Positions 1-64,000 of a DNA stretch of 64,000 bases are shown one piece after another. Position 1 is the stretch's first letter. Each line of letters opens with the position of its first letter. Under the pieces are notes generated by a model. It saw nothing but the letters and a program-made list of their open reading frames with translations. It was not told the DNA's origin and searched no databases. The DNA comes from an uncultured bacterium. Its GTDB lineage: Bacteria; Cyanobacteriota; Vampirovibrionia; Gastranaerophilales; Gastranaerophilaceae. Position numbers and translations under genes: made by a program. Location of the stretch: contig CASEYJ010000004.1 in the NCBI GenBank assembly GCA_949292175.1, forward strand, positions 1-64,000. Direction: 5' to 3'.

Positions 1-31
1 AAAAAACCACTCATTTCTGAGTGGGTCGTTT
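1..31. terminator. bidirectional intrinsic terminator
   Basis: A perfect 7-bp stem (7-13 pairing with 18-24, loop TTTC) is flanked by six A on the left and a GTCGTTTT tail on the right. The minus-strand reading gives the better U-tract. It presumably ends a gene lying outside the left edge. Confidence 0.65.
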
Positions 32-78
32 TCTGCATCCTAATGGTCTCTTTTAGTGTTTATTATTTAGGAGTTTAT

Positions 79-189
79 ATGTTTTTGGGGTTAATGAATC
101 TATTTATATTTAGTGTTTCGACTACACTTAAATCTTATGTACTTATTATTGCATGGAAGATTTTAAATGTCAACAATATGTTTTTATGA
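79..189 (+). CDS. candidate 36-aa hydrophobic peptide
   Basis: A short open frame starts at ATG 79 and is preceded by an AGGAG five bases upstream, a good ribosome binding site. The predicted peptide is hydrophobic and rich in Leu, Ile, Phe and Val, with a few polar residues and no long charged stretch, so it could be a single membrane-spanning peptide. There is no recognised family. In AT-rich DNA hydrophobic frames of this size occur by chance, so the Shine-Dalgarno is the main support. A type I toxin-like peptide is one possibility but nothing proves it. Confidence 0.25.
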   Translation: MFLGLMNLFIFSVSTTLKSYVLIIAWKILNVNNMFL

Positions 190-210
190 AAATTCTAAAA
201 AATTTAAAAA

Positions 211-282
211 ACGCCCATATAGTGTAGTTTCTACACTTTACAAAAGTTAACATTTGTGTTTATACAAATAAATTGTGGGCAT
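211..282 (+). other. possible structured RNA segment in a 220-bp gene-free stretch
   Basis: A closing stem GCCCA (213-217) with TGGGC (276-280) encloses a perfect 7-bp hairpin (221-227 with 231-237, loop TTT) and a 6-bp hairpin (252-257 with 264-269). Together they would fold as a small multibranch structure in a transcript running toward the gene at 412. No known riboswitch class is recognised. The rest of 190-360 shows only AT-rich sequence. Confidence 0.25.
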
Positions 283-360
283 GATATATATACATGTAAT
301 ATCCTTCTATATATTAAGTTTTGTAAAACACCACTACACATAATTAGCAATTTTGAGAGA

Positions 361-380
361 TTTATATACTTTATATATAC
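361..380 (+). promoter_or_regulatory. inverted-repeat promoter/operator, copy 1
   Basis: TATATA-CTTTA-TATATA (363-379) lies 31 bases before the ATG at 412 and is followed by C, G/A and AGAGA. Nearly the same block (one mismatch over about 23 nt) occurs at 63837-63860, before the last gene of the window. The right half-site could serve as the -10 hexamer. Confidence 0.5.
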
Positions 381-411
381 GAGAGATATAAAGGAAACTG
401 AAGGAAAAATC

Positions 412-705
412 ATGGGATACGATGATCAACAAGGTATAGGCGCAATAAGTCGAGTTAGATATACAGACTCCAGGGATGTATCTTCAGCATACATGACCAG
501 CCAAATAAGCATGCCAAATTACGATAACAGAACATTTGGAATGGCAAACGTAGCAATGAAGGTTAACGATGCTATGGGTGTTTCTAAAGGCATGGATGGC
601 ATTATTAAAAACTATGACCTCGTATCTGACTATAATCAGGGCGGAATGAGCAGATTCTTTGGATATAACAGCCCGCAAAATGTATCATTCTTTTCAATAG
701 GTTAA
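412..705 (+). CDS. small uncharacterised protein, 97 aa
   Basis: Function not recognised. The start at 412 is chosen because AAGGAAAAATC immediately precedes it; a longer frame from 256 would encode a Cys/Ile-rich stretch unlike protein and would swallow the promoter at 361-380. The product is polar, rich in Met, Gly, Asn, Ser and Tyr, with no signal peptide, no membrane segment and no obvious motif. It lies 9 bp upstream of another small protein gene and is probably cotranscribed with it. Its promoter resembles that of the gene at 63879, suggesting shared regulation of a set of small lineage-specific proteins. Confidence 0.7.
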   Translation: MGYDDQQGIGAISRVRYTDSRDVSSAYMTSQISMPNYDNRTFGMANVAMKVNDAMGVSKGMDGIIKNYDLVSDYNQGGMSRFFGYNSPQNVSFFSIG

Positions 706-714
706 GGAGCAACG

Positions 715-966
715 ATGTTTCAGCTAAACGGAATTACAATGCAACCAAAAATTGGAACAAACTTCGCAGCACAATATGGCGAAGCAAATTCCGCTACTGC
801 TGCATCTACAATGGCAAATGTAAGTTCTCCTTCAGCTCAAAGCTACAATATAGATAAGGTTACAGCAAATATGGATGCTTCAAAGTTAGCAGAAAACCTT
901 GCAAGATATGATACTGCACAAGCTGCACCGATGCCAAAAACCGCAACAAGAGAATGGATTGCATAA
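715..966 (+). CDS. small Ala/Ser-rich uncharacterised protein, 83 aa
   Basis: Function not recognised. The ATG at 715 follows AAGGAG by five bases, so the start is secure, and the gene is 9 bp downstream of the 97-aa protein gene. The product has low complexity, rich in Ala, Ser, Thr, Asn and Met, and is predicted to be helical in its middle part. It lacks Cys, a signal peptide or a membrane segment. The 72 bases after its stop contain no clear terminator hairpin, so transcription may run into the next gene at 1039. Confidence 0.65.
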   Translation: MFQLNGITMQPKIGTNFAAQYGEANSATAASTMANVSSPSAQSYNIDKVTANMDASKLAENLARYDTAQAAPMPKTATREWIA

Positions 967-1038
967 TACTTTATTAAGTTTTATTAAGATTTTATTTTTT
1001 GAGAGCAATTCTAAAAATTCACCCCCTTTAAAGGAAAT

Positions 1039-1686
1039 ATGATAAACAATATTTCTTTTAATCCAAATTTATACGCATACAAACCTCAAGCAAAAGCAAC
1101 TACACCAAGCTTCACAGGAGGCGTACAAACACTTACACATACAAATATCGGCAGCTGTTTGGAAGGTTACATAGGCAAAATCAGAGTTAGAAGTGCTTCT
1201 GACGGTCAAGAACGTTTCCTAAATGTATTTAAAAAATATATTGATCGCAACGCCGAAAACTATTCAATAAGAAATGACAACAATGACTTGGTTGGAGAAG
1301 TTGATATTTTCATCAGAAAATTTCAACCCGGAAGCTATGATACCGTTGAACACTCAACAGATCCAAGTCACGTGTTTGTAGATAATTTAAGGAACTATTC
1401 AAACCCAGAAACGCCTTACTACAAAGCCGGACTTGAATATATGAAAGATATTGGAACTCGCCTATTACAAATTGCACAGAGAAGAAGTGATGAAGCCATG
1501 TGTATGGGAAACATTAAACTTATCGCAAAAAACGAATCTAAGAACTGGTACAAAAATGTTATAGGAATGGTTGAAGAATTTCCGCCAATGCCAAGCAACT
1601 TCAGATTTAATTTCAGAAACCCTAATAGTATGATTTTACCACCGCACAACAAAGAACCACTCTCAAGATTACAAGGCGGACTATAA
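1039..1686 (+). CDS. FT-motif protein with weak acetyltransferase-like C-terminus, 215 aa
   Basis: AAAGGAAAT gives a Shine-Dalgarno just before the ATG. The N-terminus is Pro/Thr-rich and carries the sequence PSFTGG near residue 25, a short motif echoed in proteins encoded at 56570, 57183 and 59541. From about residue 130 to 180 the order IGTRLL, a helix, IKLIAKN, NWYKN and GM resembles the acetyl-CoA loop and following strand of GNAT acetyltransferases, although the pyrophosphate loop is not canonical. A diverged GNAT fold is therefore an inference only. Its 3' end overlaps the convergent PHP gene by 6 bp, with no terminator between them. Confidence 0.6.
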   Translation: MINNISFNPNLYAYKPQAKATTPSFTGGVQTLTHTNIGSCLEGYIGKIRVRSASDGQERFLNVFKKYIDRNAENYSIRNDNNDLVGEVDIFIRKFQPGSYDTVEHSTDPSHVFVDNLRNYSNPETPYYKAGLEYMKDIGTRLLQIAQRRSDEAMCMGNIKLIAKNESKNWYKNVIGMVEEFPPMPSNFRFNFRNPNSMILPPHNKEPLSRLQGGL

Positions 1687-2316
1687 ATTTTTCTTATGTA
1701 AATCTGTCCCGCCGGTCTTAATCAGACCATACTTATCTGCCAATTTTTCTATGTGATGAGCCGTTCTAAATTTAATAATTCCCCTATGTCTTTTATACGG
1801 ATAATAAACTTCCAATCCGTCCAATCCGTAAGAAATCAACTTTCTGACAAATCTATCCATACTTAAAGCCCAACAACAAGCAGGATGCGCAAGAACAGCA
1901 ATTCCTCCGGCATTATGGATTGCATCAATAAGTTTTCTTATATTTCTTGTTGAAAAAATCCTAACCATATCAGCTTCAGTTTCCTTTTTAGTCTTTGCGC
2001 AAAAACTTTGAAGCTCTTTATTATGCACATCAACACCGTAACCTAAAAGATGCATAAACACATACCCGCACCAAACATCGAATTCAATTGCAGGAATAAC
2101 AATATTATTATCCAAAATATTAGTTTTTAAATATGCATCAAGGGTATTATGATCACATATTGCAATTGCTTTATACCCTTTATCCACGGCCTGAGAAACA
2201 ATATCCTCTGCATCGGCAAGTCCATCCGAAAATGTTGTGTGGATATGTAAATTCACACGTTTCTGGGTAAAATCTTCTTTTGTAAATGAGTTTATAATCT
2301 CTTTGTAATTAGTCAT
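1681..2316 (-). CDS. PHP-domain metal-dependent phosphoesterase, 211 aa
   Basis: PHP family hydrolases use a cluster of His, Asp and Glu residues to bind two or three metals and cleave phosphoesters. The expected motifs are present in order: HIHTTFSDG near the N-terminus, CDHNT about 30 residues later, AIEFD, HPA in the middle and GGTDLH close to the C-terminus. The protein ends shortly after that last motif, making it shorter than YciV-type nucleotide phosphatases (about 280 aa) but with all motifs intact. A TTG start further upstream is possible; the ATG at 2316 is preferred because a TATAAT lies at 2347-2352. The substrate is not deducible. Confidence 0.85.
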   Translation of the reverse strand: MTNYKEIINSFTKEDFTQKRVNLHIHTTFSDGLADAEDIVSQAVDKGYKAIAICDHNTLDAYLKTNILDNNIVIPAIEFDVWCGYVFMHLLGYGVDVHNKELQSFCAKTKKETEADMVRIFSTRNIRKLIDAIHNAGGIAVLAHPACCWALSMDRFVRKLISYGLDGLEVYYPYKRHRGIIKFRTAHHIEKLADKYGLIKTGGTDLHKKNL

Positions 2317-2346
2317 TGTTTTTTTAATTTTATTTGTAATAAAATA

Positions 2347-2352
2347 ATTATA
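2347..2352 (-). promoter_or_regulatory. -10 hexamer for the PHP gene
   Basis: TATAAT on the minus strand lies 30 bases before the ATG at 2316. No convincing -35 is visible at 16-18 bp. Confidence 0.4.
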
Positions 2353-2379
2353 CAATAAAAACCAATATATGGAGACTTT

Positions 2380-3351
2380 ATGGCAAAGATAAAAGTAGAA
2401 GATAATATGGTCTGGGTAGTACTTGCAGCAATCAGAATGTATAGTGCAAACTTCTTAAAATTTTGCGCCTATATGGCATTCCCTGTATTAGGACAAGTCT
2501 TGGGACTTGCTTTAATATTTGGATTAGCTAGTTTGTACACCTACTATCTTCCTGAACTTGCCATGAAATATGATGTTCTGAAAGACATGTCTACCATAGT
2601 TCTTTCTATTATTGTAATCATCATCCCAGGTCTTTTAATTTTCATGAAAGCCTTCTGGGATTACCTTGTAGCTTATGGAGCGTTAAATTCGATTACAGAA
2701 GGATTTTTAAGCTCAGGAAGAATTTATGACTTTCCGGCTCATAATGAAACCGTAACAAGACGCTCAATACAATACATTGGTTTATGGCTTTTATATTCAA
2801 TATTTTGGTTAATCACATTTATACCATTTTTCTGGGTTGTAGGAGCATTCTTCTTTATTTATTTCATACTAATATTCCAAGTATTCTCATTTGAACCTAA
2901 TGAAACACCTGCCGGCTGTTTCAAAAGAAGTTTTGAAATAATAAGAGGAAACAGCGTTAGAACTCTATTAATATTGATTGCAATCGGCACAGTTACAATG
3001 CTTTTTATACAAGGTGTTTCTGTCATATTTGATTTTGCAAAACTAACAAACCTACTTTCCGGATTTTTCGAATCAACACTTGTTAATTATGTTCCAATCG
3101 ACAATATAAATGACGTAATGCTTCGCATTAACTCTTCATTTGACTTAATAACACCAACAAAAGTTGCTAATGCTTTTGTTTATCAAATAGTCACATTCAT
3201 AGTAGCAGGATTAACGCTTCCTTTGAGAAGTATATGTTGGGCTCTATGGTACAAAGCTCTTACTGAGAATAAACCATCATCAGGAAAAAGAAAATCAAAA
3301 CAACTTGATCCTGAAATAATAGACAGAGCAACAAGGAAATATCGAGATTAA
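2380..3351 (+). CDS. polytopic membrane protein, 323 aa
   Basis: Start ATG follows GGAG at a good distance. The product has about six hydrophobic segments: near residues 28-60, 78-105, 133-175 (two closely spaced), 195-220 and 265-290. The C-terminal tail is basic and cytoplasmic-looking. No transporter or enzyme signature is recognised; the layout resembles general membrane proteins of the glycerophosphoryl-diester/DUF4013-like kind but that is not a firm match. It is followed after 2 bp by a zinc-ribbon gene and then rph, forming an operon. The divergent PHP gene shares the short upstream region. Confidence 0.75.
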   Translation: MAKIKVEDNMVWVVLAAIRMYSANFLKFCAYMAFPVLGQVLGLALIFGLASLYTYYLPELAMKYDVLKDMSTIVLSIIVIIIPGLLIFMKAFWDYLVAYGALNSITEGFLSSGRIYDFPAHNETVTRRSIQYIGLWLLYSIFWLITFIPFFWVVGAFFFIYFILIFQVFSFEPNETPAGCFKRSFEIIRGNSVRTLLILIAIGTVTMLFIQGVSVIFDFAKLTNLLSGFFESTLVNYVPIDNINDVMLRINSSFDLITPTKVANAFVYQIVTFIVAGLTLPLRSICWALWYKALTENKPSSGKRKSKQLDPEIIDRATRKYRD

Positions 3352-3353
3352 AA

Positions 3354-3578
3354 ATGTTTATCTGTAAAAACTGTAAATCTGTAGATAAATTTGAACTAAT
3401 GTTCTCTCCGGAATACCATGGTGAAAAACGCTTTGAACAAACGTATAACAAGAAAAATGAATTACAAATTTCAGTTGATGGCTACACATTTATTCCGGAT
3501 TTACAATTCATGAATGAACATGCCGTATGCAGATACTGCGGACAAATTTACATGTGGGATTACGATTACAAGGAATGA
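3354..3578 (+). CDS. small zinc-ribbon protein, 74 aa
   Basis: Two CxxC pairs, CKNC at the N-terminus and CRYC near residue 59, are the usual ligand set of a zinc ribbon; nothing else is recognisable. The segment between them is polar with aromatic residues, and the C-terminus is acidic. The gene starts 2 bp after the membrane protein stop codon and ends 10 bp before rph, so it is translated from the same mRNA. It could be an accessory or nucleic-acid-binding factor, but its role is unknown. Confidence 0.7.
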   Translation: MFICKNCKSVDKFELMFSPEYHGEKRFEQTYNKKNELQISVDGYTFIPDLQFMNEHAVCRYCGQIYMWDYDYKE

Positions 3579-3588
3579 GGAATAAGAG

Positions 3589-4290
3589 ATGAGAAAAGAC
3601 AGAAAAAATAACGAATTAAGAAAAATAAATTTTATAAAAGACTTTACTAAAAACGCAATGGGCTCAGTTTTGGTAGAATTTGGCGATACAAGAGTAATAA
3701 CAACAGCCACAGTAGAAGAAGGAAAGCCAAAATGGATGGATAAAGAAGATCCAAGAGGCTGGTTAACTGCGGAATACTCTCTTCTGCCATCTTCAACAAA
3801 TACAAGATGTCAACGAGAAAGAACCAAAATTTCCGGTAGAACTCAAGAAATTCAACGTCTTATAGGCAGAAGCTTGAGAGCTTGCATTGATTTAGAAAAA
3901 ATTCCAGATTTGACAATAACAATTGATGCAGATGTAATTCAAGCTGATGGAGGAACAAGAACTGCGAGCATTTGCGGGGGTTATCTTGCACTAAAAATTG
4001 CAGTAGAAAAGTTACTAAAAGAAGGTAAAATCAAAGAAAACCCTATAATAGAACCTGTTGCAGCAATTTCAGCAGGAATAATAGATAACGAAGTCAGATT
4101 AGACTTAAATTATGAAGAAGATTCTCACGCAAGAGTTGACAGTAATATTGTATTAACAAAAAGCGGCAAGATTATAGAATTTCAAACAACAGCAGAGGGT
4201 GAACCATACGAATACGAACAGATGCTACAAATTTTCAATACCGCAAAAGACGGCATAAATAAAATAATTGAAATATACGAAACAATTTAG
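3589..4290 (+). CDS. rph: ribonuclease PH
   Basis: RNase PH is a phosphorolytic 3'-5' exoribonuclease that trims tRNA precursors. The 233-aa product is full length for the family and shows the PH-core features: MGSVLVEFGDTRV near residue 25, GWLTAEYSLLPSS, the arginine-rich SGRTQEIQRLIGRSLRA helix involved in phosphate/tRNA handling, and DADVIQADGGTRTAS, which is diagnostic. A GAGG-type Shine-Dalgarno precedes the ATG. It is last in the operon with the membrane protein and zinc ribbon. A promoter for the next gene overlaps its final codons. Confidence 0.95.
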   Translation: MRKDRKNNELRKINFIKDFTKNAMGSVLVEFGDTRVITTATVEEGKPKWMDKEDPRGWLTAEYSLLPSSTNTRCQRERTKISGRTQEIQRLIGRSLRACIDLEKIPDLTITIDADVIQADGGTRTASICGGYLALKIAVEKLLKEGKIKENPIIEPVAAISAGIIDNEVRLDLNYEEDSHARVDSNIVLTKSGKIIEFQTTAEGEPYEYEQMLQIFNTAKDGINKIIEIYETI

Positions 4291-4296
4291 TATAAT
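4268..4296 (+). promoter_or_regulatory. sigma-70-type promoter for the coiled-coil pair
   Basis: TTGAAA (4268-4273), a 17-bp spacer and TATAAT (4291-4296) overlap the last codons of rph, with a 5' leader of about 20 nt and AAAGGAAGG before the ATG at 4324. Confidence 0.75.
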
Positions 4297-4323
4297 GTAG
4301 GCAAGAAGAAGAAAGGAAGGGTT

Positions 4324-4710
4324 ATGAAAAAATTCTTAACAGCAGCCATTGCTTTTAGTGTTATGAGTGCGCCTGCAGTATTTGCTGCAACAACAAGCGA
4401 AACAAACACAACTTACACTGAACAGTTTATTCAAAAACACACTCAAAGATTAATTGATGCAGAGAAAAAGCTTCAAGAAAAGCAACAACAAAACGAAGAA
4501 CAACAAAAAGCTCAACAAGAAGCTTGGGAACAAAAAAAGCTTGAACTACAAAAACAACACGAAGAAAATGTAAATTCGTGGAACCAGAAAAAACAAGATT
4601 GGGAAAAACAGCAACAAGCAAAACAAGCTGAAAACGAAAAAAACAAGCAAGAATTTCAAAAGAAATTAGAAAAGAAAAAACAAGCTTGGCAAGAATTAAT
4701 GTCAGAATAA
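4324..4710 (+). CDS. secreted Gln/Lys/Glu-rich coiled-coil protein, 128 aa
   Basis: The N-terminus is a classical signal peptide (MKK, hydrophobic core, cleavage likely after VFA-A near residue 22). The mature part is almost wholly a charged alpha-helix rich in Gln, Lys and Glu, typical of a long coiled coil, and ends in KKKQAWQELMS. The downstream protein ends in the closely similar KKQAWRELFS, so the two are paralogs or partners. No enzyme motif exists. A periplasmic or surface structural role is an inference from composition and export. Confidence 0.8.
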   Translation: MKKFLTAAIAFSVMSAPAVFAATTSETNTTYTEQFIQKHTQRLIDAEKKLQEKQQQNEEQQKAQQEAWEQKKLELQKQHEENVNSWNQKKQDWEKQQQAKQAENEKNKQEFQKKLEKKKQAWQELMSE

Positions 4711-4726
4711 TTAAAGGAGTATAGTT

Positions 4727-5044
4727 ATGAAAAAAACATTAATATTGTTAATGGCAGCTGCAATTATGTCAGTAGGAGCAGCTTATTCTGCAGAAGGTCC
4801 TATTTCAAGCTGGTTAAACAGAACATCATCTAACGTTTCTAAGAAGGAACAATCTGCATACCAAAAATCGCAAGCAAGGAAACAAGCTGCACAAAAGAAA
4901 AAAGCTGAAGCTAAGAAAAAACAAGCTCAAAGAGAAAAAGAGTTAGCTGCAAAGAAAGCTGAAAGAGCTAGAAAACAAGCTGAACGTAAAAAAAGAGTTG
5001 AACAGAAAAAGCAAGCTTGGAGAGAATTATTTTCAAAGGACTAA
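4727..5044 (+). CDS. secreted Lys/Ala-rich coiled-coil protein, 105 aa
   Basis: A signal peptide spans about residues 1-21 (cleavage likely after YSA). The mature protein starts with a short Ser-rich segment and then becomes a strongly basic Lys/Ala/Arg/Gln helix. It shares the KQAW(Q/R)EL(M/F)S ending with the upstream protein but is far more basic, so the two could associate through charge complementarity or alternatively bind acidic envelope polymers. An AAGGAG site and a 16-bp gap link it to the upstream gene. A bidirectional terminator follows. Confidence 0.8.
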   Translation: MKKTLILLMAAAIMSVGAAYSAEGPISSWLNRTSSNVSKKEQSAYQKSQARKQAAQKKKAEAKKKQAQREKELAAKKAERARKQAERKKRVEQKKQAWRELFSKD

Positions 5045-5056
5045 TAAATAAAAAAT

Positions 5057-5088
5057 AAAAAGGATTGAGAAAACTCTCAATCCTTTTT
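5057..5088. terminator. bidirectional intrinsic terminator
   Basis: A 13-bp perfect stem (5057-5069 with 5076-5088, loop AAAACT), with A-rich and T-rich flanks, lies between convergent genes. Its right edge includes part of the stop codon of the minus-strand gene. Confidence 0.9.
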
Positions 5089-5698
5089 ATTTATACAAAT
5101 CTTGAATATTTTCGATACCGCCTTTTTCGACTGGTAAACAGTACGTTATATTGGTATGGAAATAGTAAGACCCGCCTTCGTTTTTCATAATTAACATTGT
5201 AAATAAATCTTCTCCTGCATTATTTGGCGGCTTGGGCCCATTCACATCAACTGCAAAAAATGGAGTTCTTTTGGCAGATTCAGTATTAAACACAATAATA
5301 CTACTTCCATTATCAAGAACAAAAACATCATTTTTGTTATCAATCATGGTTTTAGAAAACCCTACACACTCAGGTTTCGTTGTATAGCTTTTATAAGACG
5401 CAACACAGCCCTTTTCTAACCCTTTACCATGACAATATTTTTTAATTTTCATATTACTTATAAAATTTCGATAAAATTCATCACAACCCGAAACATCAGC
5501 TTCTCCTGATGCAGAATAATAACAACCGGTACTCTCAGACATTTCCATAACAGTTTTTTGCAATACATTTGAATAAAATGTATAAATATTTCTAAACTGA
5601 TTTTTCATTTCTTTTTCTTTAACTTTGGTAAATGCACTAACCGATCCAACGGAAACTACTCCCAAAAATATACAAAATAATATAATAAGACGTTTCAT
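5087..5698 (-). CDS. secreted pilin-like protein, 203 aa
   Basis: The N-terminus is a signal peptide or anchor (residues 1-22, ending VSA-F) followed by an amphipathic helix rich in Lys and Gln. Cys residues pair up in the central part. The C-terminal region, with a strand IIVFNT, then FAVDVNG, PPN, GEDLFTMLI and a final Cys, resembles the globular domain of the minor prepilin-like proteins common in this lineage, but the usual GFTL-E prepilin cleavage motif is absent. It may be a pilin-derived periplasmic protein. Its start overlaps the ilvB stop by one base (TAATG), indicating translational coupling. Confidence 0.6.
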   Translation of the reverse strand: MKRLIILFCIFLGVVSVGSVSAFTKVKEKEMKNQFRNIYTFYSNVLQKTVMEMSESTGCYYSASGEADVSGCDEFYRNFISNMKIKKYCHGKGLEKGCVASYKSYTTKPECVGFSKTMIDNKNDVFVLDNGSSIIVFNTESAKRTPFFAVDVNGPKPPNNAGEDLFTMLIMKNEGGSYYFHTNITYCLPVEKGGIENIQDLYK

Positions 5699-7344
5699 TA
5701 AACTACTTCCATAGGCTCCACTACAAAATCAATAATAACCGGTTTATTATTTGAAAATGCAAACTCAAGAGAGTTTTGAACTTCCTCAAATTTTTCGACT
5801 CTTAAAGCATCAATACCATAAGCATCCGCAAGTTTTACAAAATCGGGATTAGAAATTTTTGTCTCAGAATACCTTCCTCCAAAACCCTTCTGCTGTAATT
5901 GTCTAACCATACCAAGATAACCGTTATTAAGAATAAAAATCTTCAACGGAAGATTATAATCTTTTATAGTTGCAAGCTCTTGCTCATTCATCTGAAACGA
6001 GCCGTCACCGGCAATACATATAACCTTCTCCCCTCCTAAAGCGATAGAAGCTCCAATAGCCGCAGGCAATCCAAACCCCATAGTTCCTGAACCTCCTGAG
6101 GTTAAGAATTTTCGAGGAGAAGCAAATTTGTAATTTTGAGCCGTCCAAAGCTGATGCTGACCGACTTCAGTTGTAACAACATAGTCTTCATCTTTTGTAT
6201 AATCGTAAATCGCCTTAACCACCTCAAACGAGTGCAATCTTTCAGAAATCTTTTTATTTTTCTGGTTAAGTGACTTCAACTTTACAGCCTCTTCAAGCCA
6301 ATCTGAATAATTGACAAAACCACTTCCGGATTGGATTTCCGACACCATTTTTGATAAAATATTCTTCGCATCTCCTACAATAGAAGAATAAGCCTTAATA
6401 TTCCTTGAAATTTCATTTTGATTTATATCAAGCTGAATAAACTTACGCTCCAATTCTCCATTTGGGAAACAACAGGTAATTCTATCATTAAATCTTGCCC
6501 CAATAGAAAATATTAAATCAGAATTTCTCAAAACCTGATTTGCAGAAGGTGAACCAAAAATTCCAATCATACCCAAGTAATTTTCATCATCTTGAGGATA
6601 AGTTCCAAGAGCCATCATCGTACTCACTACCGGTACATTTAACAATTTTACCAACTTAAACAACTCTTTTTCAGCATAACCCGAAACAATCCCCCCGCCA
6701 GCAACTATCACAGGACGTTTTGCTCTCAAAATTTCTTCAACAACCTGAGATACATCACCTTGATACTCGGAAGAAACTTCTCCACTAGGAAGTTTTTTAT
6801 TTTTAAAGTTACAACTTTCCGTAAAAACATTCTTAGCCATATCCACAACGACAGGCCCCTGTTTACCTGACATTGCACACTCAAAAGCTTTAACAAGAGT
6901 TTTTTCCAGATTTTCCACAGAAGTAACCTGAAACGTAGCCTTTGTACAAGTTCTTGTTATATCAACAATATTAACCTCTTGAAACGCATCCTTCCCTATA
7001 AGCGAAGCGAAAACCTGACCCGTCAAAACTACCAGAGGATATCCGTCCAAATAAGCATTTGCAATCCCTGAAACAGTATTAGAAGCTCCAGGCCCTGAAG
7101 TCACAAGAACAACCCCGCATTTTCCAGAAACTCTGGCATACCCCTCAGCAGCATGAACAGCAGCCTGCTCATGACGAACGAGATAATGTTTTATATCCCT
7201 CTGCCCGAAAAGCTCATCATAAATACTCAAAACAATACCCCCAGGGTAGCCAAAAATACATTCAACGCCAAGATTTTTCAAAGTCTCAACAATAATTTTT
7301 GCACCGGTTAATGTATTAGTTTTTTCAGCACTTAAAACTGACAT
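5698..7344 (-). CDS. ilvB: acetolactate synthase large subunit
   Basis: This thiamine-diphosphate enzyme condenses two pyruvates into 2-acetolactate, or pyruvate with 2-oxobutyrate, for branched amino acid synthesis. The 548-aa product has the three expected domains: N-terminal Pyr domain with the proton-relaying Glu in RHEQAAVHAAEGYAR, a central FAD/rossmann-type domain, and a C-terminal PP domain with the metal/TPP motif GDGSF...NN. The start at 7344 is fixed by AAAGGAG seven bases upstream; an upstream in-frame extension would overlap the M16 gene. No regulatory subunit (ilvH) is adjacent, so the enzyme may act alone or partner elsewhere. Confidence 0.92.
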   Translation of the reverse strand: MSVLSAEKTNTLTGAKIIVETLKNLGVECIFGYPGGIVLSIYDELFGQRDIKHYLVRHEQAAVHAAEGYARVSGKCGVVLVTSGPGASNTVSGIANAYLDGYPLVVLTGQVFASLIGKDAFQEVNIVDITRTCTKATFQVTSVENLEKTLVKAFECAMSGKQGPVVVDMAKNVFTESCNFKNKKLPSGEVSSEYQGDVSQVVEEILRAKRPVIVAGGGIVSGYAEKELFKLVKLLNVPVVSTMMALGTYPQDDENYLGMIGIFGSPSANQVLRNSDLIFSIGARFNDRITCCFPNGELERKFIQLDINQNEISRNIKAYSSIVGDAKNILSKMVSEIQSGSGFVNYSDWLEEAVKLKSLNQKNKKISERLHSFEVVKAIYDYTKDEDYVVTTEVGQHQLWTAQNYKFASPRKFLTSGGSGTMGFGLPAAIGASIALGGEKVICIAGDGSFQMNEQELATIKDYNLPLKIFILNNGYLGMVRQLQQKGFGGRYSETKISNPDFVKLADAYGIDALRVEKFEEVQNSLEFAFSNNKPVIIDFVVEPMEVV

Positions 7345-7372
7345 TTCAGACTCCTTTGACCGCCAAAACGGA

Positions 7373-8701
7373 TTATTTTTCAGGAACAAGTATGGAGAGC
7401 ACCGAATTATTCAGGTTTAAATATTTTTCTATTGTGCTATTTAAATCATCAAGAGAAATAGACTCAAGATCATTCAAATACTCTTCAATAAGCTCCAGCT
7501 TTTCACAAACAGTTGTATAATACCCAATAGTTTCACCTATTTCAGAAACTGTCTCTGCTGAATAGGCAAATCTGGATTTTATTTTCTTCTTCGCTTTCAA
7601 CATTTCAGCTTCTGTAATCGGAACTTCCAACAAACCTCTCAGTTCTTTCTCAACAAGCTTGATAGCCTCGTCTTTCTTTTCAGGCTTGCAATTTGCTTGG
7701 ATAAAGAAGTTGTTACCATCCTTAAATTGGTAATGTTCGGAACTAATCATATTGAAAATTTGAACAGGCTGTTTTTCAATAAGATTTTGGTAAAGTCTTG
7801 AGCTGGTTCCATCACCCAAAATAATACTAATCATATCAAGACAAATAGTTCCCTTAATATCACAAGCCTTAGGCCCAAGCCATCCGTACATAAAGTAAGA
7901 TGTATTTACATGGGCTGAATTTGTTATAACTTTCTGCTCCTGAACGGGTTTATCAATTTCATTCACACGTTTTGGAGCATTTTTTCTTCCTTTGAAATCA
8001 AATTCTCTTTCAACCTTCTCTAAAATCTCCTTACTATCAAAATCACCAACAATAATTGTTGTCATATTTTCAGGAGAATAGAAAGTCTGATAGTAATTCA
8101 TAATTTCATCTCTTGTAACTCTGGAAATTATTTCAGGAGTACCAATTACATCACGTTTATAAGGATGTTTAGTGTACATATTGAAGTTACAAGCATTATA
8201 AATCTTCGTCCAATTTTGATCTTTTCTCATTCTAATTTCTTCGATAACAACGTGACGTTCACGTTTATCGGTAACCTTTGCGTCATTCAAATCGAATGGA
8301 GCACCAATTTCTTCTTCCGGAATAATCGGATCAAGCATCATATCTGCATGAAGCTCAATTGCTAAATTTAAATCTTCATTATTTTCACCCTTTGGCAAAG
8401 TAACATAATAAAAAGTGTAATCTTTCCAAGTTGCAGCATTAACAATTGCACCTTTAGCTTCCAAAGTACGATCAAAATAACCTGCGGGATGCTTATGAGT
8501 ACCTTTGAACATCAAATGTTCCAGAAAATGTGAAATACCGTTATTATTATCATCTTCATTTATAGAACCTGTCTTAACCCAGGTACTAACATTTGCCATA
8601 TCTCCTTCTTTATGAGCCAAAACGATTTTATGCCCATTTTCTCTCTCATAAACTTCTACTTCACGTGTTAAAAACGGATATTTCACTAACTTTTTCTTCA
8701 T
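7373..8701 (-). CDS. M16 family (pitrilysin-type) zinc peptidase
   Basis: The 442-aa product has the inverted zinc motif HFLEH (HxxEH) near residue 58 with the downstream glutamates in the VVIEEIRM helix, placing it among active M16 peptidases. Two homologous halves are present, as in processing-peptidase-type M16B proteins, the second lacking the zinc motif. No signal peptide is seen, so it is probably cytoplasmic. A GAGGTGA Shine-Dalgarno supports the start. It sits 28 bp upstream of ilvB in a four-gene operon. Its substrate cannot be inferred from context. Confidence 0.92.
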   Translation of the reverse strand: MKKKLVKYPFLTREVEVYERENGHKIVLAHKEGDMANVSTWVKTGSINEDDNNNGISHFLEHLMFKGTHKHPAGYFDRTLEAKGAIVNAATWKDYTFYYVTLPKGENNEDLNLAIELHADMMLDPIIPEEEIGAPFDLNDAKVTDKRERHVVIEEIRMRKDQNWTKIYNACNFNMYTKHPYKRDVIGTPEIISRVTRDEIMNYYQTFYSPENMTTIIVGDFDSKEILEKVEREFDFKGRKNAPKRVNEIDKPVQEQKVITNSAHVNTSYFMYGWLGPKACDIKGTICLDMISIILGDGTSSRLYQNLIEKQPVQIFNMISSEHYQFKDGNNFFIQANCKPEKKDEAIKLVEKELRGLLEVPITEAEMLKAKKKIKSRFAYSAETVSEIGETIGYYTTVCEKLELIEEYLNDLESISLDDLNSTIEKYLNLNNSVLSILVPEK

Positions 8702-8722
8702 ATATTCACCTCGTTGAATACA

Positions 8723-10342
8723 TTATAACTTAAACACAAATATTTCCCAATTACCTATTGAAAAGTCATCAACAAGCTTCATTTGGGTTTTTAAAACAGT
8801 TATCATATCATTGGTCAACTTCGACAATCTCAAGAATTGCAAAGGATATCTGTCATAATTTTCGCTTTTTACAATAATCTTTAACTGATCATTTGTAAAC
8901 ATACAAATACTATTATCTTTCAACACAACCAAAGATTTTCCATTTACAAATTCATCTTTAATATACTTGGTGAATTCAGGTGTAATCGTATCACTCGCCA
9001 AAAACCTCTTATAATAAGAATTTTTGTTTGCATCATTACGAATTCCATTAATCTCGGATTCAGAAAGATATGTTTTTTGAGCTTCAGGACTATTTAATAC
9101 ATATAGACTCAAACGCTTACCATTTATATCGAAATACTTATCAAGCAACTCAGTTCTAATAGGTAACACAAAATCCCAATCTGCATCCACCTGATTTTTC
9201 AAAAGACCTTCTGCCAGAAGCCTATATCCATCAGGCCTTGGCATTCTGGGAGCTCCGCTTAGAGATACTATACCTAACACATTAAATATGATAAAAATAA
9301 TTAAAACAAACTTCTTTTTTAAACAACTTAACCCCGCAGCACAAATCAAAAGTACGATAGGTAAAATCGGAAGAGTGTATCTGACCAAAACGCTATACGA
9401 AGTACAGAAACTTGCTAAGATATGAAATAAAATATAAACTAAAACACCCGAAAATAGTACCCTCGTAAACTTGTAATTCTTGATTGCAACCCCAAAAATA
9501 TACAACATAAACAATACCGGGAACAAGATAAACAATAAAAATTTAATATTAAAAATATGTGCTAACAAGTAGATATGATAATTTGGAATATTATTTTGCA
9601 ACCCGCTCAAAACAGGACTAAACCAATTTTGCAACATCAATAACACAAATGAATTGTCAAAACTTACAGCATCAAAATTTCCAGAGAAATACTTTGGCAC
9701 AATCAAGCAAAAAATTACAACCGGCAAAAATACTATCGGATAAAGAATAAGCTTTTTCTTTTCATCCGTTTTGACAAACAAAGTCGCAATGTATAAAATC
9801 AAAACAAGTAAACTCTGAGAAACATAGCTCAATATCAAAATCAAACTAGCAATACAGTATAAAATAAAATTTTTATTGTCAGATTTATGAATAAACCGTA
9901 ACCAACAATACATTAAAATATTAACCAAAAAAAACGTTAATGAATAAAACTTCGCCTCCTGCGCATAATAAATAAATGAAGAATTTAACGCATACAAAAG
10001 CGAATAACAAATTCCAACCTTATTTTTATTTGTTTCTAACACTACCCCAAGCTGACGGCCGACAAAGAACGCACTCAAAATACCCAGCACATCAAAAAAG
10101 ACAGACATCAACCTTATTGTCAAATCAGAATTGCCGAACAAATTAATCCAGCCATGATAAATAATATAATACAACGGGAATAATAAAAACCTATGCAAAT
10201 CTGTTTTAAAATGAGACGCAATAGCATAAATCGTCATCTCATCATACCACAACCCGCCACTCTTATCTAAGTTAATTAATCTAAACAACAGTCCCAAAAT
10301 AAGAACTAAAACTAAAACCCAATATTTTTTTATAAAATCCAT
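8723..10342 (-). CDS. GT-C family membrane glycosyltransferase (ArnT/PMT-like), 539 aa
   Basis: The protein has about 11 hydrophobic segments and, after the first, the loop motif GLWYDEMTIY, whose acidic DE pair is the catalytic signature of GT39/GT83 polyprenol-phosphate-sugar transferases. The C-terminal 150 residues are soluble, presumably extracytoplasmic. Such enzymes add a sugar to lipid A, a surface polysaccharide or a protein. The start at 10342 is chosen because a TATAAT lies only 6 bases upstream and no Shine-Dalgarno exists, suggesting a leaderless message. First gene of the operon with M16, ilvB and the pilin-like gene. Confidence 0.8.
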   Translation of the reverse strand: MDFIKKYWVLVLVLILGLLFRLINLDKSGGLWYDEMTIYAIASHFKTDLHRFLLFPLYYIIYHGWINLFGNSDLTIRLMSVFFDVLGILSAFFVGRQLGVVLETNKNKVGICYSLLYALNSSFIYYAQEAKFYSLTFFLVNILMYCWLRFIHKSDNKNFILYCIASLILILSYVSQSLLVLILYIATLFVKTDEKKKLILYPIVFLPVVIFCLIVPKYFSGNFDAVSFDNSFVLLMLQNWFSPVLSGLQNNIPNYHIYLLAHIFNIKFLLFILFPVLFMLYIFGVAIKNYKFTRVLFSGVLVYILFHILASFCTSYSVLVRYTLPILPIVLLICAAGLSCLKKKFVLIIFIIFNVLGIVSLSGAPRMPRPDGYRLLAEGLLKNQVDADWDFVLPIRTELLDKYFDINGKRLSLYVLNSPEAQKTYLSESEINGIRNDANKNSYYKRFLASDTITPEFTKYIKDEFVNGKSLVVLKDNSICMFTNDQLKIIVKSENYDRYPLQFLRLSKLTNDMITVLKTQMKLVDDFSIGNWEIFVFKL

Positions 10343-10348
10343 AGCCAA

Positions 10349-10354
10349 ATTATA
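10349..10354 (-). promoter_or_regulatory. -10 hexamer, leaderless arrangement
   Basis: TATAAT ends 6 bases before the ATG at 10342, so the expected transcription start falls on or beside the start codon. Confidence 0.6.
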
Positions 10355-10375
10355 CACGAAATGCAAAATTTATGC

Positions 10376-10381
10376 TATAAT
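10376..10381 (+). promoter_or_regulatory. extended -10 promoter of nanE, leaderless arrangement
   Basis: TATGCTATAAT contains an extended -10 (TGn) and ends 6 bases before the ATG at 10388; no Shine-Dalgarno is present. It is back to back with the promoter of the minus-strand operon. Confidence 0.65.
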
Positions 10382-10387
10382 TAAGAT

Positions 10388-11077
10388 ATGAGTATAATTA
10401 ATCGTTTGGAACATAAGGTAGTGGTTTCTGTTCAGGCAATGCCTAGTGAGCCTTTGTATTTGGAAAAATGCATGGTTGCTATGATGAAGTCTGTAATCAA
10501 AGGTGGCGCGGGTGCACTTCGAGTTGCCGGAGCAAGAGACGTAAAAAACGCAAAACATCTTTTTGAAGTACCTGTCATCGGGCTTACTAAACCTGATATT
10601 ATACCAAAAAATTGGCAGGAAATTGTGTACATAACGCCTACTCTGAAAGAAGTTATCTCTCTTGTAGACGCCGGTGCTGATGTAATAGCATTTGACGGAA
10701 CAATGCGCCAAAGAGAGGGCGGATGCACATTAGCAGAAATAATAAAATATATAAGAATAAACAAAAGAACCTCTATGGCAGACATCTCGACCGTAGAAGA
10801 GGGAATGAACGCTGCAAAACTGGGGGCTGATATCTTATCAACAACGCTATCAGGATACACTCTTGAATCAAAAGGCGTATCTCAAACTGAACCGGATTTT
10901 AAACTTTTAGAGGAGCTTGTAAAAGAAACAGACAAACCTGTTGTACTTGAAGGTAGAATCTGGGAGCCTTGGCAAGTAGATAAAGCATTTGAACTTGGTG
11001 CACATTGTGTTGTAATAGGTTCAGCAATTACAAGGCCACAGTTGATTACAAAAAGATTTGTACAAAGAAATAGCTAG
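10388..11077 (+). CDS. nanE: N-acetylmannosamine-6-phosphate 2-epimerase
   Basis: NanE converts ManNAc-6-phosphate into GlcNAc-6-phosphate in sialic acid and amino sugar salvage. The 229-aa product is a TIM barrel of normal length with family motifs GAGALRVAG, PVIGLTK, GADVIAFDGTMRQRE, the central ADIST segment and the C-terminal phosphate loop VVIGSAITRP. The predicted message is leaderless. Downstream lie a small protein and a ROK kinase that could supply ManNAc-6-phosphate. No sialic acid lyase (nanA), deaminase (nagB) or transporter is in the window. Confidence 0.93.
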   Translation: MSIINRLEHKVVVSVQAMPSEPLYLEKCMVAMMKSVIKGGAGALRVAGARDVKNAKHLFEVPVIGLTKPDIIPKNWQEIVYITPTLKEVISLVDAGADVIAFDGTMRQREGGCTLAEIIKYIRINKRTSMADISTVEEGMNAAKLGADILSTTLSGYTLESKGVSQTEPDFKLLEELVKETDKPVVLEGRIWEPWQVDKAFELGAHCVVIGSAITRPQLITKRFVQRNS

Positions 11078-11088
11078 TTAGGATTATT

Positions 11089-11262
11089 ATGAGAATTAGA
11101 ATAATGTCAAACTACGATGTTTGGCAAAACTTTATAAAAATAGTTGAAAATTACAACAAACCTGTACAGCAAAATAAAAAAATGATTACCAAAGAAACTT
11201 CCCAAGCAGTAGCGAAAACTCTTGAGAAAGATTGTTTTGTAAAAACTAAGGAAGGCAAATAA
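11089..11262 (+). CDS. small protein between nanE and the ROK kinase, 57 aa
   Basis: A 58-codon frame fills the gap between nanE and the kinase; its stop overlaps the kinase start by one base (TAATG), the same coupling used elsewhere in the window. A weak TAGGAT precedes the ATG; an internal ATG at 11104 is an alternative start. The product is soluble-looking, Lys/Asn-rich, with an aromatic N-terminal helix and a single Cys. No family is recognised. Its position suggests a role tied to the amino sugar operon, or simply a linker gene. Confidence 0.55.
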   Translation: MRIRIMSNYDVWQNFIKIVENYNKPVQQNKKMITKETSQAVAKTLEKDCFVKTKEGK

Positions 11263-12137
11263 TGAAGAAAGCTTTAACAATTGACATAGGCGGGACAAAA
11301 ATTTATAACGGGATAATAAATGAATCAGGAGAATTCATTGGAGAAATAGAAAAACACTCTACCCCAAAAACATTCGAAGGCATTCGTGATACATTCAAAG
11401 AAATTATTTCTCGCTACGAAGATGAAGTTGACGTAATAGCATTTTCAACTTGTGGAGCTGTAAACAACGATAACAATAAAATTTTAGGCTCAACAGGTAA
11501 TATCGCAGAAGATTATCCAAAAATGGATTTCAAATCATTAAGTAAAAAACCCGTGTTTGTTGAAAATGATGCGAACTGCGCAGCTTGGGCAGAACACATA
11601 ATCGGCGCTTCTAAAGGAATGCCTTATTCCATTATGATAACACTTGGAACAGGCGTTGGCGGAGGAATAATTCTAGACAACAAACTATATAAAGGCAAAA
11701 GCGGTGCCGCCGGCGAAATGCATTTCAAAATGTCACGAAACAAACACAGACACTGCACATGCGGAAGTTGGGACTGCTTTGAAGCGTATGCTTCAGGAAC
11801 AGGACTTAAGCATACCGCTGAAGAGATTTCAGGCAACAAAGATATTACAACATACGATGTAATAGACGGATTAAAAAAACAAGACAAACTTATGACAGAA
11901 ATCTTCAACTGTTGGCAGAATGATATTTTGAACGGGCTAATTGGTCTTTCAAACATTTTTGATCCTGATGTAATTGTTTTATCAGGTTCTATGGCAGAAT
12001 TTGTAGACACAGATTACCTGACACAAAAAGTTAACGAAGAAATTGTAACCTTACCAACAAAAGTTGTAAAAGCTGCAGCCGGAAACTATTCAGGAATGAT
12101 AGGTGCCGGACTTTTGGCTTTGGGAGTTACAAAATAA
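11262..12137 (+). CDS. ROK-family sugar kinase, probable N-acetylmannosamine kinase
   Basis: ROK kinases phosphorylate hexoses or amino sugars. The 291-aa protein shows the N-terminal ATP loop DIGGTKI, the second phosphate loop LGTGVGGGII near residue 130, and the ROK zinc motif CTCGSWDCFEAYASG with a His nearby (GEMHF, where most members have GE-x-GH). Linkage to nanE makes ManNAc kinase (NanK) the likeliest activity, but glucokinase or GlcNAc kinase cannot be excluded from sequence alone. It overlaps both neighbours by one base (TAATG), so it is translationally coupled. Confidence 0.85.
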   Translation: MKKALTIDIGGTKIYNGIINESGEFIGEIEKHSTPKTFEGIRDTFKEIISRYEDEVDVIAFSTCGAVNNDNNKILGSTGNIAEDYPKMDFKSLSKKPVFVENDANCAAWAEHIIGASKGMPYSIMITLGTGVGGGIILDNKLYKGKSGAAGEMHFKMSRNKHRHCTCGSWDCFEAYASGTGLKHTAEEISGNKDITTYDVIDGLKKQDKLMTEIFNCWQNDILNGLIGLSNIFDPDVIVLSGSMAEFVDTDYLTQKVNEEIVTLPTKVVKAAAGNYSGMIGAGLLALGVTK

Positions 12138-12361
12138 TGGGGAAAGCAAAAAAAAGAAGCCTCCATTTGGGAATAAACGACAGAATTACAAACTTATCAA
12201 GAGAAGATGCTGTTTTGGCGACTATTGAAGCCTTACGCAAGCCAAGTGGCGGACACGATGCGTATAATCTTATAACTTTGTTTGGACTCACTGCTGAAGA
12301 ACTCCTTGAAGCAGGAGCCAGCTATGAAACAATCAAAAGCTTGCAAGGATTATTAGAATAA
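12137..12361 (+). CDS. uncharacterised 74-aa protein
   Basis: Function not recognised. The start codon overlaps the ROK kinase stop (TAATG) and GGAG lies upstream in the kinase coding end. The product is soluble: a basic N-terminus, two or three amphipathic helices and an acidic C-terminus rich in Leu and Glu. No cysteine and no membrane segment. It ends the nanE operon; no hairpin terminator follows. Confidence 0.65.
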   Translation: MGKAKKRSLHLGINDRITNLSREDAVLATIEALRKPSGGHDAYNLITLFGLTAEELLEAGASYETIKSLQGLLE

Positions 12362-12390
12362 GCTCTAAAAATACATCTTGGTTAATCAAA

Positions 12391-12600
12391 TTATTTTAAC
12401 AATTCAACAACATCAACACCAAAAATATTAGCAATTTGTTCTAATTTATCAATTGTGATATTTATTTTAGACTTTTCTAACTTACTTATGTAAGAATTAT
12501 CGAGTCCCAACATTAAAGACAATTCCTCACGTCTATAAACACTTGAAACTCTTAACCTATTAAGATTTTTCGCAATTCGTTGTCTTATATCTTGACTCAT
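12391..12600 (-). CDS. XRE/Cro-CI family transcriptional regulator, 69 aa
   Basis: A single helix-turn-helix domain of the Cro/CI type fills the whole protein: RIAKNLNRLR, EELSLMLGLDNSYISKLEKSK as the DNA-reading helix pair, then ITIDKLEQIANIFGVDVVELL, the standard final helices. No effector domain is attached, as in restriction-modification controllers or small autoregulators. Its promoter carries an inverted repeat next to the -35 box, a natural autoregulatory site. A truncated relative is encoded directly upstream at 12663-12755. Confidence 0.85.
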   Translation of the reverse strand: MSQDIRQRIAKNLNRLRVSSVYRREELSLMLGLDNSYISKLEKSKINITIDKLEQIANIFGVDVVELLK

Positions 12601-12607
12601 AACCCAT

Positions 12608-12649
12608 ATTGTACCAGATTTAACTACTTAATTACAAGACTAGTAGTCT
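12608..12649 (-). promoter_or_regulatory. promoter and candidate operator of the HTH gene
   Basis: On the minus strand, TTGTAA (12632-12637), an 18-bp spacer and TACAAT (12608-12613) precede the ATG at 12600 by 7 bases with no Shine-Dalgarno. An inverted repeat AGACTA-G-TAGTCT (12637-12649) abuts the -35 box and is a plausible operator. Confidence 0.6.
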
Positions 12650-12662
12650 ATATCAATAACAA

Positions 12663-12755
12663 TTATTTGAAAAAATCGATAATATCTACTTGCAAAAAAT
12701 CAGCTATCTCACAGAGTTTGTCAATAGTAATATTTTCTCGAATTAGTTGACTCAT
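12663..12755 (-). pseudogene. deletion remnant of a second XRE-family regulator
   Basis: A 30-codon frame begins MSQ, as does the intact regulator at 12600, and then jumps to ENITIDKLCEIADFLQVDII, matching the C-terminal helices ITIDKLEQIANIFGVDVV of that neighbour. The central roughly 38 residues, which would hold the DNA-reading helix, are missing without a frameshift. The simplest reading is a duplicated regulator that lost its HTH core by in-frame deletion. A functional mini-protein is less likely but possible. Confidence 0.6.
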
Positions 12756-12766
12756 ATTTCCAAATA

Positions 12767-12781
12767 TTCGTATAATACGAA
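12767..12781. promoter_or_regulatory. palindromic candidate operator with embedded -10
   Basis: TTCGTAT-A-ATACGAA is a 7+1+7 inverted repeat containing TATAAT on the plus strand. It lies between the HTH remnant and the nuclease gene and could be a regulator site controlling the nuclease. Confidence 0.45.
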
Positions 12782-12820
12782 AAATACAATAATGACAGTC
12801 TAAAATCAACAAGGAAAAAT

Positions 12821-13249
12821 ATGCGAAAAATAATCACTATACTTATGATTTTGTTCTTTAATATAACAATTGCACAAGCACAAACAGAAATAAAAGTCAT
12901 AAAAATTTATGATGGAGATACCATAGAAGCAAAACTCAAGAAAAACGAATTTAAAATAAGATTAATAGGTATTGATTGTTTTGAAACAACCGATAATTAT
13001 AGAGCTTACAGACAGGCTTATTATAATAATTTGACAGTTGAAGAAGTAATAAATAGAGGAATAAATTCAAAAAATTACTTGCTAAGTTTATATAAGAAAT
13101 ATGAAAACAAAAAAATAACTTTTGAATTTAAAGGTATAGATACATATGGAAGAACTCTGGGAATTCTATATTTTAATAACGTAAACGTTAATAAAGAATT
13201 AGTAAAAAATGGAGGCTGCTTCACATATGAATACAACGAGAAACACTAA
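12821..13249 (+). CDS. secreted thermonuclease-like (SNase) protein, 142 aa
   Basis: Signal peptide of about 20 residues (MRK, hydrophobic core, AQA-Q). The mature part has the staphylococcal nuclease fold motifs: YDGDT, RLIGIDCFET (equivalents of catalytic Arg and Glu) and DTYGRTLG (second catalytic Arg region), followed by NKELVKNG. It is slightly short compared with other SNase domains but complete. Such enzymes are calcium-dependent DNA/RNA nucleases acting outside the cytoplasm. AAGGAAAA before the ATG supports the start. Codons are very AT-rich, and together with the HTH pair this 900-bp stretch could be acquired DNA. Confidence 0.85.
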   Translation: MRKIITILMILFFNITIAQAQTEIKVIKIYDGDTIEAKLKKNEFKIRLIGIDCFETTDNYRAYRQAYYNNLTVEEVINRGINSKNYLLSLYKKYENKKITFEFKGIDTYGRTLGILYFNNVNVNKELVKNGGCFTYEYNEKH

Positions 13250-13278
13250 CCCAGAGCATATCTAAAAACAACTTAAAC

Positions 13279-13307
13279 AAAAAAGGTGCAAAATTTGCAC
13301 CTTTTTT
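13279..13307. terminator. bidirectional intrinsic terminator
   Basis: A6-GGTGCAAA and TTTGCACC-T6 form a near-perfect hairpin between the convergent nuclease and proS genes. Confidence 0.9.
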
Positions 13308-13308
13308 A

Positions 13309-15042
13309 TTATATCTTAGACTTAATAGTCTTTATTAAATCTTCAACTGCCTCATCAGGCTTCAAGGTCTGCATATCTCCGGTTTCACGTACTTTGTACT
13401 CTACCAAACCGTCATTGATAGTCTTACCAACAGTAACACGGAATGGGAATCCGATTAAGTCTGCATCCTTAAACTTAACACCAGCACGTTCATCTCTATC
13501 GTCAAGAACAGCTTCAATTCCTGCAGCAAGCAATTTTTCATACATTTCTTGAGCAACTTTCATTTGAAGTTCATCCTTGATATTTACAGGAACAATAACT
13601 ACGTGATAAGGAGCTATTGAAACAGGCCATTTAATACCGTGTTCATCATAATGAGCCTCAACAGCAGCTGCCGCAGTACGTGAAATACCAATACCGTAGC
13701 AACCCATAATGTAAGGTTTAGCCTTACCGTTTTCATCAAGGTAAATGGCCTTCATAGGTTCAGAATATTTTGTTCCCAATTGGAAAATATTTCCGACCTC
13801 AATACCCTTTGTAACCTTCAATGGCTTACCACACTGAGGACACAAATCTCCGGCTTCTACCAATCTTATATCAACATAACTTTCAATTGCAGGAATGTCA
13901 GACAAGTTTGCACCAACAAGGTGTTTATCTGTTTGATTGATACCAACAACGAAATTCTTCATATCACGTACTGTTTCATCCGCTACGATTGTAATTCCAT
14001 CCATACCATTTGGTCCGATGAAACCAGGAACAGCATCAAAACCTTTTTCAGCCATAAGTTCCGCAATTTCAGCAGATGATGCTATTCTAATATCAATACC
14101 GCCAACAGCGTTCATAAGTTTTGTTTCTTCAACAGCCTTGTCAGCTCTAATTAAAGCTAAAACAGGTTTCTTATCTACAATATAAACTAATGTCTTAAGA
14201 ATAAGAGTAGATGGGATATTCAAAAACTTAGACAACTCTTCAATTGAGTGAGTATTAGGAGTATCAATAATCTCCGTTTTTGAAAAATATTTTGCACCAT
14301 CAATTTCAGCCGGCAAAAGTTTTGAAACTGCGTGATTTGAATTTGCAGAATAATCACAATCATCGCAATAGAAAACATTATTTTCACCGGCATCGGTATC
14401 AGTAATGACCATAAACTCGTGACTTACACTTCCGCCGATAGCACCTGAGTCAGATTGAACCATTTTTGTAGGCAATCCGCAACGATTAAATATCTTTGTA
14501 TAAGCCTTCGCCATATTTTCATATTCTTTATTCAATCCTTCTTGGGTAGTATCGAAAGAATAAGCATCCTTCATAATGAATTCTCTACCTCTCAAAAGAC
14601 CGTATCTAGGACGAACTTCATCTCTAAATTTTGATTGAATTTGATATAAATTAACCGGCAACTGTTTGTAAGACTTCAAAACATCTCTACCCAACGCAGT
14701 AATAATTTCTTCATGAGTAGGGCCAAGACACATAACTCTATCATGCCTGTCTTTCAATCTCATCAATTCCTTACCGTACGCATCCCATCTGCCGGATTCT
14801 TCCCACAATTCTTTTGGCTGAACAAACGGCATCAATAATTCTTGAGCTCCCGCAGCATCCATTTCTTCACGTACGATATTTTCAATCTTCTTCAAAACTC
14901 TCCACATAAGAGGCATATAATTATATACACCACTTGTAAGTTTTTTTATATAACCTGCACGTGCAAGCATCTTGTGAGAAACAACTTCTGCATCAGAAGG
15001 GAATTCTCTCAAAGTTTGCACAAACATCTTTGACATTTTCAT
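13309..15042 (-). CDS. proS: prolyl-tRNA synthetase, bacterial type
   Basis: Class II synthetase charging tRNA-Pro. The 577-aa product is the bacterial long form with the editing insertion: motif 1 around the first 80 residues, motif 2 FRDEVRPRYGLLRGREFIMKD-type loop near residue 140, the INS editing domain in the middle (about 220-400), motif 3 in GCYGIGISR near residue 445, and a C-terminal anticodon-binding domain. GAGGAAG precedes the ATG. It lies 83 bp downstream of rel and is probably cotranscribed, ending at the hairpin at 13279-13307. Confidence 0.96.
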   Translation of the reverse strand: MKMSKMFVQTLREFPSDAEVVSHKMLARAGYIKKLTSGVYNYMPLMWRVLKKIENIVREEMDAAGAQELLMPFVQPKELWEESGRWDAYGKELMRLKDRHDRVMCLGPTHEEIITALGRDVLKSYKQLPVNLYQIQSKFRDEVRPRYGLLRGREFIMKDAYSFDTTQEGLNKEYENMAKAYTKIFNRCGLPTKMVQSDSGAIGGSVSHEFMVITDTDAGENNVFYCDDCDYSANSNHAVSKLLPAEIDGAKYFSKTEIIDTPNTHSIEELSKFLNIPSTLILKTLVYIVDKKPVLALIRADKAVEETKLMNAVGGIDIRIASSAEIAELMAEKGFDAVPGFIGPNGMDGITIVADETVRDMKNFVVGINQTDKHLVGANLSDIPAIESYVDIRLVEAGDLCPQCGKPLKVTKGIEVGNIFQLGTKYSEPMKAIYLDENGKAKPYIMGCYGIGISRTAAAAVEAHYDEHGIKWPVSIAPYHVVIVPVNIKDELQMKVAQEMYEKLLAAGIEAVLDDRDERAGVKFKDADLIGFPFRVTVGKTINDGLVEYKVRETGDMQTLKPDEAVEDLIKTIKSKI

Positions 15043-15125
15043 AGTAAAAACTTCCTCATCACTTTAATATCACTGTCAAAATTCTATCATGCACAAAAAA
15101 ATATTAAAAGCACAAGAGAATTAAG

Positions 15126-17351
15126 CTAATTTTTCTTCTTCTGAGGTTTTTGAGATTTACCTTGTTTATTCGGCTTATTTCCGCGACTTCCGTTCTGATG
15201 TCCGCCGCCGGAATAAGAAGTCTGGATACGTTTAACGCTAAATACATCAGGAATTGCTTGGATACAATTAATAACCTTCTTCAAAGTTTCAACATTATCA
15301 AGTTCCATTCCGAGTTCAATAATACCAACTCTATTATTTTTTGACTTGACATTAGCGTAAGTAATATTGGTATTGTTATCCGAAACGGCAGCAATAATAT
15401 CTTTCAACAACCCTAACTTCTCACCGGTTTCGATTCTTATAGTAGTTGTGTAAGTTTTATTGATATTGTCACCTGACCAATGAATATCCATCAAACGTTC
15501 AGGTTGTATATTTTCAAGAGTTTTACAATCAATTCTGTGAACTGTAACACCTTTAGATCTGGTTACAACACCCACAATCGGCTCGCCCGGAATTGGAGAA
15601 CAACATTTTGCAAAAGAATATAACAAGCCCTCCAAACCAACAATATCTTTTTCGGATTTTTTTCTGTTTGATGAATGGAAAGTATTTTCAGGGTTTCTCG
15701 GTTGAGGCTTTCTCAACTTATTTAGGATTTTATTAACAGTCGTTTCACCATATCCAAGTGCCGCAAACAAATCATCTGCACTCTGATAATTCATAAGTTT
15801 TGCAACCTTATCGAACTCACCCTGCTTAATGTAATCGTCAAATACGGCTTTATTAAGCTCATGTTCAAGGTTTGCACGCCCAGCCTCAATATGACTTTCT
15901 CTGTTATTTTTCTTAAACCACTGTTTAATTTTTGAAGAGGCCTGCTTAGTAACGACAAAATTCAACCAATCCAAGCGAGGTGCCGGAGTTTTTGAAGTCA
16001 AAATTTCAACAATATCTCCGTTATTTAACTTTGTATCAAGTTGGGCAATACGTCCGTTAATAAGAGCTCCCACTGTTTTATGACCTACATCAGAGTGAAT
16101 ACGATATGCAAAATCGACAGGAGTTGCGTTAATCGGCAAATCTAAAACATCCCCGTTAGGAGTAAACGCAAATACCTGATCTGAGAATAAGTCTAACTTT
16201 ACGGAATTAACATAATCTTCAGCTGAAGCTATATCGTTATCGTATTCAGCCATTTTTCTCATCCAAGAGAATTTCATATCCGCAGGATTATTTGCTTTCT
16301 GCGAACCCTTTTCTTTATATCTCCAGTGAGCGGCAACACCATATTCTGCGACTTCGTGCATTTCCCACGTTCTAATCTGAACTTCCAAAGGTTTTGATCG
16401 AGGACCAATTACGGATGTGTGCAATGACTGGTACATATTTCCCTTAGGCATTGCGATATAATCTTTAAACCTTCCAGGGATAGGCTTAAACTGAGAATGA
16501 ATAAGCCCCAAAACTTCATAACACTCTTTTTCAGTATCAACAATAACTCTTACTGCGGTAATATCGTACAAATCATGGAACGCGATATTTAAGCGTTTCA
16601 TCTTTGCATAAATACTGTAATAATGCTTAGCACGACCTGTTATTTGCGCATTGATACCATTTTTCTTTACGTCTTTACTAATCTGATCTATCAAAAGCTG
16701 TACAGTCATCTCACGTTCAGCTTTTGTTTGCGATACCAACTGGGCAATTTCAAAATATTTATCAGGCTCCAGATATCTCAAAGACAAATCTTCAAGTTCA
16801 GCCTTCATTTTACCAATACCCAGACGATTAGCAAGCGGTGCAAATATATCTAAAGTTTCTCTTGCAATCTTCTGCTGTTTTTGTGCAGCCATAAAATTGA
16901 GAGTTCTCATATTGTGCAGTCTGTCAGCAAGCTTCAAGAAGATAATTCTTATATCATTCGCCATCGCAATAAAAAGACGACGGAAATTTTCAGCCTGTCG
17001 TTCTTCATTGGATTTGAACTGCAACTTACCAAGTTTTGTAACCCCCTGCACTAATGTCAGAACATCCTTACCGAATCTTGACTCAATTTCTTCCGGTTTT
17101 GTGTCAGTATCTTCAAGAATATCGTGCAAAAATGCCGCCATCAAAGTGTGAGAATCAACTTTCAAATCCACAAGAATTTTCGCAACTTCAACAGGATGGA
17201 TAATATACGGTTCTTCTGAAATCCTATATTGACCTTCGTGTAAACGTTTAGCAAACTCAAAAGACTCTTCTATCTTATCTATTTCTTCCTTATCACGATG
17301 CTGCGCAATAAGAGTTTGTTTTATCTCTTCAAAAAGCGGTTTTTCTGACAT
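15126..17351 (-). CDS. rel: bifunctional (p)ppGpp synthetase/hydrolase (Rel)
   Basis: Rel makes and degrades the stringent-response alarmone. The 741-aa protein has the HD hydrolase domain with the HDILEDTD metal motif (about residue 75), the nucleotidyltransferase domain with YDITAVRVIVD and the RFKDYIAMPKGNMYQSLHT signature, a TGS domain (VFAFTPNGDVL), a conserved Cys/His helical region (CCSPIPGE) and a C-terminal ACT domain, followed by a Lys/Gln-rich tail of about 25 residues. Both catalytic sites appear intact. The start is set at 17351, where TATAAT stands exactly 6 bases upstream with no Shine-Dalgarno. Confidence 0.93.
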   Translation of the reverse strand: MSEKPLFEEIKQTLIAQHRDKEEIDKIEESFEFAKRLHEGQYRISEEPYIIHPVEVAKILVDLKVDSHTLMAAFLHDILEDTDTKPEEIESRFGKDVLTLVQGVTKLGKLQFKSNEERQAENFRRLFIAMANDIRIIFLKLADRLHNMRTLNFMAAQKQQKIARETLDIFAPLANRLGIGKMKAELEDLSLRYLEPDKYFEIAQLVSQTKAEREMTVQLLIDQISKDVKKNGINAQITGRAKHYYSIYAKMKRLNIAFHDLYDITAVRVIVDTEKECYEVLGLIHSQFKPIPGRFKDYIAMPKGNMYQSLHTSVIGPRSKPLEVQIRTWEMHEVAEYGVAAHWRYKEKGSQKANNPADMKFSWMRKMAEYDNDIASAEDYVNSVKLDLFSDQVFAFTPNGDVLDLPINATPVDFAYRIHSDVGHKTVGALINGRIAQLDTKLNNGDIVEILTSKTPAPRLDWLNFVVTKQASSKIKQWFKKNNRESHIEAGRANLEHELNKAVFDDYIKQGEFDKVAKLMNYQSADDLFAALGYGETTVNKILNKLRKPQPRNPENTFHSSNRKKSEKDIVGLEGLLYSFAKCCSPIPGEPIVGVVTRSKGVTVHRIDCKTLENIQPERLMDIHWSGDNINKTYTTTIRIETGEKLGLLKDIIAAVSDNNTNITYANVKSKNNRVGIIELGMELDNVETLKKVINCIQAIPDVFSVKRIQTSYSGGGHQNGSRGNKPNKQGKSQKPQKKKN

Positions 17352-17357
17352 AATATA

Positions 17358-17363
17358 ATTATA
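17358..17363 (-). promoter_or_regulatory. -10 hexamer of rel, leaderless arrangement
   Basis: TATAAT, then TATATT, then the ATG at 17351; no Shine-Dalgarno lies in between. Confidence 0.55.
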
Positions 17364-17427
17364 ATAATAATTTAACTTGTGATTTTCAAGCAAAAATAAT
17401 AAATTTCATACATAAGGATTACTAATA

Positions 17428-17712
17428 ATGATTAAACAAACAAAAGACGGACTGCTTATCCAAGTAAAAATATCACCAAATGCAAGTAAAAACATGATAC
17501 TAAAAGACGAAACCGGAGTAAAAATAAAACTAACGGCTCAGCCTATTGAAGGTAAAGCCAACAAAGCTCTTGTTGAATTCTTATCGAAGCAATTCAAAAT
17601 CCCAAAAACCTCCATCGAAATCACAAAAGGTGATACGTCAAAAGAAAAAACTTTGTTGATTAAAATCTTTGATGATGATAAAATATCTCTTATCCGAGAG
17701 ATTCTAGATTAA
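17428..17712 (+). CDS. DUF167/YggU-family protein, 94 aa
   Basis: Matches the small YggU fold: LIQVKISPNASKN at the N-terminus, VKIKLTAQPIEGKANKALVEFLSK in the centre and a C-terminal strand-helix after GDTSKEKTLLI. Family members are conserved across bacteria, often near membrane or cell division genes, with no established biochemical role. AAGGA lies upstream of the ATG. It precedes the serpin-like secreted gene by 16 bp, in the same operon. Confidence 0.88.
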   Translation: MIKQTKDGLLIQVKISPNASKNMILKDETGVKIKLTAQPIEGKANKALVEFLSKQFKIPKTSIEITKGDTSKEKTLLIKIFDDDKISLIREILD

Positions 17713-17728
17713 AGAAAGGAGTTGGATA

Positions 17729-18760
17729 ATGAAAAAAACACTGGCATTAGTGTTAGCAGGTGTTCTTATTTTTAGCGGACTTTCTGCGTCTGCGTTTGGA
17801 AAAAAGAAAGCTAACCTTGAAATTTTGCCTACAATAGAATCAAAATCAGAAGCCACAAATCAGGTTTGGGTTGGTACATTCCAGCTTGTTTGGAACGATT
17901 TGATGAACGAAATCATCAAAAACCCTATTGAATTCAAGGGCTATGACTCAATTATGGCAAAACAATTGAACAAACAAGCTTTCACAACAGAAGACTTGTC
18001 TGATAGTGCTTACTACAAAAAATGGGGACTTGCTTCACCTGAATTAAAAGCTGAAATTGAAAAAGGTATATTAGAAAAGTTCAATGAAAAAAGTGCCATT
18101 TTAGATAACTTCGATTGGACACCTGATAATGGCAAATATGTTCTTTATGCAATGCTTAAAAAAGATTTCGAATACTTAAAACCATTTGGCAAATTGAAAT
18201 CTGACAAATTTACAGGCAGCAAAGGCAAAGTTAAATATTTCGGACTAGAAAAAAATGCTCCGGAAGACATAAGAGAAACTATACAAGTACTCTTCCACCA
18301 CAACAACCACGATTTTGCAATTGCAATTAGAACAAAACAAAACGATAAAGTTTATTTGTACAGAACAAATGACAAGAAAACTCTCGATGAACTTTATCTT
18401 GATATGTTGAAAAAATACAGAACTTCAACAAGTTATCCACGCTTTACAAAAGCAGATGAACTTAAAATTCCTGATATCGACTTTAAAGCAGAACGCTCTT
18501 TCGATGAACTTTGTCACAAAACAATCAAAAAATCCGACTTAGTAATCGATAAGGCAATCGAAACAGTAGAATTCAAAATGGATAACGAAGGTGTAAAACT
18601 AAAATCAGAAGCAGGTATTGCAACAATGAAAGCAATGATAGAGCCAGAATTTCCACCTAGAAAATTCTATTTCAACGATAACTATGTAATTTTCTTGCAA
18701 GAAAAGAACAAACCTTACTTTGCAATGAGAGTTTCTGACGCAAAAAAATTGCAAAAATAA
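17729..18760 (+). CDS. secreted protein with serpin-like C-terminal features, 343 aa
   Basis: AAAGGAG precedes the ATG, and a signal peptide of about 22 residues ends at SASA-F. The N-terminal block VGTFQLVWNDLMNEI recurs in uncharacterised bacterial proteins as far as I recall. The C-terminal third follows the serpin order: LKIPDIDF, FDELC, a helix, ETVEFKMDNEGVK, SEAGIAT resembling a reactive-loop hinge, then FYFNDNYVIFLQE and YFAMRVSDA like the final strands. The N-terminal half does not look like a serpin and total length is shorter than the usual 370-390. A serpin-related protease inhibitor is a hypothesis. Confidence 0.6.
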   Translation: MKKTLALVLAGVLIFSGLSASAFGKKKANLEILPTIESKSEATNQVWVGTFQLVWNDLMNEIIKNPIEFKGYDSIMAKQLNKQAFTTEDLSDSAYYKKWGLASPELKAEIEKGILEKFNEKSAILDNFDWTPDNGKYVLYAMLKKDFEYLKPFGKLKSDKFTGSKGKVKYFGLEKNAPEDIRETIQVLFHHNNHDFAIAIRTKQNDKVYLYRTNDKKTLDELYLDMLKKYRTSTSYPRFTKADELKIPDIDFKAERSFDELCHKTIKKSDLVIDKAIETVEFKMDNEGVKLKSEAGIATMKAMIEPEFPPRKFYFNDNYVIFLQEKNKPYFAMRVSDAKKLQK

Positions 18761-18780
18761 ATTAAATAATTAAGCACAAG

Positions 18781-18809
18781 AAAGAGTTGCCAATCGGCAA
18801 CTCTTTTGC
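18781..18809 (+). terminator. intrinsic terminator
   Basis: AAAGAGTTGCC-AATC-GGCAACTCTTT, an 11-bp perfect stem with a short TTT tail, follows the serpin-like gene by 20 bases. Confidence 0.8.
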
Positions 18810-18815
18810 TATATT
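18787..18815 (+). promoter_or_regulatory. radA promoter nested in the terminator
   Basis: TTGCCA (18787-18792), 17 bp, and TGC-TATATT (18810-18815): the -35 is the left arm of the upstream terminator stem. Confidence 0.5.
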
Positions 18816-18841
18816 AAGAACGAATTTAAGTGGGGATTAAA

Positions 18842-20215
18842 ATGGCAAAAGTTAAATCTAAATGGATATGTCAAGAATGCGGATATGAAACAGCAGGTTA
18901 TTTAGGGAAATGTCCTGAATGCGGGAGCTGGGGCAGTCTTGTTGAAGAGCTTCAATTTGATTCGAAGCAACCTAACGCTGCTGCTAATGAATTCATAAAC
19001 ACAGAAAAACCCACTCTTTTGAAAGATATTCATATTGGCGAAGAAGTACGTGTCAGCACTAACATCTCTGAATTTGACAGAATTCTTGGCGGAGGATTTG
19101 TACAGGGTTCATTAATTCTACTTGCAGGAGATCCCGGAATTGGTAAATCAACAATCACTCTGCAAACCTGCGGAGAACTTTGTAAAAGCAACAAGAAAGT
19201 ACTTTATATTTCAGCAGAAGAAAGTGCTTCACAATTGAAACTTCGAGCAGAAAGGCTAGAGATTAATTCTGAAAATTTATACATCTATCCTCAAACAAAT
19301 ATGGAAAACATCAAATCGCAAATCGAAGAAATATCTCCTGATTTTGTAATAGTAGATAGTATTCAGGCAATTTATTCTAACAATGTCGCAAGTTCAGCCG
19401 GCAGTGTTTCTCAGATAAGAGAATGCACTAACATTCTGATGCACATTGCAAAAAGCAAAAATATTACAACCATCGTTATCGGACACGTAACAAAAGACGG
19501 AAACATTGCGGGGCCAAAAGTCCTTGAACATATGGTTGATACAGTAATCTATTTTGAAGGAGATAAATACAAATCTTATAGAATGTTGCGTTCAATGAAG
19601 AACCGCTTTGGAAACACATCAGAAGTCGGTATTTTTGATATGCAAGCAGATGGACTACACGAAATTAAAAATCCAAACGAACTATTTTTAAATGAACGCT
19701 CACAAGTCGCAACTCCCGGCAGTGCAATAATCGTCACAAACGAAGGAACTCGCCCGCTGTTAGTTGAAATTCAAGCCCTTGTCGGAACAACATCCTACGC
19801 CGCGCCAAGAAGAGTAACTAACGGTGTAGATTTAAGCAGACTCCACCAAATTCTTGCAGTATTAGAAAAACGTGTCGGATTGAATTTTTCCAAACAAGAT
19901 GTTTACGTAAATGTTATGGGTGGGATTGATGTAGAAGAACCAAGCGCAGATTTAGGGATTGCACTTGCAATAGCAACCTGCGCAAGAGATGTTGTAGTCG
20001 ATCCACAAACCGTTATCATCGGAGAAATCGGTTTGTCTGGTGAAATTCACCCTGTTAATAACATTGAAAAACGCTTAAACGAAGCTGCAGCCTCAGGATT
20101 TAAGAAAGCAATCATCCCATATGCAAACAATCTGCCAAAAGATTTCAATAAAATTAAAACAGTAAAAGTAAAACGTCTTATCGATGCGATTACGTCTTGC
20201 GTTTCAGCGTTATAG
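18842..20215 (+). CDS. radA: DNA repair protein RadA
   Basis: RadA is a hexameric RecA-like ATPase promoting branch migration in recombination. The 457-aa product has the N-terminal zinc finger (CQECG...CPECGSW), Walker A GDPGIGKST near residue 95, the RadA-specific KNRFG motif, and a C-terminal Lon-protease-like domain lacking the catalytic pair. The start at 18842 (ATG) follows GTGGGG; a GTG four codons upstream is an alternative. It ends 2 bp from the convergent coiled-coil giant with no terminator between them. Confidence 0.95.
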   Translation: MAKVKSKWICQECGYETAGYLGKCPECGSWGSLVEELQFDSKQPNAAANEFINTEKPTLLKDIHIGEEVRVSTNISEFDRILGGGFVQGSLILLAGDPGIGKSTITLQTCGELCKSNKKVLYISAEESASQLKLRAERLEINSENLYIYPQTNMENIKSQIEEISPDFVIVDSIQAIYSNNVASSAGSVSQIRECTNILMHIAKSKNITTIVIGHVTKDGNIAGPKVLEHMVDTVIYFEGDKYKSYRMLRSMKNRFGNTSEVGIFDMQADGLHEIKNPNELFLNERSQVATPGSAIIVTNEGTRPLLVEIQALVGTTSYAAPRRVTNGVDLSRLHQILAVLEKRVGLNFSKQDVYVNVMGGIDVEEPSADLGIALAIATCARDVVVDPQTVIIGEIGLSGEIHPVNNIEKRLNEAAASGFKKAIIPYANNLPKDFNKIKTVKVKRLIDAITSCVSAL

Positions 20216-20217
20216 AA

Positions 20218-23200
20218 TTATCTTGCTCTCATTGATTTCTTAATTTTTTCAACGCCTCGCTTCATTGCATCTCGTTTTTTACGTTCAAATTGAACTAAGA
20301 CTTTTCTGTTTGTTTCTTCTTTTGTATCTTTTTGCTGAACCTTATCTCCATAAGCTAATAAAGTTTGTTTTGCGGCTTCTAATAATGTATTTTGAACCAC
20401 AACTTTTATCTGTTCTTTTGTAACTTGCTTAGCAACTTCTTTGGCCATTTCTTCACTAACTTGCTTGCTTACAGCTTTCATAGATTCTTCAACGCCCTCA
20501 GCAGCAGCACTCTTTGTAACAGCCAAAACCGGAGATTGTACCGGAGTACTTAACGCAGGCATTGCAGCTTCAGCAGCACCAGCACCGGTTTCTTTAACAA
20601 CTTCAGTACCTGCATCTTTTGCAACTTCTGTTCCAGCCTCTTTGATAGCTTCTCCACCGGCATCTTTAACAACCTCAGCTCCCGCGTCCTTCGCCACTTC
20701 AGCCCCAGCGTCTTTTGCGACCTCAGCTCCGGCATCTTTTGCAACTTCAGTACCAACTTCTGTTCCGACTTCTTGCCCAACAGCAGCTGCACCTTCAGTA
20801 GCAGCAGCATTTCCTGCAGCTGATCCGGTAGATTTTGCTCCGGCTTTAGCACCTTCTTTAACGCCTTCAGTTGCAGCAGCACTTGTTGGAGGTGCACTAG
20901 CAAAGCTTAACGCAGCAGCTCCGATGTTAATTGCGGCACCCAACAAATTACCTTGAGCTACATTTATTGCTGCGTTGGTTACATAACTTGCAATTTCACC
21001 ATATTTACCAATTGTAAACATTATCATGCCGGCAGGATAACTCCAAGGCATAAGCATCAAACCCATACCCGCAAGTTTTGTTGCTGTAAAGACTTTTCCG
21101 ACATCTGAAATTGTTTTTGTTAATTTCTGATTATCTTTTATATCTTGTTCTTTTTCTTTTTGCTCTTGAACAGCTATTTTATACTTAGCAGCAGAAGCAC
21201 TTGCAATTGCCTTATCAGCTTTTATACTCTTTGTTTCAAGAACTTTTATAGTCCTACCGTTTGATGTAACTCTCAAACCAAGTTGTTGAGACTGTTGTGC
21301 AATTGCACCAAGCGTTGCAATATTACCCTGAACATCAACTGCAGGGGCAGCAGGTTCTGTTGAAGTATTATCACCGCCGTTAACTTTAACAGTTGAATTC
21401 ATACTTCTTGTTTGTGCTTCTTGTGCATTAATATTTCTTCCGGCCTCAATAGCTTGAATTTCACCTTGTGCTTGAGAATAAAGCTGCATTATTTGAGCAT
21501 CAGCAAGCTCATTTTCAGTAGTTAAATTCTTAATTTGAGCCTGAGCTTTCTTCATTTCTGCTGTATTTTTCTTAATATCTTGGTCACATTTTTTCTTATC
21601 ATTAACAGCATCTTTATCAGCTTTTTTAGCATCTTTAGCTTGATCTTCTGCAGCTTTGCCTGTATTTTCTACATTATCAACATCATCTTGAGATGCTTCT
21701 TCCTTTTGAGCCTTTGCAGTATTTGATTTTGCAGTGTCTTCAGTATTACCAGCCTTATTTTCTTCATCAGCTGTACCCATTATCCTTGCAAATTCTTGAG
21801 CCAAAGGATTAACTTTTTCATTATTTGCATTCATTTGATCAGTTAATTGAGTTGAATACTGTGATGCAAAATCATTCAAACCTGAGGAGAAGATAAACAA
21901 CCTTAGAGAAGATTTTGATTGCTTAGCAAGAGCTTCGCCACTGTCAATAACATCTCTTCCAATTGATTCTCCAGCTTTACCATAAAGTCGGTCATAAAGA
22001 TTTTCTTTATTGAGTAATAAAGCTTTTGCATCAAGATTTCCAGCGTTATGTGTTAACGCATAATTTTTACCTGCTTCTATTGCAGTATCAGCATAACGCA
22101 TATTTTCCTTGCATAAAGACAAACCAGACTGTACTGATGATGAAAAATCGTTCAAGGTAGCAATTTTTGCTTGCATATCAAGTGTCAAAGAACCTGTTTC
22201 TGAGTTCAACAAACCATTTAAACGTTCATACTCAGCTCTGTCTGCATCCGTAACATTTTTACCGCCACGAACTCTATTGAGTAAGTCTTCAAACTGTTTA
22301 AATGCTGCATTAAATACAACAGTAGCTTTAAGTGTATCTTTAAATCTTGATTGCTTTATGTCCTTAACTTGATCTTTAAGAGTAGAAACATTATCAATAT
22401 GAGTTTGTAACTCAGAAGATTTTGAAGTACAACCGGTCAAATATTCTCTTACTGCAGCTTCCTCTGGATCCATTTCACCTCCAGCAGCAGTTTCAGTTGT
22501 AACAGTAGCACCCTCAACTGTACCGGCAGATTCTACATCTTCAACACCTGCGGTTCCAGTTGCTCCATCAGCACTAGCAGTGGTATTTGCGTCAACATTA
22601 CCGGTTTTATTTGTAGACTCAACAGGTGCAGCACCTCCTGTAACAACAGGAGTTTCAGCTTCATTTTCAGACGCATTTTCCCCGTTAGCAGGAATCTCAC
22701 CTGTACCCTCTGTATTGTCAGGAGAAACAGTATTATCAGCTACATCATTTGCTCTTGTGTCCTCTGGGATTATACTTTGAGCTTCAGCTTTTGCGGTTTG
22801 AACCTTATTCTTCGTCACATCAACCATTGCCGCATTTGCGTTCAATTTAAATTGTAAATCATCAGAATCAAAGCTTAATTTAACACCTATCATACCGGAA
22901 GTTGATGCAATAGATGCACCTTGAGCAGCGTACGCATAAGCTTCCATTGCACCAAATGTATTCAAACCACTTGAAGCAGTGTATGAATACGAGTGATTCT
23001 TGGCACCTTCAGCTCCTGCATATGTCAAGCTCAAACTTTCCAAGGTTCTGCTTATGCTTTTGTTAACACTTACGATATCATTAACTTCATCCATTTGTGA
23101 CAACAAATGTTCAAGATCCGCTTCAACGTTTTTGGTTTGAGCAACAAGCTCCTGACCTTGAGTATTTAAAACAGCTCCAAGCTCCTTATATCTGCGAATT

Positions 23201-23889
23201 TCTTCATCAGTCATAGCTTCTCCACTTTGAGCTTTTGAGCTTAAAGTTTGAAACTCTTTTGAAATTTTATCAATTTTATCAAGTGTCAATTTCTGATTTG
23301 TTTCCAAATCACTTTGAAGATTCTCTAAATCTTTACCCTGAACTTGTAATTCATCACTTTTTTGGCTTAACAATTCTTCTTGCTTATCAGCCTTGGATGC
23401 AAATTTTTGTAATTTTTTCTGCTGACCTGCTCTTGTAGTATCATCTGTATCAACTTCCATATTACTAGCAGTATTACTATCAGATGATGCAGTATCTTCA
23501 ATTTCATAAGATGTGGTATCAGTATCAGCCATGGCGTTAGCCCAGTCTAGGAACTCTTTTGGCACATAAACACCATCATTAGCCATACCAAGAATTTCTT
23601 CATAAGTAAATTGATCCCAAACCGGATCACTAGGTTTTCCATCATATTTATTCATAACTGTAAGAGTGTTTGTAAAACTCTTAGTTACGTTATTCTTGAG
23701 CATTTTTGCAGCAAGAATCTTAAGTTCATCATCTGAACATTGATCATAGCGAGTATTTTCTCTCAATCGTGTAAAAAGGGCATTAACTTTATCCTCAATA
23801 GTCGGTAAACCTCCGCTCGGATCATTTGGATCCCCAGGACGTTTATAATATTCGTGTTTTAATTTTTTAGTTAATTCTTCGATACCCAT
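20218..23889 (-). CDS. giant coiled-coil protein with hydrophobic hairpin and 8-aa repeats, 1223 aa
   Basis: No family recognised and no signal peptide. Residues 1-150 are soluble and acidic. Residues 160-380 and 490-900 are long Gln/Asp/Lys-rich coiled coils, separated by a Thr/Ala/Glu-rich low-complexity linker (about 380-480). A hydrophobic Gly/Ala-rich stretch near 940-1010 could form a membrane hairpin. It is followed by seven degenerate repeats of G(A/T)EVAKDA (about 1048-1105) and a basic coiled-coil tail. The layout, coiled coil, membrane hairpin, coiled coil, recalls translocator or pore-forming effectors, but this is architecture only. The Shine-Dalgarno is weak (GAAAGGC). Confidence 0.7.
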   Translation of the reverse strand: MGIEELTKKLKHEYYKRPGDPNDPSGGLPTIEDKVNALFTRLRENTRYDQCSDDELKILAAKMLKNNVTKSFTNTLTVMNKYDGKPSDPVWDQFTYEEILGMANDGVYVPKEFLDWANAMADTDTTSYEIEDTASSDSNTASNMEVDTDDTTRAGQQKKLQKFASKADKQEELLSQKSDELQVQGKDLENLQSDLETNQKLTLDKIDKISKEFQTLSSKAQSGEAMTDEEIRRYKELGAVLNTQGQELVAQTKNVEADLEHLLSQMDEVNDIVSVNKSISRTLESLSLTYAGAEGAKNHSYSYTASSGLNTFGAMEAYAYAAQGASIASTSGMIGVKLSFDSDDLQFKLNANAAMVDVTKNKVQTAKAEAQSIIPEDTRANDVADNTVSPDNTEGTGEIPANGENASENEAETPVVTGGAAPVESTNKTGNVDANTTASADGATGTAGVEDVESAGTVEGATVTTETAAGGEMDPEEAAVREYLTGCTSKSSELQTHIDNVSTLKDQVKDIKQSRFKDTLKATVVFNAAFKQFEDLLNRVRGGKNVTDADRAEYERLNGLLNSETGSLTLDMQAKIATLNDFSSSVQSGLSLCKENMRYADTAIEAGKNYALTHNAGNLDAKALLLNKENLYDRLYGKAGESIGRDVIDSGEALAKQSKSSLRLFIFSSGLNDFASQYSTQLTDQMNANNEKVNPLAQEFARIMGTADEENKAGNTEDTAKSNTAKAQKEEASQDDVDNVENTGKAAEDQAKDAKKADKDAVNDKKKCDQDIKKNTAEMKKAQAQIKNLTTENELADAQIMQLYSQAQGEIQAIEAGRNINAQEAQTRSMNSTVKVNGGDNTSTEPAAPAVDVQGNIATLGAIAQQSQQLGLRVTSNGRTIKVLETKSIKADKAIASASAAKYKIAVQEQKEKEQDIKDNQKLTKTISDVGKVFTATKLAGMGLMLMPWSYPAGMIMFTIGKYGEIASYVTNAAINVAQGNLLGAAINIGAAALSFASAPPTSAAATEGVKEGAKAGAKSTGSAAGNAAATEGAAAVGQEVGTEVGTEVAKDAGAEVAKDAGAEVAKDAGAEVVKDAGGEAIKEAGTEVAKDAGTEVVKETGAGAAEAAMPALSTPVQSPVLAVTKSAAAEGVEESMKAVSKQVSEEMAKEVAKQVTKEQIKVVVQNTLLEAAKQTLLAYGDKVQQKDTKEETNRKVLVQFERKKRDAMKRGVEKIKKSMRAR
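20590..20770 (-). repeat. 24-bp degenerate tandem repeats in the giant gene
   Basis: About seven in-frame units of 24 bp encode G(A/T)E(V/A)(A/V/I)K(D/E)(A/T). The units differ at synonymous positions, so the array is old or selected at the protein level rather than freshly expanded. Confidence 0.8.
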
Positions 23890-23990
23890 TTAGGATAAGC
23901 CTTTCATTTTCCTTTTTATTCTCTCTATAAGACGACCAAAAGCTTGATTTCTTTAATATTATAAGCACATTGTAAACGAATTGTTACAAA

Positions 23991-24030
23991 AAAAAGGTGA
24001 GTTCCTAAAATCAAGAAACTCACCTTTTTT
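23991..24030 (-). terminator. trxA terminator
   Basis: AAGGTGAGTT and AACTCACCTT form a stem around a 12-nt loop with T-tracts on both strands, 22 bp beyond the trxA stop. The rest of 23890-23990 is the AT-rich 5' region of the giant gene, with a TATAAT near 23960 on the minus strand. Confidence 0.8.
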
Positions 24031-24051
24031 ATCAATAAATTATAAAATATA

Positions 24052-24375
24052 CTACATATGTTTTTCGATATTTGAAATAATAGATGATTTTGGCATCAAA
24101 CCAACCAATCTTTCAACAGCTTTGCCATTTTTGAAAACCAATAAAGTTGGCAATCCGCTAATCGCATAAGCTTTTGCGATTTTAAGATTTTCATCAGTAT
24201 TAACTTTCACAAATTTAACTTTATCACCAAATTCACCTGCAATTTCATCCAAAACAGGACCTAACTTTCTGCAAGGTCCGCACCAAGTAGCCCAAAAATC
24301 AACTACAACAGGTTTATCGCAACTCAAAACTTCGGTATCAAAACTTGCATCATTAATATCTATCGCATTTGACAT
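24052..24375 (-). CDS. trxA: thioredoxin
   Basis: The 107-aa product is a standard thioredoxin with active site WATWCGPCRK near residue 32, the cis-proline segment GLPTLLVFKNG near residue 76 and normal length. It reduces disulfides in cytoplasmic proteins, with electrons from thioredoxin reductase (not in this window). AAAAGGAG precedes the ATG. It is a monocistronic gene with its own terminator. Confidence 0.96.
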   Translation of the reverse strand: MSNAIDINDASFDTEVLSCDKPVVVDFWATWCGPCRKLGPVLDEIAGEFGDKVKFVKVNTDENLKIAKAYAISGLPTLLVFKNGKAVERLVGLMPKSSIISNIEKHM

Positions 24376-24471
24376 GATAAATAACTCCTTTTATTAATTT
24401 TACTGAAAGTATTCTACCACAGAAAAAATTTTTATGCTATTATCTGTATTAGAATACGATAGGATAAGAAT

Positions 24472-25389
24472 ATGGGAAGAAAAAAAATAATTGAAATTGT
24501 CCTTGATACTGAAACGACAGGACTGGATTACACTAAAGAAAAAATGGTTGAATTTGCTGCAGTAAGACTGGAAAATGGCAAAATTAAAGATGAATTTCAA
24601 ACATTAATTAATCCGCAGCAGCATATCAGAAAATCAAGTATTGCAATCCACGGAATTACTCCTGATATGGTAGAAGATGCTCCGACTGAAGAAGAAGCAA
24701 TGCCAAAAATTATGGAGTTCATACAAGATTACCCGATAGTCGCACACAATGCGATTTTCGATTACACATTTATAAACGAAGCAAGTAAAAGAGTTTTCGG
24801 GCACGAAATATCTAACCCTAGAATTGATTCTCAGCAGATGTTTAAGGAAATTTATCCTGATCTTGATTCCCACGGGCTTGAAGCTTTAACTACAAAATTC
24901 AATGTTCCGCTTACAAATCACCATAGAGCAATGGCTGACACTATGGGACTTGCATTAGCCTATCCAAAATTAAAAAAACTATATTTTCAAAAATATGATT
25001 GGGAAAGCAAACAGCTTGAAAATATTGAATATCTTTTCGAAAGATACTTAAGAATTCAACAGACAGTTAACACTTTACAATCTGAATTACAAGACTTGAA
25101 ATCAGTATTCAAACTTTATTTTGAACAAGGAGGACAACCTATTGTTTCTCAATCCGGAGAAACTTTAGTTTATAATTCAAAGCAGACTTTTGGGTACGAT
25201 TTTCACCAAATAAAGAATGTTTTAGAAGAAGTCGGCGCGTTTGAAAAAGCCGTAAAAGTAAATACAGGTTTTATAGACAGACTTGTTTGCGGCTGCAGAT
25301 TAGATGAAGAGAAAAAAGAGATTATCAAAGACGCACGCCAAGAAATTAATGAAACCAGAAATATACAAATTATTAAAGCAGGGAAATAA
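24472..25389 (+). CDS. DEDDh 3'-5' exonuclease (DnaQ/PolC-epsilon type), 305 aa
   Basis: Residues 7-175 form the exonuclease domain: LDTETTGLD (Exo I, Asp and Glu), AHNAIFDYTFI (Exo II) and HHRAMADT (Exo III, His and Asp), all catalytic residues present. The C-terminal 130 residues are helical and not recognised. It may be a proofreading subunit homolog or a stand-alone nuclease. A GATAAGAAT stretch precedes the ATG and an upstream TATGCTATTAT is a likely promoter. It shares an operon with the transporter that follows after 2 bp. Confidence 0.88.
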   Translation: MGRKKIIEIVLDTETTGLDYTKEKMVEFAAVRLENGKIKDEFQTLINPQQHIRKSSIAIHGITPDMVEDAPTEEEAMPKIMEFIQDYPIVAHNAIFDYTFINEASKRVFGHEISNPRIDSQQMFKEIYPDLDSHGLEALTTKFNVPLTNHHRAMADTMGLALAYPKLKKLYFQKYDWESKQLENIEYLFERYLRIQQTVNTLQSELQDLKSVFKLYFEQGGQPIVSQSGETLVYNSKQTFGYDFHQIKNVLEEVGAFEKAVKVNTGFIDRLVCGCRLDEEKKEIIKDARQEINETRNIQIIKAGK

Positions 25390-25391
25390 CA

Positions 25392-26768
25392 ATGTTAGAA
25401 AAATTAGCTAAATTTTTTAAAGAACCTCCAGTAAAAGAAACGATTCAAGATGATCAGGAAGTAAAAAATATGTATTCCCATTGGAGATTAAGAATTTTTT
25501 ATGCTTGCTTTATCGGTTATACAGTTTTCTATCTTTGCAAAAAGAACATTGCAGTAGCCTTACCTGGTATTTCTCAAGAATTTGGTTACTCAATGACCGA
25601 ACTCGGTATATTAGGAAGTTCATTGTACCTAACTTACGGGGTTGGAAAATTTGTTAACGGTGTACTGGCAGATGGTTCTGATGTAAGAAAATTTTTACCA
25701 ACAGCACTTATAATGACAGCTCTTGCAAACATCGCATTTGCGCTTGCGCCGTCAACAATACATCTTTTGGGCTTAAGTCCTAAACTTTCCGCAATGATTC
25801 TATTGTGGGCATTAACATTCCTTTGGGGAGTAAGCGGCTGGTTTCAGTCTGCAGGATTTCCGGCAGTTGCTAAAAGCTTAACTTACTGGTACTCAAATTC
25901 AGAAAGAGGAACAAAATGGTCACTATGGTCTTGTTCTCACCAAACAGGAACATTCCTTAGTTTCATTATTGCCGGTCACATAGCATCAGCACACGGATGG
26001 CGTGCAGCATTTCTTGTTCCGGGGGTTTTAGCTTTAATCACTGCATTATGGCTGTTTGACAGACTACGAGACAGGCCTCAATCTTTAGGATTGCCTGATG
26101 TAGAAACATACAGAAATGAACCTTCAGCTAAAGCTAACGCAACTTGCGATGAGGATATGTCATATGTCCAAATATTCAAAAAATATATCCTTTGCAACAA
26201 AACAATCTGGATGCTTGCGATTGCATATATATTTGTTTATATTATAAGATTCGGCGCTGAAGACTGGATGATTATGTACTTGAGCAAAGCAAAAGGCGAT
26301 ACATTGGCTCTTGCAACTAATAAGATTTCATCATTACCTTTGGTCGGAATCGTTGGAACAATTTGTGCAGGTATAATATCTGATAAATTATTCAAAAGTA
26401 AACGTGCTCCTGTAAACTTAATTTACTTAGCAGGTGTTGTAGTATGTTTAATTCTATTAAAATTTAACACAATAAGTAACCTTGATTTTGTAATCATCGG
26501 GCTTTTAGGTGCATTCACATATGGTCCACAAATGATGATTGGCGGACTTTGTGCGGTAGAATCAAGTTCTAAGAAAGTTGCATCTGCTGCGACAGGCTTT
26601 ACCGGAACATTCGGATACATTGGTGCAGTATTATCTGCAACAGGGACAGGTTTTATGGTAGACAAGTTCGGTTGGAACGGAGCAATTTTCTTCTGGCTGG
26701 CTTCTGCAATAATATGTATTGCAATATGCTTAGTATTAATGTTAGATGAAAAGAAAAAACATAGTTAA
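25392..26768 (+). CDS. organophosphate:phosphate antiporter family (MFS) transporter, 458 aa
   Basis: Twelve hydrophobic segments and the order YFLCKKN-like first loop, YGVGKFVNG, WGVSGWFQS, and TKWSLWSCSHQTG place it in the OPA family (UhpT, UhpC, GlpT), which exchange sugar phosphates or glycerol-3-phosphate for inorganic phosphate. The GWFQSAGFPAVAK region is closest in flavour to UhpT/UhpC. Whether it transports or senses cannot be told; no UhpA/UhpB-like pair is nearby. Membrane protein, second gene after the exonuclease, followed by a strong terminator. Confidence 0.88.
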   Translation: MLEKLAKFFKEPPVKETIQDDQEVKNMYSHWRLRIFYACFIGYTVFYLCKKNIAVALPGISQEFGYSMTELGILGSSLYLTYGVGKFVNGVLADGSDVRKFLPTALIMTALANIAFALAPSTIHLLGLSPKLSAMILLWALTFLWGVSGWFQSAGFPAVAKSLTYWYSNSERGTKWSLWSCSHQTGTFLSFIIAGHIASAHGWRAAFLVPGVLALITALWLFDRLRDRPQSLGLPDVETYRNEPSAKANATCDEDMSYVQIFKKYILCNKTIWMLAIAYIFVYIIRFGAEDWMIMYLSKAKGDTLALATNKISSLPLVGIVGTICAGIISDKLFKSKRAPVNLIYLAGVVVCLILLKFNTISNLDFVIIGLLGAFTYGPQMMIGGLCAVESSSKKVASAATGFTGTFGYIGAVLSATGTGFMVDKFGWNGAIFFWLASAIICIAICLVLMLDEKKKHS

Positions 26769-26796
26769 TAATTAATAATTAAAAATTATAACAAGA

Positions 26797-26829
26797 AGCT
26801 ATCACCAAATGGTGGTAGCTTTTTTTTTA
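26797..26829 (+). terminator. intrinsic terminator
   Basis: AAGCTATCACC-AAAT-GGTGGTAGCTT (one G-U pair) plus a nine-T tract, 28 bases after the transporter gene. Confidence 0.9.
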
Positions 26830-27017
26830 CCAAAAATACAAACTAGGCACACAAATTGATACAGATTCGATATCAAATAACAAATAGCCCGACTGAATAA
26901 GCCCTTGCGGTAATGTTTATCAAGCAAAATAAAGTACATAATCAGGTATAAGTTTGTTTTTTAAGCTTTTTTTCGGGTATTTCTTGAAAAAACCCGCCAC
27001 AACACAAGGAGGTAAAA

Positions 27018-29069
27018 ATGACAATTAAAAAACTTACTGTGGCAGCTGCAATTGCCGTTGGAATAGCAACGTGTTCCTTGAATCAAGCAATGGCAGCTTG
27101 CCCATGTACACAGCAAGCAACCCCACAAGCCCCGTGTGCAGAAGCACTACCGGTAGTAACAGGTCCAGCTTGTCCTTGTACAAAAACACCGAAATGCGAC
27201 AAGTGTCAAAAATCTTTTGACGAATGCGACTGCGAAGAAGCAAAACCTTGCGACGATCCATGTCAAGATCCGTGCGAGAAAAAGAAAAGTGACTGCGGAT
27301 GCGAAAATGAAAACTTAGGATGTGACGCCCCAGCAGTACCATCTTGCGCAGTATGCCCTGGAACAGGTAAACCTGACAGAAAAGATATGAAACAAGTTTA
27401 CGGTTACCCGAACGCAATATACGGTGCAAACAACTACATGGGTGAACCTGCAAACTCAATTCTATCAACTGACACCACAGCCGCAGCAGCTGCAGCACAA
27501 AATATGTCTTCTGCGGTAAATGGAGTTACCGTATCTTCACAAGGACAAATGACAGGTGCCGCAACACAAATGCCTTGCCTAGGTGAAGACCCAACTCGTC
27601 ATAACGGTATTCCAATTGAAAGAAACGAACGTATTATGGACGGTAACAACTGTCCGGTAGATATCCAAACAGAAAACTCAATGCAAGCAGTCAAAAAAAC
27701 ATTAGTTCCTTTTGACATGAAAGCTGCAATGGGAGGATGTCCCATAGGTGCAGCAGCACCAGCCTCAACAGGATGTATGTTCCCTGACGTTCCGAACGGC
27801 TATTGGGCAGCCTGTGATATCGACAAACTTGCAATGAATAACGTTGTTGTAGGTTATCCTGATGGTATGTTCAAACCGGGTAAAGACATCACTCGTGCTG
27901 AATTTGCAACAATGTTAGTAAAAGGTTTCAACCTAGATGACTGCGGTATGGAACCAAAGGCATTATTTAAAGACGTACCGCACAACAATTGGGCGAACGC
28001 AGCTATCGCAAAAGCCGTTGATGAAGACTTGCTAGCAGGTTATCCAAACGGTAAATTCGAACCTAACCACAAGGTTACCCGTGTTGAAGCATTAACATCT
28101 ATTGCAAAAGGTATGACTTGTGATATCGACGAATGCAGAGCAAACGAAATCTTATCTAAATACGCAGACGGTAACAAAGTCCCTGGTTGGGCTAGAATTC
28201 CTGTTGCTAAATCACTTGAAAATGGAGCATTAAAAGATTCTCCAAATCCAAATATGATTTTCCCGAACAGAGAAGCGTCAAGAGCTGATATCGCATCAAT
28301 GATGCAAACAGTCCGTGTTGCATTAGGATATGATACAAATCCAAAAACTGCAAACGAAATTTGCCCAGCTTGTCCAACCGACAAACAAGCATTCGTTGAA
28401 AACGAAGAAATCGTTAAAATCCCGACATTAAAAGTTAAGATGATTGACCAGTTGACTGCAAAATCATCACACGTAGGTCAATACTTCAGAGCAAACACTC
28501 TTGAAGAAATTACAATCAATGGTGTAACTTTCCCTTGCGGTTCAACCGTAACAGGACAAGTTGTTGAAGTAATAAGACCTTCAGGATGTAACAAAGGTGC
28601 TTTAAAACTATCATTTACAAGCATCAAGAACGGAGATTGCAAAGCTAACTTACCAAAACAAATCTTGCAAGCTCAGGTAAACAAATCAAAACAAGTTAAC
28701 CCGGTAGCAAGACTTGTAGAAGCTCCATTCACACTTGCCGGCTCATTAGTTGGTATAGTAGGTAGAACAACAGGTGGTGCAATTGCAAACTTAGGTAACG
28801 CTGTTGAAAACGTATCTAACGACGCCGGCTATATGCTTGGACATGTATTCCAAGGTAAATTCGGTGCAGCAGCAAGAAATCTTGGAGATGGTCTATGGGA
28901 AACTGTTAAAGCTCCTGTTGACATCACAAGAACAGCATTATCTGGTACAGTTGGTCTATTCCAAACAACAGGCGACGAATTTGCTTACCTTGTTGACCCT
29001 AAGGGATACAAAATCTCTGCAGTTAACCCAAGAGAACACGTTACTATTGCCTTCGGCTGTAATGAGTAA
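27018..29069 (+). CDS. S-layer-homology (SLH) surface protein with Cys-rich N-terminus, 683 aa
   Basis: The signal peptide ends at AMA-A near residue 26. Residues 27-120 contain about 17 cysteines in CPC, CxxC and PC patterns. A low-complexity linker follows. Three SLH modules lie around residues 255-440 (first with DVPNGYWAACDIDKL...GYPDGMFKPGKDITRAEFA, then DVPHNNWA...GYPNGKFEPN, then a more divergent third), which bind cell wall-linked polymer. The C-terminal third holds a beta-rich domain and a Gly/Ala amphipathic stretch. Such proteins tether the outer envelope; a porin-like role is unproven. AAGGAGG precedes the ATG after a leader of up to 190 nt. Confidence 0.88.
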   Translation: MTIKKLTVAAAIAVGIATCSLNQAMAACPCTQQATPQAPCAEALPVVTGPACPCTKTPKCDKCQKSFDECDCEEAKPCDDPCQDPCEKKKSDCGCENENLGCDAPAVPSCAVCPGTGKPDRKDMKQVYGYPNAIYGANNYMGEPANSILSTDTTAAAAAAQNMSSAVNGVTVSSQGQMTGAATQMPCLGEDPTRHNGIPIERNERIMDGNNCPVDIQTENSMQAVKKTLVPFDMKAAMGGCPIGAAAPASTGCMFPDVPNGYWAACDIDKLAMNNVVVGYPDGMFKPGKDITRAEFATMLVKGFNLDDCGMEPKALFKDVPHNNWANAAIAKAVDEDLLAGYPNGKFEPNHKVTRVEALTSIAKGMTCDIDECRANEILSKYADGNKVPGWARIPVAKSLENGALKDSPNPNMIFPNREASRADIASMMQTVRVALGYDTNPKTANEICPACPTDKQAFVENEEIVKIPTLKVKMIDQLTAKSSHVGQYFRANTLEEITINGVTFPCGSTVTGQVVEVIRPSGCNKGALKLSFTSIKNGDCKANLPKQILQAQVNKSKQVNPVARLVEAPFTLAGSLVGIVGRTTGGAIANLGNAVENVSNDAGYMLGHVFQGKFGAAARNLGDGLWETVKAPVDITRTALSGTVGLFQTTGDEFAYLVDPKGYKISAVNPREHVTIAFGCNE

Positions 29070-29101
29070 CACAGCTGACACAGATAGTCATTCGTACGCC
29101 G

Positions 29102-29137
29102 GAAACCGTTCCTCAAAAGAGGGGCGGTTTCTCTTTT
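29102..29137 (+). terminator. SLH gene terminator
   Basis: GAAACCG (29102-29108) pairs with CGGTTTC (29125-29131), with an inner CCTC-AAAA-GAGG hairpin and a T5 tract. Confidence 0.85.
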
Positions 29138-29144
29138 TAAACAA

Positions 29145-29171
29145 TAAAAAAGGCGATCTAATCAATCGCCT
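29145..29171 (-). terminator. terminator of the GGDEF-like gene
   Basis: AGGCGAT and ATCGCCT form a 7-bp stem, with a T6 run on the minus strand, 55 bp after the gene's stop. Confidence 0.75.
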
Positions 29172-29225
29172 AATAACCAGATTTTACACTATATAAGTGT
29201 TCAGAAAGGAAGTCTTTTCTTTATC

Positions 29226-30098
29226 CTAATCTCCTAAATTTATTTGAGAGAATTGGATAATTTTATTTTTCCCACGCTTCTTAGCATTGTAAAGAGCGTG
29301 CTCAGCATATCTGATAATCGTATTAACATCTTCATCAACATTTTCCAAACAAGGATAAGTAGAAATACCACCTGAAATTGTAATAGGATGTCTTTCTTCT
29401 TCACCAGCAGGAATAAATTCCATTTTTTCAATATCACGTCTGAAACGTTCTGCGAAAAGGAATGCATTTTCTTCTGAAGTGTTTGGAAGAATTAACAAGA
29501 ACTCTTCATCACCATAACGAGTCAAAATATCTTCTTTACGGATAAGCTGCTTTAACTTGTCTGCAATTGAACGAAGCAAAACATCACCCCAGTCATAACC
29601 GTAAATATCATTTACAACTTTGAAGAAATCTAGGTCAAATAATAAACAAGAAAGTTTTGTACCATATCTTTTTGCTCTGGAAATTTCCTGTTCAAGACGT
29701 TCGTGAAGATATCTTCTGTTATGTAAACCTGTAAGTTCATCAGTTGTTGAAACTTGATTAAGCTTATCTCTTAATTCTTTAATTTTTAACAAAGCTTTTG
29801 CTCTGATAGCCAATTCATCTTTGTCAACAGGAACTTTTATCAAATCATAAGCAACAGCACGAACAACAGTTCCCTTAAAAGACTCTCCAACAAACAATAC
29901 CGGAGCCTTAAATTTTGTAACCATCAAAACATCTTTAATATTTGGAACATCTTCAATAACAAGCAAACCTGCATTAAGAGTTTCATAATCTCTAAGGTTA
30001 GCTGCGTCTTCGATTCTAACATTTGTATCGTCAATATTAGCCAATACATCAGCCAAATCTGAAGACTTCTTAGTTGTATAAACAATTATATTTTTCAT
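29226..30098 (-). CDS. receiver-like plus degenerate GGDEF protein, 290 aa
   Basis: Residues 1-110 look like a pseudo-receiver: alternating strands with LLVIEDV where the phospho-accepting Asp normally lies, and a conserved-type KVP near residue 90. Residues 120-285 are a GGDEF domain (TDELTGLHNRRY, FDLDFFKVVNDIYG, RYGDEEF). The signature is GDEEF rather than GGDEF/GGEEF, so the second glycine is Asp, while the inhibitory RxxD site (RKED, five residues upstream) is retained. It may be a c-di-GMP receptor rather than an active cyclase; weak cyclase activity cannot be excluded. GAAGGGA precedes the ATG. Confidence 0.85.
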   Translation of the reverse strand: MKNIIVYTTKKSSDLADVLANIDDTNVRIEDAANLRDYETLNAGLLVIEDVPNIKDVLMVTKFKAPVLFVGESFKGTVVRAVAYDLIKVPVDKDELAIRAKALLKIKELRDKLNQVSTTDELTGLHNRRYLHERLEQEISRAKRYGTKLSCLLFDLDFFKVVNDIYGYDWGDVLLRSIADKLKQLIRKEDILTRYGDEEFLLILPNTSEENAFLFAERFRRDIEKMEFIPAGEEERHPITISGGISTYPCLENVDEDVNTIIRYAEHALYNAKKRGKNKIIQFSQINLGD

Positions 30099-30269
30099 TA
30101 TAATCCCTTCAAAAAAATCTCTTCTTATATTTGGATTTTAGCACAACACTTAAATTCATACAATTTGTAACAAATTATTAACAAAAGAAAAAGAACCTTA
30201 AAGTTTAGAACAAAATTGCCGTAATGAAAAATACAGGCAAAAAGAAATGAAAGGATGGATTGACGAGTT

Positions 30270-31409
30270 ATGGGAATGGCTGCGACACAAGCTAGATTGC
30301 TAAGCATTACCGCAAGATTGACCGACAATGAAAATTCAGGTCAAAGCATTTCATATTCAAAAATTCGCCTTGCAAATCAAACCGAAGAGGTTAACAAGGA
30401 TTATCTTAACGCCTTAAAAGCAACTAAATTAACCGTCCTAACAGGATTTAACGGTTCAGAAGAAGTTTACACAGATATTTCATACGGCCTAATGACAGGT
30501 TACAATACAGTTGCAACAGGAACACAATATGTTGTAACTGATAAAAAGGGTAGAGTTTTGGTAACCGATAAAATGGCAAAAGCATTTGAAAGCGGAAACG
30601 GTGATTACAATAAGTTTCTTGCCGCATTAGGTTATTCTCAAACAGATATTACGATTAAACATAACAGTACAGTAGCAACTGATCAAGAAAAAGCTCAAGC
30701 ATACCAAAAAATTCACGAAGCTTGGGACCAATACTTAACATCAGTAGGACTTCACATTGGTGAAGATGAAGAACACGGGCTTGATTTTGGATACACATCA
30801 TTTAGCACAAATCCTTTTGATGGTTATCCTACATACACAGTTACAGACTTGGCAACAGGCGAGAAAACAACCAAAGCTCTTAACTATGAAGGTACAACTC
30901 AAGAGCAACGTGAACTGTACGATTATGCTGCGTCATTAACAGAAGCTTACTACGGAACTTCAAACTCAGGATCAGCATTAAAAACTGCTGAAGATTCTGA
31001 TAATACAGGTTACATAAATTACTTGAAGAACATTTTCCAAAAAATGGCATCTGCAGGTTACTACACAGAAAAAGATGAAGGCAAAACTATCAAAGATAAC
31101 GCTTGGTTTGAACAAGAACTTAGAGATGGTAATCTTCAACTTGAATACTATTCTGCAGTTGAGCATAAGTTCGTTTCAACATCAATCGATTCAGATTCTT
31201 CAATCCAAGAAGTAACTGACGAAAGAGAGATTGCATTAATCGAACAAGAATATCAAATTAAACTTGATGACTTAGAACAAAAAGATAACAAATACGACCT
31301 TGAATTAAGAAAATTAGATACTGAACACAGCGCTCTTCAAACAGAGTACGATTCACTCAAAAACGTTATCGACAAAAACGTTGAAAGTTCATTCAAAACA
31401 TTTTCTTAG
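30270..31409 (+). CDS. helical surface/axial-type protein of unknown function, 379 aa
   Basis: The N-terminus AATQARLLSITARLTDNE is a helical heptad pattern followed by SKIRLANQT, and the C-terminal 70 residues form another coiled coil ending in KNVESSFKTFS. Bracketing of a variable Gly/Thr/Asp-rich centre by N- and C-terminal helices is the plan of flagellar axial proteins and some export substrates. I recall similar proteins as characteristic of Melainabacteria, but cannot name the family. No signal peptide and no membrane segment. Either of two closely spaced ATGs (30270, 30276) may be the start; the Shine-Dalgarno is weak. Confidence 0.65.
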   Translation: MGMAATQARLLSITARLTDNENSGQSISYSKIRLANQTEEVNKDYLNALKATKLTVLTGFNGSEEVYTDISYGLMTGYNTVATGTQYVVTDKKGRVLVTDKMAKAFESGNGDYNKFLAALGYSQTDITIKHNSTVATDQEKAQAYQKIHEAWDQYLTSVGLHIGEDEEHGLDFGYTSFSTNPFDGYPTYTVTDLATGEKTTKALNYEGTTQEQRELYDYAASLTEAYYGTSNSGSALKTAEDSDNTGYINYLKNIFQKMASAGYYTEKDEGKTIKDNAWFEQELRDGNLQLEYYSAVEHKFVSTSIDSDSSIQEVTDEREIALIEQEYQIKLDDLEQKDNKYDLELRKLDTEHSALQTEYDSLKNVIDKNVESSFKTFS

Positions 31410-31480
31410 AAAAAAATTTTTTAATGATTCCTATTCCTTTTATTTCCTTATTTACACAAAATTTATTAAGTTTTCCCCTA

Positions 31481-31505
31481 CCGCTTTCTACCCAAAGCGG
31501 TTTTT
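31481..31505 (+). terminator. intrinsic terminator
   Basis: CCGCTTT-CTACCC-AAAGCGG followed by T5, 71 bases beyond the helical protein gene. Confidence 0.9.
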
Positions 31506-31547
31506 CTTTTTCATGATACAATTAAAAGAAAATAAGGAGAGGAATAG

Positions 31548-32522
31548 ATGAAAGCAGTAGTATTTGATGAAGGTTTAAAGCTGGATAAAAATTATAAAAA
31601 GCCAATTCCTGCAAAAGGAGAAGCTCTAATTAGAGTAACATTGGCCGGAATATGTAACACAGATTATGAAATCACAAAAGGCTACATGGGCTACAAAGGA
31701 GTTTTAGGTCACGAAGCAGTTGGAATTGTAGAAGAAATTAACGACGAAGACCAATCTTTATTAGGTAAAAGAGTAGTTGCAGAAATTAGCTACGGATGCA
31801 AAAAACCTGACTGCCCATATTGTGCAGAAAAACTATATCGCCACTGCCCGGACAGACACACCCTTGGAATTTGGAGAAAAGACGGCTGTTTTGCAGAATA
31901 CTTCACAATGCCTTTGGAAGTTTTGTTTGAAGTTCCGGAAAACGTTCCTGATGAACAAGCTGTTTTCGTAGAACCTCTTGCAGCAGCTTGCGAAATCACA
32001 GAACAACTACACATAAAACCGTTTGAAAAAGTTATTGTTCTTGGAGACGGCAAATTGGGTCTGATAACTGCACTAACTCTAAATGCCCAAAACATAAATG
32101 TTATGCTTGTCGGAAAACACCAAAACAAACTAGACATAGCAAAAGCTCAAGGAGTTGAAACTTGTCTGTTAAACGACTTAAAAATAGAAAAAACATACGA
32201 CGTAGTAGTTGAAGCAACAGGTTCAATATCAGGTTTTGAAACAGCCCTTGCTCTTACAAAACCTCGAGGAGTGCTTGTTCTAAAAAGTACCGTTGCTGCG
32301 TCAAAAGAATTCAATCTTGCCCCTATCGTTATTGATGAAATCACAGTACTAGGCTCAAGATGCGGACAATTCCCGGCAGCATTAAGACTCCTTAAATCAG
32401 GCAAAGTGGATTTTTCACCACTTATCTCTGCAACATATAGTGTTGATGATGCAATAGAAGGGTTTGAAAAAAACAAAGAAAAAGAAACCCTAAAAGTCTT
32501 GCTAAACTTTAAAAACTCTTAA
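31548..32522 (+). CDS. zinc-dependent medium-chain alcohol/polyol dehydrogenase, 324 aa
   Basis: An MDR superfamily member. Catalytic zinc ligands are expected at GICNTDYE and GHEAVG, and the structural zinc lobe is CKKPDCPYCAEKLYRHC, four cysteines present. The NAD(P)-binding Rossmann loop is VLGDGKLG near residue 168 (variant of GxGxxG). Length is slightly below the usual 340. The substrate is not determinable; relatives act on sorbitol, threonine or sugar alcohols. AAGGAGAGG precedes the ATG. Monocistronic. Confidence 0.88.
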   Translation: MKAVVFDEGLKLDKNYKKPIPAKGEALIRVTLAGICNTDYEITKGYMGYKGVLGHEAVGIVEEINDEDQSLLGKRVVAEISYGCKKPDCPYCAEKLYRHCPDRHTLGIWRKDGCFAEYFTMPLEVLFEVPENVPDEQAVFVEPLAAACEITEQLHIKPFEKVIVLGDGKLGLITALTLNAQNINVMLVGKHQNKLDIAKAQGVETCLLNDLKIEKTYDVVVEATGSISGFETALALTKPRGVLVLKSTVAASKEFNLAPIVIDEITVLGSRCGQFPAALRLLKSGKVDFSPLISATYSVDDAIEGFEKNKEKETLKVLLNFKNS

Positions 32523-32530
32523 CACACATG

Positions 32531-32558
32531 TTGCAAAATGATATTTTTTGTTTAAAAT
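32531..32558 (+). promoter_or_regulatory. rpsT promoter
   Basis: TTGCAA, a 16-bp spacer and TAAAAT, followed by a leader of about 60 nt. Confidence 0.65.
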
Positions 32559-32562
32559 GAAA

Positions 32563-32601
32563 GTACTCACATCCTCGAGTACGGCACCGTCATTAAGTGC
32601 C
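32563..32601 (+). promoter_or_regulatory. S20 leader with two hairpins
   Basis: GTACTC (32563) pairs with GAGTAC (32577), and GGCAC (32583) pairs with GTGCC (32597), tandem in the mRNA leader just before the Shine-Dalgarno of rpsT. In other bacteria S20 represses its own synthesis through its leader, so this may be an autoregulatory site; the family match is not established. Confidence 0.45.
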
Positions 32602-32624
32602 AAAACTTAGAAAGGTAAAGAAAA

Positions 32625-32897
32625 ATGGCAAATATTAAATCTGCAAAAAAAAGAGTACTTATAGCTGAAAGAAACAGAGTTAGAAACGTAGCTTTCAAAA
32701 CATCTATCAAAACAGCTTTGAAGAAAGTTTTGGAACTAGCAAAAGGTGAAGATGCAGAAGCATTGAACGCAGCTATCTCTAGAGCATACCAATTATGCGA
32801 CAAAGCTGTAAGCAAAGGTGTTTTGCACAAAAACACAGCAGCAAGAAAAAAATCAAGACTTGTTCTTGCAGTAAAAAGAATCCAAGCTGCAAAATAA
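32625..32897 (+). CDS. rpsT: 30S ribosomal protein S20
   Basis: The 90-aa, strongly basic, all-helical protein begins MANIKSAKKRVLIAERNR, the standard S20 N-terminus, and ends in the ARKKSRLVLAVKR segment that binds 16S rRNA. Size is normal. GAAAGG lies before the ATG. It has its own promoter and a strong terminator, the usual isolated arrangement for rpsT. Confidence 0.96.
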   Translation: MANIKSAKKRVLIAERNRVRNVAFKTSIKTALKKVLELAKGEDAEALNAAISRAYQLCDKAVSKGVLHKNTAARKKSRLVLAVKRIQAAK

Positions 32898-32913
32898 GCT
32901 TGACGCCAAAATT

Positions 32914-32950
32914 AAAAAGCGGACTTTCAAAATTTGGAAGTCCGCTTTTT
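32914..32950. terminator. bidirectional terminator
   Basis: AAAAAGCGGACTT and AAGTCCGCTTTTT form a strong stem between rpsT and the convergent small membrane protein gene. Confidence 0.9.
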
Positions 32951-32954
32951 GTGT

Positions 32955-33083
32955 TTAATCAACGACATAATTTAACTTTACAAGTAAATAATTTGCAGCC
33001 CTAATAACAAAAAGCAAACCCACAATAATCACAAACGATAAAAACGCAGAAATTTTTAAAAATAAGACTTCCTTTTTACCCAT
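32955..33083 (-). CDS. small single-span membrane protein, 42 aa
   Basis: The frame has all expected signs of a gene despite its size: GAGG five bases before the ATG, a TTGACA promoter upstream and the shared bidirectional terminator right after its stop. The product starts with a short basic segment (MGKKEVLFLK), continues as a transmembrane helix of about 18 residues (ISAFLSFVIIVGLLFVI), and ends with a short polar tail. No family recognised; small proteins of this sort often modulate a larger membrane complex. Confidence 0.6.
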   Translation of the reverse strand: MGKKEVLFLKISAFLSFVIIVGLLFVIRAANYLLVKLNYVVD

Positions 33084-33117
33084 AAAAACCTCAAAATTAA
33101 TTTAATATCTCTTAATA

Positions 33118-33146
33118 TTTGTATTATATAATATAACGATTGTCAA
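33118..33146 (-). promoter_or_regulatory. promoter of the small membrane protein
   Basis: TTGACA (33141-33146), a 17-bp spacer and TACAAA (33118-33123) on the minus strand; the ATG lies 35 bases further on. Confidence 0.55.
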
Positions 33147-33184
33147 ACATAAATAACACAATTACGTCTGGTGAAAATAGATGC

Positions 33185-33190
33185 TAAATT
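33185..33190 (+). promoter_or_regulatory. extended -10, leaderless arrangement
   Basis: TGC-TAAATT ends 6 bases before the ATG at 33197 with no Shine-Dalgarno. Confidence 0.45.
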
Positions 33191-33196
33191 TAAAAT

Positions 33197-33439
33197 ATGG
33201 ACAAAACAACAAGAGAACAAAAAGCTCAATATTGGAAAGCTCAGATTGACAGTATCATAAGATATGAGAAAGGCTCCAGTCAATCAAAATTAATCCAGGA
33301 ACTGGCAAAAGAATACGGGTGGACACCAAACCGAGCAAGCTTTTCTTCCAGACTTAACAGAGGAACAATTACACTGGTTGAATTATCTGAAATTTTGGAA
33401 TTATACGGGAAAAAACCGCCAAAATTATATGAACAATAA
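33197..33439 (+). CDS. small HTH-like protein, 80 aa
   Basis: The protein is helical: after a charged first helix, the segment LIQELAKEYGWTPNRASFSSRLNRGTI reads like a Cro/CI-type helix-turn-helix, and the end TLVELSEILELYG matches the final helices of such domains. A similar pattern (tandem helices closing with a hydrophobic EIL-LG motif) occurs in the 69-aa protein at 46679. DNA binding is inferred, not proven. The message appears leaderless; no operon partner is evident. Confidence 0.6.
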   Translation: MDKTTREQKAQYWKAQIDSIIRYEKGSSQSKLIQELAKEYGWTPNRASFSSRLNRGTITLVELSEILELYGKKPPKLYEQ

Positions 33440-33479
33440 AGCCCCATAATAACAGGCACAGAACATTTTATATTTATGC

Positions 33480-33485
33480 TATAAT
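33480..33485 (+). promoter_or_regulatory. extended -10 of dxr
   Basis: TATGC-TATAAT lies 9 bases before the ATG at 33495, giving a near-leaderless transcript. Confidence 0.5.
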
Positions 33486-33494
33486 AAATTTGTT

Positions 33495-34622
33495 ATGGAA
33501 AAGAAGAGAAAAATTAGTATTATCGGTTCAACCGGTTCTATTGGAACACAAGCTTTAGAAGTAATAGAAAAACTTCAAGATAAATTTGAAATAATAGCCC
33601 TTGCCGGCGGCAAAAACACCAAACTGCTGGAAGAACAGGCAAAAAAGTTTAAACCCAAATTCATATATGCAGCACAACCAATTGAGGTTACGGGGGTAAA
33701 GACCCTTAGTTCGCTTGATGAAATCGCTGAGAATAAAGACAACGATATTATTTTAGTTGCCTGTTCCGGCAAAATAGGATTAAAACCTACATTAAAAGCT
33801 ATCGAAAACGGCATTAACATTGCACTTGCCAACAAAGAAACTCTTGTTATGGCAGGAGACATTGTTATGAGCAAAGCGAAAGCTAACGGAGTAAAAATAA
33901 TACCGGTAGATAGCGAACACTGCGCAATACACCAATGTATCAAAGATATTGCCCAAGTTGATAAACTTATTATCACTGCAAGCGGCGGCCCATTCCTTCA
34001 CAAAACAATTGAAGAAATGAAAAATGCAACAGTCACAGAAACTCTCAAACACCCAAGATGGAATATGGGGAAAAAGATTACTGTTGACAGTGCGACACTT
34101 ATGAATAAAGGCTTAGAGATAATTGAAGCACACCATTTATTTGGATTTGACTACGATGATATAGAAGTAGTTGTTCATCCGCAAAGTATCGTGCATTCTG
34201 CAATAGAATACAAAGATGGAAGTGTCATTGCACAAATAGGACTTCCTAGTATGCATATTCCAATACAGTACGCAATAACCTACCCTGAAAGATTTGAAGG
34301 TATAAAATCTCATAGTTTTAGTTTTGCAGAAATCGCGAGATTAGATTTCGAAAAGCCTGATTTTGAAAAATTCCCGACAGTAAAACTTGCGTACAAAGCC
34401 GGAAAACTTGGTGGTACAGCAACAGCCTGCCTCAACGCAGCAAATGAGGAAGCGGTTTTTGCTTTCCTTGATGGGAAAATCAAACTTTATCAAATATACG
34501 AAATCACAAAACAAATGCTGGACGAGCACGAACTTGTTAAAAATCCGACAATTGATGAGATTTTTGAAGTTGATGAAACGACAAGAATAAAGACCCGTAA
34601 AATTATTGACTCCATCAATTAA
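33495..34622 (+). CDS. dxr: 1-deoxy-D-xylulose 5-phosphate reductoisomerase
   Basis: DXR catalyses the committed step of the MEP isoprenoid pathway, using NADPH. The 375-aa product has the NADPH loop GSTGSIGTQ at the N-terminus, NKETLVMAG, the metal/substrate segment PVDSEHCAIHQ, ASGGPF and MGKKITVDSATLMNKGLE, all diagnostic. The length is typical. Full-length and intact. It sits upstream of clpB and is apparently transcribed independently. No other MEP gene is in the window. Confidence 0.97.
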   Translation: MEKKRKISIIGSTGSIGTQALEVIEKLQDKFEIIALAGGKNTKLLEEQAKKFKPKFIYAAQPIEVTGVKTLSSLDEIAENKDNDIILVACSGKIGLKPTLKAIENGINIALANKETLVMAGDIVMSKAKANGVKIIPVDSEHCAIHQCIKDIAQVDKLIITASGGPFLHKTIEEMKNATVTETLKHPRWNMGKKITVDSATLMNKGLEIIEAHHLFGFDYDDIEVVVHPQSIVHSAIEYKDGSVIAQIGLPSMHIPIQYAITYPERFEGIKSHSFSFAEIARLDFEKPDFEKFPTVKLAYKAGKLGGTATACLNAANEEAVFAFLDGKIKLYQIYEITKQMLDEHELVKNPTIDEIFEVDETTRIKTRKIIDSIN

Positions 34623-34646
34623 ATGAGGTTTATTCACTTTACTGAT

Positions 34647-34673
34647 GGTATTATAAAAGGATTGAATAATACC
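34647..34673 (+). promoter_or_regulatory. inverted repeat upstream of clpB
   Basis: GGTATTAT (34647) pairs with ATAATACC (34666) around an 11-nt loop, ending directly before the GGAGG ribosome site of clpB. It could be an operator or an mRNA stem; no CIRCE element is seen. Confidence 0.4.
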
Positions 34674-34686
34674 GGAGGTAAGAGAC

Positions 34687-37353
34687 GTGCAACTTACAGA
34701 ACATTTGCAATATATAATTCATTCAGCAAAAACTATAGCTTATGCAAGAGATTACAAATTTGTAGAACCTGAACATGTAATGCTTGCATTGTTTATGGAT
34801 GAAAATGATTTGCCAAAAGTATTTTTGAGCAATATTGGCTTGGATAATCCACGTCTTATAAGGGATTTTAACAACAGCATTCCTCGCAATCCGGGGAACC
34901 GCTCTATTTCAGCAGATGTCCCATTATCTCCGGCAACAATCAAACTTCTTGAATCTGCAGAAAAAGAAGGACTAAAATATAAGGATGATGTTGTTGGAAT
35001 TGACTACATCCTGCTAGCACTGTTCAAGTCTAATAACCAAATTATGAAATATGTTTTCGGACAGTACAGCATTGACATGTACGAATTGTACAAGAAAATG
35101 CAAGAACAAGTCGGGAACATTGAACACGTAGATATAATTGACGGGAAAGTCGTAAGTTATAATGCAACTTCAACAGAGGAAGAAACTCCATCTGAAAGTA
35201 CAAATAAACCTATTACCAAAAAACAACAATCCACAAAGAAGGAACAGAGTGCATTAGAGCGATTCACATCAGATCTTACACAAATCGCAAAGGATAATAA
35301 ACTTGACCCTGTTATAGGAAGGGATGATGAAATAAGACGAGTTATTCAAATTCTTAACCGCCGTTCAAAAAACAATCCTGTAATAGTCGGAGAACCAGGT
35401 GTTGGTAAAACTGCAGTTATAGAAGGTTTAGCTCAAAGAATAGTATCTGGCGATGTTCCTGAAAGCTTAAAAAATGACAAAATTTTAGCATTAGATCTGG
35501 GCGCACTTCTTGCAGGAGCTTCATACCGAGGAGAGTTTGAAGACAGACTCAAAAATGTACTAAAAGAAATTGAAGCAAAAGCTGATGACTTAATGTTGTT
35601 TATTGACGAAATCCATACAATAATGGGAATGGGTGCCTCAGAAGGGTCAGTAGATGCAGGCAACTTACTAAAGCCAATGCTGGCACGTGGGAACGTAAGA
35701 GTAATCGGTGCTACAACACTTGATGAATACAAAAAATATATAGAAAAAGATAAAGCATTGGAACGTCGTTTTCAGCCCGTCGTTGTAGATGAACCTTCAA
35801 TTGATACAGCAATCAGTATTCTACGTGGTTTAAAAAACAATTACGAAGTTTATCACGGAATAAAAATCCTTGACGAAGCAATAGTTGAAGCAGTTAAGTT
35901 ATCAGACAGATACATATCTGACAGATACCTTCCGGACAAGGCTATTGACTTAATCGACGAAGCAGCTTCTTCTCTCAGAATGGATATAGATACAACACCT
36001 GAAGAGATAGATATCTTCACAAGAGAAAAACTTCAACTTGAATTAGAGAGAAATAATTTAAAAGAAGAACGTACAAAAGAAGCTGAAGCTAAAATTGCAA
36101 AAATTTCTAAAAAAATAGAAACGCTTGAAGCTAAAATTAACAAATTAAAAACACAATGGGAACAAGAAAAGAAGATTATATCTTCAATAACAACAGTCAA
36201 AAAGAATCTGGAAATTCTTAATGCACAAATTCAACTTGCACAAAAGAAGGGGGAATTAACAACATCACTGGAAGAAAAATACAAAGAAATGCTTGCGATG
36301 GAAGACAAACTCAAAAAACTTCAATCCGACAAATCTAAAAAGCACCTTGTAAAAGAATATCTTTCAGCAGATGACATCTCTGAAATAGTCGCAAAATGGA
36401 CAGGAATTCCAACAACAAGACTCGTTGAAAATGAATCTGAAAAACTTCTTTCGATGGAATCTTATATGCACAAGCGACTGATTGGACAAGATGAAGCCGT
36501 AAAAAAACTTGCAAGTACAATTCGCCTATCTCGCTCAGGACTTCGTGATAACAAAAGACCAATTGGCTCATTCCTATTCCTCGGACCTACCGGTGTAGGT
36601 AAAACAGAATTAGCCAAAACTCTTGCAGAATTTTTGTTTAACGATGAGGATGCACTAATCAGAATTGATATGAGTGAATTTATGGAAAAAGAGGCAATCT
36701 CTCGTCTTACAGGTGCAACCGCAGGTTACGTAGGCTATGAAGAAGGCGGTCAACTTACAGAAGCCGTAAGACACAAACCTTATTCTGTAATTTTATTTGA
36801 TGAAGTTGAGAAAGCACACTCAGATATTTTCAACATTATGCTTCAAATGTTTGATGACGGCCGCTTAACTGATGGTCAAGGCAAACTTGTAGATTTCAAA
36901 AATACAGTCATCATTATGACAAGTAACCTTGGCAGTGATATTTTATTAGACAACAACCTCAGCCCTGAAGATAAAAAAGCTCAGGTTAACAACATTTTAA
37001 GAACAAAATTTAAACCGGAATTCATAAACAGAATTGATGAAATCGTAACCTTCAAACCGCTAAGCGAAGAAGATTTAACAAAAATTGTAGAAATACAAAC
37101 CGCTTCGCTCAAGAAAAGAGTAGAAGATCAAGGTATGTTTTTAGAAATAACCGATAACGCAAAACAGTTCCTTGCAAAAGAAGGTTATGAACCTCTATAC
37201 GGAGCAAGACCACTCCGCCGTGTAGTTAGGAAAGAAATTGAAATTCCGCTATCAACTCAAATTCTGGAAAATAAATTCAAACGTGACGATAAAATACTTA
37301 TAGACTACAATAATAATGGGTTAACTTTTACTGCCATAGCCCAAACTAATTAA
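34687..37353 (+). CDS. clpB: ClpB-type disaggregase ATPase
   Basis: The 888-aa protein has an N-terminal Clp domain (1-150), first AAA+ domain with Walker A GEPGVGKTA and pore loop SYRGEFE, a long coiled-coil middle domain (about 415-545) and a second AAA+ domain with GPTGVGKTE and pore loop AGYVGYEEGGQ. The long middle domain and the absence of a clear ClpP-docking tripeptide argue for ClpB, which works with DnaK on aggregates, over ClpC. Translation starts with GTG 8 bases after GGAGG. Confidence 0.92.
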   Translation: MQLTEHLQYIIHSAKTIAYARDYKFVEPEHVMLALFMDENDLPKVFLSNIGLDNPRLIRDFNNSIPRNPGNRSISADVPLSPATIKLLESAEKEGLKYKDDVVGIDYILLALFKSNNQIMKYVFGQYSIDMYELYKKMQEQVGNIEHVDIIDGKVVSYNATSTEEETPSESTNKPITKKQQSTKKEQSALERFTSDLTQIAKDNKLDPVIGRDDEIRRVIQILNRRSKNNPVIVGEPGVGKTAVIEGLAQRIVSGDVPESLKNDKILALDLGALLAGASYRGEFEDRLKNVLKEIEAKADDLMLFIDEIHTIMGMGASEGSVDAGNLLKPMLARGNVRVIGATTLDEYKKYIEKDKALERRFQPVVVDEPSIDTAISILRGLKNNYEVYHGIKILDEAIVEAVKLSDRYISDRYLPDKAIDLIDEAASSLRMDIDTTPEEIDIFTREKLQLELERNNLKEERTKEAEAKIAKISKKIETLEAKINKLKTQWEQEKKIISSITTVKKNLEILNAQIQLAQKKGELTTSLEEKYKEMLAMEDKLKKLQSDKSKKHLVKEYLSADDISEIVAKWTGIPTTRLVENESEKLLSMESYMHKRLIGQDEAVKKLASTIRLSRSGLRDNKRPIGSFLFLGPTGVGKTELAKTLAEFLFNDEDALIRIDMSEFMEKEAISRLTGATAGYVGYEEGGQLTEAVRHKPYSVILFDEVEKAHSDIFNIMLQMFDDGRLTDGQGKLVDFKNTVIIMTSNLGSDILLDNNLSPEDKKAQVNNILRTKFKPEFINRIDEIVTFKPLSEEDLTKIVEIQTASLKKRVEDQGMFLEITDNAKQFLAKEGYEPLYGARPLRRVVRKEIEIPLSTQILENKFKRDDKILIDYNNNGLTFTAIAQTN

Positions 37354-37387
37354 TAATAACCATCAATTATTAATTAAACGTCATATT

Positions 37388-37418
37388 AAAAAAGCTCCTG
37401 ATTTCTCAGGAGCTTTTT
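37388..37418. terminator. bidirectional terminator
   Basis: AAAAAAGCTCCTGA-TTTC-TCAGGAGCTTTTT between convergent clpB and ppdK. Confidence 0.9.
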
Positions 37419-37440
37419 AGTTTCTACTAATAGAGAAGTT

Positions 37441-40119
37441 TTACTTACAACCTAGAGGTCCTTCTTCTTCCTTACTGTGTTTAAATTCAATTACAGCTTG
37501 AGCAGCCGCAAGTCTAGCTTGTGGAACTCTGAATGGTGAACAAGAAACATAGTTCAAACCAATTCTGTGACAGAATTTAACTGAAGCAGGATCTCCACCG
37601 TGCTCACCACAAATACCACGTTTCAAGTGAGGGCGAACAGTCAATGCCTTATCCAAAGCAATCTTCATCAACTGACCAACACCTTCTTGATCAAGTGTTT
37701 GGAATGGGTTAGCAGGCAAAATCTTGTTGTCTACATACTTCTGCAAGAATTTACCTTCAGCATCATCTCTTGAATAACCGAATGTCATTTGAGTCAAGTC
37801 ATTTGTACCAAATGAGAAGAATTCGGCATACTCAGCGATTTGATCTGCTGTAAGAGCTGCACGAGGAATTTCAATCATTGTACCGAACATATAGTCGATA
37901 TCAACAGCTTTTTCTCTCATTACGTCTTGAGCTACACGTTCAAGAACTTTTCTTGCTTCCTTAAGCTCATTTACGTGACCTACAAGAGGAATCATAATTT
38001 CAGGTTTAACTTTCAAGCCTTCTTTTGCTAAATCACAAGCAGCATAGAAAATAGCTTTAACTTGCATTTCGTTAATTTCAGGATAAGTCAAACCTAAACG
38101 GCATCCTCTCAAGCCCATCATAGGGTTAGATTCAGACATAGATTCTACCAAATGAAGCATTTCTTCGTCAGCTTTATAATCTTGACCCAATGCTTTTTTA
38201 GTAGCAACAGAAGCAATCAATTCTTCTTTGTTAGGCAAGAATTCATGAAGCGGTGGATCCAATAATCTGATAGTCATAGGTTTACCGTTCATAGCCTTAA
38301 ACATTGCGTAGAAGTCACTATATTGCATTGGCAACAAGTGTTCCAAAGCATCTTTTCTTGCTTCCGGAGTACCTGCAATAATCATCTTTTGAACCCAAGG
38401 CAATCTTTCAGGAGCCATAAACATGTGTTCTGTTCTGCAGAGACCAACACCTTCAGCACCCAATTCAAGAGCTTTCGCAACGTCAGCAGGAGTATCCGCA
38501 TTGGCTCTTACGCCTAACAATTTAACTTCATTAACCCAAGTAAACAATTTCTTGAAGTTATCGTCCATTGTAGGAGGAACCAAGTGAACAGCACCTTCCA
38601 TAACTTCACCGGTACCACCATCAAGAGAAATAATATCATCTTTATGGTAAACAGTACCATCTGCAGCTGTCAAAGTTGCATTTTTCAAGTCAATCTTAAG
38701 ATCTTCGCAACCTGCAACGCAAGGTTTACCCATACCTTTAGCAACAACCGCTGCGTGAGAAGTCATACCGCCTCTAAGCGTTAACACACCTTGAGATTCA
38801 ATCATACCGTGAATATCATCAGGGCAAGTTTCAATTCTTACAAGGATAACCTTTTCACCGGCTTTACCACGTTCAGCTGCTTCTTCAGTATCGAATACAA
38901 TCTTACCAACAGCAGCTCCAGGAGATGCAGCAAGACCTTTTGCAATTTGTTTTGAAGACTTTTTAGCTTCAGGATCAAAACAAGGAAGCAATACTTGATA
39001 AATCTGGTTAGGGTCTACCAATTCGATAGCTCTTTCCTTGTCAATAATACCTTCTTCAGCCATTTCAACTGCAATTCTTACAGAAGCAGCAGCGGTTCTC
39101 TTACCGTTACGAGTTTGAAGGATATAAAGTTTACCTTTTTCAATTGTAAATTCCATATCCTGAACGTCTTTATAACCTTTTTCAAGTTTTTTCGCAATAT
39201 CAACATATTGTCTGTAAAGATCAGGCATTTCATGTTCAAGTTCAGCGATAGGTTTTGGTGTTCTAATACCGGCAACAACATCTTCACCTTGAGCGTTTGT
39301 CAAATATTCACCATAGAATTTGTTTTCACCGGTAGAAGGGTTTCTGGTAAATGATACACCAGTTGCGCAATCATCTCCCATATTACCGAATACCATTGTT
39401 TGAACGTTAACAGCAGTACCATAGTTGTGATCAATTTTATAGTGGTTTCTGTATGCAACTGCACGAGGAATATTCCAAGATCTAAATACAGCTTCAATAG
39501 CTTCTTCCAACTGTACATAAGGATCTTGAGGAAAATCCTTACCTGTTTCACGTTTGATAAGTTCTTTATATGGTTCAATCAAAGATTTCCAATCTTCAGC
39601 TGTCAAATCTGTATCAGATTTGTAGCCTTTTTCCTCTTTAATCTTATCCATGTAGTCTTCAAATTTTTGTCTGTCAATTTCCCAAGCAACAGAACCAAAC
39701 ATAGTTAAGAATCTACGATAAGAATCATAACAGAATCTTGGATTACCTGTTAATTTAATCATACCTTCGACAGTTTGATCATTCAAACCGAGGTTCAAAA
39801 TAGTTTCCATCATACCAGGCATAGAAAGTCTTGCACCTGAACGAACTGACACTAAAAGTGGATTTTCAGGATCGCCGAATTTTTTGCCAGCTTCTTCTTC
39901 AACTTTTGTCAAAGCAGCTTTTACTTCATCCATTAACCCTGCTGGCATTTTGTTTCCGTGATTGATGTAATCCATACAAGTTTCAGTTGTAATGGTCAAC
40001 CCCGGAGGAACAGGCAGTCCTAAATTAGTCATTTCGGCAAGGTTAGCACCTTTACCTCCCAAGAGGTTACGCATATTTGCGTTTCCTTCATGGAAGAGCC
40101 ATACACGTTTTTCTGTCAT
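37441..40119 (-). CDS. ppdK: pyruvate, phosphate dikinase
   Basis: PPDK interconverts pyruvate/ATP/Pi with PEP/AMP/PPi and links glycolysis and gluconeogenesis in many anaerobes. The 892-aa product begins with the ATP-grasp region (LLGGKGANLAEMTNLGLPVPPG), has the phospho-carrier histidine in GGMTSHAAVVAKGMGKPCV near residue 455, and a C-terminal TIM-barrel ending in GICGEHGGDPASV and CSPFRVPQARLAAAQA. All signatures are conserved. AAAGGAGAG precedes the ATG. Confidence 0.97.
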   Translation of the reverse strand: MTEKRVWLFHEGNANMRNLLGGKGANLAEMTNLGLPVPPGLTITTETCMDYINHGNKMPAGLMDEVKAALTKVEEEAGKKFGDPENPLLVSVRSGARLSMPGMMETILNLGLNDQTVEGMIKLTGNPRFCYDSYRRFLTMFGSVAWEIDRQKFEDYMDKIKEEKGYKSDTDLTAEDWKSLIEPYKELIKRETGKDFPQDPYVQLEEAIEAVFRSWNIPRAVAYRNHYKIDHNYGTAVNVQTMVFGNMGDDCATGVSFTRNPSTGENKFYGEYLTNAQGEDVVAGIRTPKPIAELEHEMPDLYRQYVDIAKKLEKGYKDVQDMEFTIEKGKLYILQTRNGKRTAAASVRIAVEMAEEGIIDKERAIELVDPNQIYQVLLPCFDPEAKKSSKQIAKGLAASPGAAVGKIVFDTEEAAERGKAGEKVILVRIETCPDDIHGMIESQGVLTLRGGMTSHAAVVAKGMGKPCVAGCEDLKIDLKNATLTAADGTVYHKDDIISLDGGTGEVMEGAVHLVPPTMDDNFKKLFTWVNEVKLLGVRANADTPADVAKALELGAEGVGLCRTEHMFMAPERLPWVQKMIIAGTPEARKDALEHLLPMQYSDFYAMFKAMNGKPMTIRLLDPPLHEFLPNKEELIASVATKKALGQDYKADEEMLHLVESMSESNPMMGLRGCRLGLTYPEINEMQVKAIFYAACDLAKEGLKVKPEIMIPLVGHVNELKEARKVLERVAQDVMREKAVDIDYMFGTMIEIPRAALTADQIAEYAEFFSFGTNDLTQMTFGYSRDDAEGKFLQKYVDNKILPANPFQTLDQEGVGQLMKIALDKALTVRPHLKRGICGEHGGDPASVKFCHRIGLNYVSCSPFRVPQARLAAAQAVIEFKHSKEEEGPLGCK

Positions 40120-40170
40120 AGTGTCTCTCCTTTTTTATATTCACTAAACCATAGAAAACTCTATGACCGT

Positions 40171-40199
40171 ATTGTAGCACATGACGTTACAAATGTAAA
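40171..40199 (-). promoter_or_regulatory. ppdK promoter
   Basis: TTTACA, a 17-bp spacer and TACAAT on the minus strand, followed by a leader hairpin (CATAGA-GTTT-TCTATG) and a strong Shine-Dalgarno. Confidence 0.7.
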
Positions 40200-40248
40200 T
40201 CATTTTTTAGCGCGGTTTTTCGTCCTTTTAGATGATTACAAAGAATAA

Positions 40249-40779
40249 TCATATTAGGTGAAATATTCCAACAACAAGTCCGTAAATTGCAGAAAGTCCC
40301 AAATAAACTAAAGGATCACGCTTTGTTTTAAACGAAAGAATAAGTAACGCAAAAAACAGAATGACAGCCCAGATATTAGTAACATTTTCCCTAAAAATTT
40401 GAACACCAACTGCTGTAAGCAACCCACATCCCGCAGGTTTCAACGCATAAATTGCAGCCTGCACATGCTTATTCTGACGAAATTTTTCAAGCAGTTTAAA
40501 AACAATAATTACAATAATATATGAAGGCAAAATAACTGCCGTTGTAGCGATAAATGCGCCCAATATACCTGAAGTCACAAATCCCGCAAACGTAGCGACA
40601 TTTACCCCCAAAGGTCCGGGAGTTATGGTGGACACAGCAATCATATCGGACAATTGCTTGGCTGAAAACCACCCATAATTTTCGGATATATGATAAAGAA
40701 ACGGAAGAGTCGCATATCCGCCGCCAAAAGAAAATAACCCAGTCTTAAAAAACTCATACATCAGCTGAACAAAAAGCAT
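40249..40779 (-). CDS. chromate transporter (CHR) family, second half-protein, 176 aa
   Basis: One of two adjacent half-size CHR genes. It has FKTGLFSFGGGYATLPFL near the N-terminus, the CHR signature, PGPLGVN and about six hydrophobic segments. Short-chain CHR proteins act as pairs in opposite membrane topology. The start codon overlaps the partner's stop by one base (TAATG). Whether the natural substrate is chromate or another anion such as sulfate is uncertain. Confidence 0.88.
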   Translation of the reverse strand: MLFVQLMYEFFKTGLFSFGGGYATLPFLYHISENYGWFSAKQLSDMIAVSTITPGPLGVNVATFAGFVTSGILGAFIATTAVILPSYIIVIIVFKLLEKFRQNKHVQAAIYALKPAGCGLLTAVGVQIFRENVTNIWAVILFFALLILSFKTKRDPLVYLGLSAIYGLVVGIFHLI

Positions 40780-41330
40780 TAGTTACCCTCCTTTTGTTCT
40801 CTGACAAAATATTTATACAAAACCCCAAATAATATGCTCGAAGTAATGACAAAAACCGGAGAAATTTTCAACACGGATAGAACAAGAGCATACGCAAAAA
40901 TTACCCAAGTAAATCTATCAACTACGCTACGTCCCCACATTTCTTTTACCGCAAGGAATAATAATATTACAACGCCAACACCAACTCCGAAGAAAATAGA
41001 ATGAACGATAGTATTCCTAACAATTTGCTCTAACAGACTGGCAACAAGGACAATAGATATAAAAGCCGGAGAAATACAACCCGCTAATGAAGCTATCGCC
41101 CCCCTAAACCCAAGCAACTTATATCCGGTAAAAATAGATACGTTCGCTGCAATAAGCCCCGGTAAACTTTGAGATAATGCATAATATTCACACAACTCAT
41201 CATTCGATATCCAAGACTTTTTCTCAACCAATTCACTCTGTAATAACGGCAAAATAACATATCCACCACCTAACAAGAGTAAACCTATTTTAAAAAATAT
41301 TTTATAAATACTAAAGAAAGATTTCTCCAT
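40779..41330 (-). CDS. chromate transporter (CHR) family, first half-protein, 183 aa
   Basis: The first partner shows IGLLLLGGGYVILPLLQSE, SQSLPGLIAANVS and about six hydrophobic stretches. Together with the following gene it reconstructs the full-length CHR transporter as two polypeptides. Its TATAAT lies inside the 3' flank of the matrixin gene, 6 bases before the ATG, with no Shine-Dalgarno, so the pair has its own leaderless-type promoter separate from atpDC. Confidence 0.88.
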   Translation of the reverse strand: MEKSFFSIYKIFFKIGLLLLGGGYVILPLLQSELVEKKSWISNDELCEYYALSQSLPGLIAANVSIFTGYKLLGFRGAIASLAGCISPAFISIVLVASLLEQIVRNTIVHSIFFGVGVGVVILLFLAVKEMWGRSVVDRFTWVIFAYALVLSVLKISPVFVITSSILFGVLYKYFVREQKEGN

Positions 41331-41336
41331 AACACA

Positions 41337-41342
41337 ATTATA
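41337..41342 (-). promoter_or_regulatory. -10 hexamer, leaderless arrangement
   Basis: TATAAT-TGTGTT-ATG on the minus strand, abutting the stop codon of the upstream matrixin gene. Confidence 0.6.
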
Positions 41343-41870
41343 CTACAAGCTATATATCTGCTTCAAAACATAAATATCATTTTCACTTGGAACCGAAATA
41401 TTTTTTTGATGAGGAACAAACATAATATCATCAACCTCAACCCCATGCCCAAGGCCAAGAGCATGCCCAAACTCATGCATTATTGCACAATAAATACTTA
41501 AATCCGTCGTATCTTTACCAGAAAAAGAGTTTGGCATACCGATTTCAATTGAAATTTTCTTAAACTCACCATTCACTACACTGACATACTTACACATGCC
41601 CTCATACACTCTACCAACCTTAACCCAATGAACAACAATATCAGCAGATGCAGCAGAAGAAATCTTGTTGAACTGCACAAATATCGAATTTTCTCTAAGC
41701 ACCCTATTCCAACTTACAATAGCCTCATCAACTTTGGAATACCAATACTCCGGATTGTTTACGGACAAAAGCGGAGTGATAAAGACATTAACGACAGGTT
41801 TCTGCCATCTAGCGAACCTGCCGTTAATCTTCGAATCATTCAAATAATTAGTTATTCTGGACGATAACAA
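41343..41870 (-). CDS. matrixin-type (M10) zinc metalloprotease, 175 aa
   Basis: The zinc-binding consensus HEFGHALGLGHG near residue 131 is complete, followed by DIMFVP, the Met-turn region in which Met is conserved. The catalytic core (strands and helix from about residue 25) is whole. The frame starts with TTG at 41870, 26 bases after the atpC stop; no ATG is in frame and no signal peptide precedes the domain, unlike most matrixins, which are secreted. The 5' end may have been truncated, or the enzyme acts in the cytoplasm. Downstream of atpC by position. Confidence 0.75.
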   Translation of the reverse strand: MLSSRITNYLNDSKINGRFARWQKPVVNVFITPLLSVNNPEYWYSKVDEAIVSWNRVLRENSIFVQFNKISSAASADIVVHWVKVGRVYEGMCKYVSVVNGEFKKISIEIGMPNSFSGKDTTDLSIYCAIMHEFGHALGLGHGVEVDDIMFVPHQKNISVPSENDIYVLKQIYSL

Positions 41871-41896
41871 TATACACCCGCGAAATCTAAAATCTT

Positions 41897-42289
41897 TTAC
41901 TCATTCAATGTAGCTTTCAATCTCGCCATAGCTCTGGCCAATGCTGCTTCCGCGCGTTTTGCATCAACTTCAGCATTATGTTCAGCCAATCTCGCTCTAG
42001 CTCTTGATAAAGCTTCCTTTGCTCTGGCTACATCAATATTACTTCCATCTTCAGCGGTAGTAGTTAAAATAAGCCCTTCATTATCCTTAAATTGAAAAAC
42101 TCCACCCATAGTGGTAAAATACTTAGCATTTCCACCCTGAATAACTTTAGTAACACCAATATCCAGTGCATTCATAACAGGAACGTGATTTGGAAGGATA
42201 CCAAATTCACCATCTACACCACGAGAATATATTTCATCTACATCTTCATCAAAAACAACTTTTTCATGTGTAATTATTTTTAAGTGCAT
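41897..42289 (-). CDS. atpC: ATP synthase epsilon subunit
   Basis: The 130-aa product has the beta-sandwich N-terminal domain (LKIITHEKVVFDEDVDEI, GEFGILPNHVPVM) and an Ala/Arg-rich helical hairpin C-terminus, the typical epsilon architecture. The start at 42289 is set by AAAGGAGTTCT; an upstream in-frame extension lacks support. It follows atpD by 60 bp, so the two form an operon. No other F-type ATP synthase genes are present. Confidence 0.95.
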   Translation of the reverse strand: MHLKIITHEKVVFDEDVDEIYSRGVDGEFGILPNHVPVMNALDIGVTKVIQGGNAKYFTTMGGVFQFKDNEGLILTTTAEDGSNIDVARAKEALSRARARLAEHNAEVDAKRAEAALARAMARLKATLNE

Positions 42290-42349
42290 AGAACTCCTTT
42301 TGTAAAGGGGTGCGGAACAAGTCATACTTATTCCGCATCACTTTAAGTC

Positions 42350-43774
<1,425 letters not shown>

Positions 43775-43785
43775 TCAATAGCTTT

Positions 43786-43814
43786 ATGTTACAACAATAT
43801 ATTTTTTTTCGCAA
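43786..43814 (-). promoter_or_regulatory. atpD promoter
   Basis: TTGCGA, a 17-bp spacer and TAACAT on the minus strand. The -35 lies in CTACTTGCGAAAAAAAAT, an 18-nt block found identically before the gene at 50962. Confidence 0.65.
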
Positions 43815-43879
43815 GTAGAAAAATTTACTAGTTAAAAATAACACACTGGTGAATATTTCGACTTTTGATATACAAAGGA

Positions 43880-43903
43880 TTACATAACCTATGTTATGGG
43901 AAT
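43880..43903 (+). repeat. left terminal inverted repeat
   Basis: Reverse complement of 44430-44453 except one base. It is itself partly palindromic (CATAAC-CTAT-GTTATG), which slightly weakens its weight as a terminal repeat. Confidence 0.6.
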
Positions 43904-44429
43904 ATGATATGTAGCTTTCACTTTTCCTTGTAACAAAAAGGGGAAGTAGTAACATGAATAACTTTCAAAATTCAAAGAAATAACTTATGTTCATTTCTTT
44001 CTCTTTATTTGCGAAGCAAAGAGAAAGAAACGAACCAAAGAAAGAGAAAGCACGCAAACGTTCCCTGCACTTGAACAATAGTTCAAGTGCTTAAATAATA
44101 ATTTGAGCAGTAGCTCAAATTCCTTTCAAAGCCTTGCTATCGTGCTAGCGCACACGCAAGGCAAATTTTTAAAACTAGAAATAGCGCTGCGTTGTCCTTA
44201 GCAGCGCTTGAACCATTTCGTTTGCTTAAGCAAACGGAACGAACATCCATTCGGTCAAATCGGCGCCGTAGGCGACGAAGTCTTATCAGCGTGTTTTTCT
44301 CTTTTGAGGTACTTTTCTCTTTTTTTCTCGCAACAAAAAAGAGAAAAGTAGCAAAAAGAATAACTTTTAAAATTTAAAGATACAACTAGGGTGAAGAGTG
44401 TTGAAGGAACGCAATATTACCGTTTTGCT

Positions 44430-44453
44430 ATTCCGATAACATAGGTTATGTAA
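44430..44453 (-). repeat. right terminal inverted repeat
   Basis: Matches the left repeat at 43880 in inverse orientation at 23 of 24 positions, including the asymmetric CTAT/ATAG loop. Confidence 0.6.
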
Positions 44454-44551
44454 ACACATTTTTATCCCTAAATTAATCACAAGCATTAGACCATTAGAGA
44501 ATAATTTTCCGACAACAAACATATATAATAACCCTTATAGGAGAAAATATC

Positions 44552-45118
44552 ATGAAAACGAACTTTTTTATCTATATCTTACTATTACTGGCATATCTAA
44601 TATTTGTACAAACTGCAAAAGCTGAAAACATACATTTCAATAATGATATCTACAACCTAAAAGTCAGTAACGCACTAGAGTTGGACAAAGGATATGAAAA
44701 TGAATATTTTCCGGCTAATGAAACGAAAAATAATTGGAACAAAATGATTGGGATTTATTATTACCCTGAAATATCTAACCCGCTAAAATTCGCAAGCCAA
44801 AAAGATGAAGAAATTGAGAAAAGAGAAACTGTCGCCCTGCTAAAATATATTGAAAATAAAAAACAAGACAAAGCTCTCTTAAGCTTTTTAGAAAACGGTG
44901 AAGCAAACGGTAAAAAGTACTTTGAATATAACATCTACAAATACGAAAAGCATCCGGATAAAGGTACTATGGTTCTAAGATATGCTAAGAAATACTTCTT
45001 TAAAACAAATGCAGAAATAACTAAAATAGGTCATGAAGTAAAAGGCATAAATGATGACCTGCTTGAACAACTAATAATAACCCCAATACCGCCAATAGTA
45101 GAAAAAATTATGGAATAA
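44552..45118 (+). CDS. secreted protein of unknown function, 188 aa
   Basis: The gene begins after AGGAGAAAA and a signal peptide (MKTNFF, hydrophobic core, AKA-E near residue 25). The mature protein is acidic to neutral, Lys/Glu/Asn-rich with several Tyr, beta strands and helices, no cysteine and no known motif. It is the first gene beyond the hairpin element and stands alone. A strong bidirectional hairpin follows. I do not recognise a family. Confidence 0.75.
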   Translation: MKTNFFIYILLLLAYLIFVQTAKAENIHFNNDIYNLKVSNALELDKGYENEYFPANETKNNWNKMIGIYYYPEISNPLKFASQKDEEIEKRETVALLKYIENKKQDKALLSFLENGEANGKKYFEYNIYKYEKHPDKGTMVLRYAKKYFFKTNAEITKIGHEVKGINDDLLEQLIITPIPPIVEKIME

Positions 45119-45143
45119 ATAGTGATTAAACAAGTTTCGTACT

Positions 45144-45171
45144 AAAAAGGGCTTTTAAAAAAAGCCCTTTT
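45144..45171. terminator. bidirectional terminator
   Basis: AAAAGGGCTTT and AAAGCCCTTTT with a short loop, between convergent genes. Confidence 0.9.
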
Positions 45172-45175
45172 AAAA

Positions 45176-45985
45176 TTATTCCATTTCTGCAACAGGATAA
45201 AGTCTCTTGAAATCCCTTACAATAGACAAATCAACCTCTGCATAGATACCTGATTCATATGTGTCACACCCAGCAACGACAGCACCGACAGGATCACATA
45301 TCATAGAGTTACCGATACTCAAAACATTATTTTCAGCCATACCAACCAAATTTGAGGTCACAAAATATGTTAAAGTTTCAGCTGCACGACACATATTCAT
45401 CCCCTGCCATGTTTTCACAAAATCGTCTTTTGACTTTTCAGAAAAAGCCGATAAAGTTGACCACGCAGAAGGAGAAACTATAATTTCAGCACCTTTTTTA
45501 ATCAAATCTCTATACAGCATAGGGAACTTAATATCGAAACAAATACTTATTCCCACTTTTGCAAAATCTAGATCAACAACAAGAGTTTCATCTCCAGGAG
45601 TCAAATACTTATCTTCATTACCGCCTGCAAAATTATACAAATGTTTTTTGCGATATTTACCAACAACTTCGCCCTGACGATTGATTACAAAGCAAGTATT
45701 GTAACGTTTTCCATCCACACGCTCTATAACAGTTCCGGCAGCAATATTTGTATTATATCTTTTTGCAGTTTCCTTGAGAGTTGCAATAATCTCGCCCCCA
45801 GTCTCATCTTCAGGGGAGTTTATAAACTCTTTGTCGCAAATTCCTGTTGAAAAAAACTCAGGTAACACAATCAAATCAAGATTATTATCGCTATATTGGT
45901 GAATAATTTCCTCTACCTTTTCCAGATTAGCTTGTTTATCTCCCAATATAGGATTAAATTGAACACTTAAAATTCCTGCTTTCAT
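45176..45985 (-). CDS. carbon-nitrogen hydrolase (nitrilase superfamily), 269 aa
   Basis: The catalytic Glu-Lys-Cys triad is seen in VLPEFF (about residue 43), KYRKKHL (about 113) and SICFDIKFP (about 148). These enzymes hydrolyse amides, carbamoyl compounds or nitriles; the substrate cannot be told. Length is normal for omega-amidase or N-carbamoyl amidohydrolase types. GAAAGAG precedes the ATG. It sits alone between two secreted-protein genes. Confidence 0.9.
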   Translation of the reverse strand: MKAGILSVQFNPILGDKQANLEKVEEIIHQYSDNNLDLIVLPEFFSTGICDKEFINSPEDETGGEIIATLKETAKRYNTNIAAGTVIERVDGKRYNTCFVINRQGEVVGKYRKKHLYNFAGGNEDKYLTPGDETLVVDLDFAKVGISICFDIKFPMLYRDLIKKGAEIIVSPSAWSTLSAFSEKSKDDFVKTWQGMNMCRAAETLTYFVTSNLVGMAENNVLSIGNSMICDPVGAVVAGCDTYESGIYAEVDLSIVRDFKRLYPVAEME

Positions 45986-46060
45986 TAACTCTTTCTCCTT
46001 TTTGAATGATTATATCATAAATTCTTGTAGTACAATATCAGTTAATAGAAGGAGTGGATC

Positions 46061-46678
46061 ATGAAAAATTTATTCATCATTACATTAGTTGCATTACTTA
46101 CAACACTATTACCTGCATCAGCAATAGTAGAAGAAATAACTGACGGGCGTAACGTATATTATTCCCCATCTGAAAAATTGTGGTCTCCTGCAAGAGGCGC
46201 ATTCCAAGACAAAGTGACCTACACAAAGAAAACTTCCCCAGGAACAGGTTCGTATTCTGAATATTATATCGACAATAACGAGACTCCATCATTTGTATTG
46301 AGTTCAAATTACGAGTTTGTAAGAGGCGGAAAATTAATTGCAGTAATTAACCAGAATTTAAAATTTGCAGAAGTTATAAACAATAACGGCAAAATTCAAG
46401 AAAAGGAATTAAATAAAAGAAAAGTTCAAAAACTTTTCCCGAATACAACCATCATAAAGGTTTCTTCATTTAAAAACCACAAACTTACAATTAAACCTAA
46501 AAAATTTCCAACACAATATCTTCTGTGGAATGATACGGACAAAAACTTCCACAAATACTTTTTTGAGCCAAACAACACCGACAGGCCTTACATAAAAGGA
46601 GCCTTCAGGGTAGACAACAAAGGCGAAATCAAATTCTCACACTTTGGAGAAGATATTTACACAATAATTGTAAAATAG
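46061..46678 (+). CDS. secreted protein of unknown function, 205 aa
   Basis: AGAAGGAG precedes the ATG and a signal peptide of about 22 residues ends at ASA. The mature protein is Lys/Asn/Tyr-rich with beta-strand patterns and no cysteine. No known motif. The stop codon abuts the convergent HTH gene with no gap and no terminator. Probably periplasmic or surface-exposed. Confidence 0.75.
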   Translation: MKNLFIITLVALLTTLLPASAIVEEITDGRNVYYSPSEKLWSPARGAFQDKVTYTKKTSPGTGSYSEYYIDNNETPSFVLSSNYEFVRGGKLIAVINQNLKFAEVINNNGKIQEKELNKRKVQKLFPNTTIIKVSSFKNHKLTIKPKKFPTQYLLWNDTDKNFHKYFFEPNNTDRPYIKGAFRVDNKGEIKFSHFGEDIYTIIVK

Positions 46679-46888
46679 CTATTTCTTTTTGATTTCGAGC
46701 TTATAACCGAGATAGTCCAAAATTTCTTGGACAGTCTGAAATCTTATGCGTTTTTGATTAAACGCATAAGAAAGTCCGCTTTCAGCCGGAACATCTATAC
46801 CCTCTTCACGCATTTTCCTAGCCAATTTGCGCATAGAGAGACCTTTTCTTAAAAGTATAATCTGTATTTCTTCTTTAATATCCAACAT
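46679..46888 (-). CDS. small HTH-like regulator, 69 aa
   Basis: The helical protein has RKGLSMRKLARKMREEGIDV followed by SGLSYAFNQKRIRFQTVQEILDYLGYKLEIKKK, an order like the Cro/CI helix-turn-helix with a small insertion after the first helix. A DNA-binding role is likely but the family is not named. TTGTCT, 17 bp and TACACT precede it, with the ATG 6 bases after the -10, a leaderless layout. Confidence 0.65.
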   Translation of the reverse strand: MLDIKEEIQIILLRKGLSMRKLARKMREEGIDVPAESGLSYAFNQKRIRFQTVQEILDYLGYKLEIKKK

Positions 46889-46894
46889 ACTAAA

Positions 46895-46923
46895 AGTGTA
46901 ACTTTATTTTTTCAAGAAGACAA
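46895..46923 (-). promoter_or_regulatory. promoter, leaderless arrangement
   Basis: TTGTCT, a 17-bp spacer and TACACT on the minus strand; the ATG lies 6 bases downstream. Confidence 0.55.
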
Positions 46924-46972
46924 ATAAATTTATTAATGACGCATATTAAATCATATTCTACGAAAATATATT

Positions 46973-48934
46973 TCAAATATTAAGTAGACTGCAATATTTA
47001 TCATCCTCAGAAGTCTTATTGAAATTAACTTTTGACGCAATAATCGGATAACGAAATTCCGCCTTATTTATAGATCTGGCATCAACAATAGGAGCCGGAG
47101 GAAGAATAGACCATTTGTAAGCAGCATAAGCCATTCTTCTAAAGAATTTTTTAAGCCATTCTTGCTTTTGCGACTTAGAAACAGATTCCTTCTTCTCGTA
47201 CAAAAACTCTACATCAACCATATCACCAATAGATTGATGAAGATTTTCTACTCTCCAAATAACTTCATCTAAAAATTCATAAGGCATCAAAGCTTCTTCA
47301 GCCAATAAAGGCTTACCTGTTTTTGGGTTAATCGCAAGTTCTGCCCCCGGACGTTTTTCAATAACAGACTGAGGTATTGTATTTTTCTGAATTCTATTTT
47401 CGTTCATCCAAGCAGCCAAAGCAAACAATTTTGTCTTAGTAACGTCAGCAATTGGAGCGAAACCGCCTGACATATCACCATTAATCGTTGCATAGCCCAT
47501 ATAAGCCTCAGACTTGTCAGATGTAGCTATTGAAAGACATTTTTCAAACTCATTTGCAACACCCCACAAAATAGTTGCTCTTGCACGAGCTTGAATATTG
47601 TCATTAGTGTAGGATTTTTCATACCTGCAATTCCAACCTTTTTCTACGCCTGCAAACAACTCATCAAATTTACCTCGCGTTACGTCAAAAATATCCTTTA
47701 TCGGGATTTCCAAGAAATTTATTCCAAGATTTTCAGCCAACTGTCTTGCATCATTTTTACTTTCGCTGCTTGTAATTCTTGAAGGCATACTAATACCACA
47801 AACATTTTCTGCACCCAACGCATCAGCCAAAAGCACCGCACACACAGTCGAATCCAATCCGCCGGACAGACCTAAAACAGCCCTCTCAAAGCCAGTTTTC
47901 TTGAAATAATCTCTAATAGACTGAATTATTGTCAAATAAGTTCTCTCTAAATCCGGCTCATAATCTAAACTAAAAGCTTTTTGAGAATCAAGAGTTTTTT
48001 CTAATCCTGAAGGAAGAGGATTTATAACACCATCCTTATCTTCAGCATCTACAATAAAGAACTGTTCTTCATAAGATTTTGCTCTTGCTGTAAGCACACC
48101 ATTTTCATCATAAACTCTGCTTGCACCTTCAAAAGACAAGCATTCACCAGACCCAACCTGATTTACATAAACGATTGGAGTCTTATGCTTTTTCGCAACA
48201 AAAGAAAGCATATTGTGTTTTAACTGTTCTTTTTTCGCTCTTGTAATTGAAGCCGAGCAATTAATTATAAAATCAGGATGTTGCTCATTCACAACAACTT
48301 CAACAGGATCTACCGAATAAAGATTTTTTTCAAAGAAATCAAAATCATTCCACCCATCTTCACAAACAATTATGCCGGCTTTCTTTCCTCCGATATAAAC
48401 GACTCTGGAAGCACTATCAACATCTGCACTTTCAAAATGTCTTACATCATTAAATTCGGCATAATTCGGCAGCAACGTTTTGTTTATAATCCTCTCAACC
48501 TTACCGTTTGATAGCACAGCTACTGAATTATAATAACGTTTTCCAATTTTACCATTATTAAAATTTACAAACCCGATGATAACCTTAGTGTCGGTAGTGA
48601 ATTTTGCAAGTGCATTAAGCCACTCAATATTTTCTTCTACTACGATAGGAAATCTATCAACTATATCACCTAAAGGATAGCCCAGCAAAAACAATTCCGG
48701 AAAGACTATTGCATTAACCTTAAGTCTATTTGCCCACTTAATCCATTTCAAAGCCTTTTGAGCATTATATTTTATATCACCTGACAAAGGATTTGCCTGA
48801 GCAAGAACAATAGCTCCTGAAGGTAAATATTGTTTCATATTATCCGCAATTTGTTCTCTTTCAACTTCTGTCAAATTTTCGTTTATCAAGTCATTATCAA
48901 TAATTTCAGCCAGTTCGTAAATCTTTTTATTCAT
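46973..48934 (-). CDS. nadE: glutamine-dependent NAD+ synthetase
   Basis: The 653-aa product fuses an N-terminal nitrilase-type glutaminase (PELFLLGYPLGD, ECGSxx-type catalytic VCEDGW, NCSAS) to a C-terminal NAD synthetase with the PP-loop GLSGGLDST near residue 356 and TSDKSEAYMGYATINGDMSGG. It makes NAD from nicotinate adenine dinucleotide with glutamine as nitrogen donor. Size is typical of the long form. GAAGGGA precedes the ATG. No other NAD gene is in the window. Confidence 0.95.
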   Translation of the reverse strand: MNKKIYELAEIIDNDLINENLTEVEREQIADNMKQYLPSGAIVLAQANPLSGDIKYNAQKALKWIKWANRLKVNAIVFPELFLLGYPLGDIVDRFPIVVEENIEWLNALAKFTTDTKVIIGFVNFNNGKIGKRYYNSVAVLSNGKVERIINKTLLPNYAEFNDVRHFESADVDSASRVVYIGGKKAGIIVCEDGWNDFDFFEKNLYSVDPVEVVVNEQHPDFIINCSASITRAKKEQLKHNMLSFVAKKHKTPIVYVNQVGSGECLSFEGASRVYDENGVLTARAKSYEEQFFIVDAEDKDGVINPLPSGLEKTLDSQKAFSLDYEPDLERTYLTIIQSIRDYFKKTGFERAVLGLSGGLDSTVCAVLLADALGAENVCGISMPSRITSSESKNDARQLAENLGINFLEIPIKDIFDVTRGKFDELFAGVEKGWNCRYEKSYTNDNIQARARATILWGVANEFEKCLSIATSDKSEAYMGYATINGDMSGGFAPIADVTKTKLFALAAWMNENRIQKNTIPQSVIEKRPGAELAINPKTGKPLLAEEALMPYEFLDEVIWRVENLHQSIGDMVDVEFLYEKKESVSKSQKQEWLKKFFRRMAYAAYKWSILPPAPIVDARSINKAEFRYPIIASKVNFNKTSEDDKYCSLLNI

Positions 48935-49008
48935 AAAATCCCTTCTCTTTCAAACTAATTTTACCAAAAACACAAAAAAAAATACTTTTATTTCTCAGAA
49001 ACTTGCAC

Positions 49009-49014
49009 TATGAT
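49009..49014 (+). promoter_or_regulatory. -10 hexamer, leaderless arrangement
   Basis: TATGAT-ATACGT-ATG: the hexamer ends 6 bases before the ATG at 49021; TTTATT lies 16 bp upstream. Confidence 0.5.
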
Positions 49015-49020
49015 ATACGT

Positions 49021-49515
49021 ATGGATAAATTTATAAAGGTTGAACAACAAGATATTAAAACATTGGCAAAAATTGCCTCTGAAATTTGGCATGAATACTG
49101 GGGATTTATTCTGTCACCTGAGCAGATTGACTATATGGTTGAAAAGTTCCAATCTGAAAATGCAATAAACAATCAATACAAAAATGAGAAATATACTTAT
49201 TACTTTATTACTCATGACAATAAAAATATAGGCTACTTTGGAATCTCTGAAAAAGATAATTATCTATTTTTATCCAAACTCTACATCCAAAAAAATTACC
49301 GTTCACAAGGATACGGCAGAAGAGCTTTTGAAAAAATAAAAAAACTTGCAGCCAAAATGAATTACAAAGAAATTCAATTAACTGTCAATAAACATAACGA
49401 AAACACCATCCAAGCTTACAAAAAATGGGGACTAACGACAATCGATGCCGTTGTAACAGATATCGGATCAGGATTTGTAATGGATGATTACATTATGAGC
49501 TATAAAATTTCATAA
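49021..49515 (+). CDS. GNAT-family N-acetyltransferase, 164 aa
   Basis: The acetyl-CoA-binding motif RSQGYGRRAFEKI near residue 103 (Q/RxxGxG/A) is clear, preceded by LSKLYIQKNY and followed by KEIQLTVNKHNENTIQAYKKWGL, the standard strand-helix ending of the GNAT fold. The substrate is unknown; YFGISEKDN and the trailing DYIMSYKI resemble small-molecule or protein N-acetyltransferases. The ATG at 49021 is preferred over an upstream TTG at 49003. Confidence 0.88.
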   Translation: MDKFIKVEQQDIKTLAKIASEIWHEYWGFILSPEQIDYMVEKFQSENAINNQYKNEKYTYYFITHDNKNIGYFGISEKDNYLFLSKLYIQKNYRSQGYGRRAFEKIKKLAAKMNYKEIQLTVNKHNENTIQAYKKWGLTTIDAVVTDIGSGFVMDDYIMSYKIS

Positions 49516-49555
49516 CCCACATTAAGTTACAACTATAATACAGATTCAAAAAGGG

Positions 49556-50206
49556 TTAAGTATTAAAAATTCTATCTCCGGCATCACCCATGCCCGGCAC
49601 AATATAACCTTTTTCATTTAACTTTTCGTCAACTGCAGCTGTAATAATTTCTATTCCAGGGAAATTTTTCTGGATATTTTCAATACCCTCAGGAGCTGCA
49701 ATTATACAAATACACTTGATGTTGCTAAGCGGAATACCTTTATCCGCATAAAGTTTTATAGCTTCGAGCAAAGAATTTCCTGTCGCAAGCATAGGGTCAG
49801 TGATGAAAACATGAAACTTTTCAGGATTAGGCGCTTCCATAGGAACCTTGTTATAATACCAAATAGGTTTTAAAGTTTTTTCATCTCTATACATACCTAT
49901 GTGTCTTATACAAGCCTGCGGCAAAATATCAATCGCCTCATCAGTAAAAATCAAACCAGCTCTAAGAATTGGAGAAATAATCAGATTAATATTCGGATCA
50001 ATAGTTTTAGCTCTAAAAGTTGTAAGAGGAGTTTCGACTTCTTTTTCTACTAATGGTAACGATTTAGCGGCCTCATACAAAAGACATCTTGTAATCTTTC
50101 TTGTTGCAATTCTCACACCTTGACTATCAGTATTCTTATTTCTCATTGTACAGAGATTTTGGAGTACCACAGGATTTTCAATTACTCTTAGCATTTGTCT
50201 GTTCAT
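49556..50206 (-). CDS. upp: uracil phosphoribosyltransferase
   Basis: Upp salvages uracil to UMP with PRPP. The 216-aa product has the PRPP loop FITDPMLATGNS near residue 138 (DPMLATGGS in others) and the C-terminal GDAGDRIFNT, the uracil-binding segment. The start at 50206 overlaps the MCE gene by 29 bp; a methionine four codons in (50194) is an alternative. GGG lies before the first ATG. Confidence 0.93.
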   Translation of the reverse strand: MNRQMLRVIENPVVLQNLCTMRNKNTDSQGVRIATRKITRCLLYEAAKSLPLVEKEVETPLTTFRAKTIDPNINLIISPILRAGLIFTDEAIDILPQACIRHIGMYRDEKTLKPIWYYNKVPMEAPNPEKFHVFITDPMLATGNSLLEAIKLYADKGIPLSNIKCICIIAAPEGIENIQKNFPGIEIITAAVDEKLNEKGYIVPGMGDAGDRIFNT

Positions 50207-50858
50207 TATACAACCCTTTCACTTTACCCTTGAGATTTATCCTTTTCTTATTAAGCAAATCAATAAGATTAGCCGCTTGATTTACTGAATTTGAAGCCTC
50301 ATCAACAGTTTCCACGGCATCCGCAATTGGAGTATTGGAATGAGAATCACTTTTAGGATACATTTTTGCAATACCATCATTAAAAATCTCACAACGAACC
50401 ATAATGGAACCGATTTTATCAAACATATCGTTCAACAAACCTAATGCAGCACCTAGTCTATTTGTCGGTTTTATCGCAATCAAATTACCGGAAGCCTTAG
50501 AATATTCATCAGGAGTATAGAGTTCAAGTGATTTTGACCCACCCATTCCGTTGAATTCAACAGTCGCAATAACCCCTTTTGGCAATGTAAAATCTTGCTG
50601 AGTTATCACAAATTTTACATATACATGATCTTGTATAATCTTAATATTACTGATATACCCGACAGGCACACCCATAATCCTAACAGGAGACCCGACAATC
50701 AACCCATCAATATCTTGCATAAAAATCTGGTAAGACTTAAGCGCACGTTGTTTTTTAATACTGTGATATCTAAATGCGCTAACACCAATGATTATCACAA
50801 ATAACCAAACCAATAATTCAAGTAAAAAATATAAACGAATTTTTCCTTTTGAATCCAT
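50178..50858 (-). CDS. MCE-domain (MlaD-like) membrane-anchored lipid-transport protein, 226 aa
   Basis: One N-terminal membrane anchor (about residues 9-29) is followed by an MCE domain (FMQDIDGLIVGSPVRIMGVPVGYI, ATVEFNGMGGSKSLEL). Such proteins are the substrate-binding parts of ABC lipid transporters. No MlaE or MlaF gene is nearby, so the ABC partners must be elsewhere. The C-terminal helix is amphipathic. AATAAT lies 6 bases before the ATG with no Shine-Dalgarno, which fits the leaderless group less cleanly than others. Confidence 0.88.
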   Translation of the reverse strand: MDSKGKIRLYFLLELLVWLFVIIIGVSAFRYHSIKKQRALKSYQIFMQDIDGLIVGSPVRIMGVPVGYISNIKIIQDHVYVKFVITQQDFTLPKGVIATVEFNGMGGSKSLELYTPDEYSKASGNLIAIKPTNRLGAALGLLNDMFDKIGSIMVRCEIFNDGIAKMYPKSDSHSNTPIADAVETVDEASNSVNQAANLIDLLNKKRINLKGKVKGLYNEQTNAKSN

Positions 50859-50896
50859 ACAAACATTATTACATAAACACGTAATTATTTTACTAC

Positions 50897-50925
50897 TTGC
50901 GAAAAAAAATTTTATATTATATTAT
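50897..50925 (+). promoter_or_regulatory. promoter of the omega-like gene
   Basis: TTGCGA, 17 bp, TATTAT; preceded by CTAC as in the atpD promoter, with the 18-nt CTACTTGCGAAAAAAAAT block identical to it. Confidence 0.6.
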
Positions 50926-50961
50926 TAATATATCTAAAGAAATAGAAATGTGAGGTTTACA

Positions 50962-51201
50962 ATGGAGCAAATTATAAAAGTAGCATGGGAATTGAATGAA
51001 AACACTGATAATAGATATCAATTAGTATATGAAATTGCAGAACTTGCAAAGAAACTTGTTGATGAAAATCAGGCAAAAAAAGCTCATGATGAATTTGCGT
51101 TCGAAGAAAACTTTGAAACAGGATACACTAGAGAAAATCCTGTTGAACACGCTATTATGGTTAAGGCTTCAGAAGCTGACGATAATAGATTAGTTGGTTA
51201 A
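50962..51201 (+). CDS. rpoZ: probable RNA polymerase omega subunit, 79 aa
   Basis: The 79-aa product has the omega pattern DNRYQLVYEIAELAKKL (which equals the conserved NRY..-VA-RAK helix of cyanobacterial omega) followed, after a 30-residue acidic insertion, by NPVEHAIMVKASEADD, comparable to the KPAIRAI-EMSDE tail. Omega helps assemble RNA polymerase and binds ppGpp in some bacteria. GTGAGG lies before the ATG at 50962; an upstream in-frame extension to 50950 lacks support. A stand-alone gene with its own terminator. Identity is likely but not certain. Confidence 0.6.
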   Translation: MEQIIKVAWELNENTDNRYQLVYEIAELAKKLVDENQAKKAHDEFAFEENFETGYTRENPVEHAIMVKASEADDNRLVG

Positions 51202-51209
51202 TTATAATA

Positions 51210-51266
51210 AAAACACAAGGTCTTTGAAAATTTCTAAAAATTTCATTTTGTACCTTGTGTTTTTTT
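51210..51266 (+). terminator. intrinsic terminator
   Basis: AAAACACAAGGT pairs with ACCTTGTGTTTT across a long AT-rich loop, followed by a T-run; strong stem, 8 bases after the omega-like gene. Confidence 0.8.
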
Positions 51267-51288
51267 GTGTATTTAGGGGGTTAATAAG

Positions 51289-52086
51289 ATGGAAAGTGCA
51301 AAATTTATAGAAGAAAGAATAAAAGACTTCAAACCTGAGCTCGCAATTATTCTGGGGTCAGGTCTTGGTGAGTTGGCAGATGAATATTGTGATATCGCCG
51401 TACCATACTCAGAAATTCCAGGTTTTCTTTCTTCAACAGTAAAAGGTCATAAAGGTCGCCTCGTATTTGCAGAAATAGAAGGCAAAAAAGTAGTAATGAT
51501 GCAAGGGCGAAACCATTTTTATGAAGGTCATAGTTTAAAAGAAATTACATACCCGATAAAAGTTTTGAAACAATTAGGAGTTAAAAACATCATTTTGACA
51601 AATGCAGCAGGCGGAGTTAACGAAAATTTTAAACCTGGCGATTTGATGATAATTACAGACCATATTAACTTTATGGGTCAAAATCCGCTCACGGGAGCAA
51701 ATGATGAAACAATGGGAGAACGTTTCCCAGATATGACAGAAGTTTATAAAACAAAACTGGTAGAACTTGCAAAAAGCTGTGCAAAGGGTCTTGGAATAGA
51801 AATTCAACAAGGCGTTTATCTTGCAAACTCAGGACCAAGCTATGAAACACCTGCCGAAATAAGAATGGCAAGAATGTTCGGAGCTGACGCTGTCGGGATG
51901 TCTACCGTTCCGGAAGCAATAGTTGCAAATTATTGCGGAATGAATGTTATGGGAATCAGCTGCATATCTAACGCAGCAAGCACGGCTGGAGGAGAAAAAC
52001 TTTCACACGAGGAAGTTATAGAAACCACAAATAAAGCTAAGGTTAAATTTAAAAAATTAATACTTGAAATAATAAAGAACATATAA
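51289..52086 (+). CDS. punA: purine nucleoside phosphorylase
   Basis: Splits purine nucleosides to base and ribose-1-phosphate. The 265-aa trimeric-type product has ILGSGLGELAD near the N-terminus (phosphate loop), GRNHFYEGHS, NAAGGVNENFKPGDLMIITDHIN and GPSYETPAEIRM, all characteristic of PNP-I. AGGGGGT precedes the ATG. Its position beside upp suggests general nucleoside salvage. Confidence 0.95.
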   Translation: MESAKFIEERIKDFKPELAIILGSGLGELADEYCDIAVPYSEIPGFLSSTVKGHKGRLVFAEIEGKKVVMMQGRNHFYEGHSLKEITYPIKVLKQLGVKNIILTNAAGGVNENFKPGDLMIITDHINFMGQNPLTGANDETMGERFPDMTEVYKTKLVELAKSCAKGLGIEIQQGVYLANSGPSYETPAEIRMARMFGADAVGMSTVPEAIVANYCGMNVMGISCISNAASTAGGEKLSHEEVIETTNKAKVKFKKLILEIIKNI

Positions 52087-52120
52087 AAAAAGAACCGCTT
52101 TTAATAAGCGGTTCTTTTTT
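52086..52120. terminator. bidirectional terminator
   Basis: AAAAAAGAACCGCTT and AAGCGGTTCTTTTTT form a strong stem between convergent punA and rseP. Confidence 0.9.
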
Positions 52121-52121
52121 A

Positions 52122-53489
52122 CTAAAGTTTCTGAGTTATCAGGGCATAAATATCATTGAAACAAACCAAAATCATAAGTCCTATTAATAACAAGAAACAA
52201 AATGTTCCTATTTTATCAACAGTTTCGTCACTTAATCTTTTGCCTCTAATCTTTTCAATAATCAAGAACAACACATGCCCGCCATCTAAAGCCGGAATTG
52301 GCAAGAAGTTCACAATCGCCAAATCGAGAGATATAATTGCTGTTAATAATAAACCGGAGAAGATTCCGCTTGTATTAATAACATCGCCACCGACCTTAGT
52401 TATTGCAATAATCCCGTGCAAATCACTTACAGGAATTTTACCGGCGAATATTTGATACAAACCATACAATAGCATAGTAGTTTGTTCCCACAAATACTTA
52501 CCGCTTGTTACCATAACAGCCTTGAAGCCTTTAGTCGGAATAACTATTTCTCTAATTTCCATCTGAATACCCATTAATCCTTTACTATTAGGATAAATAG
52601 GCTTCAAATCAACCATTTTACCATTTCTTTCAACAACAATATTCACCGGACAATTGTTATCAGTCATTGCATAGGCCAAATCGTTCAAAGTAAATTGACC
52701 ATCTGACATAATGTAAGACTTACCCTGAATTTTATCTCTCAATGATTTTTGAATATCATTCAAGTCAGCTCTTGGATCCTTATATTTTTCAAATCCCTTC
52801 AAAACATTATCATTCAAAGCAACCGACTTTTCAGGAACAAAATTAGGAATTTTTACAATTACATCCTTCGGAATAAGCTCATCTTTTGTAAAAGCAGGAT
52901 TTATAGATTTCAGTCTCTCATAATTGTCATTAACAGACGAAACATCAACCTTCCCGTCAAATTGCTTACTCAATTGTACAAAAGTAACGATTGCATTAGG
53001 ATTTTTAACCTTTGAACCATTCACCTCGACAATTCTATCACCCTTTTGCATACCTGACTGCCATATAGATTCAGCCTTAGGAGCGACAATATCTTTAACA
53101 AAAATATTATAATTTCCAGAAGGCATCTGCCCCCACAAAAAAGCTGTAAGCACGACAAAAACAAACGCACATACAATATTTGCAAATACACCGGCTGAAA
53201 CGACAACCAATCTTTGATAAATAGGTCTATTCATAAACCTGTCCGGAGAATCCGCAGGCAAGTCCAAATCCTTGTCATCATCAGGAAAAGCAACATATCC
53301 ACCAAGCAAAAATGCGTGAACAAGAACTTCCAAATCCCCAATTTGTTTTTTCCACAATGTAGGACCTATCGGCAAACCAAAGCCGAATTTTGAAACCCTC
53401 ATCTTAAACATTTTTGCAGCAAGAAAGTGCCCTGCCTCGTGAACAAGGATTAAAACACTCAGTAGCAAAATCATTATAATTATTGACAT
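52122..53489 (-). CDS. rseP: site-2 protease (RseP-type) zinc metalloprotease
   Basis: The 455-aa membrane protease has the zinc motif VHEAGHF near residue 18, a PDZ domain after the first membrane spans, a central insertion of about 100 residues absent from short RseP, and the second zinc ligand in FLPIPALDGGHVLF near residue 405. These proteases cut transmembrane anti-sigma factors or leftover signal peptides. It is the second gene after speE (15 bp gap). Its stress substrate is not encoded here. Confidence 0.92.
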   Translation of the reverse strand: MSIIIMILLLSVLILVHEAGHFLAAKMFKMRVSKFGFGLPIGPTLWKKQIGDLEVLVHAFLLGGYVAFPDDDKDLDLPADSPDRFMNRPIYQRLVVVSAGVFANIVCAFVFVVLTAFLWGQMPSGNYNIFVKDIVAPKAESIWQSGMQKGDRIVEVNGSKVKNPNAIVTFVQLSKQFDGKVDVSSVNDNYERLKSINPAFTKDELIPKDVIVKIPNFVPEKSVALNDNVLKGFEKYKDPRADLNDIQKSLRDKIQGKSYIMSDGQFTLNDLAYAMTDNNCPVNIVVERNGKMVDLKPIYPNSKGLMGIQMEIREIVIPTKGFKAVMVTSGKYLWEQTTMLLYGLYQIFAGKIPVSDLHGIIAITKVGGDVINTSGIFSGLLLTAIISLDLAIVNFLPIPALDGGHVLFLIIEKIRGKRLSDETVDKIGTFCFLLLIGLMILVCFNDIYALITQKL

Positions 53490-53504
53490 AATATTCCCTA
53501 TATT

Positions 53505-54356
53505 TTACAGTAATTCTTTCAAATAATTAGGCAAAGCGAAACGTGCCATGTGGTAATCTTTATTGTAAATCTTGCAAGATTTAGTAATTTCCTCACATCT
53601 TTCATCATCGATGTAAGACAAAGGCTTAACGTTCTCTGAGCAGAATGCCCAAGCCCAATATCCACCAGGATATGTAGGGATATTAGATGTAAACGTTTCA
53701 CAAACAGGAAATACTTTTTTCAATAAATTATACATTTTTTTGATTTCTTCTTTGTTTACAAAAGGTGATTCAGATTGAGCAGCAACAATACCGCCTTCTT
53801 TCAAAGAATTTTTCACATTTGTGTAAAACTCTTCAGTAAACAAACCTTCACCAGGTCCCATAGGGTCTGTTGAATCAATCAAAACAATATCAAATTCATT
53901 TTTCTTATCTTTAATATATTCAATAGCGTCTTGTACAAGAATTTCGACTTTAGGATCATCAAGTCCGCAAGAAATTGTAGGCAAATATTTTTTGCAAGCA
54001 TCAATTACCATACCATCAATTTCACATAACACAACACGCTTAACTGTCTTATGTTTCAAAACTTCTCGAACAGTTCCGCCATCACCACCACCGATTACAA
54101 GAACTGATTCAGGATTTTTATGATTCATCATAGGTACATGCGCAATCATTTCGTGGTAATGATATTCATCACCTTCTGTTGTCATCATCAAATCATCAAG
54201 AGTTAAAACTCTTCCAAGATGACTATCTGTTTCAAAAACTTCAACTTTCTGAAACTCTGATTGTTCAGAAAATAACACTTTTCCAGCCTTAATTGCAATA
54301 CCAAACCCAGCAGGGGTAATCTCGTGGTAATAACCGTTTTCTATTCCATTTTTCAT
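53505..54356 (-). CDS. speE: spermidine synthase
   Basis: Transfers aminopropyl from decarboxylated SAM to putrescine. The 283-aa product has VLVIGGGDGGTVREVLKH near residue 85, DDPKVEILVQDAIEYI and DSTDPMGPGEGLF near residue 160, all diagnostic. The start at 54356 follows AAGGAG by nine bases. Co-transcription with rseP is likely because of the short gap; no functional link is known. Confidence 0.95.
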   Translation of the reverse strand: MKNGIENGYYHEITPAGFGIAIKAGKVLFSEQSEFQKVEVFETDSHLGRVLTLDDLMMTTEGDEYHYHEMIAHVPMMNHKNPESVLVIGGGDGGTVREVLKHKTVKRVVLCEIDGMVIDACKKYLPTISCGLDDPKVEILVQDAIEYIKDKKNEFDIVLIDSTDPMGPGEGLFTEEFYTNVKNSLKEGGIVAAQSESPFVNKEEIKKMYNLLKKVFPVCETFTSNIPTYPGGYWAWAFCSENVKPLSYIDDERCEEITKSCKIYNKDYHMARFALPNYLKELL

Positions 54357-54447
54357 TATACACATCTCCTTCACTTTGTAAAAAATTGTAGCATAAATAG
54401 CATTTTTTTTAAATAAGAATTTTTAATTACTATATAGGGGAAATTTT

Positions 54448-55182
54448 ATGATACTAAAACTGGGGACAAAACTTTATAATGCTGCAAAAAAAGCTTACCC
54501 AATAAATTTAAGTTGGAAAAGTCTTCAACCTAGCAATATAAAATTTAGCTTAAATAATCCTTATATCTTGGAGACTCTTCCAACAAGCAGATTTGAAGAA
54601 CTTTCAATATTCGAAGGTAAAAAATTAAAAACAGTTTGCAGAATATTGGACAACCCCGATTACCCAAATATACTGACACGTTATAAAAATATAACACAAA
54701 CAAAAGGATTCAATAAACAAGAGCTCCAGAACTTATACAGAAAAGCGTTTCCAAATACAAAAATTCCAAATGATATAAACACAGACGCATTTGTATATCT
54801 AAACGGATTACCACCAGAAATCGGTTCAAAATTTGATGCGCACGGACTTGCAAAAGTCAACGTTCCTTCCCAGCTTGAACAGCTAAATGACTTGCTTACA
54901 AAAGGAATTGATAAAAAGAGGAAATTCCATACCGCTCCGCTCGTTGCAAACTGTCCAGAAGGAGTAGGTGCCGGACTTGGCTCCAGTGGAAGCGCATATA
55001 GAACAGGATCTTTTATTGTTGTAGGCGACCCGTCCAAATTAATTGAAGAAAGTGGAATAAAACACGTTATAGTAAACGACGCCTACTATAACATCATAGA
55101 CGATCTGCGGAAAAGGTTCCCACAAGTAGGTTTTGTACGTGCAGACGAAGCTGTAAATTATTTTAAAAATTTACTTCCCTAA
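54448..55182 (+). CDS. uncharacterised protein with Gly/Ser-rich central motif, 244 aa
   Basis: No family recognised. AGGGGAAA precedes the ATG. Residues 1-140 are helical with Lys and Asn. The segment FHTAPLVANCPEG, then GAGLGSSGSAYRTGSF (about 170-196), looks like a ligand- or catalytic-loop region, and the C-terminus alternates strands and helices. No signal peptide, though the first 20 residues are basic and amphipathic. The GAGLGSSGSAYR motif recalls enzyme glycine loops but cannot be assigned. Its end overlaps the HIT gene by 12 bp. Confidence 0.65.
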   Translation: MILKLGTKLYNAAKKAYPINLSWKSLQPSNIKFSLNNPYILETLPTSRFEELSIFEGKKLKTVCRILDNPDYPNILTRYKNITQTKGFNKQELQNLYRKAFPNTKIPNDINTDAFVYLNGLPPEIGSKFDAHGLAKVNVPSQLEQLNDLLTKGIDKKRKFHTAPLVANCPEGVGAGLGSSGSAYRTGSFIVVGDPSKLIEESGIKHVIVNDAYYNIIDDLRKRFPQVGFVRADEAVNYFKNLLP

Positions 55183-55482
55183 AACATGAATATGCAAATG
55201 GAAAACTTCTTGTCCGGCTTCCTTACCGGTGTTAATCTGAGTTCTGTATGATTTTAGCCCAACTTTTTTTGCAGCCTCTTTCACTCCAAGCATAAGTTCG
55301 CCCAACAAATCTTTATCATCAAGTTCATTAAGAGATGGAACATGAACTCTTGGCACAACAAGCAAATGTACAGGGGCCTTCGGATTTATATCTCTAAAAA
55401 CAACTAAATGTTCATTTTCATAAACAAATTCAGTATTAAAATCCCCTCTTATAATCTTGCAAAAAATACAATTTTCATCCAT
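55171..55482 (-). CDS. histidine triad (HIT) nucleotide hydrolase, 103 aa
   Basis: HINT-type protein with the Cys pair CIFCKI, HLLVVPR, and the active-site HLHIHVLG (HxHxHxx) near the C-terminus. Members hydrolyse adenosine phosphoramidates and related AMP esters. The start at 55482 lies eight bases after AAGGAG; an extra in-frame TTG two codons upstream is unsupported. It follows plsC by 12 bp in the same operon. Confidence 0.93.
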   Translation of the reverse strand: MDENCIFCKIIRGDFNTEFVYENEHLVVFRDINPKAPVHLLVVPRVHVPSLNELDDKDLLGELMLGVKEAAKKVGLKSYRTQINTGKEAGQEVFHLHIHVLGK

Positions 55483-55494
55483 GAGCAAAACTCC

Positions 55495-56316
55495 TTATAC
55501 ATCAGCAACAGGCGGAACGTCGATACGTTTAAGTCTTTGTTCGATACGTCTGTACCATTTCAAATGTTGCTTAAACAAAATATTATAATCTTCAACTTTA
55601 CCGTGAGAAATATCCTCAAACTGTTCATCACAAGCTTTGACTAATCCTCTTTCTAAGATATGAGTCAAATCTTTGCGATCCTTATCGACGTTATCTTTTG
55701 TGAAAGTCAATCTTTCACCAAAAGTAACAACAACCTCAGGTCTATTATCTCTAAAGAAACAGTAATCAAAAGATACAGGAACAAGATTAACTTTACCGTA
55801 CTTTTCTGCAGCTTTTTGGACAATATACGCCAACCCTGTTTGGAAAACCATAGGACGATAATGAGGTGGTCTGATAATTCCTTGAGGGAATATACACAAC
55901 ATATTTTTTAAATCACCCACAACGTCAACAGAATATTTTAAAGCCGTCATCGCAGATTGAGGAGACTTTTTACAAACAGAATAAGCACCACCACGGCGAA
56001 GCAAAGGGAACCTGTTCAATTCCTCAATCATAAGTCTAATTTCTTTATGAAAAATCCTATGAGTGATGTTATAAAATACAATACCATCCCACCAATTACA
56101 ATGCGGAGCATAAAGAATTGTTGGAACGCCTTTTTCCATAACCCCTTCAGCACCTTTATAACGGAAAGCATAAAAACGGTTCTGAAGCATATTGAAAAAG
56201 AATAAACTTGCAATCATTAACCAAAAACGACTTGTTTTAGCTGGTGTGAATTTCTCCTCTTTATTCCTAAGCTTAGTTGGTGGAATATCAGAATATAATT
56301 TTTCTTCTACTATCAT
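55495..56316 (-). CDS. plsC: 1-acylglycerol-3-phosphate acyltransferase (PlsC family), 273 aa
   Basis: The HCNWWD box (HX4D, here near residue 70) and the FPQGIIRPP segment (the family motif III, usually FPEGTRS) define a lysophospholipid acyltransferase, with one N-terminal membrane-associated segment. It acylates the sn-2 position in phosphatidic acid synthesis or a related lysolipid. FPQGI in place of FPEGT is a deviation seen in distant members, so substrate choice is uncertain. The promoter looks leaderless (TACAAT, 6 bases, ATG). Confidence 0.8.
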   Translation of the reverse strand: MIVEEKLYSDIPPTKLRNKEEKFTPAKTSRFWLMIASLFFFNMLQNRFYAFRYKGAEGVMEKGVPTILYAPHCNWWDGIVFYNITHRIFHKEIRLMIEELNRFPLLRRGGAYSVCKKSPQSAMTALKYSVDVVGDLKNMLCIFPQGIIRPPHYRPMVFQTGLAYIVQKAAEKYGKVNLVPVSFDYCFFRDNRPEVVVTFGERLTFTKDNVDKDRKDLTHILERGLVKACDEQFEDISHGKVEDYNILFKQHLKWYRRIEQRLKRIDVPPVADV

Positions 56317-56322
56317 AAATCA

Positions 56323-56328
56323 ATTGTA
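56323..56328 (-). promoter_or_regulatory. -10 hexamer, leaderless arrangement
   Basis: TACAAT-TGATTT-ATG on the minus strand before the plsC-family gene, with no Shine-Dalgarno. Confidence 0.55.
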
Positions 56329-56569
56329 CTCCATAAAATTTTAATAGTGAACATTGAGCAAAAAAAAGCTTAAGAAATCTTAACCTCTGACTCATTATAA
56401 ACAAAGCATTTACAACCTGCTAAAGCCCCTATTACAAACCCCAAAGGACAATTTCAAACAAATAAAATTTTGCTAAAAAAAATAAACACATAGCTAACAA
56501 AAATTTTCAAATTGAGGCAAAAAATAAAATTCACATGATTTATTCAATACAAAAAGAAGGACAGACATA

Positions 56570-57133
56570 ATGAGCGACATTTCATTTACTTCAGGCATAA
56601 GAGCGATACCAATCCAAACATTTAACAAGAATATCACTCAAATTGGGAAACAACATTCCGTAAACTACCCTTGGACTATCGACCAAGCGGTAAAAGCATC
56701 CGAAGCCTACACCACAAACATTTTGGATTGCACAATGGCAGGAATCACTGACGGACAAAATGTACTTATGCTTCACTTATGTCCTACAATAAACAGAAAT
56801 CACAATTCTTTCGATATCCAACAATTTATAGCGCACAATATGGATATGAAAAGCCCAAACTTACAAGCAATTATTATCGGCTCCAAAATAAATAAGTTAA
56901 GCCAAGATATCTACACAAAAATAAAAGAAATTATTGCACACTTCAACATTCCACTTTCAGAACTCAAAATTGGGAAAGATAGTTTAAACGTGTCTTACTC
57001 TTCAAAAAATGATGAATGGCTTATCTCCTCTCTTGCGATAGATAAGCAACTGAAAAAGGGGCTAAAATCATCAGAAGTCCTAACAAACAACTTCAACGAA
57101 ATAAACGTCGCATCTTGTGATGAATTAGTTTAG
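56570..57133 (+). CDS. FT-motif protein, 187 aa
   Basis: AAGAAGGAC precedes the ATG. The N-terminus SDISFTSGIRAIP carries the FTSG motif within ten residues. The remainder is a mixed alpha/beta protein with one Asp/Asn-rich loop and a weakly helical C-terminus; no signal peptide, no membrane span and no enzyme motif. It is followed by a similar FT-motif gene at 57183 but reads from a separate promoter, so the two may be a functional pair. Function unknown. Confidence 0.65.
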   Translation: MSDISFTSGIRAIPIQTFNKNITQIGKQHSVNYPWTIDQAVKASEAYTTNILDCTMAGITDGQNVLMLHLCPTINRNHNSFDIQQFIAHNMDMKSPNLQAIIIGSKINKLSQDIYTKIKEIIAHFNIPLSELKIGKDSLNVSYSSKNDEWLISSLAIDKQLKKGLKSSEVLTNNFNEINVASCDELV

Positions 57134-57170
57134 ATAAATTTACATAATACACAAACGCAAAACTCCCTGC

Positions 57171-57176
57171 TATGCT
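57171..57176 (+). promoter_or_regulatory. extended -10, leaderless arrangement
   Basis: TGC-TATGCT ends 6 bases before the ATG at 57183; no Shine-Dalgarno precedes it. Confidence 0.45.
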
Positions 57177-57182
57177 GAAAAT

Positions 57183-58313
57183 ATGTTCATAACTCCAATT
57201 TACAACTTCACACTTTCTAACAACCGCTATTCAAAGCTTGGACCGCAAAAGAAACAAGCGTTGCCTAATATTGGAAATCAATCAGACATATTTATTAAAT
57301 CTCAGGATATTTCATTCACTTCAAACACTTCAGCAGGAGCCCCGCTAAAGAAGCTTCGTGACATAATTTGTCCATATACCGGAGTAAAAATGCTATCAGG
57401 CGCCACCGTATATAAAATAGAACAAAAACTTGATAAATGTCCGACAATATCCGGTGTAGTAAAAGTGTTATCTCAATACACAGATTACATGCAAAAGACA
57501 GAAAAATGCATGTACAATAGATTTAGTGAATATGCAAAAACTTTTCCTAACAAGACTCTACCTGAATATCTTCAGGAAGTTTATGACGATAGCCTTACAA
57601 AACTAAAGCTGGAAGAATTCTTTGTCTTGGACGATGTAGAGTTTTTATCAAGAGAGCTATCTCCAAACACAGCATTTGAACTCAGAAAAAAAATCACAAG
57701 ATGTCGTGAAGTTATACTAGAAAACAATCAAGAGGACACCTTCAAAAGAAAAACTCTACTGAATTCATTAGACGAAATCCCAATTCAAGCAGACGAAAAA
57801 GAACTATTTGAAAAAATTAAAGAAAAAGCACTATACCTGCCAACATCAGGAAGCAGCGAAAATGCATTTGTCGTAAAATACGCCTCTCGTTCGCACCAGG
57901 AAATCGCAAAACGTATTCTAAGAGCCTCCGTTGGAACAATAGAACACATAAAACCTGATTCTCTTGGAGGGGAAAACAAGTTAAGCAACTTTATGCTGGC
58001 ATCATCAAGCGCAAACAGTTACCGCTCCAATATGCCGCTTGTTAAATTTATTGAAATGCATCCGGAAATACCACAAAACTGTCAAAAATATATTGATTGC
58101 GTAATCTCTGCAATTAACAAAGGGAAATTTAGAGGTTCTGAACTATACCCATACGAATTAAAAAGGACTCTTACAAAAGAATCACAAGGAAAGATTGTTT
58201 TAGATTTATCTAAGTACAAATATACCGAATCCAAAGCCTATCGAAAAGTTATACGCAAACAAAATTATCTGGAACAGAAACGAAATAAAAATCAAGAAAT
58301 AAATAACCAATAA
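57183..58313 (+). CDS. FT-motif protein with split HNH-nuclease-like motif, 376 aa
   Basis: The N-terminal 45 residues end in the motif DISFTSN, like the FT motif of neighbours. A CPYTG knuckle near residue 62 is followed 180 residues later by GTIEHIKPDSLGGENKLSNFMLASSSANSYRS, matching the HNH core (EH, GG-N, N, N) of HNH endonucleases including Cas9-type domains. The roughly 180 residues between them are helical and could be an insertion. The C-terminus is basic (KRNKNQE). A nuclease delivered by secretion is one idea; the metal-binding half has one Cys only. Confidence 0.65.
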   Translation: MFITPIYNFTLSNNRYSKLGPQKKQALPNIGNQSDIFIKSQDISFTSNTSAGAPLKKLRDIICPYTGVKMLSGATVYKIEQKLDKCPTISGVVKVLSQYTDYMQKTEKCMYNRFSEYAKTFPNKTLPEYLQEVYDDSLTKLKLEEFFVLDDVEFLSRELSPNTAFELRKKITRCREVILENNQEDTFKRKTLLNSLDEIPIQADEKELFEKIKEKALYLPTSGSSENAFVVKYASRSHQEIAKRILRASVGTIEHIKPDSLGGENKLSNFMLASSSANSYRSNMPLVKFIEMHPEIPQNCQKYIDCVISAINKGKFRGSELYPYELKRTLTKESQGKIVLDLSKYKYTESKAYRKVIRKQNYLEQKRNKNQEINNQ

Positions 58314-58344
58314 AAAAGCAGTGTTCTAAAAGAACACTGCTTTT
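58312..58344. terminator. bidirectional terminator
   Basis: AAAAAAGCAGTGTTC-TAAAA-GAACACTGCTTTT between the HNH-like gene and gapA. Confidence 0.9.
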
Positions 58345-58361
58345 AACTATTGAGTTTAAGA

Positions 58362-59372
<1,011 letters not shown>

Positions 59373-59411
59373 TTACTCCTTCTTATTTTGTAAATCTTAT
59401 ATAACATGACC

Positions 59412-59440
59412 TTTATATCATCAACAAAAAACTTAATCAA
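59412..59440 (-). promoter_or_regulatory. gapA promoter
   Basis: TTGATT, a 17-bp spacer and TATAAA on the minus strand, preceded by CTAC, so it shares CTACTTG with the atpD and omega-like promoters. Confidence 0.6.
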
Positions 59441-59540
59441 GTAGGTTAAACCATGTCAAATGTTAAAAAAAAGTTAATTTATGAACACTTGAAAAGATTT
59501 TATCAGCAGTGTAAAGTTATTACAGATAAAGGGATAAGCA

Positions 59541-59888
59541 ATGAAAATAAATCAAATCACAGTCACACCACATTTTACATCTGCATCAGCATCAGCACCT
59601 AGCGGCAGAAAACCGTCATTTCTCGACAAAATTCACGAAAACACCAGAAATTCTTCTGATATGACGGACACAATAGTTGTTCCAAGAACGATCTTCAAAG
59701 GCTACTTGGGGATTATGACAGGCACAACACTTGCTACTATCGGCTCTTTTATGACATCTAAAATGCCTAAGACAGGGAAAACATTAAGCACCCTTGGACT
59801 TCTAACTTCGCTTTACGGCACTTGGGCATTTGTTAGACCGTTTATAATAAAAGATGCGCCTGGCGTTGACCACAAAAAAGAAGCCTAG
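59541..59888 (+). CDS. small FT-motif membrane protein, 115 aa
   Basis: After AAAGGGATAAGC and the ATG, residues 1-20 include the motif PHFTSAS, followed by a polar segment, then two hydrophobic stretches (about 52-72 and 78-100) that look like a membrane hairpin. No family recognised. It overlaps the convergent folate ligase gene by 4 bp, with no terminator. The FT motif ties it to the set at 1039, 56570 and 57183. Confidence 0.65.
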   Translation: MKINQITVTPHFTSASASAPSGRKPSFLDKIHENTRNSSDMTDTIVVPRTIFKGYLGIMTGTTLATIGSFMTSKMPKTGKTLSTLGLLTSLYGTWAFVRPFIIKDAPGVDHKKEA

Positions 59889-60391
59889 TCTGTAACAACA
59901 AGATCCACAGGAATGTCAAAAACTTCTCGCGGAAGCCTATCAAAAACAAAACTTTTGTGTATAGGAATGATAGTCTTTGCATTTTTGCACTGCGGCAAAA
60001 ACCTATCATAAAAACCGCCGCCGTAACCTAGCCTGTAATTTTCCTTATCCACGGCCAGAGCAGGAACCAAAATTAAATCTAAGACTTCCGGATTAACAGG
60101 GTCTGAACAAGGCTCCGGAATATTAAAACAAGATTTCTCAAATTTTTCACTTGCAGGACAAACCAGAATATCTTTTTCAAAAACTTTTGGAAAATAAAAA
60201 TTTTTACTCTCACCTAACAGTCCAAGCAAATTAATTTCATATCTTAAAGGATAATATATCATAACGTTTTTTGCAGCCCTAAACTCAGGTAGCTGCAAAA
60301 TTTCAGACTGGATACAAGCACTTATGGCATCAATGTTTAATGCCTTCCTCTCAGCTTTTATTCTAGTCCTCAAGTCAGTTTTATTTTCCAT
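59885..60391 (-). CDS. 5-formyltetrahydrofolate cyclo-ligase family, 168 aa
   Basis: The LGYGGGFYDRFL motif near residue 130 and the N-terminal KAERKAL helix (lysine/arginine binding ATP) mark the 5-FCL family, which converts 5-formyl-THF to methenyl-THF. Length is short-normal. Predicted leaderless start: TATAAT, 6 bases, ATG. It diverges from cobO with just 23 bp between start codons. Confidence 0.9.
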   Translation of the reverse strand: MENKTDLRTRIKAERKALNIDAISACIQSEILQLPEFRAAKNVMIYYPLRYEINLLGLLGESKNFYFPKVFEKDILVCPASEKFEKSCFNIPEPCSDPVNPEVLDLILVPALAVDKENYRLGYGGGFYDRFLPQCKNAKTIIPIHKSFVFDRLPREVFDIPVDLVVTD

Positions 60392-60397
60392 AAATTT

Positions 60398-60407
60398 ATT
60401 ATATAAT
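60398..60407. promoter_or_regulatory. shared palindromic -10 for two divergent genes
   Basis: The minus-strand TATAAT occupies 60398-60403 and the plus-strand TATAAT 60402-60407, overlapping in a TTATTATATAATAA palindrome. The two ATGs lie 6 and 7 bases away on either side, so both transcripts would be leaderless and each -35 region would fall inside the other gene. Confidence 0.6.
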
Positions 60408-60414
60408 AACTAAT

Positions 60415-60993
60415 ATGGAAAACAAATGCGGTAACAATTTAATAAATCCGAACTGGGGAAAACACGGCTACATCCAAGTCTATACCGGAAACGGCAAAGG
60501 CAAAACAACAGCATCGTTGGGGCTTGCTATGCGTGCACTCGGAAGGTGCTGGAAAGTTTTAATCATAATGTTTACCAAAGGTGGAGACGATTATGGAGAA
60601 TTAAATTCGTTCCGCAATCTTTCACCCGAAATCGCCGAGAATTTAACCATTGTACAAGCCGGCTTAGATCGGATCGTTTACAAAAATAACCAGACCCAAG
60701 ATGACGCAGAAGAAATAAAAAAAGGCTGGGAACTGGCTAAAAAAGCAATAAAAAATGATGAATATAATCTTATAATCCTTGACGAAGCAAATATCGCACT
60801 AGATTTGCAGCTCATAGACTTAAATGAAATGCTTGAAGTACTAAAAAACAAGCCCGAAGAAATGGAGATTGTACTAACAGGTCGAAACGCAAAACCTGAA
60901 ATCATTGAGATTGCCCATCTTGTATCTGAAATAAAACCTATAAAACATTATTGGGATACAGGTGTTATAGCAAGAAAAGGTATTGAATACTAA
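60415..60993 (+). CDS. cobO: cob(I)yrinic acid a,c-diamide adenosyltransferase
   Basis: CobO/BtuR attaches adenosine to corrinoid cobalt. The 192-aa product has the P-loop GNGKGKTTASLGLAMRALG near residue 24 and the downstream NLIILDEANIALD, both diagnostic, and GRNAKPEIIEIAHLVSEI near the C-terminus. No other cobalamin gene is in the window, consistent with salvage. The start is leaderless: TATAAT then 7 bases. Confidence 0.94.
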   Translation: MENKCGNNLINPNWGKHGYIQVYTGNGKGKTTASLGLAMRALGRCWKVLIIMFTKGGDDYGELNSFRNLSPEIAENLTIVQAGLDRIVYKNNQTQDDAEEIKKGWELAKKAIKNDEYNLIILDEANIALDLQLIDLNEMLEVLKNKPEEMEIVLTGRNAKPEIIEIAHLVSEIKPIKHYWDTGVIARKGIEY

Positions 60994-61078
60994 GGTTTAG
61001 CACCAAACCTTTTTGATAAAGTTATATTTCTTTACAATTTATTTTTCACCTGTACTTGTAATCTTTATTTATATAAAC

Positions 61079-61084
61079 TATAAT
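61079..61084 (+). promoter_or_regulatory. -10 hexamer, leaderless arrangement
   Basis: TATAAT ends 7 bases before the ATG at 61092, and just one base before an alternative ATG at 61086; no Shine-Dalgarno is present. Confidence 0.55.
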
Positions 61085-61091
61085 CATGATT

Positions 61092-61985
61092 ATGAAGAGA
61101 GTTTTAATAACATTACTAGGATTAACAATAATTTCAGCATGTGCACTTCCGGCAAACGCAAGTTTTATGTCTGATAGCCGTGCTAAAATTCAACAGGCTA
61201 AAATAGAGAAAAACAACTATAAAGATATTGAAAGCTTATTCAAAAGACAGGATGTATTTCTCAAAAAATACGACCTTGAAGGAATAAAAAAACTTTATGG
61301 TGACAATTTTATAAACAACGACGGATATAATAAGGAAGTATACTTTAGCCTTGTAAAAGAAACTTGGGAAACATATCCTGATATTACATACACAACGCTT
61401 ATAAAAAATATAAGCCTGAATGGTGACTACGCAACCGTAGAAACGTACGAAACAGCAGTCGCAACAACAAGCGCAGATGAGGAAATTGTCGATACCGTTG
61501 GCGAATTGTATTCTACCTCAAACTGCATATACCATTTGGAGAAAATCTCAGGACATTGGCTCATCACAGGAGAAGATGTACTTGATGAATATTCTACATT
61601 AAAATATGGGGATGCCAGATTCGTAAAAATGGATTTTTCATCTCCTGAGATGGTGAGCGCAGGAAATTCTTACACAGCAAAGTTAACAGTAGACTTGCCT
61701 GCCGATAGAATAGTAATTGCTTCGATTAATCAAGAAAGAATAGTTAATCCGGCAACAAAGCCTGAAGAAAAATACAGAAGATTACCTGAAGAACAAGTAT
61801 TGGAAAGAATTTTCACTGCAAATACAGACAATTTGAATGAATACAATGTTGCCTCAATAGGAATTACGCAAACAGAACCTGTGTCAGCAGAGAATGTACG
61901 TGTTTATATGAATGGGTTGGCATTTATTATGAGACGAGTGAATGTCGTACCGAAAAATAACTTTGCTAAAGTCGGAGAAAAATAA
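61092..61985 (+). CDS. exported NTF2-like protein, possible lipoprotein, 297 aa
   Basis: The signal sequence (residues 1-20) contains ISAC, an acceptable lipobox, with an alternative signal peptidase I site after ANA. Residues 40-165 resemble an NTF2-like domain: FKRQDVFLKKYDLEGIKKLYGDNF, then alternating strands to HWLITGEDVL, followed by a beta-rich C-terminus. Starting the lspA operon, which encodes the lipoprotein signal peptidase, strengthens the lipoprotein reading. The function is unknown. Confidence 0.7.
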   Translation: MKRVLITLLGLTIISACALPANASFMSDSRAKIQQAKIEKNNYKDIESLFKRQDVFLKKYDLEGIKKLYGDNFINNDGYNKEVYFSLVKETWETYPDITYTTLIKNISLNGDYATVETYETAVATTSADEEIVDTVGELYSTSNCIYHLEKISGHWLITGEDVLDEYSTLKYGDARFVKMDFSSPEMVSAGNSYTAKLTVDLPADRIVIASINQERIVNPATKPEEKYRRLPEEQVLERIFTANTDNLNEYNVASIGITQTEPVSAENVRVYMNGLAFIMRRVNVVPKNNFAKVGEK

Positions 61986-62449
61986 TGAATAATAAATTAA
62001 GTAAAATAATTTATTTTATAGTTTGTTTTGTATTCTTTTTAATTTCAGACTTGTACCTAACAAGAATTTTATACGAAAACATAACTCGTGGATTTGCATT
62101 CTCCAGCAAGGTAGTGGCGCTTACATACGTAAAAAATACAGGAGCAGCATTTAATATCTTTCCTAACGCAAGGGAATTCTTAATTATTCTTTCTGTTGTG
62201 GTACTAACACTCTTATTTCTGTATGTAATAAAACATCTAAAATCAATATGGATGAAAGAGATTTTCTTCGTATCACTTCTGTGCGCAGGTATTGCAGGCA
62301 ATCTTCATGAAAGAATTCTGCTTGGTTATGTAAGAGATTTTTTTGAATTAAAGTTTGTGCACTTTCCGGTATTTAACATTTCGGATATCTTCATTAACAT
62401 AGCAGTAATAGCACTTGTAATAATAATACTTGTAAAGAAGACAAAATAA
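61985..62449 (+). CDS. lspA: signal peptidase II (prolipoprotein signal peptidase)
   Basis: LspA removes the signal peptide from diacylated prolipoproteins. The 154-aa protein has four hydrophobic spans, NTGAAFNIF, GIAGNLHERI, YVRDFFEL and FNISDIFIN. The catalytic aspartates in the last two motifs are retained; the usual GNLIDR motif reads GNLHER, a conservative D-to-E change outside the dyad. The start overlaps the upstream stop (TAATG). Confidence 0.9.
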   Translation: MNNKLSKIIYFIVCFVFFLISDLYLTRILYENITRGFAFSSKVVALTYVKNTGAAFNIFPNAREFLIILSVVVLTLLFLYVIKHLKSIWMKEIFFVSLLCAGIAGNLHERILLGYVRDFFELKFVHFPVFNISDIFINIAVIALVIIILVKKTK

Positions 62450-63357
62450 TGATTTACATTGCTGAACTTGATGATGAGGGGAAAAGACTTGATGCTTACC
62501 TAACAGAAGTGTTAGGAGACATTTCTCGCTCAAAAATTCAAGCCCATATAAAACAAGGTGAAATCACAGTAAATAATGAAGTTAAAAAAGCCTCTTATAC
62601 TCTTAAAGAAGATGATAAAATCGAAGTAACACTAACGAATACAACACAAACTGAAATTTTACCTGAGGACATTCCTTTGGAAATCCTTTACGAAGATGAA
62701 AATATGTGCGTTGTTAATAAACCTTCCGGGATGCTAACACACCCAACAACCACAGAAACTTCAGGTACATTAGTTAATGCATTATTGTATAAATTTCAAA
62801 ACAATTTATCTGACATAAACGGAGAATTTAGGCGAGGCATATTACACAGACTTGATAGAAATACATCAGGACTTTTAATGATAGCAAAAAACAACGCCAC
62901 ACACGAAATTCTTGCAAATCAAATAAAAGAACATTCCATCATAAAAAAATATCGTGCAATAGTTAAGGGAATATGGGAAAAAGATGAAGAAACAATAAAT
63001 CTACCCATTGGGAGAAACCCAAAAGCTCCTCACAAAATGATGGTAACACCTGACGGCAAAGAAAGCATAACTATACTAAAAGTATTAAAAAGGTTCAAAG
63101 AAGCTACATCAGTTGAATTAACATTAATAACAGGAAGAACTCACCAAATAAGAGTTCATACAAGCTACAACAAACATCCGATATATAATGATACATTGTA
63201 CGGCGCAGGAAAAGGTAAAGTTTCAACTCAAGAACAAGTATTGCAATCATTCTACTTAAGGTTTACAAAACCTTTTTCTGATGAGATAATAACTATCGAG
63301 ATTCCACCGGATGAAAAATTTAATAAAGTACTCAATTATTTTGAAGGGAAAAAATAA
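62449..63357 (+). CDS. rluD: RluA/RluD-family pseudouridine synthase
   Basis: The 302-aa product has an N-terminal S4 RNA-binding domain (RLDAYLTEVL, SRSKIQAHIKQGEITVNN) and the catalytic domain with Asp in HRLDRNTSGLLMIAKN near residue 130, then GRTHQIRVH. It modifies uridines in 23S rRNA; RluD versus RluB/RluC assignment is an inference. It overlaps lspA by one base (TAATG), a classic lspA-rluD pairing. Confidence 0.93.
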   Translation: MIYIAELDDEGKRLDAYLTEVLGDISRSKIQAHIKQGEITVNNEVKKASYTLKEDDKIEVTLTNTTQTEILPEDIPLEILYEDENMCVVNKPSGMLTHPTTTETSGTLVNALLYKFQNNLSDINGEFRRGILHRLDRNTSGLLMIAKNNATHEILANQIKEHSIIKKYRAIVKGIWEKDEETINLPIGRNPKAPHKMMVTPDGKESITILKVLKRFKEATSVELTLITGRTHQIRVHTSYNKHPIYNDTLYGAGKGKVSTQEQVLQSFYLRFTKPFSDEIITIEIPPDEKFNKVLNYFEGKK

Positions 63358-63737
63358 TGAAATTAGTTTTACAAATCGCAGCATTCATTGCACTTTTCGC
63401 AGTAATTTATATAGTTATACTTAACGGTAATGATTCAATAACCCTACAACTTTGGGCTCCAAAAGTAGATGCTGTTACCCAAACAGTATATCATACAACC
63501 AAAACTTTAAATTTAGCATTCCTTTTGCTTGGCGTACTTGGTGCAGGTTTATTTGCAGGTATTTCATTAGTTATTCCGTTCTACCTTACACAAATGGAAC
63601 AACTTTTTGCGTATAAAAGAGAATTAGAAAGAAGTTCAGTTAAAACCGACACCAGCACATCTCAAGTAAAAGTATTAAAAGCAAAAGTTGAGGTTTTAGA
63701 AAAAGCTCTTAAAGACGCATTAAATAATAGATATTAA
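63357..63737 (+). CDS. LapA-like membrane/coiled-coil protein, 126 aa
   Basis: Two hydrophobic segments (about residues 4-24 and 50-76) followed by a charged coiled coil to the C-terminus. The pattern, including an NLAFLLLGVLGAG second span, resembles LapA/DUF1049 lipopolysaccharide-assembly proteins, though family identity is tentative. Its start overlaps the rluD stop (TAATG), completing the four-gene operon. Confidence 0.7.
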   Translation: MKLVLQIAAFIALFAVIYIVILNGNDSITLQLWAPKVDAVTQTVYHTTKTLNLAFLLLGVLGAGLFAGISLVIPFYLTQMEQLFAYKRELERSSVKTDTSTSQVKVLKAKVEVLEKALKDALNNRY

Positions 63738-63832
63738 AAACGACATCCAATTCTAAAGTCCTTGTTTTACAAGCTATTTCCTGGTTGTTAACAAATATTA
63801 AGCAATATTTATACAAAAAGGCAATTATTTAA

Positions 63833-63857
63833 CTTGTATATACTTTATATATACAAG
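63833..63857 (+). promoter_or_regulatory. inverted-repeat promoter/operator, copy 2
   Basis: CTTGTATATA-CTTTA-TATATACAAG is a perfect 10-bp inverted repeat with a 5-nt centre, 21 bases before the ATG at 63879. It matches copy 1 at 361-380 over the core. Confidence 0.55.
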
Positions 63858-63878
63858 AGAGTAAAAAGAGGTACGAAC

Positions 63879-64000
63879 ATGACTCCATCTGATAGAATTG
63901 GAAATAAACCAAGGCAAATTGACAGACCAATGTCGAGACAGGCATTTCGTCCTGGACAGTGGGATGGAGTCAAACTTGGTTCTAGTCATAAGACATATAT
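63879..64000 (+). CDS. small uncharacterised protein, cut by window edge
   Basis: Only the first 40 codons are visible. The translated segment is polar, with several Arg, Pro and Gln residues (SDRIGNKPRQIDRP, AFRPGQWDG) and no signal peptide. AAGAGG lies 10 bases upstream. Its promoter is similar to that of the small protein at 412. Function unknown; the coding region continues beyond base 64000. Confidence 0.6.
   Translation, partial: MTPSDRIGNKPRQIDRPMSRQAFRPGQWDGVKLGSSHKTY

Follow-up and report, generated by a model that had tools for sequence, protein, structure and literature searches.

A gene-free, hairpin-packed chromosomal element bounded by inverted dif-like sites with matching centres in Candidatus Gastranaerophilales

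The gene-free, hairpin-dense stretch of 574 bp beside atpD (positions 43880-44453 of the window, by which we mean the whole analysed DNA of 64,000 nucleotides) is probably a chromosomal dif-type module, in which inverted XerC/XerD-like sites with identical 6-bp centres enclose a cassette of hairpins. Comparison with related genomes reveals inserted and dispersed elements of this kind with matched centres, whose interiors have in relatives apparently been flipped or exchanged; at some loci the element is reduced to bare sites.

The ends of the stretch (43880-43904 and 44429-44453) form inverted repeats with a 96% match over 25 nt, or 23 of 24 bp, and longer inverted arms (43867-43904 and 44429-44466) are 82% complementary over 38 nt. 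An earlier note, made from the letters of this stretch, had described 24-bp terminal inverted repeats; their inversion is confirmed, whereas the functional-looking ends are 28 bp, three bases longer on each side (Table 1). In the centroid RNA fold, about a dozen consecutive hairpins lie within a closing stem formed by both ends, and an 18-bp stem of the two ends closes the whole structure in the RNA and DNA folds alike. For the RNA, the minimum free energy was -202.4 kcal/mol against -123.3 for shuffles (sd 5.9; z -13.4), and for single-stranded DNA it was -120.7 (z -12.9), with 100 dinucleotide shuffles as reference for either form and none of them as stable as the stretch. Open reading frames touching the stretch reach at most 70 aa, the two longest had no Pfam match, and no tRNA or tmRNA was found within it. 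Its G+C of 0.37 compares with 0.25-0.27 in two adjoining intergenic stretches and 0.353 in the whole window. The row of stem-loops, the missing coding region and the G/C enrichment over the surroundings that the earlier note had pointed out are all borne out by these results. Elsewhere in the window, a small protein with a metalloprotease-like HEFGHALGLGH motif (41343-41870) and, adjoining it, two membrane proteins of similar size that look like a split transporter (40249-41330) were noted by eye.

Table 1. Features of the element, its flanks and related loci; plain numbers are window positions, and arm and centre sequences of the left site are given on the + strand.
Feature	Position	Strand	Remark
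Left dif-like site	43877..43904	-	outer XerD-like arm, centre and inner XerC-like arm
Left site, outer XerD-like arm GGATTACATAA	43877-43887		
Left site, centre CCTATG	43888-43893		
Left site, inner XerC-like arm TTATGGGAATA	43894-43904		compared with other copies
Right dif-like site	44429..44456	+	inverted partner, same centre as left site
Right site, inner XerC-like arm TATTCCGATAA	44429-44439		
Right site, centre CATAGG	44440-44445		
Right site, outer XerD-like arm TTATGTAAACA	44446-44456		
Interior, gene-free, of hairpin modules	43905..44428	.	
Direct repeat r	43922..43985	+	79% to 44322-44387; junction of C17 circular permutation
Direct repeat r' (second copy of r)	44322..44387	+	
Hairpin module GTTCATTTCTTTCTCTTTATTTGCGAAGCAAAGAGAAAGAAACGAAC and its repeat	43984..44060	+	in 94 of 192 genomes of the order
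Hairpin GCACTTGAACAATAGTTCAAGTGC, 10 bp	44067..44090	+	
Hairpin AATTTGAGCAGTAGCTCAAATT, 9 bp	44100..44121	+	
Hairpin AGCGCTGCGTTGTCCTTAGCAGCGCT, 8 bp	44183..44208	+	
Hairpin TTCGTTTGCTTAAGCAAACGGA, 9 bp	44217..44238	+	
Hairpin TCGGCGCCGTAGGCGACGA, 7 bp	44260..44278	+	
Long hairpin GGTACTTTTCTCTTTTTTTCTCGCAACAAAAAAGAGAAAAGTAGC, 17 bp	44308..44352	+	
atpD, flanking	42350..43765	-	element upstream of atpD promoter region
188-aa gene, flanking	44552..45118	+	without Pfam match
~183-aa tyrosine-recombinase-like protein	G006:C5:37808, G058:C1:133125, G080:C10:14965		
TATATA-centre site	L210 (G000:C17:26367 region), L166, others		ORF encodes FLHNIYYRYIS

Both ends read as 28-bp dif-like (XerC/XerD) sites of 11 + 6 + 11 bp, placed in inverse orientation with the XerC-like arms inside, and 11-6-11 is the layout of a dif site (PMC5357621). 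The dif site of B. subtilis is ACTTCCTAGAA-TATATA-TTATGTAAACT and that of F. alni CACGCCGATAA-TGCACA-TTATGTCAAGT; the right outer arm shares 10 of 11 bases with the B. subtilis XerD arm TTATGTAAACT, and the inner arm, which resembles XerC arms, shares 8 of 11 with CACGCCGATAA of F. alni. Information content, computed over 81 sites, is 1.9-2.0 bits per position in the half-site cores ATAA and TTAT and 0.3-1.7 in the centre positions, with 13 distinct centre sequences between elements. Within elements, partner centres were identical in 36 of 45 inverted pairs and one base different in another five, while permuted partners reached a mean centre identity of 0.16 and a maximum of 0.31 in 2000 permutations. 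The C17 copy of the same genome has centres (AACATG/CATGTT) that differ from those of the window and again match between its own two ends. Centres that match within elements and vary between them are as expected of an Xer crossover region. Inverted pairs outnumbered other arrangements by 45 to 9 among the loci read (control 0), an orientation count that is biased because some loci had been chosen as inverted pairs, with centre match no criterion in that choice.

The window's own genome (1.63 Mb, 17 contigs) contains further copies: four in all, in the window, on C3, on C17 and, truncated, on C16. They sit as single elements between unrelated chromosomal genes, with interiors that combine a common set of modules into mosaics. 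Further strong hits of the end motif in this genome fall within coding genes and were set aside as probably due to chance. The C17 interior is a circular permutation of the interior in the window: segments 46-307 and 304-511 of the window copy (element coordinates) follow each other in reverse order, and they overlap in a 66-bp direct repeat found on both sides of the unit in the window. The permutation (L020 1308-1784) looks as though the interior had once existed as a circle or in tandem.

Beyond this genome, the interior modules are present in 94 of 192 genomes of the order, Candidatus Gastranaerophilales, and in an exact-pattern scan of 84,980 species every record that contained them bore the title Candidatus Gastranaerophilales or 'uncultured bacterium'. 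The arm pattern TTACATAA-N6-TTATCGG, with the centre unconstrained and at most one mismatch, was sought in 60 genomes of the order and gave 95, 42, 35, 35 and 33 sites in G041, G076, G006, G082 and G080, as against 1, 0, 0, 0 and 3 for the reversed-pattern control. The elements range from 42 to 700 bp, and no dif-like pair can be recognised in many hairpin arrays built of the same modules. In one genome (L082, G006:C5:89000-93000), very similar arrays carry other inverted ends, GTGCCTGAGGCAC, without dif-like sites. The flanks of L193, L197 and L199 in G080 reveal elements nested in larger ones with ends TTACATAA-AAACTA-GTGCC...GGCAC-TAGTTT-TTATGTAA, in which outer arm and centre are the same and the inner arm is different. 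Short palindromes of two XerD-like arms round a single base, TTACATAA-C-TTATGTAA, occur in G006 (L080, L083, L085), with a decayed form in G066 (L239), and are possibly deletion scars. Genus g6, too, has an element of this kind upstream of atpD, at a different distance from the gene (L204, L217, L225-L228), and the region upstream of atpD is a possible insertion hot spot.

The empty sites that the earlier note had proposed to look for exist both for this element and, at orthologous loci, for related ones. Three congeners (G003, G004, G012) have atpD and the gene for the 188-aa protein as a pair with no element between; this gene adjoins atpD in several congeners. Orthologous loci of genus g6 hold a full element, nothing, or a remnant of 42-45 bp that consists of just the two inverted sites back to back. 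At one locus of genus g39, two species have a minimal form of 73 bp and two others have 391 bp and ~229 bp, between flanks that are mostly 84-99% identical. Empty alleles at many scattered loci contain no dif site. In several of them (L204, L195, L206) the sequence TTTACATA or TATGTAT, which is a XerD half-site, is present at one junction even without an element. This is suggestive of half-site targeting at new loci, although the junction regions are rich in A/T and may in some cases be scars that have decayed. At filled/empty junctions, we were unable to establish a fixed target duplication; one locus, L205, is readable with a TTATAA duplication.

Interiors at orthologous loci were compared by BLAST, with the flanks as reference. 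In 7 of 14 comparable ortholog pairs, from two genera, the interior is inverted between unchanged flanks. In L194/L282 (G080/G178, g39), the whole 550-bp interior is inverted at 96.5% identity and the flanks are 98% identical. Inversion also separates L200/L280 (248 bp at 93%), L199/L292 (244 bp at 86%) and L195/L290 (pieces at 90-96%) in g39, as well as L208/L236 (259 bp at 90%), L204/L225 and L204/L228 (both ~85%) in g6. The same orientation was found in six pairs of the g39-set comparison (L195/L278, L200/L281, L203/L288, L198/L285, L196/L284, L197/L286) and in a seventh, L205/L248. Seven inverted pairs of 14 come near to randomisation, as a freely flipping segment would give. All these inversions concern elements of relatives, at loci other than that of the window.

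Interiors are also exchanged. In L196/L284, L197/L286 and L198/L285, most of the interior has been replaced between flanks that are 98-99% identical. The new interior may be similar to one found at a different locus whose centre is identical; at the L200 locus, for example, the G178 copy resembles the interior of the G080 element L199. Repeats with identities of up to 99% over 357 bp are common to related interiors, and homologous recombination or misassembly could lie behind some exchanges and part of the inversions. The genomes are draft metagenome-assembled ones with repeated modules, in which single cases are possibly assembly errors; recurrence in two genera and in different assemblies makes this unlikely as a general explanation. 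Taken together, Xer-driven inversion and cassette exchange are well supported by these sequence comparisons.

Relatives encode two conserved XerC/XerD-type recombinases of ~300 aa, and the window's own genome, a 90% complete assembly, has one XerC/D-type gene only, with XerD as best match. Since the element-rich G082 has only three PF00589 proteins (305, 293 and 357 aa), XerC and XerD are the recombinases common to the genomes surveyed. Besides these two, a tyrosine-recombinase-like protein of ~183 aa recurs in relatives (Table 1). The only single-copy candidate for the host dif, with both dif-like arms and the centre TATATA, is situated within a conserved MnmC2-like ORF, as seen in at least 13 genomes. 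It may be the host dif within a gene or a coincidence at the protein level, and it is only a candidate because protein conservation (FLHNIYY) could suffice to explain it; as a firm host dif it was rejected.

The earlier note had favoured a MITE-like non-autonomous element, possibly mobilised by an IS630-type transposase in view of a TA at each end. The description stands, as the element is multi-copy, gene-free, inserted and bounded by inverted ends; the IS630-type transposase finds no support. The TA belongs to the outer half-site TTATGTAA, it is absent at several ends (the C17 copy ends ATGG/CATAA ... TTATG/AATT), and the flanks of ~40 paired elements, searched for a target duplication as had been proposed, show none that is constant. 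An IS630 reading is therefore not the best one, given the 11-6-11 ends, the centres variable between and matched within elements, and the frequent inversion in place. More broadly, a MITE moved by some DDE transposase, IS630-like or other, with its dif likeness due to coincidence or mimicry, would account for inverted ends, empty sites, multiple gene-free copies and the TTATAA duplication at L205. We consider it unlikely: a transposase should have no need of ends in which, amid fixed flanks, the centre differs from element to element and matches within each, inversion in about half of the comparisons and swapping of interiors are unexpected for a DDE element, and no carrier of a transposase between such ends was seen in the loci read.

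Less likely again, in our view, are dispersed repeats with passive ends that are shuffled by RecA-type homologous recombination, gene conversion or replication slippage. Long near-identical modules are common to interiors at different loci, and recombination at the 66-bp direct repeat would explain the circular permutation of C17; yet inversion of a whole interior between ends of ~22 bp, as in L194/L282, would be inefficient in this way, and the 11-6-11 anatomy, the identical centres and the insertion into empty sites are left unexplained. We regard as more doubtful still a satellite of an Xer-exploiting phage (IMEX), delivered as single-stranded phage DNA and integrating like CTX-phi. The single-strand fold joins two inverted dif-like sites into one duplex, as in the attP of CTX-phi (PMC5357621), and a slightly longer site pattern matched 28 contig stretches of IMG/VR, of very different G+C, with none for the reversed control. 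This result, which also favours the dif-type module, suggests that similar arms serve in other replicons too, probably as Xer-type sites; the viral ones are perhaps att sites of Xer-exploiting phages. The viral matches (L325-L352) nevertheless have diverse centres and in essence stand alone, lacking an inverted partner that matches; no record of a phage or plasmid matched the element, and the elements stand at many loci that are not dif. Finally, it is very improbable that the stretch serves atpD as a cluster of terminators or as a structured RNA, regulatory or non-coding: the fold is very stable and the element lies upstream of atpD, as does one of the same kind in another genus (L204), but the RNA alternative raised by the earlier note is left with foldability only, as Rfam gave no family at gathering score and weak sub-threshold matches only, promoter and terminator signals are weak, congeners have this gene pair without the element, other copies have unrelated genes as neighbours, and modules are permuted, swapped and turned between copies.

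For the dif-type module that we favour, the host XerC/XerD pair would catalyse inversion by crossover in the identical centres, and could also swap interiors between elements that share a centre. Inverted sites alone cannot excise a circle; they account for flipping and swapping and leave arrival at a new locus aside. For arrival, one may speculate that a single strand folds and that its ends, by pairing, form a single dif-like duplex, which XerC/XerD might join to a XerD half-site (TTACATA) that the target contains beforehand; the hairpins of the interior would then be passenger sequence. We tentatively put folded-strand integration at a half-site forward as the likeliest route, ahead of transposase action and template switching, because the fold that joins both ends is the arrangement of the CTX-phi attP. 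Such joining would resemble the integration of CTX-phi single strands or of integron cassettes. In integron cassettes, a folded single-strand site is joined by an enzyme related to XerC/D. That the elements might form a new class of gene-free mobile DNA, moving as a folded strand to XerD half-sites at any place in the chromosome and then flipped and swapped by XerC/XerD, is a doubtful further step; if true, the folded-strand element would be an integrase-less counterpart of integron cassettes.

Several known systems share part of this anatomy. A folded single-strand recombination site, the route proposed here, is common to integron attC, but there is no integron integrase or attI here, there are two inverted sites and not one attC, and no gene is carried. 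In the IMEX/CTX-phi attP, likewise, a pair of inverted dif-like sites on the same strand folds together to give one recombination site (PMC5357621), whereas CTX-phi is a phage integrating at dif and we see no phage genome and scattered targets. Bacterial MITEs and the IS1202 family share inverted ends of ~24 bp and an association with dif-like sequences, MITEs also being gene-free (PMC10132070). Members of the IS1202 family insert at a distance of 5 bp from a dif site and have TGT/ACA ends, a transposase and 5-bp duplications (PMC10132070); unlike them, the elements described here have none of these traits, and their ends are themselves dif-like sites. In Acinetobacter sp. M10, extra chromosomal dif-like sites bound mobile modules as well, but there the modules contain genes, for resistance among others, and are almost the same as modules found on plasmids, whereas ours are without genes (PMC12907356).

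The closest likeness is to the C-type dif (pdif) modules of Acinetobacter, which have inverted 11-6-11 sites with internal XerC half-sites and matched or nearly matched centres, undergo inversion and single-module replacement that obey the centre, and use the host XerC/XerD (PMC13141974). The element has two dif-like sites of 11-bp arms and a 6-bp centre in the inverse orientation of the C type, and rearrangement between identical or near-identical centres can be inferred from the inversions and exchanges between species. In this sense it probably works like a C-type dif module outside the plasmid array context. The pdif modules form alternating C/D arrays, usually on Rep_3/OrfX plasmids; here the elements are chromosomal, single and intergenic without a plasmid match, dense in hairpins, devoid of genes in the examples read, 42-700 bp long, and inserted at loci that lack a full dif site. 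A gene-free 'empty' D module is known in Acinetobacter, to which the dif-module system has been called unique (PMC13141974); among open-access papers we found none on such elements in Gastranaerophilales. Inverted sites with matched centres around gene-free cassettes, with inversion in about half of the comparisons between species, in the chromosomes of an unrelated gut lineage suggest that parasitism of the enzymes of chromosome-dimer resolution is wider than thought. The many natural filled, empty and minimal alleles offer material on how a dif module reaches a new place, and on the means by which a cell copes with a chromosome that has tens of additional Xer sites.
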